Positions 1-27,503 of a stretch of 27,503 nt of DNA are shown here, piece by piece; the stretch's first letter is position 1; the number at the start of each line of letters is the position of its first letter. Below the pieces are notes generated by a model. It did not search any database, was not told the origin of the DNA, and saw only the letters and a program-made list of their open reading frames with translations. The stretch is from Anaerolineales bacterium. GTDB lineage: Bacteria > Chloroflexota > Anaerolineae > Anaerolineales > Anaerolineaceae. A program made the position numbers and the translations under genes. The stretch is taken from contig JAGVAB010000147.1 in the NCBI GenBank assembly GCA_020060485.1, forward strand, positions 1 through 27,503. The letters are read 5' to 3'.

Positions 1-2862
1 CTGGATGGCTTCCCTGCCGTTGAGGGCATTAGCCAGGTGGTAGCCTTTGCTTTCGAGATAGTCCGTCAGGACTTCCAGATTGGAGGGATTGTCCTCAGCC
101 ACCAGGATCAACGGAGCAGTGAGCGGATCAGGCAGCTGCACTGGCGCATGAGCAGACCGCTGTGCGGCAGGGTGATTAAAACCGACCGCATTCATTTTTG
201 GCGTCCAGGGCAGCGAGACGCAGAAGTGGCTTCCCTGGCGGGGAATGCTTTCGACGGTCAGTGTGCCGCCATGCATCTTCACCATTTCGGCAGCCAGAGC
301 CAGCCCCAATCCTGCTCCTTCATACTGGCGGGAAAGGCTGGAGTCAACCTGCTGGAAGGGTGTGAAGATGGTTTGAAGGTTTTCCTCGGTAATGCCGATG
401 CCACTGTCGCGGATGTGAAAGCGCACCACATCAGCCTGAGGGTCTCCTTCCATTTCCAGAAACACATCCCCGCTTTCTGGAGTGAACTTCACCGCATTGT
501 TCAACAAATTCAGCAGGACTTGTTTCAGGCGGCGGCCGTCTCCCTGAAGCAGTTTGACCTGTGGGTCGAGGTTGATGTGCACGGAAAGGCGTTTTTTTTG
601 TGCACTTTCCTGGATGATATCCAGGCTCGACTGGCAGAGCTGGTGGACATCCACCGGCGCGATCTCCAGCTCCAGGCGGTTGGCGCCGATCTTGGCCAGG
701 TCCAGAATGTCGCTGATTAAGGCCAGCAGGTGCTTCCCGCTTTCCTGAATGCGCAGCAGAGTATATTCCTGTTTTTCAGTGAGCGGGCCATAGATCTCTT
801 CCTGCATGGCTTCGCTCAGGCCCAGAATGGCATTCAGGGGGGTGCGCAATTCGTGGCTCATGGCAGCCAGGAATTCATCTTTGGCTTTTGCTGCCCGGGC
901 CAGTTCTTCGTTGGCGATGCGCAGCTCCCTGGTTTGCTGTTCGACTTTCTCGGCCAGCGAGGCGCGCTCCTGCTTAAGGTCATTTTCCAGAGTTTTTTGG
1001 GGCGTAATGTCCATCATCACCCCGATCAGTCCGGCGACATTGCCTTCCAGATCGAAGAAAGGCGCCTTATGCGCCACCATGATATGCCGGCTGCCATCGG
1101 CAAACGTGCCAGGTTCTTCATAGGTTCCGCTCTCAGATCTTTCCATCAGATCCAGATCAATGCCCATCAAATAATCAGCGCGTTCCTTGGGGTTGAAATC
1201 ATAGGCATTGTGTCCAATCAGTTTTTCTTTTTCTATCCCAGAGCTTTGGCTGAACTCCTGGTTGCAGCCCAGGTAGGTTCCCTTGGTATCAATATAAAAT
1301 ATGGGAGTGGGGATGGAGTCCAGAATGCCCTGCACCAGCAGCAGGTTTTCCTGCTGCTGCTTTTCGGCTTCGCGCCGGCTCCAGAAACTGCTGAAAATAT
1401 TGGCCATGATCTGCAACGAGAGGATATCATCCTCAAGCCAGTCCATTTGTTTCGTTTCGGTTTGAAAGCCCAGGAATCCCATCAATTCTTCCCGGTGCAT
1501 AATGGGGATGAGAAGCAGGGACTGGATGCCGAGTTTTCGGCAATGTTCTTTTTCTTTCAGGGCTTCTTCTCCTAGAAGCTGGATGTCATTGATTTGGATG
1601 GTTTCAGTGCGTAACAATTTTTGATAGGACCAGTCCAGGTGCCCTATATTAGTCATTTCTTCATTTTCAGCGCGGGGAGCCACGAATTCGTTTCTCCACA
1701 TGAAATCATTTGCAAAGGAAACTTTGTCTGCCGCCAGAATGGTCAGGTAGCAGCGGTCTGCCCCGGTGAATTTTCCAAGTTCCGTCAGGATTGCCAGAAT
1801 GTTTTCATCAATAGTATGCAAATCCGTATGGATCAATTGCGTGGTAAAGGACACAATCATGGCTTCAGATTGCAGGCGTTGCTCCAGCCGCTTGGCGGTG
1901 CGCCTGCGTTCCTCGATTTCCATTTGCGCCTGGCCGAACAAACGGTTGTTTTCCAGTATCAGAGCCACCGGGCGGGCAAAGGCCTGCATTAACTGCAAAT
2001 CATCTTCTTTATACATCTGGGGTGAATAGCTGTCGATGTTCATGATGCCAATGGCCCGGTCGCTGACCAGCAGGGGAATGCCGATCCAGCTGCGAATATC
2101 TTCTCCGGATGCGAATTTGATCCAGCCCGGCTCTCTGGATACATCCTCGATCATAATGGGCTTTTTGCCAAGGAAAACCCGCACACCGGGGTTTTGATTG
2201 GAGGCATGCACCGGGATTTTCCGGCCGATGATCTCTTCCTGATCTGGATGACCAAGGTTGGCGCGCAACACCAGATACCCGGCTTCGTATAGCATAATGC
2301 TGATGCTGTCACATTCGATGAATTTCCTGAGTTGTTCCAGGATGCGTTCGTGAATGGTTTCCTGGTCCAGGTTGGCCGAGAGCAAGGCCAGGCCCTGTTG
2401 CAGGTTGTCATTGAATTCCTGCTGTTTGCGCAGGCTGGATTCGATCTCTTTGCGCTTTTCAATCTCGGCTGCCATCTGGTTGCGTTCTTCATTGAGAGCT
2501 TCTTTTTGCTGGCGAATGCGTTGCAGCAGGCTGCTGGTCCAGCCCACACCAATCGCACTGGTCAGGAGAAAGAGATTTCCTGCAATGATGATTAATAGAT
2601 TGTTTGACTGGCGGAGATCATAACCCCGCAAGACCAGCAAGCTGGTACCCAGAATGAAGACACCCAGAAAGGAAAGCAAGGCGCCCTGTTTGCCGCACAA
2701 AATGCCGGTAGTGATCACTGGCAGCAATGCCAACCCGCCAGCGACAGGGCCGATGACGGGAAGTAAAAACCAGAAAGCGGTCAGATACAACACGGCCGTA
2801 CTCAGGACGAGGATGATCTTTTGCCGTGCTGATAATGGTGGTTTGAGGTGAAGAAACTTCAT
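1..2862 (-). CDS. Hybrid sensor histidine kinase (4 TM, 2x GAF, PAS, HisKA, HATPase, receiver), 3' end outside window
   Basis: The frame is open without a stop from an ATG at 2862 to the left edge, giving 954 residues. The N-terminus (about residues 15-110) has roughly four hydrophobic segments and is followed by a short coiled coil. Two GAF-like domains lie at about 141-310 and 338-490, and a PAS domain at about 505-628. The HisKA box MSHELRTPLNAILG gives phosphoacceptor His670. The HATPase shows an N box (NLLNNAVKFTP), a G1 box (DSGIGI) and a G2 box (GAGLGLA) between about 768 and 883. A receiver domain starts near residue 915 with the acidic pair E920-D921; its phospho-Asp lies outside the window. 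This is a cytoplasmic-membrane phosphorelay kinase sensing an unknown signal. It follows the hydrogenase operon on the same strand after about 140 bp and appears to have its own promoter. Linkage to the hydrogenase is only inferred from proximity. The family call is firm, the signal is unknown. Confidence 0.93.
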   Translation of the reverse strand, partial: MKFLHLKPPLSARQKIILVLSTAVLYLTAFWFLLPVIGPVAGGLALLPVITTGILCGKQGALLSFLGVFILGTSLLVLRGYDLRQSNNLLIIIAGNLFLLTSAIGVGWTSSLLQRIRQQKEALNEERNQMAAEIEKRKEIESSLRKQQEFNDNLQQGLALLSANLDQETIHERILEQLRKFIECDSISIMLYEAGYLVLRANLGHPDQEEIIGRKIPVHASNQNPGVRVFLGKKPIMIEDVSREPGWIKFASGEDIRSWIGIPLLVSDRAIGIMNIDSYSPQMYKEDDLQLMQAFARPVALILENNRLFGQAQMEIEERRRTAKRLEQRLQSEAMIVSFTTQLIHTDLHTIDENILAILTELGKFTGADRCYLTILAADKVSFANDFMWRNEFVAPRAENEEMTNIGHLDWSYQKLLRTETIQINDIQLLGEEALKEKEHCRKLGIQSLLLIPIMHREELMGFLGFQTETKQMDWLEDDILSLQIMANIFSSFWSRREAEKQQQENLLLVQGILDSIPTPIFYIDTKGTYLGCNQEFSQSSGIEKEKLIGHNAYDFNPKERADYLMGIDLDLMERSESGTYEEPGTFADGSRHIMVAHKAPFFDLEGNVAGLIGVMMDITPQKTLENDLKQERASLAEKVEQQTRELRIANEELARAAKAKDEFLAAMSHELRTPLNAILGLSEAMQEEIYGPLTEKQEYTLLRIQESGKHLLALISDILDLAKIGANRLELEIAPVDVHQLCQSSLDIIQESAQKKRLSVHINLDPQVKLLQGDGRRLKQVLLNLLNNAVKFTPESGDVFLEMEGDPQADVVRFHIRDSGIGITEENLQTIFTPFQQVDSSLSRQYEGAGLGLALAAEMVKMHGGTLTVESIPRQGSHFCVSLPWTPKMNAVGFNHPAAQRSAHAPVQLPDPLTAPLILVAEDNPSNLEVLTDYLESKGYHLANALNGREAIQ

Positions 2863-2896
2863 TTTTCGACCCGAATTTCCACGCAAAGAATTCCGT

Positions 2897-2960
2897 TCAT
2901 GACAAAATTGTCTGAACCGCTATTATCATTATATGCAGGAATACCCTGTTGGGTATAAGC
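2897..2960 (-). promoter_or_regulatory. Putative promoter with overlapping inverted repeat upstream of the histidine kinase
   Basis: On the minus strand a TATAAT hexamer lies at 2928-2933, about 65 bp before the kinase start. Just upstream is a perfect 6-bp inverted repeat, ATACCC-N4-GGGTAT (2941-2956), in the interval expected between -35 and -10. A second short inverted repeat, GACAA-AA-TTGTC, lies at 2901-2912 in the leader. No good -35 hexamer is visible. An operator or an activator-dependent promoter would fit; this is inference from sequence only. Confidence 0.3.
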
Positions 2961-3004
2961 ATTCAGTAAAAATCAGTTTTGGGAAAAGGCCTGGCTGTGG
3001 GTGT

Positions 3005-3427
3005 TCAATCGTTAATTTCCGCAGTGCTGGCCGGGGCAGGCGGGGCCTGGTTCTCTTCGGCTGAGTTGCGCTCAACCAGGATCTCCAGCAGGTCCTGGTA
3101 GCAGTCTGTGGCTGGATTGAAGTCATTGGTCAGGCGGATGGCTCCCCGATGGCAGCTCAGTTCGCATTGGCCGCAATAGGCGCATTGTGCGGGTTTGTAG
3201 CGGATGCGAAAATTGCGCTTGTCGCTTCGTTCAATCTCCAGGGCTAGAGTAGGGCAATCCCGTACACAAAGCCCGCATCCCAGGCATAGTTCGGGCTGTA
3301 TAATCACCTTGCCGCGAAAACCTGGTGGCAGCTTGAGCGGCTTGAACGGGTAGTCGACTGTCACCGGCGGTTCAAACAGGGTGGCCCATAATTTTGGAAG
3401 CAGATATGCCCAGGGGTGTTTCGCCAT
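3005..3427 (-). CDS. Group 4 [NiFe] hydrogenase, 2x[4Fe-4S] ferredoxin-like subunit (MbhN/NuoI/HyfH-like)
   Basis: This 140-residue polyferredoxin carries two [4Fe-4S] motifs: C48-x2-C51-x2-C54-x3-C58 (CLGCGLCVRDCP) and C82-x2-C85-x2-C88-x3-C92. The spacing is that of NuoI/MbhN. It should pass electrons between an external donor, presumably ferredoxin, and the proximal cluster in the NuoB-like subunit. I chose ATG 3427 because an AAAGGA ribosome site lies about 8 nt upstream; a GTG at 3433 is in frame but too close to it. It is the last gene of the operon, starting 2 nt after the NuoH-like stop. The acidic, Ala/Pro-rich tail after residue about 120 carries no motif. No clear terminator follows before the histidine kinase promoter. 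Confidence 0.92.
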   Translation of the reverse strand: MAKHPWAYLLPKLWATLFEPPVTVDYPFKPLKLPPGFRGKVIIQPELCLGCGLCVRDCPTLALEIERSDKRNFRIRYKPAQCAYCGQCELSCHRGAIRLTNDFNPATDCYQDLLEILVERNSAEENQAPPAPASTAEIND

Positions 3428-3429
3428 AC

Positions 3430-4368
3430 TCACATTCCTTTCCCCATCCAGATCACAAAGGCGATCTGCAGCAGCGACAGCGGGATCATACCCTTCCAGC
3501 CCAAACTGGCAAGCTGATCAATGCGCAGCCGGGCATACATGGCGCTGGCCAGTGACATGCTGGCCAGGATCAGCAGCACCAGAAAGGTGAACAGCAGGAC
3601 GGTGGCCAGTGGGTTTTGCCGAACGCCACCACCCAGGAAGGTGTTGACCAGCAGGAAAGTGCCGACCACGGTCTGGATGCGGTTGGCCAGATGCCAGATG
3701 GCCAGTTTACGGCCGCTAAATTCGGTCAGCGGGCCGGCCAGGGTTTCTGATTTGGCTTTGGGAATGTCGAGCGGATCCCGTTTCAGTTTGCCGATCAATC
3801 CGATCAACGCCAGCAGGAATCCCACAGGCTGCACAAAGACGCCCCAAACTGTGCTGACTTGCTGATCTACAATTTGGCTGATGCTCCATGAGCCGCTCAG
3901 AATGGCTGGTCCGGCCAGGGCCATCAGGAAGGGCACTTCATAGGAAAAGAATTGCAACAGGGCGCGGTTGCCACCCAGAATGCTGTAAACGCCGATGGAA
4001 GACCAGCCTGCCAGAAAATAGAGCAGCGAGGGCAGCGAGAGCAGGAAGAGCACCACGATCAGGTCGCCTTCAAACTGGTGACCGGAAAATCCGGCAACCG
4101 GGATATAAATGCCGGCTGTCAGACAGGCGGTCAATGAGATGACGGGCAGGGCAGTCATGGTTTTATGGCTGACCCCGCCGGGCAGCAGGTCTTCCTTGGC
4201 AAACAGTTTGATCAGATCGGCCAGAGGCTGGATCAGGGGCGGCCCCACCCGCCCCTGAAAGCGGGCGATCAGGCGGCGGTCGACCCATTCGGCCAGCAGC
4301 GCACAACAGAATTGAAAGCCGAGGCCCGGGAAGATCAGCAGTTTGAGCAAGTCTTTCATCCAGTCCAT
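3430..4368 (-). CDS. Group 4 [NiFe] hydrogenase membrane anchor subunit (MbhM/NuoH/HyfC-like)
   Basis: This 312-residue polytopic protein has about eight hydrophobic segments. It is NuoH-like, with the early GRVGPPLIQPLADLIKLFAKE stretch (about residues 40-60) and the charged loop containing KSETLAGPLTEFSG, which matches the conserved Glu-rich loop of the NuoH/MbhM family. In this family the subunit anchors the peripheral redox arm and begins the charged axis leading to the antiporter subunits. It starts 21 nt after the large-subunit stop. The Shine-Dalgarno site is weak (GGA about 9 nt upstream). The length fits MbhM (about 310-320 residues). Family assignment is firm; the ion translocated (H+ or Na+) cannot be read from the sequence. 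Confidence 0.92.
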   Translation of the reverse strand: MDWMKDLLKLLIFPGLGFQFCCALLAEWVDRRLIARFQGRVGPPLIQPLADLIKLFAKEDLLPGGVSHKTMTALPVISLTACLTAGIYIPVAGFSGHQFEGDLIVVLFLLSLPSLLYFLAGWSSIGVYSILGGNRALLQFFSYEVPFLMALAGPAILSGSWSISQIVDQQVSTVWGVFVQPVGFLLALIGLIGKLKRDPLDIPKAKSETLAGPLTEFSGRKLAIWHLANRIQTVVGTFLLVNTFLGGGVRQNPLATVLLFTFLVLLILASMSLASAMYARLRIDQLASLGWKGMIPLSLLQIAFVIWMGKGM

Positions 4369-4389
4369 AGTATCTGTCCGGCTTCCTTC

Positions 4390-5472
4390 CTACCGGTCGG
4401 CGCAGGCGATGCACAGATCAACGCCGGAAACCACTGCCGAGACGTCTGCCAGGTTAATATTGCGCAACTGATCATGCAGACATACCAGGGCGGTCAGCGA
4501 TGGTGTGCGAATCTTGACGCGGGCCGGGCGGTCGCTGCCATCGCTGCGCACGTAATAGATCAGTTCGCCGCGCGGCGCTTCGGTGCGACAGACCACTTCG
4601 CCGGGCGGCACGCGGCGTTTGGCGGCGACTGCCACTTTTCCTTCCGGCAGTTCTCTCAGAATTTGCAGGCACAGGTCCAGACTTTCCCGGGCTTCCTGAA
4701 TGCGCAGCATGGTGCGGCCCCACACATCCCCTTCCTGGCGGGTGATGACTGAGAACTGGAGCTGGTCATACACACTGTATGGTGCGTCCCGGCGCAGGTC
4801 AACGTCCACGCCGGAGGCACGCGCAATCGGCCCAACCACACAGTACTTGCGGATCTGCTCCGGCGTCAGCGTACCGATGTCATGCGTACGGGCCTGGAAG
4901 CTGGTCTCATGCGCCACCAGGTCTTCCAGGGCGGTGATCTTACGGCGAAGGTCTTCCAGCCGGCGGCTCATGACCTGCCGCTGTTCATCGTTGATATCCA
5001 CCCGCACCCCGCCGATCACGTTCACGGCATGTGACACGCGTCCGCCGGAGAGTTCTTCCATCAGATCAAGGATGATTTCGCGATCACGCCAGGAGAACAT
5101 GAAGATGGTTTCAAAGCCCATGTTCTTGGCCAGCACGCCCAGCCAGAGCAGGTGGCTGTGTACCCGTTCCAGTTCGCAGAAGAAGGTGCGCAGATACTGA
5201 CCGCGCAAGGGGGCGGTGATGCCGGACAGCATTTCAACCGCCATGCAGAAGGTGGTGGTATGGACGTGGGAACAGATGCCACACACCCGTTCGAACAGAT
5301 GCACGTTCTGTATATAGCTGCGCGATTGACTGAGGCGTTCGATGCCGCGGTGTACATACCCCAGGCGCAGTCCACTTTCGACCACCTTTTCGCCTTCCAG
5401 GGTCAGCAGGAAAGATAGCGGTTCTTTCAGCAAGGGGTGTTGCGGACCGATGGGTACGGTGATACGGCTCAT
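4390..5472 (-). CDS. Group 4 [NiFe] hydrogenase large (catalytic) subunit (MbhL/HycE/NuoD-like)
   Basis: This 360-residue protein is NuoD/HycE-like. The N-terminal L1 motif ERVCGICSHVH gives C64 and C67; the C-terminal L2 motif DLCIACADR gives C354 and C357. All four cysteines that bind Ni and Fe in [NiFe] hydrogenases are therefore present, whereas the Nuo/Fpo subunits have lost them. This supports real H2 chemistry. Two features are odd: the usual Pro after the L2 Asp is Leu, and the protein stops three residues after C357, leaving no room for the cleavable tail removed by HycI-type proteases. The start overlaps the NuoC-like gene by 4 nt (ATGA) with an AGAGGG ribosome site. Alternatives such as a sulfane-sulfur reductase (MBS) are disfavoured by the four cysteines. 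Confidence 0.93.
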   Translation of the reverse strand: MSRITVPIGPQHPLLKEPLSFLLTLEGEKVVESGLRLGYVHRGIERLSQSRSYIQNVHLFERVCGICSHVHTTTFCMAVEMLSGITAPLRGQYLRTFFCELERVHSHLLWLGVLAKNMGFETIFMFSWRDREIILDLMEELSGGRVSHAVNVIGGVRVDINDEQRQVMSRRLEDLRRKITALEDLVAHETSFQARTHDIGTLTPEQIRKYCVVGPIARASGVDVDLRRDAPYSVYDQLQFSVITRQEGDVWGRTMLRIQEARESLDLCLQILRELPEGKVAVAAKRRVPPGEVVCRTEAPRGELIYYVRSDGSDRPARVKIRTPSLTALVCLHDQLRNINLADVSAVVSGVDLCIACADR

Positions 5473-5927
5473 GATCCCTCTTTATTCCCTTCTTCATCTG
5501 GTTCCAGACGCATGGGAAAGGACTGTCCATCCCAATCATCTGGCAGGAGCAGCGGCTGGTTTTGCTGCAAGCCTGAAAATTTGACGCCAAACATTTCCAG
5601 CACTTCCCGTTCATAAAACATGGCGCCGGGGATCAGGTCGGTCAGACTGTCGATGCGGGGTTCCTGGCGGGGCAGGTTGATGTGCAGGCTTAATCCCTGG
5701 CGGTCCCAAAAATGATAGAAGAGTTCAATTTGCTGGCCGTTGTCCACGGCCGTGATGGTGGACAGGTGCTGGCAACCGGAATGCGCCAGCAGCCAGATGA
5801 CCACCTCGCGCAGGTCTGACGCGCCGATCCGTACCACGTGTTCTGCGACCGGCATGGTACGTACGTCCTGGATCCTGTGCATGAAGATTGCCTTCATGCG
5901 GGCGACCACAAAGCTGATGTCAGTCAT
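5469..5927 (-). CDS. Group 4 [NiFe] hydrogenase NuoC-like subunit (MbhK/30-kDa family)
   Basis: This 152-residue soluble protein carries the 30-kDa (NuoC) signature near its C-terminus: YEREVLEMFGVKFSG followed by LLLPDDW and an acidic tail. This is a variant of the canonical ER-x-x-D-x-x-G-x-F-x-G then LLP-x-D-W pattern. NuoC/MbhK-like subunits are structural, packing against the large and small subunits in the peripheral arm. The gene is separate, unlike the NuoCD or HycE fusions. It overlaps the small-subunit gene by 4 nt upstream and the large-subunit gene by 4 nt downstream, so translation is probably coupled. The role is inferred from the family; no catalytic residues are expected. Confidence 0.9.
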   Translation of the reverse strand: MTDISFVVARMKAIFMHRIQDVRTMPVAEHVVRIGASDLREVVIWLLAHSGCQHLSTITAVDNGQQIELFYHFWDRQGLSLHINLPRQEPRIDSLTDLIPGAMFYEREVLEMFGVKFSGLQQNQPLLLPDDWDGQSFPMRLEPDEEGNKEGS

Positions 5928-6358
5928 TTTACTTTCCCCAGTAATTTTTTCAAGCCCTCAACGATCATCTCTGGCCGGCAGGGGCAGCCCGGCACATATA
6001 AATCGACCGGGATGACTTGATCCACCCCGCCCAGCACGGTATTGCTGCCCTTAAAAATGCCGCCCGAGCAGCCGCAACTTCCCACTACCAATACCCATTT
6101 GGGTTCAGGCATTTGTTCATAGATGTGACGCAGGCGGTCGCGCGACTGCCGCGTGACCGGGCCGGTACACAGCAGAATGTCCGCGTGGCGCGGTACGCTT
6201 TCCTGGCGGATGCCAAGGCGTTCGACATCGTAACGCGGGGTCAGCAGGTCGAGGAATTCGATATCACATCCATTGCAGCTGCCACTGTTGAAGTGCAGGA
6301 TCCAGGGCGATTTGCGCCTTGCCCAGCGGATAATCTTTCGGGTCAGGGTTCCGGTCAT
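5924..6358 (-). CDS. Group 4 [NiFe] hydrogenase small subunit (MbhJ/HycG/NuoB-like)
   Basis: This 144-residue protein binds the proximal [4Fe-4S] cluster. The visible ligands are C28 and C31 (GSCNGCDIEFLDLLTPR), C95 in GSCGCSGG and C125 in PGCPCRPE. The CNGCDIE-x-LD-x-LTPR-x-DVER-x-G pattern is typical of group 4 small subunits. The frame stays open upstream, but I chose ATG 6358: a GAGGAG ribosome site lies about 8 nt upstream, and 6358 follows the NuoA-like stop (6360-6362) directly, whereas the longer form would overlap that gene heavily. The basic N-terminus (residues 6-16) is usual. The gene overlaps the NuoC-like gene by 4 nt. Confidence 0.93.
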   Translation of the reverse strand: MTGTLTRKIIRWARRKSPWILHFNSGSCNGCDIEFLDLLTPRYDVERLGIRQESVPRHADILLCTGPVTRQSRDRLRHIYEQMPEPKWVLVVGSCGCSGGIFKGSNTVLGGVDQVIPVDLYVPGCPCRPEMIVEGLKKLLGKVK

Positions 6359-6359
6359 T

Positions 6360-6692
6360 TCAGAACTCCTCTTCGGTGAGCACGAATATGCTTGCGCTGG
6401 CGCCCAGCAAATAAAACAGCGCCAGTCGCTGGGGCATGGCATTCAGCGGCAGGGTGGAGATCACCAGGGCGGCCATGTGCAAAACGCTAAACAGCAGCGC
6501 CATCCAGAAGAAGGACTGGTAATGCACCTGGCCAGTGGGCGGCGGCACTTCTTCTCCACCGGTATAGGTTTGGTGGCGGGCATGATGCGGTTTTTCCAGT
6601 GAGGTTGCTTGCCCGGCCAGATAATGGATACCAAAGCCCAGCACCAGAAAGAACAGAAAAGCCATAAATGGTTGCAGCAGGAATGAATTCAT
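6360..6692 (-). CDS. MbhI/NuoA-like small membrane subunit
   Basis: This 110-residue protein has three hydrophobic segments, at about residues 5-25, 58-78 and 86-105, with a long loop between the first two. This is the NuoA topology. The loop and second helix (TYTGGEEVPPPTGQ then YQSFFWMALLF) follow the NuoA pattern in which a Y-E-C-G loop leads into a F-x-x-A-x-L-F helix, but the conserved loop Cys is replaced by Gly. The position, between the antiporter genes and the small subunit, is that of mbhI in archaeal Mbh operons. It probably helps join the peripheral arm to the membrane arm. A GGAGG site lies about 10 nt upstream. The assignment rests on topology, loop pattern and gene order, so it is less secure than its neighbours. 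Confidence 0.78.
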   Translation of the reverse strand: MNSFLLQPFMAFLFFLVLGFGIHYLAGQATSLEKPHHARHQTYTGGEEVPPPTGQVHYQSFFWMALLFSVLHMAALVISTLPLNAMPQRLALFYLLGASASIFVLTEEEF

Positions 6693-6698
6693 TGCGGT

Positions 6699-8174
6699 TC
6701 AACCTCCCCCCAGCCAGATGGCCGCGGGCACCAGCCAGGTCACCCAGGGGCCAGGGAAGACGCTGGCGGCCAGGATCAGACTGCCCAAAGCGATCAGGGG
6801 TAATGCCATCCAGGCGGACATTTGTGGAACTGTCAGCGCTGCCCGGCTGCTGGCAGGCTGTCTGGCGAACAATTTGACGATGAGCGGCAGATAGTATCCC
6901 AGCGAGATCAGGCTATTTAACAGGAAGAAGGCGGTGCCGGCCAGGGCCAGCGGCTGGCCGCTATCCAGTGCCATGGCGAGAATGAACCACTTGCCGGAAA
7001 AGCCAGCCAGGGGCGGCAGCCCGGCCAGCCCGGCTAGGGCAATGCCCATGCAGAGCGCTGCCAGAGGCAGTTGTTTGGCGATGCCGCGCAATTCCTCAAT
7101 GCTGGTGGTCTGGCAGTAAAAATGGCAGACGCCTTTGGAAAGGAAGGCCAGCGACTTCAGGGCGGCATGGATCACCAGGTAGAGGAACCCGGCCTGGACG
7201 GCCAGCGGCAGGCCAAAGCGCAGGCCAATGCCAAAGCCGAACAGAATGTAGCCCATCTGGGCGATGGATGAAAATGCCAGCAAGCGTTTGACATGGGTTT
7301 GAACCAGGGCCATCATGTTGCCCACGATCATATTGGCAAAGGACAGCCAGATCATGACCAGTCCCAGCGTTTGCCTGGGCAGGCCAAGCCCCAAGCCCAC
7401 CCGCAGCCAGGCGAAGAAACAACCCTGGATGATGATGCCTGAAAGCAGGGCGCTGATGCTGCTGGGGGCGCGCCCGTGAGCGTCTGGCAGCCAGGTGTGC
7501 AGCGGTACCATGGCGCTTTTGATCCCCAACCCGATCAGGGCGCAGATCAGCCCGGCCCGCCCCCAGGCACCGGCTGTCCATGCCTGCTGCGGAATGAGGA
7601 TCTGCCCGGTTGCCCGGTAGACCCAGGCCACCCCCAGCAGGAGCAGGATGGTACCTACGCTGCCCATGATCAGATATTTGAATCCGGCTTCAATGGCGGT
7701 GTTGGTCTGGCGGCGGAAAGCCACCAGCACATAGGCACAGATGCTCATCCATTCTGCAAACAGGTACAGCAGGAACAGATCTGCGGTGTAGACCATGCCG
7801 ACCAAACCCGCCATGGTGAGCAGCAGCAAGGGATAATAGGTTTTATAGCGGTGATCCTGTCCCAGGTAGGTGCCTGAAAAGATGCTGACCACAAACCCCA
7901 GCGCAAGGGCAATTCCGGCAATCAGCCGCGAGGCGCTCTCGCCAGGCCAGATCAGATCGCCCTGCACCAAAAAATCGCCCGCAAATGCCTGCAATTCTGG
8001 CACAATTGCCTGATCAGGATTGAGTGTAAACAGCAAATTGCGCCCTGCCAGAATGAAGATGATGGCTGTGCACAAGGCCAGGGTTTCATTTTGTGCAGAA
8101 AACAGGCGTGCCAACAGGTAGATTGCCAGAGCGCCAGTCGCCAGGATCAGGATCGCATGGAAAGCCAAATTCAC
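6699..8174 (-). CDS. Antiporter-like proton-translocating membrane subunit (NuoN/MrpD-like)
   Basis: This 491-residue polytopic protein has about 14 hydrophobic segments. It keeps the charged residues of the proton_antipo_M family: E141 in YLFAEWMSI, K219 in GLGIKSAMVPLHTWLPDAH, K340 in HAALKSLAFL and K395 in GFSGKWF. It should translocate ions in the membrane arm. The start is GTG 8174, overlapping the last base of the upstream TAG stop, with a GGGAGG ribosome site about 7 nt upstream. I call it NuoN-like because TM12 carries Lys and because of its place after the NuoL-like and NuoM-like genes. Subtype within the antiporter family is uncertain; an ion-pumping role is likely. Confidence 0.9.
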   Translation of the reverse strand: MNLAFHAILILATGALAIYLLARLFSAQNETLALCTAIIFILAGRNLLFTLNPDQAIVPELQAFAGDFLVQGDLIWPGESASRLIAGIALALGFVVSIFSGTYLGQDHRYKTYYPLLLLTMAGLVGMVYTADLFLLYLFAEWMSICAYVLVAFRRQTNTAIEAGFKYLIMGSVGTILLLLGVAWVYRATGQILIPQQAWTAGAWGRAGLICALIGLGIKSAMVPLHTWLPDAHGRAPSSISALLSGIIIQGCFFAWLRVGLGLGLPRQTLGLVMIWLSFANMIVGNMMALVQTHVKRLLAFSSIAQMGYILFGFGIGLRFGLPLAVQAGFLYLVIHAALKSLAFLSKGVCHFYCQTTSIEELRGIAKQLPLAALCMGIALAGLAGLPPLAGFSGKWFILAMALDSGQPLALAGTAFFLLNSLISLGYYLPLIVKLFARQPASSRAALTVPQMSAWMALPLIALGSLILAASVFPGPWVTWLVPAAIWLGGG

Positions 8175-9640
8175 TACAACCCTCCCAGGATCAAGCGTAG
8201 CTCCTGTTCAATCCAGGCAAAAACAGGCGCGGGGAACAAGCCTGCCAGCAAAGTCAGCACAGCCAGCACCACGGTTGGCAGACGCATGGCAGGCGGTATA
8301 CGAATCAAGGTTTGCCCGGCATCTGCTTCTCCCAGAAAGATGCTGGTGAAAAACCGCAGCCCATAGGCCACCGTCAGCAGGGAACACAGCACCATGACGA
8401 TGGTCAACCCGGGGTAGAGGGTGTGAAAGCCGCCCGAAAAGATCATCCACTCGCTGCTGAAGATGGCCAGCATGGGCACCCCGGTGATGGCCAGCACCCC
8501 GACTGCTGCACACACGGCAGCCAGCGGCATGCTTTTCAGCAACCCGCCCAGGCTGGAAATCTGCCTTTTACCCGTGGCGTGGATCACCAGCCCCACACAC
8601 ATGAAGAGCAGTGCCTTGACCACCCCGTGATAGATCACATGCAGGGTGGCGCCAGCCAGCCCTTCGTGGGTGAGGGTTCCGACGCCGAACAGAATATAGC
8701 CCATCTGGCTGACGCTGGAATAGGCAATGACGCGCTTGATGTCCTGTTCGGCCAGCGCCATCAAAGCCCCATAAATCTGGGAGATCAACCCGGCTATCAT
8801 CAATGGCAGGGCAAAGCCGGTCATCTCGGCGAGTGAGAAGATGCTCAGCGGGAAGCGCAGGATGCCATATACGCCCATGCTCAACATGGCTGCCGCCAGC
8901 ATGATCGTGACCGGCATGGGGGCAATGCTGTGTGCGTCCGGCAGCCAGATGTGCAGGGGGAAAATGGCCATTTTGATCCCGAAGCCGATCAGAAACATGG
9001 TGGTGATGATCTTCACCGTGGCCGGTGCCAGCACAAGTCCGGACCGGAGCACCACGAAGCTGTCGCTCCCGGCAGCATCGTAGAGCACGATCAATCCTAC
9101 CAGCACCAGCAGGGAACCCAGATGAGTAATCAGGAAATATTTTAAGGCTACTGCTCCGGTGTTCTTCCCCTCTCCCCAGACCAGGATCAAAATGCAGGAG
9201 GCGATCAGCATCAGTTCCCAAAAAAAGTAGAACAGAAAAACGCTGTCGGCCAGGGTGGTGCCAGACATGCCCACGGCAAAGGCCAGCAGCAGGGCATAGA
9301 AATATGGTGTGCGTTCATCCCGGTGAACATAACCCAGGGCATAGATCGCCGCAAACAGGGTGACCAATGCCTCGGTGACCAGGAAGGGAAAAGTGAGCCA
9401 GTCGACATGCAGGATGAGATGAATGCCGGCCTGGGGCAGCCAAGGCAGATCGAGGCGTGGCTCCAGGCCTTTGTTCAACAGCGGCAGCAAGGCCAGGGTG
9501 CAAGCCAGGGTCAGGCCGGCGGCGGTCAGCGTCAGCCAGCCAGCCAAACCAGACACCACGCGCCTGACCAGCACCAGGAATAGCGCCATGCCCACGGGGA
9601 TGACAAGAATACTGAGTAAAAGTATTGTTTCAGTGTTCAT
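8174..9640 (-). CDS. Antiporter-like proton-translocating membrane subunit (NuoM-like)
   Basis: This 488-residue polytopic protein is a canonical NuoM/HyfB/MrpD-type subunit. The key residues are E142 in FFWELMLI, K223 in GIKMAIFPLHIWLPDAH, K342 in HGVVKALLFM and E397 in IFSSEWMIF. The last is an acidic residue in TM12, as in NuoM. The IKRVIAYSSVSQMGYILFG stretch (about residues 301-319) is the family hallmark around the broken helix TM8. It lies 25 nt after the NuoL-like stop with AAGGA about 10 nt before the ATG. It is the best conserved of the three antiporter-like subunits here, so it is most likely to have a working ion channel. Confidence 0.92.
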   Translation of the reverse strand: MNTETILLLSILVIPVGMALFLVLVRRVVSGLAGWLTLTAAGLTLACTLALLPLLNKGLEPRLDLPWLPQAGIHLILHVDWLTFPFLVTEALVTLFAAIYALGYVHRDERTPYFYALLLAFAVGMSGTTLADSVFLFYFFWELMLIASCILILVWGEGKNTGAVALKYFLITHLGSLLVLVGLIVLYDAAGSDSFVVLRSGLVLAPATVKIITTMFLIGFGIKMAIFPLHIWLPDAHSIAPMPVTIMLAAAMLSMGVYGILRFPLSIFSLAEMTGFALPLMIAGLISQIYGALMALAEQDIKRVIAYSSVSQMGYILFGVGTLTHEGLAGATLHVIYHGVVKALLFMCVGLVIHATGKRQISSLGGLLKSMPLAAVCAAVGVLAITGVPMLAIFSSEWMIFSGGFHTLYPGLTIVMVLCSLLTVAYGLRFFTSIFLGEADAGQTLIRIPPAMRLPTVVLAVLTLLAGLFPAPVFAWIEQELRLILGGL

Positions 9641-9665
9641 TCCAACCGTCCTTGCTTGTCAGGAT

Positions 9666-11441
9666 TCATCCACCGGCTCCGTTCAGGCCGATGATAAGAA
9701 CAGCGATCAAAGCCGCCGCCACCCACATCAGGTTAACGCGCAGGCGTCCGGTATGGGCGCGGCTGAGCAGCCTGCCAACCGCCAGAAATCCCTGGACTAG
9801 CAGATGCAGCCCGGCTTCAAGGGTAGCCTGCTCAAAAACTTCGTATAGCCGCCTGGCAATCCTGGTTATGATTTGAGCTGCCTGGTTCATTCCTTGCTGG
9901 TAGATATCGACCTCTACAGACTTGTAGAGGGTCTGGGGCAGTTGTCTGGCGCCTGCGCTCCAGTTGCGCCAGCCTCTGCTGGTTAGGCTTTCGAACTTCT
10001 CGAACCAGCGCAATTTGCTGACGATCCAAACCACGAGCAGCAGACCCCAGAATGCAGGCGAGAGCAGAGGCAGTGAGGTCAGGCTGGGCCGGGTGAAGGT
10101 TGAACGCAGCGTAGAGATCTCACTGGCATGCAAAGGGGTGAACAGAAGGGGAGTGGCGATGAATAGCAATACCACCACCGGCATGCCCCATTTCAGCTCA
10201 TGTTCATGGCGGTCAGGCCAGTTGGCCACAGTCTTTCTGGGTGCTGGTGATGTTTCCTTCCAGCTTTTGACCAGCCACAAGATCAGCAATGCCAGGCTGG
10301 CTTCTGCAATCCAAAAGTCAACCTTGTTGTCTCCCTGCTGCTGCACAGCCCAGATCACCACAAAGGCGTAAATGCCCAGCAGCAGTCCGCCGCTGAACCG
10401 CGTCAGTCTTTCGCGGACTGCGGCCGAAAACCGGATCAGACCATGGCCAAGCCAGAGAAAGCGCAGCAGGCTGGCTGTCAGCATTCCGCCCCAAACCAGG
10501 GCCTCCAGATGATGTACGGCTGCAAACATGGTCACAGCACCCAGAAAGGCAAACAGTCCCCACATGCTTTCTTGCAGGTCTTTTCTTCCCCAGGCGTAGA
10601 TCAGGGCGGCCAGCGCACAGATGGCTGCCAGCAAGGAGATCATATTTTGTATGGGTGCTGTGCGGGTCAACAGGGGGGCGGTGCGGAACAGGAGGTACAT
10701 GCCCAGGTTGGGCATGACAGTGGCCAGGAACCAGGCCCTGATCATCATGGAGGTTGTTTCGGCAGCTGCATTCTGCCAGAAGACAAACGGCCAGAGGCCT
10801 GCCTTGACCCACACGGCCAGGGCAAAACCGATGGCGATCCATTGTAAAATGACCTCCGGCAATTCGCCGGCCAGGCCCAATGCCAGCGAGATGTCCAGCG
10901 AGGTGCCGGAGTAGATCAACAGGATGATGGCGATCAACAGGCCGGCATCCCCGAGCCGGAGTCCCAGGTACAGGCGCTGGCTGCTCTGCCTGCCTGCGGC
11001 TAGCAATTGCACCACAGCGATCCCCAGGGCGGCAAATTCCAGGGCGGCATAGCGCAGGAGGAAATTGCCTGCCAGAAAGGCACTGTTGGCGGTGGTCAGC
11101 ACGAAAAGGAACAGGCCATCCTGCCACCAGGTTTGTGCATGGCGGTCTTTCATACCAGTCAGGTAAAAGATCAGTCCGCTGGCTGTGGTCCAAAAGGCTG
11201 CCATCAGTCCCCAAAACTCAAACTTGAAGTACAGCGGCCCCTTGCCGGGCCACCATTCAGACGAAAGCGACAGGTTGGCATCTCTGAGCAGCAAAGCGAT
11301 CAGCAGGCAGGCCAGCACCACTCCCACGCTGCCTGCGGTTGCCCAATCCCGCAGGGTTTTGGGTAAATATCGTCCGGCTGCCATCAGGAGGATACCCATG
11401 ATCAATGGATACCCGATGACCCCCCATCCCAACACTTCCAT
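9666..11441 (-). CDS. Divergent NuoL/MbhH-like antiporter subunit with C-terminal lateral-helix-like segment
   Basis: This 591-residue polytopic protein occupies the NuoL/MbhH place in the operon. It keeps E135 (RYAALEFAALG) and K213 (VWVKAGLWPFVFW), the equivalents of the TM5 Glu and TM7 Lys. The usual LPDA and HAATMV motifs after TM7 are replaced (QNAAAETTS then IRAWFLA), and I find no Lys at the TM8 HAxxK site. The region after residue about 490 fits the NuoL C-terminus: a VDIYQQGMNQA segment, a long amphipathic stretch (about 515-560) and a final helix after HTGRLRVNL, resembling the lateral helix HL and TM16. It may be structural or have an altered proton path. Homology to NuoL is moderately secure; function is not. 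Confidence 0.82.
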   Translation of the reverse strand: MEVLGWGVIGYPLIMGILLMAAGRYLPKTLRDWATAGSVGVVLACLLIALLLRDANLSLSSEWWPGKGPLYFKFEFWGLMAAFWTTASGLIFYLTGMKDRHAQTWWQDGLFLFVLTTANSAFLAGNFLLRYAALEFAALGIAVVQLLAAGRQSSQRLYLGLRLGDAGLLIAIILLIYSGTSLDISLALGLAGELPEVILQWIAIGFALAVWVKAGLWPFVFWQNAAAETTSMMIRAWFLATVMPNLGMYLLFRTAPLLTRTAPIQNMISLLAAICALAALIYAWGRKDLQESMWGLFAFLGAVTMFAAVHHLEALVWGGMLTASLLRFLWLGHGLIRFSAAVRERLTRFSGGLLLGIYAFVVIWAVQQQGDNKVDFWIAEASLALLILWLVKSWKETSPAPRKTVANWPDRHEHELKWGMPVVVLLFIATPLLFTPLHASEISTLRSTFTRPSLTSLPLLSPAFWGLLLVVWIVSKLRWFEKFESLTSRGWRNWSAGARQLPQTLYKSVEVDIYQQGMNQAAQIITRIARRLYEVFEQATLEAGLHLLVQGFLAVGRLLSRAHTGRLRVNLMWVAAALIAVLIIGLNGAGG

Positions 11442-11448
11442 GCTGGCT

Positions 11449-11772
11449 TTATCCTTTCAATTCGTTCATTTTGTCTGTATCCCCATCTGGGTAGTGGATA
11501 TAGACATTGACGATAAGCGCCAAAGCAATGGCAATGATGACAGTCTCCACAATCACCGCCGAGATCGTCATGGCCTGGGCCAGGTGTGGATCCTGATGGA
11601 TCTTCCCGGCGTGGATCAATGCCAGCGCCACGCCCTGCAGCATGATCTTCAGGCTGATGACCTGCTTGAAGACGGCTTTCTGGATCAGCATTCCGCCAAA
11701 TCCGGTGATGACCAGAATGATTGAGACAGCGGATAGCAGTCCATCCACCGCAGGAGGTACGGTTTCATTCAT
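11449..11772 (-). CDS. MbhG/MrpC/NuoK-like small membrane subunit
   Basis: This 107-residue protein has three hydrophobic segments and the NuoK/MrpC pattern, with ISLKIMLQGVALALI in TM2 and AMTISAVIVETVIIAIALAL in TM3. E76 falls near NuoK Glu72 (E. coli). The NuoK Glu36 position is Lys42 here; MrpC/MbhG proteins usually have a small polar residue there. I chose ATG 11772, which overlaps the upstream gene by 8 nt and has AAGGAC upstream. The longer frame to 11826 would overlap the upstream gene by 62 nt and adds a Pro/Cys-rich stretch unlike the family. The position before the NuoL-like gene matches mbhG before mbhH. Confidence 0.85.
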   Translation of the reverse strand: MNETVPPAVDGLLSAVSIILVITGFGGMLIQKAVFKQVISLKIMLQGVALALIHAGKIHQDPHLAQAMTISAVIVETVIIAIALALIVNVYIHYPDGDTDKMNELKG

Positions 11773-12019
11773 CCTTTTTGTCCTTCCGGCTGGGCAGCAG
11801 GGTGGCAATTCCCAATGCGCCGGCAAAGATCAGACCAATCTGCACGGCCAGGTCTGGGCCGCGCTGCTGCCAAAACCAGTATTGGAAGCTGGTTTCCAGT
11901 AGTTGCTCGTTGAAGGCAGCCGTCTGCCCGAAATGTTCCCATACCAGCTTTCCTCCCCACAGGATCAACAGGAGAATGCCAGCCTCCACCAGCCAGGAGA
12001 AAGAGCTCTTCCGCTTCAT
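11765..12019 (-). CDS. MbhE-like small membrane subunit
   Basis: This 84-residue protein has two hydrophobic segments, at about residues 8-22 and 55-75. Its second half, YWFWQQRGPDLAVQIGLIFAG, resembles the MbhE/MrpB pattern in which an ILxDYRGxDTLGE stretch leads into a helix. Gene order supports this: it lies between the MbhD-like and MbhG-like genes, exactly as mbhE does in Mbh operons. No separate MbhF follows. The ATG overlaps the stop of the MbhD-like gene (ATGA) and the preceding bases supply GGAGAGG as ribosome site. The protein is short and the match is by pattern only, so the assignment is moderate. Confidence 0.72.
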   Translation of the reverse strand: MKRKSSFSWLVEAGILLLILWGGKLVWEHFGQTAAFNEQLLETSFQYWFWQQRGPDLAVQIGLIFAGALGIATLLPSRKDKKDE

Positions 12020-12270
12020 GGTTCATCCTCTCCCCGCGGGGTTTTGGTCAGGCTAATCACAATGATCATCAGAATGCTGGTCAGACCGGCCCCCACGCTC
12101 AGCTCGAAACCGGCTGCAAAGGGCGCTTTTAAAAGGAAAAACACCACCGCCAGGGCAGTGCTGCCAATGCCCAATGCAACGGCCGCCCGGAGGATGCTGC
12201 GGGTCAACATGCTGTAGATGGCAGCCGTTAAGAGCACCAGACACGGGATCAGATAGCCCAAGAATTGCAT
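12016..12270 (-). CDS. MbhD/NuoJ-like small membrane subunit (DUF4040-like), first gene of the hydrogenase operon
   Basis: This 84-residue protein has three hydrophobic segments. The stretch LLKAPFAAGFELSVGAGLTS resembles the MbhD/MrpB (DUF4040) pattern in which an A-D-x-A-x-T-E-A-x-V-G-A-G-L core leads to the last helix. NuoJ is related and is the alternative name. I chose ATG 12270 because an AAGGAG site sits 7 nt upstream; the open frame extends to 12312 but has no ribosome site there. It is the first gene of the operon and overlaps the MbhE-like gene by 4 nt. Position and pattern together make the call likely. Confidence 0.78.
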   Translation of the reverse strand: MQFLGYLIPCLVLLTAAIYSMLTRSILRAAVALGIGSTALAVVFFLLKAPFAAGFELSVGAGLTSILMIIVISLTKTPRGEDEP

Positions 12271-12638
12271 AAGGAACTCCTTATGTTTACTACTGGTTTG
12301 TGTTTGTTTCATGCATGCACAGGCCCAGGTTCAATGGTTTAAAATTTTCAGGCCCGCAGAAGATGCTGTGTCGCCGGTGATTCGAATGAATCGATAATAG
12401 CTTGCAAAAGGCTCCCAGTTGATGAGATGAGGCTGCAAGAGCTTTTTGATGTTGAATATTATATCTTATAACCTCTCTGGTTGGTAGCTTGCCGATTCTT
12501 TTTTGATTCGAGGCAGGGCTGGCTGCCATGCATGTGATCTTTTCTTTTGAGAAAACCGCTGCGACTTGAGAGAATCCCTTCAGCCGAAGTATAATCATGC
12601 TCACAGGAAGATCAAAAAAAACCTTCAGGAGGCAGCGC
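12271..12638. promoter_or_regulatory. Divergent intergenic region between hydrogenase operon and purD
   Basis: This 368-bp region holds no convincing gene. On the minus strand a TATAAT lies at 12458-12463, which would give the hydrogenase operon a leader of about 180 nt; no matching -35 is visible, so the promoter may need an activator or lie elsewhere. On the plus strand is the strong purD promoter, listed separately. The AAGGAG ribosome site of the first hydrogenase gene is at about 12277-12283. I see no clear operator repeat or riboswitch. Confidence 0.4.
12566..12602 (+). promoter_or_regulatory. Sigma70-type promoter of purD
   Basis: TTGAGA (12566-12571) and a perfect TATAAT (12590-12595) are separated by 18 bp. 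Transcription would begin near 12602. That excludes the in-frame ATG at 12597 and supports ATG 12639, which is preceded by an AGGAGG ribosome site at 12627-12632. A second TTGAGA occurs 19 bp upstream at 12547-12552. Confidence 0.65.
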
Positions 12639-13973
12639 ATGAAGATCGGATTGATTGGCAGCGGCGGACGTGAACATGCCATGGCAAAGGCGCTCAGCCG
12701 GCAGTCAGAGCGGGACACTTTATATGTATACGCTTCTCACCATAATCCAGGTATTGACCAGCTGGCAGCCGAGACCCTGACTGGTTCGTTGAGTGATGCC
12801 CCCGGTATCGTGGGCTTTTTCACAGCGCGGGCGGTCGATTTTGTGGCGGTTGGCCCGGAAGCCCCCTTGATGGCCGGGGTGGTGGATGCATTGCGGGCGG
12901 CGGGCGTGCCCACGGTGGGCGCCAATCAGTCCCAGGCGCGCATTGAAAGCGACAAACACTTCATGCGCCAGTTGATGTCCAAGTACGTTCCCTGGGGTTC
13001 TCCTGCCTGGCAGTTGGTGCACAGCCGCCAGGAGGCCGCCGATTTCATCGACCAGGTGGGGGAGGTGGCGGTGAAACCAACGGGTTTGACTGGCGGCAAA
13101 GGTGTGCAGGTGATGGGCACCCAGCTTGCCACTCTGGAAGACGCACTGGCGTATATCGATGAGTGGCTGGCGCAGGATGGCGCCGTGCTGCTCGAAGAAC
13201 GCCTGGTAGGCGAGGAGTTTTCACGCATGGTATTTGCCGCCGATGGGATCATTGTCCCGATACCGGTGGCTCAGGATTTTAAATATGCCTGTGAAGATGA
13301 CCGCGGGCTGATGACCGGCGGTATGGGGGTTTACACCATGGCTGACGGCAGCATGCCTTTTCTGACCGCACAGGATTTGCAGGAAGCCGACCGTGTGATG
13401 CAGCAGGTGATCGCTGCCCTGGGAGAAGAAAGCGGCGCTGCCTATCGCGGCGTATTGTATGGACAGTTCATGGTTACCGCCCGCGGTATCCGCGTGATCG
13501 AATTCAACGCCCGGTTGGGAGATCCTGAAGCGATCAATGTGATGGCACTTCTGCAGGGCGATCCGGCGCAGGTCTTTTTGGAGATTGCCCGCGGCCAGCT
13601 CAACCCGGCCAGCGTCCAATTTGAACAGTGCGCCTCACTGGTGAAATACCTGGTGCCGGTGGAATATCCGGAAGAGACGATCAAGGGTCGTCTCTTCGCA
13701 TTTGACACCGACAGGGTGGAAGCGGCTGGCTTGCAGGTCATTTTTGCCTCGGTGCAGGCCGCTGATGGCGGCCAATGGGAGACGCTTGGCTCACGCACCC
13801 TGGCTGTGGTTGGTCTGGGAGAACACCCCGGACAGGTGTGTGAGAACATGGAAGCCTTGCTGGCTGAAGTCCAGCCGGTGGCGCTGCGTCATCGCGCCGA
13901 TATTGGCGCCAGTGCCTTGATTGCCAGCAAGACTGCCCGTATGGATGCTTTACGGCGAGGCGGGCAGGCATGA
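12639..13973 (+). CDS. purD: Phosphoribosylamine--glycine ligase, archaeal-like type
   Basis: This 444-residue protein catalyses ATP-dependent joining of glycine to 5-phosphoribosylamine, the second step of purine synthesis, in the cytosol. The N-terminus MKIGLIGSGGREHA is the PurD signature. The ATP-grasp part follows, with KPTGLTGGKGV (about residues 145-155), GLMTGGMGVYT and FNARLGDPEAINVM (about 290-303). The last replaces the usual bacterial FNVRFGDPETQ form and resembles archaeal PurD, an impression from motifs only. The start is fixed by the AGGAGG ribosome site and the upstream promoter. The stop overlaps the M42 peptidase start by 4 nt, so the two are translationally coupled. Codon use does not stand out from the neighbours. 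Confidence 0.93.
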   Translation: MKIGLIGSGGREHAMAKALSRQSERDTLYVYASHHNPGIDQLAAETLTGSLSDAPGIVGFFTARAVDFVAVGPEAPLMAGVVDALRAAGVPTVGANQSQARIESDKHFMRQLMSKYVPWGSPAWQLVHSRQEAADFIDQVGEVAVKPTGLTGGKGVQVMGTQLATLEDALAYIDEWLAQDGAVLLEERLVGEEFSRMVFAADGIIVPIPVAQDFKYACEDDRGLMTGGMGVYTMADGSMPFLTAQDLQEADRVMQQVIAALGEESGAAYRGVLYGQFMVTARGIRVIEFNARLGDPEAINVMALLQGDPAQVFLEIARGQLNPASVQFEQCASLVKYLVPVEYPEETIKGRLFAFDTDRVEAAGLQVIFASVQAADGGQWETLGSRTLAVVGLGEHPGQVCENMEALLAEVQPVALRHRADIGASALIASKTARMDALRRGGQA

Positions 13974-15037
13974 AAGACACGCATCTCGATCTGGCCTTGC
14001 TGGCTGTGTTGAGCGAAACACCTGGTCTGCCTGGCCGGGAGATGCTGGTGGCCGAGCGCATCCAGCAGGCTTTGCCCGCTGGATGGACGGCCGAGGTGGA
14101 CGCCATTGGCAATCTGGTGGCACACTGCCCGGCCTGGGTTGGGTGCGGCCCGAAGGTGATGCTAATGACCCACATGGACGAAGTAGGCTTGATCGTGCGG
14201 CGTATCACCCCGGACGGCTTTTTGCTGGTCGAACGCATGGGCGGCATGGGGTTACGCTCTTTGCCTGGCGCACGGCTGGATCTGTGGACCAGCGATGGCC
14301 GCTGTCTGCCGGCCCAGGTAGGCACCCTGCCGCAGCATCTGGATGGCACAGACGTTCTCAGCCTGGCATCTATCTTTGTGGAGATCGGGACGGCTTCCCG
14401 CCAGGAAGTAGAAGCTCTGGGCGTTCAGGTGGGGGACGGGTTGACCTGGGCTTCCTCCCTGGAGCGTTTCGGCGAACACGCGGTACGCGGCAAGGCTTTG
14501 GATGACAGGTTGGGGTGTTTCGCCCTGCTGGAGCTGGCCCGCTATCTGCAAGCAACCGGCAGTACTCCTGCCTGTGATCTGCACCTGGCCTTTGTGGTGC
14601 AGGAAGAATCGTGTTTGAGCGGCGGGCTGCCGGCTGTGCAGCACTATGCCCCCTCTGTTGTGATTGGCATTGACGGCACCCTGACCTTTGACACGCCTGA
14701 CCTGCTCGACCAGCAAACCGAGGTGCGCCTGGGTGGCGGCCCGGCTCTCAAGTGGCTGGAGGCTATCCGCGGCAAGTTGGTTTGCACGGTGCCGGATTGG
14801 TCGCTGGCCCAAACTGCCCGCGTCACTGCTCACCAGGCAGGCATCCCGCTGCAGGATGAGGTCATCATTGGCATCGGCACCGCCCTTAATCCTGTACCCT
14901 ATGCCAACCAGGGTGTGCGCATCCTGGGGCTTTCGCTGCCAGTGCGTTATCATCATTCGCCGGTGGAGATGGCTGATCTGCGCGATGTGGATTGGATGGT
15001 GAAGCTGCTGGCTGCCCTTTTGCAAGTAGCTTTGTAG
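13970..15037 (+). CDS. M42 family metallopeptidase (glutamyl aminopeptidase/endoglucanase-like)
   Basis: This 355-residue cytosolic metalloaminopeptidase shows the M42 pattern: H68-M-D70 (MTHMDEVG), the bridging Asp in GKALDDRLGC (D178 or D179), the Glu pair E212-E213 in VVQEES, D235 in GIDG and a C-terminal His in YHHSPVEM (H328 or H329). These are the two-metal ligands and the general base of the M42/M18/M20 clan. The length matches TET-type aminopeptidases, which form tetrahedral dodecamers and trim peptides. The inserted PDZ-like domain region spans about residues 75-165. It starts within the purD stop (ATGA) and probably shares its transcript. There is no obvious metabolic reason for the pairing. 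Confidence 0.92.
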   Translation: MKDTHLDLALLAVLSETPGLPGREMLVAERIQQALPAGWTAEVDAIGNLVAHCPAWVGCGPKVMLMTHMDEVGLIVRRITPDGFLLVERMGGMGLRSLPGARLDLWTSDGRCLPAQVGTLPQHLDGTDVLSLASIFVEIGTASRQEVEALGVQVGDGLTWASSLERFGEHAVRGKALDDRLGCFALLELARYLQATGSTPACDLHLAFVVQEESCLSGGLPAVQHYAPSVVIGIDGTLTFDTPDLLDQQTEVRLGGGPALKWLEAIRGKLVCTVPDWSLAQTARVTAHQAGIPLQDEVIIGIGTALNPVPYANQGVRILGLSLPVRYHHSPVEMADLRDVDWMVKLLAALLQVAL

Positions 15038-15061
15038 CCTGGCGGTCGGTTAACAGACGCC

Positions 15062-15090
15062 TTACAGTTTGTGTTATGAATTAGGATTAT
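15062..15090 (+). promoter_or_regulatory. Possible promoter of the diguanylate cyclase gene
   Basis: TTACAG (15062-15067) and GATTAT (15085-15090) are spaced 17 bp apart. They lie in an AT-rich stretch about 90 bp before the start at 15182. The match to consensus is only fair. A GGGGGT ribosome site precedes the ATG by about 9 nt. Confidence 0.3.
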
Positions 15091-15181
15091 TGTGGTAATA
15101 TTTAAGTAATAATCAATTAGGCTGCGTTATCTGATACTTAAAGGATCACATTATCACCGGACTGAACGGGGGTCACTCAAG

Positions 15182-16522
15182 ATGCAATTGCGTAACAGGG
15201 TCATACATTTAACGGGTTTGTTTGTTCTCCTCATGGCGCTGCTGGGAGGGCTGAATTTTTGGGCGCTGCATTGGACGGTGACGGAGACCGTGCAGATCGT
15301 GCAGCAACGCTCTACGGCGGTATTGACCTCATTGGCCCGGGTACGTGCGGCCAGTGCTGAAATGGGGGACAGATTGACGGGTTATGCTTTTTTGCAGGGC
15401 AATATGGCTCCGGCTTTCTCCCTGGATTATCAGGCGGCGTATAATTCATTGCAGGCAGAGTTGCTTTCCTTGCGTTCCCCGGACATGCGATTTTATTCGC
15501 AGGAATTGCAAGGAGAGATGGAAAGGTCTGCGGCGGGTCTTTACCAGGCCGGCACAGAACTGTTCTCAGCACAGCCCGGCGATGTTGACGCTGCCTGGCA
15601 GAAGTGGGAAACCGCCAGAGGGTCTTTTTGCGCTTTGATTGATGCTGCCTCGACAGCCCAGATCGAGGAGATACAACAGCGCACAATAACCATTCAGAGA
15701 CGCGCCCGAAATCTGTTTTGGCTGTATGCCATATCTGTCCTGCTGGTCATTCTGCTGGTTATTCGTATTGCCAGCCGGTTTTGCAGGGACTTCGTCCAGC
15801 GCGTGAATGCCATCAATCAGATGGTGTCCGGCATCGGAGCCGGTCACTGGCAGATGCGTGTAGCAGACAAGACCCAGGATGAATTGGGGCAGTTGGCGCG
15901 CACCATCAACCAGACCACAGATGAACTTTTTGAGGCTCGTCAAAACCTGCAGCGCACCACAGCAGAGCTGGCCATGCAATTGGCTGAACGCCAGAAAGCC
16001 GAAACCATGCTGGCCGAAGCGGCCGCTCACGATCCCTTGACCGGCCTGCCCAACCGCACTGTCTTTTTTGAGCAATTGAACCATGCCATTGCCCTAGCCA
16101 CCCGGAATGCCAATCATCTGGGCTTACTTTTTATTGACATGGATGGCCTGAAGGCGGTCAATGATGCTTTTGGGCATGATGGCGGCGATACCCTGATCCG
16201 GGAGGTGGCCAGACGGCTGCGGGAGCATGTGCGCGATAGCGACTATGTTGCCCGCCTGGCCGGGGATGAATTTGTGGTCATTCTGGAAAATTTACAGGAT
16301 GTGGATCAGGATTTGAATATGATCTGCGCCAAGCTTGTTGCTGCACTGGCCGAGCCATATGAAATTCGTGGCCGGCGTCTCAGGCTCACTGCCAGCATCG
16401 GCGCCAGTTTCTTCCCGGAGCATGGCCGCGACGCCGATGAATTGCTGCGTAACGCCGACTCGGCCATGTACCGGGTCAAGAATAGGGGCAAGAACAATTA
16501 TGCGGTGTACCAGTTGTCTTAA
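15182..16522 (+). CDS. Membrane-bound diguanylate cyclase (HAMP-GGDEF)
   Basis: This 446-residue inner-membrane enzyme would make cyclic di-GMP from two GTP. TM1 (about residues 8-30) and TM2 (about 178-197) flank a mostly helical extracytoplasmic sensor domain of about 145 residues. A HAMP domain (about 198-250) and a coiled coil (about 255-282) lead into the GGDEF domain (about 283-446). The active-site motif is AGDEF (360-364), a variant found in active cyclases. The inhibitory-site R351-x-x-D354 lies five residues upstream of it, so product inhibition is likely. The DPLTGLPNR and FIDMDGLKAVND motifs are intact. No EAL domain is present. The stop codon overlaps the stop of the convergent gene in TTAA. 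Confidence 0.93.
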   Translation: MQLRNRVIHLTGLFVLLMALLGGLNFWALHWTVTETVQIVQQRSTAVLTSLARVRAASAEMGDRLTGYAFLQGNMAPAFSLDYQAAYNSLQAELLSLRSPDMRFYSQELQGEMERSAAGLYQAGTELFSAQPGDVDAAWQKWETARGSFCALIDAASTAQIEEIQQRTITIQRRARNLFWLYAISVLLVILLVIRIASRFCRDFVQRVNAINQMVSGIGAGHWQMRVADKTQDELGQLARTINQTTDELFEARQNLQRTTAELAMQLAERQKAETMLAEAAAHDPLTGLPNRTVFFEQLNHAIALATRNANHLGLLFIDMDGLKAVNDAFGHDGGDTLIREVARRLREHVRDSDYVARLAGDEFVVILENLQDVDQDLNMICAKLVAALAEPYEIRGRRLRLTASIGASFFPEHGRDADELLRNADSAMYRVKNRGKNNYAVYQLS

Positions 16523-17160
16523 GCCTGGTACAGTTCATTGAAATTGGTGCCGTGGGTGTTGGCATCATAAGACCGCTGATCCAGGGGATGCAGGGCAGCG
16601 GCCTCTTCTTCGCTGATTAGAGCGCTGCTGCGCAGGGAGTAAAACTTTTGCACCACCCGCAGCGTGCCTTCCTGGGTGGTTTCCCATTGAAATTGGTCGA
16701 AAGCTGTCAGTTTGAGCGGGCGGGTGTAGCCGCGCAGGGTTTTGATGCCTTCCACGTTGAAGAAAACTTCAAAATAGGACATGGCCAGTTCGCGCAAACT
16801 GCGGTAAACCGGTTCTCGAAAGCGCAAGCCGGCAAAATTGGATTTGGCCACCGCCCCGTATTTGCCGTTGATCTGATACACTGCCAGCACATGGTCATCA
16901 TCCAGCCCGGCGGCCGGCACCAGGTCCAGCAGCTGCGGCAGGAAGCCGATGCGGCGCAGGCCGGCTGCAGCCAGCAAACCGCCATCCAAGCAGTGGCATT
17001 GCCCATCCTGCATCACCCGCAGCGGGCAGCGGTCCAGATCTTCGTGCATGTATGGCAGACTGTCGAGATAGGTTTGGATATCGAAGGGAGTCTTGATTGA
17101 CTGCCAGATGCTCAACGTGTGCGGGTCAAGCTGCGATTCGAGGGAAGGGATTCGGGACAT
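16519..17160 (-). CDS. Conserved protein with transglutaminase-like fold
   Basis: This 213-residue soluble protein resembles a conserved hypothetical family with a transglutaminase-like core. The visible elements are a Cys in CHCLDGGLLAAAGLR (C57 the likely nucleophile), a DDDHVLAVY stretch (H90) and KSNFAGLRFREPVYRSLREL (N108 or a nearby acidic residue as third member). The Cys-then-His order and spacing fit a papain/transglutaminase core; activity is not shown by the sequence. I chose ATG 17160 (MSRIPSLESQ), preceded by a weak GAGG site; the frame runs open to 17424, but the extra 88 residues are low-complexity and not family-like. It is divergent from the large membrane protein at 17396 and converges on the cyclase. 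Confidence 0.72.
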   Translation of the reverse strand: MSRIPSLESQLDPHTLSIWQSIKTPFDIQTYLDSLPYMHEDLDRCPLRVMQDGQCHCLDGGLLAAAGLRRIGFLPQLLDLVPAAGLDDDHVLAVYQINGKYGAVAKSNFAGLRFREPVYRSLRELAMSYFEVFFNVEGIKTLRGYTRPLKLTAFDQFQWETTQEGTLRVVQKFYSLRSSALISEEEAAALHPLDQRSYDANTHGTNFNELYQA

Positions 17161-17289
17161 GGCGGCCTCAGGTGAAAATGACGGATGGGCCAAGTATAAC
17201 AGGATGGGAGTATGAAAAATCTGCGGAGTTGCCGAGAAAATACCACCTAACCGGCAGTTCACCATTTCCAAAAGAACGCATGAATCATT

Positions 17290-17319
17290 TTGGTTGAATC
17301 TCTCCTGAGATGATACAAT
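17290..17319 (+). promoter_or_regulatory. Possible promoter of the 683-residue membrane protein
   Basis: TTGGTT (17290-17295) and TACAAT (17314-17319) are separated by 18 bp, about 75 bp before the start at 17396. The pattern is acceptable but not strong. The rest of the 17161-17395 gap holds no recognisable gene. Confidence 0.35.
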
Positions 17320-17395
17320 CGGGCTACATTGAATATCCACCTGACCAATGCTTGGCTTAGCCAGGCGGGAAGCCATTTTTGGTTGTCTCAGGTAA

Positions 17396-19447
17396 ATGAT
17401 TGGATTGATCATGACAAATAACACATCTTCTCAAATGAAAATCATTTTGAATGGCGTCATCACCCTGCTGCTGGCCGGATTGATGTGGGGCGTTTACCGG
17501 GAAATGGATGCCTGGTTTCGTCCGCAACTGGTGCATGCCACGCGTATCTCGTTTGGCGTACTGACAGCTTTTGCGTTTGAACTGTTGATCTCAGCTGCTG
17601 TGCTGGTGGCAGTCTGGCGGCCGGCCTGGTTGGTGCCACTCAACCGCCTGCGCCAGCGTCTGGGCTGGGCACGCTGGCTGCTGATCGCCTTGCTGGCAGT
17701 GGCTGCAGGCCTTTTCTTGCTGGTTGAAAAGAGCCAGATGTTCAATGGGGTTTATGCCCGCTTTAGTCTGGTCCTGTTCTATTTGAGTATAGCCACCTGG
17801 CTGGCAACTGAGGAGGCACACCAAAACTGGTCATGGAAGGGCCTTTTGACTGGCAGCCTTTTCTTCTCGCTGGTTTTCCTGTTTGCTGTTCGTTTTCAAA
17901 AAGTGAGCAATTATCCATTCTCCCAATTCTGGTCGGAAGGCAATCGTCTGTGGGATTATTCCATCCCCTTTGGCCGGCGGCTGTATAACTACCCGGCCGG
18001 GGAGAAGATCTTCAGCTTGACAGATGTTGGCCGCCGCACCCTGTGGGGGCTGCCTTATTTGCTGCCGGGGGTGCAGATCTGGATGCTGCGTTTTTGGGAT
18101 GTGCTTATGTTCACCCTGCCATATTTCCTGCTGGGTCTGGCCGTATTCCGTCAGGAACGTAAAACGAATTTGCGGCTTTTCCTCTTGCTGGGGGTATGGT
18201 TCATGCTTTTCCTGAATCAAGGGCCGATCTATTCTCCGCTGGTGTTGGCGGCTATTCTGGTGGTTCTGGCGCACAAATCGCCTTATTGGCTGAATGTGCT
18301 TTTGGTGCTGGTTGCCAGCTATTATGCCCGCACCAGCCGCTTTACCTGGATGTTTGCTCCGGGTATGTGGGCGGCGATGCTGGCCTTTCTTGATCAGGAT
18401 TGGGAAGAAACCACGGGCTGGGTGAAAAACTGGCTGCAGCCTATTCTGTTAGGGGTGACGGGTTTTATCGGCGGCTATCTTTTGCCGGATTTTGTTAAAA
18501 GTTGGACGACCAGGGCTACTCTGGGGTATCCCGGGGCGGTGGCGCAATCCGGGGTGCTGAGCCTGGAAGGCATTCAACAGACTACCGGGCGTCAGCCTTT
18601 GTTGTGGGAACGGCTCTTGCCTAATTCCACCTACACGCCGGGCATTTTGCTCGGTTTGCTGATCGCCGTTTCTCCGTTGGTTATCTGGTTGATTTATCTG
18701 CTGGTCAGCAAAAACTGGAAGTTGAATACATGGCAAAAGCTGGCGGCAGCGGCTTTCATGGCGGCTTTTCTGGGTGTTGGGTTGGTGGCCAGTGTCAAGA
18801 TTGGCGGCGGCAGCAATCTGCATAATCTGGACATGTTCCTGATCGGTCTGCTTTTGCTGGCCGGCCTGGCGTGGAAGGCGGGTGGGCGGGAGACCATTCT
18901 TCAGGCTGTTCCCGGCTCATTGTGGCTGCGGCTGGTTTTGGCTGCCCTTGTTTTGGTGCCTGCCGCGGCTGTCATTCAGGAAGCCGGAGCAACCAGGTTC
19001 CCCCCGGCAGGGATCACTGGCGAGGCGCTGGCCGCTACCCAGGCGGCAGTCAATGAGGCCCGCCAGAAAGGCGAGGTTCTTTTCCTTGACCAGCGACAAC
19101 TGCTCACCTTCGGCCATGTAGGCGACGTGCCGCTGGTAGTTGAATACGAAAAGAAGAAGGTCATGGATGAGGCGATGGCAGAGAACGAGAATTATTTTGC
19201 CTCTTACTATGCTGATCTGGCGGCTCACCGTTTTGCTTTGATCATCTCGGAACCGTTGCGCGTGGAATTCCAGGGAGATGTTTACCATTTTGGCAATGAG
19301 AATGACGCCTGGGTGAAATGGGTTTCAATTCCCATGCTGTGTTACTACGAACCCCTGGCCACGTATCCTGAGGTTGGCCTGGAATTGCTGGTACCGCGGG
19401 CGCAGCCAGAATCGCCTGTCGAAGGCGTGCCCTGTCCCATACCCTGA
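17396..19447 (+). CDS. Large polytopic membrane protein with soluble C-terminal domain
   Basis: This 683-residue protein has a hydrophobic N-terminal segment, then about 12 further hydrophobic segments up to residue about 545. A hydrophilic C-terminal domain of about 140 residues follows, rich in Glu and Tyr (for example VEYEKKKVMDEAM and NENYFASYYADL). The layout, a multi-TM core followed by a soluble tail, resembles GT-C glycosyltransferases and other cell-surface glycan proteins. I cannot point to a clear catalytic Asp motif, so no function is assigned. The start is uncertain: ATG 17396 has only AGG upstream, and ATG 17411 is an in-frame alternative. It ends about 20 bp before a strong terminator shared with the convergent 630-residue membrane protein. 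Confidence 0.85.
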   Translation: MIGLIMTNNTSSQMKIILNGVITLLLAGLMWGVYREMDAWFRPQLVHATRISFGVLTAFAFELLISAAVLVAVWRPAWLVPLNRLRQRLGWARWLLIALLAVAAGLFLLVEKSQMFNGVYARFSLVLFYLSIATWLATEEAHQNWSWKGLLTGSLFFSLVFLFAVRFQKVSNYPFSQFWSEGNRLWDYSIPFGRRLYNYPAGEKIFSLTDVGRRTLWGLPYLLPGVQIWMLRFWDVLMFTLPYFLLGLAVFRQERKTNLRLFLLLGVWFMLFLNQGPIYSPLVLAAILVVLAHKSPYWLNVLLVLVASYYARTSRFTWMFAPGMWAAMLAFLDQDWEETTGWVKNWLQPILLGVTGFIGGYLLPDFVKSWTTRATLGYPGAVAQSGVLSLEGIQQTTGRQPLLWERLLPNSTYTPGILLGLLIAVSPLVIWLIYLLVSKNWKLNTWQKLAAAAFMAAFLGVGLVASVKIGGGSNLHNLDMFLIGLLLLAGLAWKAGGRETILQAVPGSLWLRLVLAALVLVPAAAVIQEAGATRFPPAGITGEALAATQAAVNEARQKGEVLFLDQRQLLTFGHVGDVPLVVEYEKKKVMDEAMAENENYFASYYADLAAHRFALIISEPLRVEFQGDVYHFGNENDAWVKWVSIPMLCYYEPLATYPEVGLELLVPRAQPESPVEGVPCPIP

Positions 19448-19467
19448 GCCAATAAATCAGAAAATAT

Positions 19468-19507
19468 GACCCCCGTTTTGCCGTGTCCTGGCAGAACGGG
19501 GGTCTTT
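19468..19507. terminator. Bidirectional intrinsic terminator between convergent membrane-protein genes
   Basis: A 15-bp stem is formed by 19468-19482 and 19490-19504 with a 7-nt loop and a single G-T pair. It is GC-rich (GACCCCCGTTTTGCC paired with GGCAGAACGGGGGTC). A short T run follows on the plus strand and an A/T-rich flank on the minus strand. It sits between the stops of both genes. Confidence 0.85.
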
Positions 19508-19532
19508 CGGATGATTCACAGATCCATCTGAT

Positions 19533-21425
19533 TCAGGGCAGTATCCATTCGGAAAAAGCATACACATTTCCCACCCCGCGTTTTTGCGCGCAGGCCAGGT
19601 AATTCCCCTGTTCATCGGGAAGTTCTTCCGGCTTGAAGACCAGGTATGCGCTGTCACTGCTTTGCAGCAGTACCGCCGGGAGGATGACGAAGGGGGAATC
19701 GAACAATTTGAAATCATTTGAATATTCCAGGGCGGCAATATCATGCAGGTTGCGCATGAAGCGGCCCTGGTGATACCGTGAGCGCCCGTCCAGGAAGAAG
19801 GCATCCTCCCGTTCGATGGCCACTGTGGAGCGCGGGTGATAGGGCACAAAAATCAGTGTTCCCTGCTGCCCGCAGGAATTTTCCACTGGCAGGGCCAAAG
19901 CAGTTGGCGACGGGTAGGCGAGCACCGGGCCGAGAACAATCAAAAGGATGATGGTGCTGTTCAGGAAGAGAGCAGGCAGATGCATTTGCAGCGCAGGATT
20001 GTTTTGCTGGTTGACTGCTTTCTGCCATTTTTGGGGGATCAAACTGTTCAAACCTATGGCTGGTAAAAGTCCCAGGACCCAGATGCTGGCAGCAAACACA
20101 CGCAAACCATAGGCATGTGAGGGCGGCGCCAATGGTACGGACAGTAAAAAGCCAATGAAGCTGAAGACAGCAAAGGCACTGTGCGCACATTTTGGGTTCT
20201 TGATGAAACGCAGGATGCCAGCCAGGCTAAGCAGATATAAACCGGCATGGGACAGGATCATGGGGATGTTCCTGCCGGTTGCTTGCAGTGGGTGGGGGCT
20301 GATGAAAGACCAGATGCTGCTGTAACTTTCGGAGAAGAAAACGCCCCATTCATGCAGGATGCCGGACAGAAAGTCGACAGGTTTGCTAAAGATCAATTGC
20401 AAGGCAAGCTGATAGGCTTTGCTGGTTTGTTCATTGATGGGCAAGGTGGTCAATTCTGGATGATCTTCAAAGATTTGCACCCAGGATGCCCCGCCTTTGG
20501 CCAGGCCGTACAGGGAATAGGCATAATTCGAAAAAGCTGTGCCATCGGCTGCGCCATAGACATTAAATAATAACTTATTGACCAGATAGGCCGCTACCAG
20601 GGGCAGAAGGGACAGTAGAACAAAATGGACAACATTCATCTCCTTTTGACGCAGGTAGAGCGTTCCCCACAGGACCAGCATGGGCAGGATCACAAATGCT
20701 CCTGCTCTGGTGAACAAGGCCAGACTGGAAAGGAATAATCCCAGGCAATAGAATAGCATTTCTTTTCTCTGGATGCTGCGCCACAACAACAGGAAGCCGG
20801 CCATGCCCAGGGCGATGCCCAGACTTTCACTGGAAATGACACCCGCAAAGCGGCGGAAATAGAAGAACATGACGACTGTCAACAATGAAACAGCAGCAGG
20901 ATGCAGAAAATCCAGTAATTGCACCAGGGTGAATGCACAACACAGGGCTGTCAGGATAGTTAACAAGGATTGCACGAGGATCAGATTATTGCCTGCCAGA
21001 GAAACCAATCCCACTAACACACTGTTGAAAATTGGCCTGCGGGAGGAAAAACTTGAAAAGATGCCAGTTTGGGGAAAGTGCAATGCATTGGTGTAGTAAG
21101 CCGAGGCATCTGCCAGCGGTAGCATACCGCTAAGGATATAGTTGTCTGTTATGCCGCTGGCCCATACCCCAAGCAGCACTATGGAAAAAATCAAGCTGAT
21201 TACGGCGATGGCAGCCCATTTTCCCCAGTGCCCCGGCAGGAACAAAACAGCAACAAACACAAGGATCAGGACAGGGAAAACCAGGCTGAAGCTGAAGCGC
21301 AAAGCAATGGCTGTGCTGCGCAGGGCGATGGGGTTGGCTTCCAAAAGCAGGAGGATAAGGAGGAATAACAAACAGGTCAAACTTGCTGCGATGAGGAAGG
21401 CAGTCCAATTCTTATGTGTTGTCAT
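19533..21425 (-). CDS. PMT/ArnT-like (GT-C fold) membrane glycosyltransferase candidate
   Basis: This 630-residue polytopic protein has about 12 hydrophobic segments, then a C-terminal periplasmic-type domain of about 120 residues. The first large loop contains SGMLPLADASAYY (D106), which is the place where GT-C enzymes such as PMT and ArnT keep a catalytic Asp. A following SSRRPIFNSVLVGL stretch also fits PMT-like proteins, which often have a Pro/Arg loop before TM3. If this is right, it transfers a sugar from a lipid carrier to a glycan, lipid or protein outside the membrane; donor and acceptor are unknown. It is convergent with the 683-residue protein of the same general layout. The ATG at 21425 directly precedes the hydrophobic N-terminus. 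Confidence 0.8.
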   Translation of the reverse strand: MTTHKNWTAFLIAASLTCLLFLLILLLLEANPIALRSTAIALRFSFSLVFPVLILVFVAVLFLPGHWGKWAAIAVISLIFSIVLLGVWASGITDNYILSGMLPLADASAYYTNALHFPQTGIFSSFSSRRPIFNSVLVGLVSLAGNNLILVQSLLTILTALCCAFTLVQLLDFLHPAAVSLLTVVMFFYFRRFAGVISSESLGIALGMAGFLLLWRSIQRKEMLFYCLGLFLSSLALFTRAGAFVILPMLVLWGTLYLRQKEMNVVHFVLLSLLPLVAAYLVNKLLFNVYGAADGTAFSNYAYSLYGLAKGGASWVQIFEDHPELTTLPINEQTSKAYQLALQLIFSKPVDFLSGILHEWGVFFSESYSSIWSFISPHPLQATGRNIPMILSHAGLYLLSLAGILRFIKNPKCAHSAFAVFSFIGFLLSVPLAPPSHAYGLRVFAASIWVLGLLPAIGLNSLIPQKWQKAVNQQNNPALQMHLPALFLNSTIILLIVLGPVLAYPSPTALALPVENSCGQQGTLIFVPYHPRSTVAIEREDAFFLDGRSRYHQGRFMRNLHDIAALEYSNDFKLFDSPFVILPAVLLQSSDSAYLVFKPEELPDEQGNYLACAQKRGVGNVYAFSEWILP

Positions 21426-21471
21426 AGTTATGTTTTTGTGCCGATAGAGGGAAGATTGAGCTTCATAGAAT

Positions 21472-23313
21472 TTAATACAATTTCCAGAAGATGACCATGC
21501 CGAGCAGCAAGGTAACGAAACATAGCAAGGTCAGTTTCCAACCAATGCGCAAAAAGTCTTTGAAGGAATAATTGCCGGGGGTGACGATCAACGTGTTGAC
21601 GGCGTGCGAAAACGGGGTGATAAAACATGCCGAACAGCCAATGGCAGTTGCAACGGCAATTGCCTGGGCATCAATTCCCATTTGAAGGGCTGCACTGATG
21701 GTGATTGGACCGCTGATCATGGTGGTTACCTGCCCGCCAATCAGCTGTGAAAGGGCGGTGGACAACAAGAAGGCTGCCCCTGCCAGGCCCAGAGGCCCGA
21801 ATGGTGTTACCGTGTGTACAAAGAGATTCCCTATCAGATTAGCCATCCCGCTTTGGATCATGGCCACACTGACTGCATGCATTCCGCTGACCAGGAAGAT
21901 CGCTTCCCAAACTACGGACTTGTAAGCCTCTTGCATAGTCAATGTGCCTGTCAGCAATAACAGAATGGTGCCAAGTAACATGGCCAGATAAACAGGCATG
22001 CCCATCAGGGAAGCCGCGATCGAGGCCAACAAAATGCCAATGGTGAGAAAAGCTTTGGTTTTCTGGAGCGGCTTGTCACTTAATCCGGACTGGATGAGAA
22101 TGAAGTTGGGATTTTCCCGCAATTCTTCGATTTGCTCATCCGCGCCGGTGATCAGTAACGCATCACCGGCGTTCAGTTTCATACTGCCGATGTCGGTGCG
22201 GAAATTGGTGCCACCGCGGTGCAGGGCAACGGCAGTCAATTTATACCTTCGGCGAAATCCCAACTCGATCAGGGATTTTCCAATGACCCCGGAATGCGGC
22301 GAGATCAGCAATTCAGCCACCCTTACCCCGCGAATGGTCAAGTGATGGTTGGTATGGTTGCGTTGAACGATCACATTACGCTCTGCAAGTTGTGCCACCC
22401 GTTCTTCCTTGCCGATCAGGATCAGGACATCATTTTTTTGAATGATGTGAGTGGAAAGTGGTGAGAGCAGACTGCGGTTTTCGCGGATGATGGCTGCTAC
22501 CGATAGACCAAACCGGCCGCCAAAGCCAACTTCCATCAGGCTCTGCCCCACCAGACTGGAATCAGCCGGCACTTTCACTTCCCAGGTGCGGTCTTCAATT
22601 TGATAGGTGTCCTGCATTTCATCCCCGCTCAATTGAAAAGCCGATCTTGACGAGATGGGTTCGCGCTCGGGCAATTGTTTGCGGCTGGAAAATGTCAGGA
22701 AGCCAATGCCGACAACGGCGATCAGGCCGCCGGTGGGTATGAAGGAGAGCAGATCCAACGGAGCTTGAGGCGGAGAGGCGATCTCCAGCATTTCGCTGGC
22801 GATGATGTTGGCCGTGGTGAAATAGGAGGCCATGCCCCCCAGTAGACTGCCATAGGAAACCGGAATGAGGAGCTTGCTGGGCTTGATGCCCGTCTTTTTT
22901 GCAGCTTCCATAGCGGTGGGTACCATCAATACCCCTGCTGCCACTGGTTTTAGAAACAAGGATAATACTGCTGTTACGCTGGATAAAAGCAACACCAGTT
23001 TTCTTTCTGAGGAACCACCCAGGCCAAGAACTTTTTGGGTGATCCAGTTGTTGACCCCGCTTTTTTCCAGGCTGGTGGTGAGGATGAAAAGACTGATCAG
23101 GACGATAATGACTGGCTGACCCAGTCCTGCGACAGCTTTGACTGCGTCCTGTGGGGAATTTGCCGGGCCAAGCAAGCCAAGTCCCACATATTGACCCAGG
23201 CCCAGCAGCGCGGCAATGCTTAAGGCAGCCAGGTCAATGCGCAGCCGGAAGCGAAAGACCAGAACGAAGGGGATGATAAGAATGACCAGGAAGATGATTT
23301 GTGAATAATTCAT
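21472..23313 (-). CDS. SLC13/DASS-type anion permease with two RCK_C (TrkA_C) domains
   Basis: This 613-residue protein has a membrane half at about residues 1-210, a cytoplasmic insert at about 211-405 and a second membrane half at about 410-613. The insert holds two TrkA_C-like domains (about 245-310 and 330-400) with repeated VG/IG-x-SLxEx-GF and V/LxI-G patterns. This layout is that of SLC13-type Na+/anion symporters with central RCK_C domains, often annotated as sulfate or other divalent-anion permeases. The helical hairpin motifs are not classical: SYFTTANIIAS near 163-173 and LIGGQVTT in the second half replace the usual SNT pair. The anion is unknown. The ribosome site is weak (AAGAG). 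It is monocistronic. Confidence 0.88.
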   Translation of the reverse strand: MNYSQIIFLVILIIPFVLVFRFRLRIDLAALSIAALLGLGQYVGLGLLGPANSPQDAVKAVAGLGQPVIIVLISLFILTTSLEKSGVNNWITQKVLGLGGSSERKLVLLLSSVTAVLSLFLKPVAAGVLMVPTAMEAAKKTGIKPSKLLIPVSYGSLLGGMASYFTTANIIASEMLEIASPPQAPLDLLSFIPTGGLIAVVGIGFLTFSSRKQLPEREPISSRSAFQLSGDEMQDTYQIEDRTWEVKVPADSSLVGQSLMEVGFGGRFGLSVAAIIRENRSLLSPLSTHIIQKNDVLILIGKEERVAQLAERNVIVQRNHTNHHLTIRGVRVAELLISPHSGVIGKSLIELGFRRRYKLTAVALHRGGTNFRTDIGSMKLNAGDALLITGADEQIEELRENPNFILIQSGLSDKPLQKTKAFLTIGILLASIAASLMGMPVYLAMLLGTILLLLTGTLTMQEAYKSVVWEAIFLVSGMHAVSVAMIQSGMANLIGNLFVHTVTPFGPLGLAGAAFLLSTALSQLIGGQVTTMISGPITISAALQMGIDAQAIAVATAIGCSACFITPFSHAVNTLIVTPGNYSFKDFLRIGWKLTLLCFVTLLLGMVIFWKLY

Positions 23314-23359
23314 GCTCTTTTAAATGAATGTGATCCAGGCAGATTGGCGCAATGACAGT

Positions 23360-23448
23360 ATTATACCGTTGATGACGTGAATGGCGGTGTCGACAGGAGT
23401 GAATATTTTCAGGCGATCGTAGGGATATCGTCAGGCAATCGTCAAGCA
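23360..23448 (-). promoter_or_regulatory. Putative SLC13 promoter with three tandem 11-bp repeats
   Basis: On the minus strand a TATAAT lies at 23360-23365, about 50 bp before the start, with no good -35. Upstream are three contiguous imperfect 11-mers, given here on the plus strand: ATCGTAGGGAT (23416-23426), ATCGTCAGGCA (23427-23437) and ATCGTCAAGCA (23438-23448). Direct repeats with 11-bp period are typical of OmpR/PhoB-type response-regulator operators. The place, about 50-85 bp above the -10, would suit an activator. The match to any known box is not established. Confidence 0.4.
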
Positions 23449-23663
23449 ACTGCGTCGGGAAAGTTGTAGGATTTAATCACTCAGGAGAACACTCTTGTTT
23501 CTCCATAAAAATGAGAGCCGGTGGCGTAGACCGGCTCTCGACAATTAAGACAACTTCTTTTCTGGTATCTGTCTGCAAATATATGCCGGATACTGCCCGA
23601 CGACAAATCTGATGATATGATTACTATCACAGAACTATTGTATTCGAAGAAAGTGATCAGTTA
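23449..23663. other. Rest of SLC13/NADAR intergenic region
   Basis: Between the tandem repeats and the NADAR start I see no gene, only the hairpin at 23513-23539 and AT-rich sequence. No convincing promoter for the plus-strand NADAR gene stands out; a TATGAT near 23616 lacks a -35. The short frames here have no ribosome site or family resemblance. Confidence 0.4.
23513..23539 (-). terminator. Hairpin with T-run on minus strand, possible terminator or attenuator
   Basis: GAGAGCCGGT (23513-23522) and ACCGGCTCTC (23530-23539) form a perfect 10-bp stem with a 7-nt loop. On the minus strand it is followed by ATTTTTAT, which suits rho-independent termination in that direction. No minus-strand gene lies directly upstream, so what it would terminate is unclear; it may block antisense transcription or be a relic. 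Confidence 0.45.
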
Positions 23664-24107
23664 ATGAAAGAAATCAAATTCTATGAAGCAGAAGATGCGT
23701 ACGGCTATTTTTCGAATTTTGCTCTTTACGCCATCAGATTGAAGGGCAAAACCTGGCCGACTTCCGAGCATTATTATCAGGCTCAAAAAGTTGCGGAAAC
23801 TGATTGGGAAGAAAAGATCCGTCTGTGCACAACACCGAAAGAAGCATTCGATATGACCCGGCTTCCTGAATTTCCAGAACGCGCAGACTGGGCAGCAATA
23901 AAAGATGAAGTAATGTATGAAGCGGTGTATGCCAAGTTCACACAGCATGATGCGCTGCGCAGTAAGCTGCTGGATACCGGGGAGGCAGTTCTGATTGAGA
24001 ATTCGCCTGTGGATTACTATTGGGGCTGCGGCAGTGATGGCACTGGCAAAAATATGCTGGGCAGGACATTAATGTCCATCAGAAAGGTATTGAAGGATCG
24101 GGCTTGA
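23664..24107 (+). CDS. NADAR family protein (YbiA/DUF1768-like N-glycosidase)
   Basis: This 147-residue protein shows the YbiA pattern: FSNFALYAIRLKG, then WPTSEHYYQAQK (E35 in the catalytic region) and a C-terminal DYYWGCGSDGTGKNMLG. NADAR proteins occur near NAD and ADP-ribose metabolism genes. YbiA acts on riboflavin pathway intermediates, removing reactive aminouracil species, and some family members act on ADP-ribosylated guanine in DNA. Here it stands next to an acetyltransferase, not flavin genes, so the substrate is open. The ribosome site is weak (GAAAGTG). The acetyltransferase gene begins about 70 bp downstream and seems to have its own promoter. Confidence 0.9.
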   Translation: MKEIKFYEAEDAYGYFSNFALYAIRLKGKTWPTSEHYYQAQKVAETDWEEKIRLCTTPKEAFDMTRLPEFPERADWAAIKDEVMYEAVYAKFTQHDALRSKLLDTGEAVLIENSPVDYYWGCGSDGTGKNMLGRTLMSIRKVLKDRA

Positions 24108-24167
24108 TTGTGCAAAGCGGGAAAATATTGGTGCCGAATCATTATTCTCCTTAAGCCAAAAATTCAG

Positions 24168-24180
24168 TACAATAGATGTA
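24168..24180 (+). promoter_or_regulatory. -10 element placed for a leaderless acetyltransferase transcript
   Basis: TACAAT (24168-24173) ends 6 bp before the ATG at 24180. A standard -10 to +1 distance puts the transcript start on the A of the ATG. No ribosome site is visible upstream and no strong -35 is seen. This suggests, but does not prove, a leaderless mRNA. Confidence 0.35.
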
Positions 24181-24695
24181 TGAACTTCAAAATTCGTTTT
24201 ATGACTTCTGCTGATGGCCCTGAAGTGCTGCGTATCTACGAAGAAGGGATCGCCACTGGTAAAGCCACCTTTGAAACCCAGGCACCCACCTGGGAGGAGT
24301 GGGATCATGCCCACCTGCCGGATGTGCGTCTGGTGGCCGAAGATAAGGATGGCAGATTGATCGGCTGGGCAGCCTTGCATCCCAGCTCCACGCGCGAGGT
24401 GTATGCCGGGGTGGCCGAGATCTCCATCTATGTGGCCGAGTCCTACCGCGGCCAGCAGATTGGCCTTGCTTTGCTGCACCGCTTGATCGCCGCCTCGGAG
24501 AATGCTGGCATCTGGATGCTGACCGCCACCATCTTTGCCGAAAACGAAGCCAGCATTGCTCTGCACCGTCGCTGCGGGTTCCGTTTTGTAGGCCGACGCG
24601 AACGCGTTGCCCGATTGCATGATGAGTGGAAAGACACGGTGATCTACGAGCGGCGCAGCGCGCTAGTGGGGCAGGAAGAAGCCAGCCATTTCTAA
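24180..24695 (+). CDS. GNAT family N-acetyltransferase (phosphinothricin acetyltransferase-like)
   Basis: This 171-residue protein transfers acetyl from acetyl-CoA to an unknown amine. The acetyl-CoA binding motif is YRGQQIGLALLHRLI (R90 to about 103), following the EISIYV strand. The RFMTSADGPEVLRIYEEGI start, a TFET stretch and the ENEASIALHRRCGF region are characteristic of the PAT/Bar/YwnH subgroup. I chose ATG 24180 because the family begins at this point; the frame remains open upstream to 24108 but adds a non-family stretch. It has no ribosome site and may be leaderless. A strong terminator follows at 24722. Substrate is not predictable from sequence. Confidence 0.88.
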   Translation: MNFKIRFMTSADGPEVLRIYEEGIATGKATFETQAPTWEEWDHAHLPDVRLVAEDKDGRLIGWAALHPSSTREVYAGVAEISIYVAESYRGQQIGLALLHRLIAASENAGIWMLTATIFAENEASIALHRRCGFRFVGRRERVARLHDEWKDTVIYERRSALVGQEEASHF

Positions 24696-24721
24696 ACAGC
24701 GAGTTGGTTGAAGAGCGTTTC

Positions 24722-24746
24722 AGGCGGCGGTGGGGCCGCCTTTTTT
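24722..24746 (+). terminator. Intrinsic terminator after the acetyltransferase
   Basis: AGGCGGC (24722-24728) and GCCGCCT (24735-24741) form a 7-bp GC stem with a 6-nt loop, followed by a run of T. It overlaps the end of the convergent DUF3795-like gene at 24745. Confidence 0.8.
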
Positions 24747-25224
24747 ATTTCAGGGTTGGATCGGCTCCATAAGAAGGAAGTGGCCTGCCACAACTGTGGC
24801 AAGCTTCATCGTACCAACTGAACCCCTCGCCACAAGTACAGGACCATCTTTGCGCCTGCTCGGCCAGCCAGGCTTGCTCCCCTTTTTCACGCAAATCTTC
24901 GAGCTGAACCAGAATATCCCGATGGTGAACGCGCCCGTCATTCTGGAAAGCCAGGAGGCGCTTACACGGGAATTGCGGGCACAGGCCGCAGTGCAGGATG
25001 CTCTTCTCGTCCGCACAGGCCCGTAGTTCGCATTTTGCGCAGCCTGAGTGAACGTAAAGGATCCCTGACCGGCATCCCTGGCAAGTGAAACCTTCCGGGT
25101 TGCGGCCGCGGCGGGCGGCTTCTGCAAGCAGGCGGTCATGGTCATAAAATGATGCCCGGTAGTGATAACATGCACCGCAATAAAGCCCGCAGGTTGCCAA
25201 TAAGAGGGGAGTCTCTCTGGTCAC
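24745..25224 (-). CDS. Cys-rich DUF3795-like protein
   Basis: This protein of about 159 residues has many cysteines in zinc- or Fe-S-like pairs. The N-terminal CGLYCGACYHY is the hallmark of DUF3795-type proteins, and it is followed by CQGC, CAKC, CGLCPQFPCKRL and a C-terminal zinc-ribbon-like CTCGEGFSW then CHSCGRPLP. No biochemical role is established to my knowledge. I favour GTG 25224 because AGGAA lies 6 nt upstream and it leaves about 9 residues before the CGLYCG motif, as usual; ATG 25254 gives a 169-residue alternative. It is monocistronic and convergent with the acetyltransferase. The extra C-terminal ribbon (after about residue 130) may not be part of all family members. Confidence 0.82.
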   Translation of the reverse strand: MTRETPLLLATCGLYCGACYHYRASFYDHDRLLAEAARRGRNPEGFTCQGCRSGILYVHSGCAKCELRACADEKSILHCGLCPQFPCKRLLAFQNDGRVHHRDILVQLEDLREKGEQAWLAEQAQRWSCTCGEGFSWYDEACHSCGRPLPSYGADPTLK

Positions 25225-25382
25225 ATTTATTCCTGCACCGGAACATGAACCCATGAGTTCCAGTCGAACTGCGGTTGTAATTGTACTCGTTTCATCGTTG
25301 TCAGGGATTATTCAGGTTTTGTTTGGGACAAAGATAGCCGTACATCCGTAAACTTAAGTATCAGGGAAAAATTGTCGATATT

Positions 25383-25412
25383 TCCTCAATGCATCCAAGT
25401 AAGCATTGAGGA
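25383..25412. other. Perfect 10-bp inverted repeat in leader of the paired hypothetical genes
   Basis: TCCTCAATGC (25383-25392) and GCATTGAGGA (25403-25412) are perfect inverted repeats with a 10-nt loop. They lie about 54 bp upstream of the start at 25466, before an AAAGGAG ribosome site, with no T-run after them. They could be an operator or an mRNA hairpin. The remainder of 25225-25465 holds no gene that I can support. Confidence 0.4.
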
Positions 25413-25465
25413 GATGATCAGTTTTCCCAAAAGGTATTTCAAGGGTTTAAAAAAGGAGAGATTTC

Positions 25466-26029
25466 ATGGATTCTACTACGATCATTATTGTTGTTGTGGC
25501 GCTGGTCATTCTTGGTGCCATATTAGGTCTGGTCTTTTCTCGCCGCAGACGCTCGGAACGGCTCCATAAAGAGTTCGGAACCGAGTATGAGCATGCTGTA
25601 GAGAGCATGGGCGGCGACAAGAAAGCACAGACCGAGCTGGAAAACCGGCAGAAGCATGTTAAGACATTGACTATTCGCCCGCTGTCTGAGACCGAACGCG
25701 AACGGTACCAGGTGGATTGGGCTGCCGTTCAATCCAAATTTGTCGACGAACCCCGCCAGGCGATCATTGATGCTGACCACCTGATCATTGAAGTCATGCA
25801 GCTCCGAGACTATCCAGTATCCGATTTTGACCAACGGGCAGCCGATATCTCGGTTCAGTATCCTGCTTTGGTGAGCAATTATCGCGCTGCGCGGGCGATC
25901 GCAGTCAAGAACATGGAACATAAAGCGGATACTGAAGAATTAAGGAATGCGATTATCCATTACCGGTCTCTATTTGATGAACTTCTCAAGCCAGAGGCAG
26001 TGGAGATGGAAGAGGAGAGTGTGAGATGA
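25466..26029 (+). CDS. Conserved hypothetical single-pass membrane protein
   Basis: This 187-residue protein has an N-terminal transmembrane helix (about residues 4-25) followed by RRRR, so the rest is probably cytoplasmic. A helical region (about 30-75) with KEFGTEYEHAVE and a KKAQTELENRQKHV stretch precedes a C-terminal domain (about 80-175) with WAAVQSKFVDEPRQAI, DADHLIIEVM and ADTEELRNAIIHYRSLFDELL. I recall this as a widespread hypothetical family, often annotated secreted or membrane protein, without known function. The start has a strong AAAGGAG site 7 nt upstream. It overlaps the next gene by 4 nt, and that gene encodes a relative of its C-terminal domain. Confidence 0.85.
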   Translation: MDSTTIIIVVVALVILGAILGLVFSRRRRSERLHKEFGTEYEHAVESMGGDKKAQTELENRQKHVKTLTIRPLSETERERYQVDWAAVQSKFVDEPRQAIIDADHLIIEVMQLRDYPVSDFDQRAADISVQYPALVSNYRAARAIAVKNMEHKADTEELRNAIIHYRSLFDELLKPEAVEMEEESVR

Positions 26030-26577
26030 GTGAATCTTGGCTTCGGGAACCTGTAAGCCCTTTGGAATCTGTTGAAGGTTCTGACACTGAGAATAACCAG
26101 ACAGATCATATTGAGACTTCTGGTGAAGAAATTCCTGTGGGAGAGACTCTAATTTCCTTTGCAATGCCAGCAGATGTCGTAGAGGCTGATGTCGTGCATA
26201 ATGATGAGACGTTTGTCCGCGAAATCGAAACAAGCGAACAGTCTTCATACCGGGACCCTTTCAATGACAGGGTTAACGTCGATCTTTCAACTGTCCCACC
26301 CATTGCGTCAGCGACATCATTGTTTGGCCATGGAGAAATGGAGCATTTACGGACTCGCTGGTATGAGATTCAAGGCAAGTTTGTGGATGAACCGCGCGCC
26401 GCTGTCATGCAAGCGGATGAGCTGGTTTCTGAGGTGATCGAGCAGATTGCGCAAATGTTTGCCAACGAACACAGTTTGCTGGAAAGCCAGTGGAATCAGG
26501 GAAGTGAAGTTTCAACTGAAGACCTGCGCCAAGCTTTGCAGCATTATCGCTCTTTTTTCAACCGCCTGGTAGTTTGA
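26026..26577 (+). CDS. Conserved hypothetical protein with C-terminal domain related to the upstream gene
   Basis: This 183-residue protein has an acidic, low-complexity N-terminal half (about residues 1-95) without a transmembrane segment. The C-terminal half (about 105-183) repeats the pattern of the previous gene: RTRWYEIQGKFVDEPRAAV, MQADELVSEVIEQI and STEDLRQALQHYRSFFNRL. The upstream protein has matching KFVDEPRQAI, DADHLIIEVM and TEELRNAIIHYRSLFDEL. It therefore looks like a tandem paralogue that has swapped its membrane anchor for a disordered tail. It starts in ATGA overlap with the upstream stop, so co-translation is likely, and the two may form a complex. A terminator follows at 26618. 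Confidence 0.85.
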   Translation: MSESWLREPVSPLESVEGSDTENNQTDHIETSGEEIPVGETLISFAMPADVVEADVVHNDETFVREIETSEQSSYRDPFNDRVNVDLSTVPPIASATSLFGHGEMEHLRTRWYEIQGKFVDEPRAAVMQADELVSEVIEQIAQMFANEHSLLESQWNQGSEVSTEDLRQALQHYRSFFNRLVV

Positions 26578-26617
26578 CCCAGAAGAAGTAAGGAAGAAAA
26601 GTTGTTCACGATTGACA

Positions 26618-26655
26618 AAGTGACCTGGCCCTGATTATTGCGGGTCAGGTCACTT
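26618..26655. terminator. Bidirectional terminator hairpin between the paired genes and the rhomboid gene
   Basis: AAGTGACCTGGCCC (26618-26631) and GGGTCAGGTCACTT (26642-26655) form a 14-bp stem with one G-T pair and a 10-nt loop. GAGTTTATT follows on the plus strand. It lies between convergent genes. Confidence 0.75.
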
Positions 26656-26687
26656 GAGTTTATTCAACCATCTGTCATCGTCTTGCT

Positions 26688-27338
26688 TTACCCCGCCAGT
26701 CGTGGGTTTTGCGACCCACGAAACAAAAAGGACAAAACAAACCCTGCCACAAATCCACCGATGTGCGCCATATAAGCGACCCCGCCCGTCTGCGCTGTGC
26801 TGGCAATGGAACCGATGCCGCTAAATAACTGCAGAACGATCCATAGCCCGATGACGATCAGGGCAGGAACTTGAATGATGCGTTGCCCTTGCAAAACTTT
26901 TACCCTTCCTTGGGGGAAAAGGATAATGTACGCGCCGAGTACACCCGCAATTGCCCCCGATGCTCCCAAATTGGGGATGTTTGATCCAGCACTAAACGCC
27001 AATTGTGCAAAAGTTGCTGCAAGCCCACAAAGCAGATAGAAGATTAGAAACTTGGCGTGCCCAAAACGGTCTTCCACGTTGTCCCCGAAGATCCATAAGT
27101 AAAGCATATTGCTTCCCAGATGCAGCCACCCGGCATGCATGAACATTGAAGTGAAAAGAGTCGTAAAATCGTCGAGGGGATTGGCAAGGAAGCGAACAGG
27201 GACGAAAGCCCATTTCATTACAAATGCGTCACCGCCACCTAGCTCGACAAAAAAGAACAGGACATTCAAAGCGATCAAGGCGTATGTGACCAGCGGGACT
27301 ATTCTGCGAGAGGTGTTATCATCACCGATGGGGAACAT
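26688..27338 (-). CDS. Rhomboid family intramembrane serine protease
   Basis: This 216-residue polytopic protein has six hydrophobic segments. The catalytic Ser is S127 in GASGAIAG (TM4), and the catalytic His is H192 in MAHIGGFVAGF (TM6). The oxyanion-hole region HLGSNMLYLWIFG (H73, N77) is in place. It cleaves transmembrane substrates within the membrane; the substrate is unknown. An AAGGAG site lies about 9 nt upstream of the ATG at 27338. The short cytosolic ends and lack of an extra domain indicate a minimal bacterial GlpG-type enzyme. It is monocistronic and convergent with the paired hypothetical genes. The active-site residues are all present, so activity is expected. Confidence 0.94.
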   Translation of the reverse strand: MFPIGDDNTSRRIVPLVTYALIALNVLFFFVELGGGDAFVMKWAFVPVRFLANPLDDFTTLFTSMFMHAGWLHLGSNMLYLWIFGDNVEDRFGHAKFLIFYLLCGLAATFAQLAFSAGSNIPNLGASGAIAGVLGAYIILFPQGRVKVLQGQRIIQVPALIVIGLWIVLQLFSGIGSIASTAQTGGVAYMAHIGGFVAGFVLSFLFRGSQNPRLAG

Positions 27339-27380
27339 AAGAATTGTCTCCTTATTAACATGGCTATATTTGAATCAGGT

Positions 27381-27503
27381 TTATTGTTTTGCTGCAGGGC
27401 AGCCACCATCTGGTGCGGGGATAATGTCATCTGCGTGCTTGCCATGACCATTCAGGCCATTAACACTCACTGTAATCTCGTTGTAAGGATTGGTTTCGCT
27501 GCC
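27381..27503 (-). CDS. C-terminal end of a protein with a TNPY/DIIPAP-type motif, 5' end outside window
   Basis: A 40-residue C-terminus is open from the right edge to a TAA stop at 27381-27383. It contains SETNPYNEITVSVNGLNG then a HGKHADDIIPAPDGGCP stretch. I recall this pattern (S-x-T-N-P-Y ... H-x-x-H-x-x-D-x-x-P-x-P-x-x-x-C-P) from the ends of extracellular proteins in which a Cys-His segment precedes it, but this is memory, not a search. It is on the same strand as the rhomboid gene, whose start is 43 bp downstream (27338). Little more can be said from 40 residues. Confidence 0.6.
   Translation of the reverse strand, partial: GSETNPYNEITVSVNGLNGHGKHADDIIPAPDGGCPAAKQ

Follow-up and report, generated by a model that had tools for sequence, protein, structure and literature searches.

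A twelve-gene operon of Anaerolineae pairs a putative NiFe hydrogenase centre with a near-whole complex I frame

An operon in an Anaerolineales genome encodes what appears to be a NiFe hydrogenase on a near-whole complex I frame, and it may represent a surviving stage on the way from ancient hydrogenases to the mitochondrial proton pump. The operon lies on the minus strand of the window, that is, the whole stretch of 27,503 nucleotides analyzed here (contig JAGVAB010000147.1), in which twelve frames run from 12312 to 3005 in the order D-E-G-L-M-N-A-B-C-LSU-H-I; all twelve are open, adjoin or overlap one another and contain no frameshift (Table 1). All eleven core complex I subunit types are represented, with NuoJ as two genes (D and E). 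In Mbh the redox arm is attached on the side of the antiporter opposite to that used in complex I, and counterparts of MrpB/E/F/G are found on the other side (PMC7419157), so that an intermediate form is sought; with a present-day NiFe enzyme that has every core subunit type of complex I, the sequence of steps from hydrogenase to complex I becomes testable.

Table 1. Genes of the operon in transcriptional order, with positions in the window
Gene	Assignment	Length (aa)	Position	Strand	Evidence
D	MbhD / N-terminal part of NuoJ	98	12016..12312	-	PF13244 8.9e-8, over cut-off; PF00499 2.6e-7
E	MbhE / C-terminal part of NuoJ	84	11765..12019	-	profile matches same clade B ORF as D
G	MbhG / NuoK	107	11449..11772	-	PF00420 9.7e-15 on longer frame
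L	NuoL-like distal antiporter subunit with lateral helix	591	9666..11441	-	profile matches NuoL/ND5/NdhF
M	NuoM-like antiporter subunit	488	8174..9640	-	TIGR01972 over cut-off; NdhD/NuoM best
N	MbhH/NuoN-like antiporter subunit	491	6699..8174	-	PF00361; TIGR01770 below cut-off; 6cfw_H best
A	NuoA/ND3-like, in MbhI position	110	6360..6692	-	PF00507 in 15/20 aligned members
B	NuoB/MbhJ	157 (from ATG at 6397)	5924..6397	-	TIGR01957 and PRK06411 over cut-off
C	NuoC/MbhK	152	5469..5927	-	PF00329 2.7e-26
LSU	NuoD/MbhL [NiFe] large subunit	360	4390..5472	-	PF00346 and PF00374; CGIC, CIAC; no C-terminal tail
H	NuoH/MbhM	312	3430..4368	-	PF00146 2.1e-70
I	NuoI/MbhN	142	3005..3433	-	Fer4 families; two [4Fe-4S] motifs

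Family scans with Pfam and NCBIfam recognized MbhD, NuoK, three Proton_antipo_M proteins, NuoB, NuoC, NuoD, NuoH and a 4Fe-4S NuoI, and these scans, together with the open frames and the cysteine motifs, confirmed the gene order and motifs of the original prediction. In the same scans none of the twelve genes was of the MbhA, MbhB, MbhC or MbhF type (MrpE/F/G/B-type), as had been claimed, and none was NuoE/F/G, a formate dehydrogenase or an F420 subunit; the minimal peripheral arm, with four Ni-binding cysteines (CGIC and CIAC) and no NADH- or formate-input subunits, was likewise borne out. The operon start had been placed at 12270, which proved to be an internal ATG, and the first gene can begin at 12312. 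The frame of gene B also opens at 6442, upstream of its ATG at 6397.

The operon is conserved in Anaerolineae, as the synteny survey envisaged with the original prediction revealed. Among 396 class genomes drawn evenly, 24 carry a large subunit 52-80% identical to that of the window (clade A), so the operon is more than a chance arrangement; in a phylum sample of 400 genomes, matches at E 1e-100 or better occur in 12, each of which also belongs to the class sample. Among named relatives, a MAG of Ornatilinea (Anaerolineaceae, Chloroflexota) comes closest, at 80% identity. All twelve genes stand in the same order in 12 of the 24 clade A loci, including one with C and LSU in a single open frame (L044) and one with N in two frames (L055), and eight of the 24 are incomplete at contig or stretch ends. 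Locus L040 is incomplete upstream, and its 6 kb of downstream sequence contain neither H nor I. Of the 21 loci that cover the place of M, 18 have the gene and three do not (L048, L050 and L051, the last of which ends before D and E). No accessory neighbours shared by the clade A operons were found among the 12 of 48 clusters listed, which look like out-of-frame readings of the operon. Clade B comprises 11 loci (L060-L070) chosen from the listed matches with large subunits 42-48% identical to the window's, not all of which were taken, and three other loci were included alongside. The clade B gene order is complex I-like, with a single D+E protein (an unsplit NuoJ) in 9/9 loci covering the place and with two recognized antiporter-like subunits in eight of nine loci and one in L070. 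The literature search met no published name for clade B, and none of the open-licence PMC papers listed by full-text search was recognized as a description of the clade A gene set; a Chloroflexi group IV Mbh is named in RBG-2 in a passage of PMC3971608 that gives no details of its subunits.

The large subunit retains both Ni CxxC pairs in the window and in all 24 clade A loci, which supports the claim of a group 4 hydrogenase; two rows of complex I (L075 and L076) lack the Ni cysteines. The reading as a complex I whose cysteines are there by chance was set aside, given the conserved cysteines in 24/24 clade A loci and the presence of HypD. The best PDB chain for the large subunit is 6cfw_L of Mbh (268 bits), and the best complex I chain scores 222; NuoC and NuoD are fused in at least four of the 120 database members listed. 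In the rest of the peripheral arm, NuoB has hydrogenase-type CxxC cluster ligands, with C41, C44, C108 and C138 in 23/23 rows, and NuoI keeps its first four cysteines in 22/22 rows and its second four in all 21 rows with a letter there. NuoH scored 119 bits with complex I, 103 with Mbs, 80 with Mbh and 55 with FHL.

The claim of three antiporter subunits in NuoL-M-N order was upheld by profile scores against PDB chains. For L, the first 21 chains are all NuoL/ND5/NdhF and the next five are chance gp41 matches (E 0.05-0.23); M scored 206 bits with NdhD and then 182 with both NuoM and MbhH; N scored 194 bits with MbhH (6cfw_H), followed by Mbs (137) and Nad2 (135). MbhH is called a homologue of Nqo12 (NuoL) in the relevant passage of PMC11228991 and of MrpD/NuoM/NuoN in that of PMC7419157, and where the two differ N was named by the profile scores of this analysis. 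The proposal that three subunits replace the single MbhH therefore holds for their number, but an MbhH/NuoN counterpart is kept and NuoM and NuoL are added to it. The conserved charges of M, N and L were assigned by motif to what we take to be the complex I channel positions. M keeps four putative channel charges in 19/19 rows, and N keeps three lysines in 22/22 rows and a glutamate in 18/22. Among the 21 rows of L, the TM5-type acid is Glu in 15, Asp in five and a gap in one, the TM7-type Lys is kept in 20 with one gap, and the Lys after the TM7-type position is Arg in 19. The TM12-type position, which holds the last channel charge, is a gap in 15/21 rows and Glu in the window, which suggests that in most relatives L is half-degenerate as a pump, though this is not clear for the window. 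The linker of the lateral helix seemed longer in 16 loci with M (median 124 residues, range 33-293) than in the three loci without it (44, 68 and 87), but at p 0.050 this difference was set aside.

Profile searches of the twelve proteins, which the original prediction had called for, gave a Pfam match for D, gave none for E and found the antiporters to be NuoL-, NuoM- and MbhH/NuoN-like. E matches no Pfam family at a threshold of either 0.01 or 1, so that MbhE is not named by Pfam; since the D and E profiles both match one longer ORF in nine clade B loci, the two genes look like a split NuoJ/MbhDE. D has the Mbh/Mrp-type ELSVGAGL helix in place of the NuoJ type, with Glu in 14/16 rows, and in the NuoK-like G, 15 of 17 clade A rows have Lys where two complex I rows have Glu, the second Glu being kept in 17/17. 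A has no Pfam match at 0.01 (PF00507 reaches E 0.037 for the window's own protein), and all 21 PDB chains matched up to E 5 are NuoA/ND3, the best at E 0.0011. The gene called MbhI does stand in the MbhI position, but its protein is NuoA/ND3-like; this likeness alone does not separate Mbh from complex I, because MbhI fills the ND3-loop role in Mbh as well (PMC11228991, in part). At the level of sequence, the membrane arm is a mosaic of Mbh/Mrp-type and complex I-type features.

Maturation signals differ between the two clades. The large subunit ends three residues past the last Ni cysteine in the window and in 24/24 clade A loci, which therefore offer no tail to an endopeptidase; HypD is present in 21 of the 24 clade A genomes and a HycI peptidase in four. 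In clade B, 9/11 large subunits extend 10-43 residues past the last cysteine, and a HycI-like gene lies downstream in 9/9 loci with a tail and in 0/2 without one, the latter having none in 9.4 and 6.0 kb downstream. Six of the nine HycI-like proteins were scanned with Pfam, and all six passed the HycI cut-off; a profile built from these six picked up the other three and had no match in the 24 clade A loci (downstream stretch 0.3-10 kb). This pattern agrees with a functional NiFe centre in clade B and, in clade A, with maturation that needs no tail. Other group 4 large subunits without a tail are known, such as CooH, and the aldehyde-oxidoreductase-linked large subunits L071-L073 likewise have no tail. 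A canonical-like NuoD (E below 1e-90) is present in 4/24 clade A genomes.

The large-subunit tree, unrooted and built from 65 sequences (12 of the 120 Mbh relatives listed and none of the 120 database members listed), supports clade A (100/99), clade B (100/100), A+B (98/90), Mbh (100/99) and complex I (100/100). A branch with support of 98/87 sets A+B and complex I apart from Mbh, Hyc and the aldehyde-oxidoreductase-linked group. HycE, Hyf of Rhodovastum and L074 form a separate clade (100/100), outside which the window's large subunit falls, and three unannotated plasmid rows (Phyllobacterium, Paenibacillus and Nonomuraea), labelled Nuo by us, group with complex I. AU tests rejected A+Mbh (p 0.0097) and A+B+Mbh (p 0.0185) as single clades; A+complex I was not rejected (p 0.39), so that the branching order next to complex I is provisional. 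The NuoB tree (94/79) and the NuoH tree (54/56, unstarred like that of NuoB) point the same way with fewer references and no Mbh rows; A+B is absent from the best NuoB and NuoH trees, yet it is not rejected there (p 0.31 and 0.28). The tree program flagged long branches among the complex I rows, and the placement holds within the sampled sequences, as none of the trees includes Ech, CooH, Fpo, Mbs, Ehr, Eha, Ehb or the 4g enzymes of other phyla. The phylogeny proposed as a check places the window's large subunit outside the sampled Mbh clade, on the complex I side of the 98/87 branch. "Mbh-type" in the sense of membership in the Mbh lineage was not supported by the AU tests and the NuoH scores, and a plain Mbh was set aside because of those tests and because Mrp-type subunits are missing; the proposed architecture between Mbh and complex I is supported.

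Taken together, the enzyme is probably a reversible ferredoxin:proton hydrogenase that pumps protons, although a fair share of doubt attaches to this reading. Ferredoxin, the simplest donor that can be inferred, would reduce the two clusters of NuoI, from which electrons would reach the NiFe centre of the NuoD-type subunit by way of the NuoB cluster. This centre would occupy the place where complex I reduces quinone, and there protons would be reversibly reduced to H2. Loops of the large subunit, NuoB, NuoH and NuoA may transmit the change in redox state to NuoH and to the helices of the J/K part (D, E and G), from where the signal would travel along N, M and L. The presence of NuoA, J, K, L, M and N without MrpB/E/F/G predicts a redox arm placed as in complex I, at the J/K end, and not across the antiporter as in Mbh; this topology is also the simpler reading, because with L, M and N lined up in series M takes the N end and the J/K end stays free. 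The pumped ion is likely the proton and not sodium, in view of the missing MrpB/E/F/G counterparts in the operon and of MrpG in 0/24 clade A genomes, in a genome search with MrpG as the one marker of Mrp (a control search was positive in 6/14 named genomes); direction and stoichiometry are likewise inferred. In favor of this explanation count the four Ni cysteines, HypD, the joint occurrence of tail and HycI in clade B, the eleven core complex I subunit types, the absence of NADH-, formate- and F420-input subunits from the operon, a POR domain in 24/24 clade A genomes, the missing MrpG, the branch that joins A+B with complex I and the channel charges kept by M and N. Against this explanation count the resemblance of N, D, E and G to Mbh parts, the highest PDB score of the large subunit with Mbh, and the lack of a letter at the TM12-type position of L in most rows. 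In addition, three pumps are hard to pay for, because the step from ferredoxin to H2 yields little energy, about 60 mV for Mbh according to a passage of PMC7419157. This puzzle might be answered by low H2 where the bacteria live in syntrophic communities, by an L that is degenerate, by the absence of M from some members or by reverse operation.

The last of these could be the main mode, with proton motive force driving the reduction of ferredoxin by H2, and with the length of the membrane arm serving as a high gear for the uphill reaction. Three antiporter-like subunits are indeed many for the small energy of ferredoxin-driven H2 formation (PMC7419157 and PMC10212512, in part), and the charges kept in M and N suit this direction too; however, a POR domain in 24/24 clade A genomes and an FeFe hydrogenase in only 4/24 suggest a need to dispose of ferredoxin electrons, and the subunit set by itself gives no direction, so that we consider mainly reverse operation unlikely. 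Less likely still is an enzyme of the Mbh type that has the topology and the sodium coupling of Mbh and has gained two further antiporter subunits at its far end: the gene order resembles Mbh D-E-G-H-I-J-K-L-M-N, N and the large subunit match Mbh best and D is Mbh/Mrp-like, but the AU tests, the absence of MbhA/B/C/F and MrpG, and a NuoH nearer complex I speak against it. Finally, a ferredoxin:quinone or other oxidoreductase like NDH-1 or Ehr complexes, with no hydrogenase activity in practice, is very improbable given the four Ni cysteines in 24/24 loci, HypD in 21/24 genomes and the PF00374 match, even though the large subunit shares the GPQHP motif with complex I and many of its listed database members carry the name NADH-quinone oxidoreductase subunit D.

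With regard to evolution, we tentatively raise the possibility, which we hold to be the less probable one, that clades A and B are present-day representatives of the line of hydrogenases that gave rise to complex I, already with complex I topology, NuoA, two to three antiporter subunits and the lateral helix and still with a NiFe centre. If so, the change of topology preceded the loss of NiFe, and the number of pumps would be a gear that varies between members. Two ideas on complex I, that antiporter number follows redox energy and that protons exit only via NuoL, appear in passages of PMC10212512; the operon offers a natural test of both, since L is without its TM12-type position in 15/21 rows and M and N keep theirs.

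Compared with known systems, the operon shares with the Pyrococcus furiosus Mbh (6cfw, HydDB group 4d) the four Ni cysteines, the MbhD/E/G-type subunits, an MbhH counterpart, the J-K-L-N arm and the gene order. Unlike Mbh, it has no MbhA/B/C/F, has three antiporter-like subunits instead of a single MbhH through the extra NuoL and NuoM, and encodes a NuoH nearer complex I and a large subunit outside the Mbh clade. It matches the 11-subunit core of respiratory complex I with homologues of NuoA, B, C, D, H, I, J (D+E), K, L, M and N, and differs in its NiFe centre in place of a quinone site, in having no NuoE/F/G, in its split Mrp-type NuoJ and in the replacement of the NuoK-type Glu by Lys in G. 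Like Hyf/formate hydrogenlyase (group 4a) it is a group 4 hydrogenase, and Hyf also has several antiporter-like subunits; unlike that system, it has no formate dehydrogenase, possesses NuoA, J and K, and has a large subunit in another clade. The Ehr complexes are hydrogenase-related and have lost their Ni ligands, whereas the operon keeps them. Clade B, the sister clade, differs from the operon in its unsplit NuoJ, its mostly two antiporter-like subunits and its tail with a HycI protease in 9/11 loci. The HydDB group 4g label, "Ferredoxin-coupled (putative), undetermined role" (PMC5037454, in part), fits the operon, whereas 4g examples, compared here by their descriptions in parts of the respective papers, are Mrp-linked (PMC8542988) or have an antiporter-like subunit (PMC12533140).

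In clade B, the sister Anaerolineae clade comprising loci L060–L070, all nine loci whose large subunit carries a C-terminal tail also have a gene for a HycI-like protease downstream, and neither the tail nor a HycI-like gene was observed in L064 and L065 of the same clade (9.4 and 6.0 kb downstream examined).

Variations were also observed within clade A. The H and I genes were not found within 6 kb downstream of the large subunit in L040 (genome G023), which is the only clade A locus lacking them among those that cover the same downstream stretch. In three other members (L041, L044 and L058), the lateral-helix part of the C-terminal region of L appears by eye to consist of near-repeats of about 30 residues each, the number of which seems to differ from member to member.

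Other genes in the window are listed below. The sensor kinase gene lies on the same strand as the hydrogenase operon, on its downstream side, with a gap of 118 bp. The NADAR-type product also matched an anti-phage NADAR model, below the cut-off of that model.

Window genes outside the hydrogenase operon
Feature	Position	Strand	Basis
Hybrid GAF/PAS sensor kinase	1-2886	-	Family scan
Large ORF, 683 aa	17396-19447	+	No match in Pfam and NCBIfam search at 0.01
Large ORF, 630 aa	19533-21425	-	No match in Pfam and NCBIfam search at 0.01
NADAR-type riboflavin-intermediate N-glycosidase	23664-24107	+	TIGR02464 over cut-off

A second type of group 4 large subunit is represented by loci L071, L072 (genome G001), L073 and L077, and a relative of this type lies on a plasmid of Azospirillum lipoferum, next to HypA and a gene for an aldehyde ferredoxin oxidoreductase.
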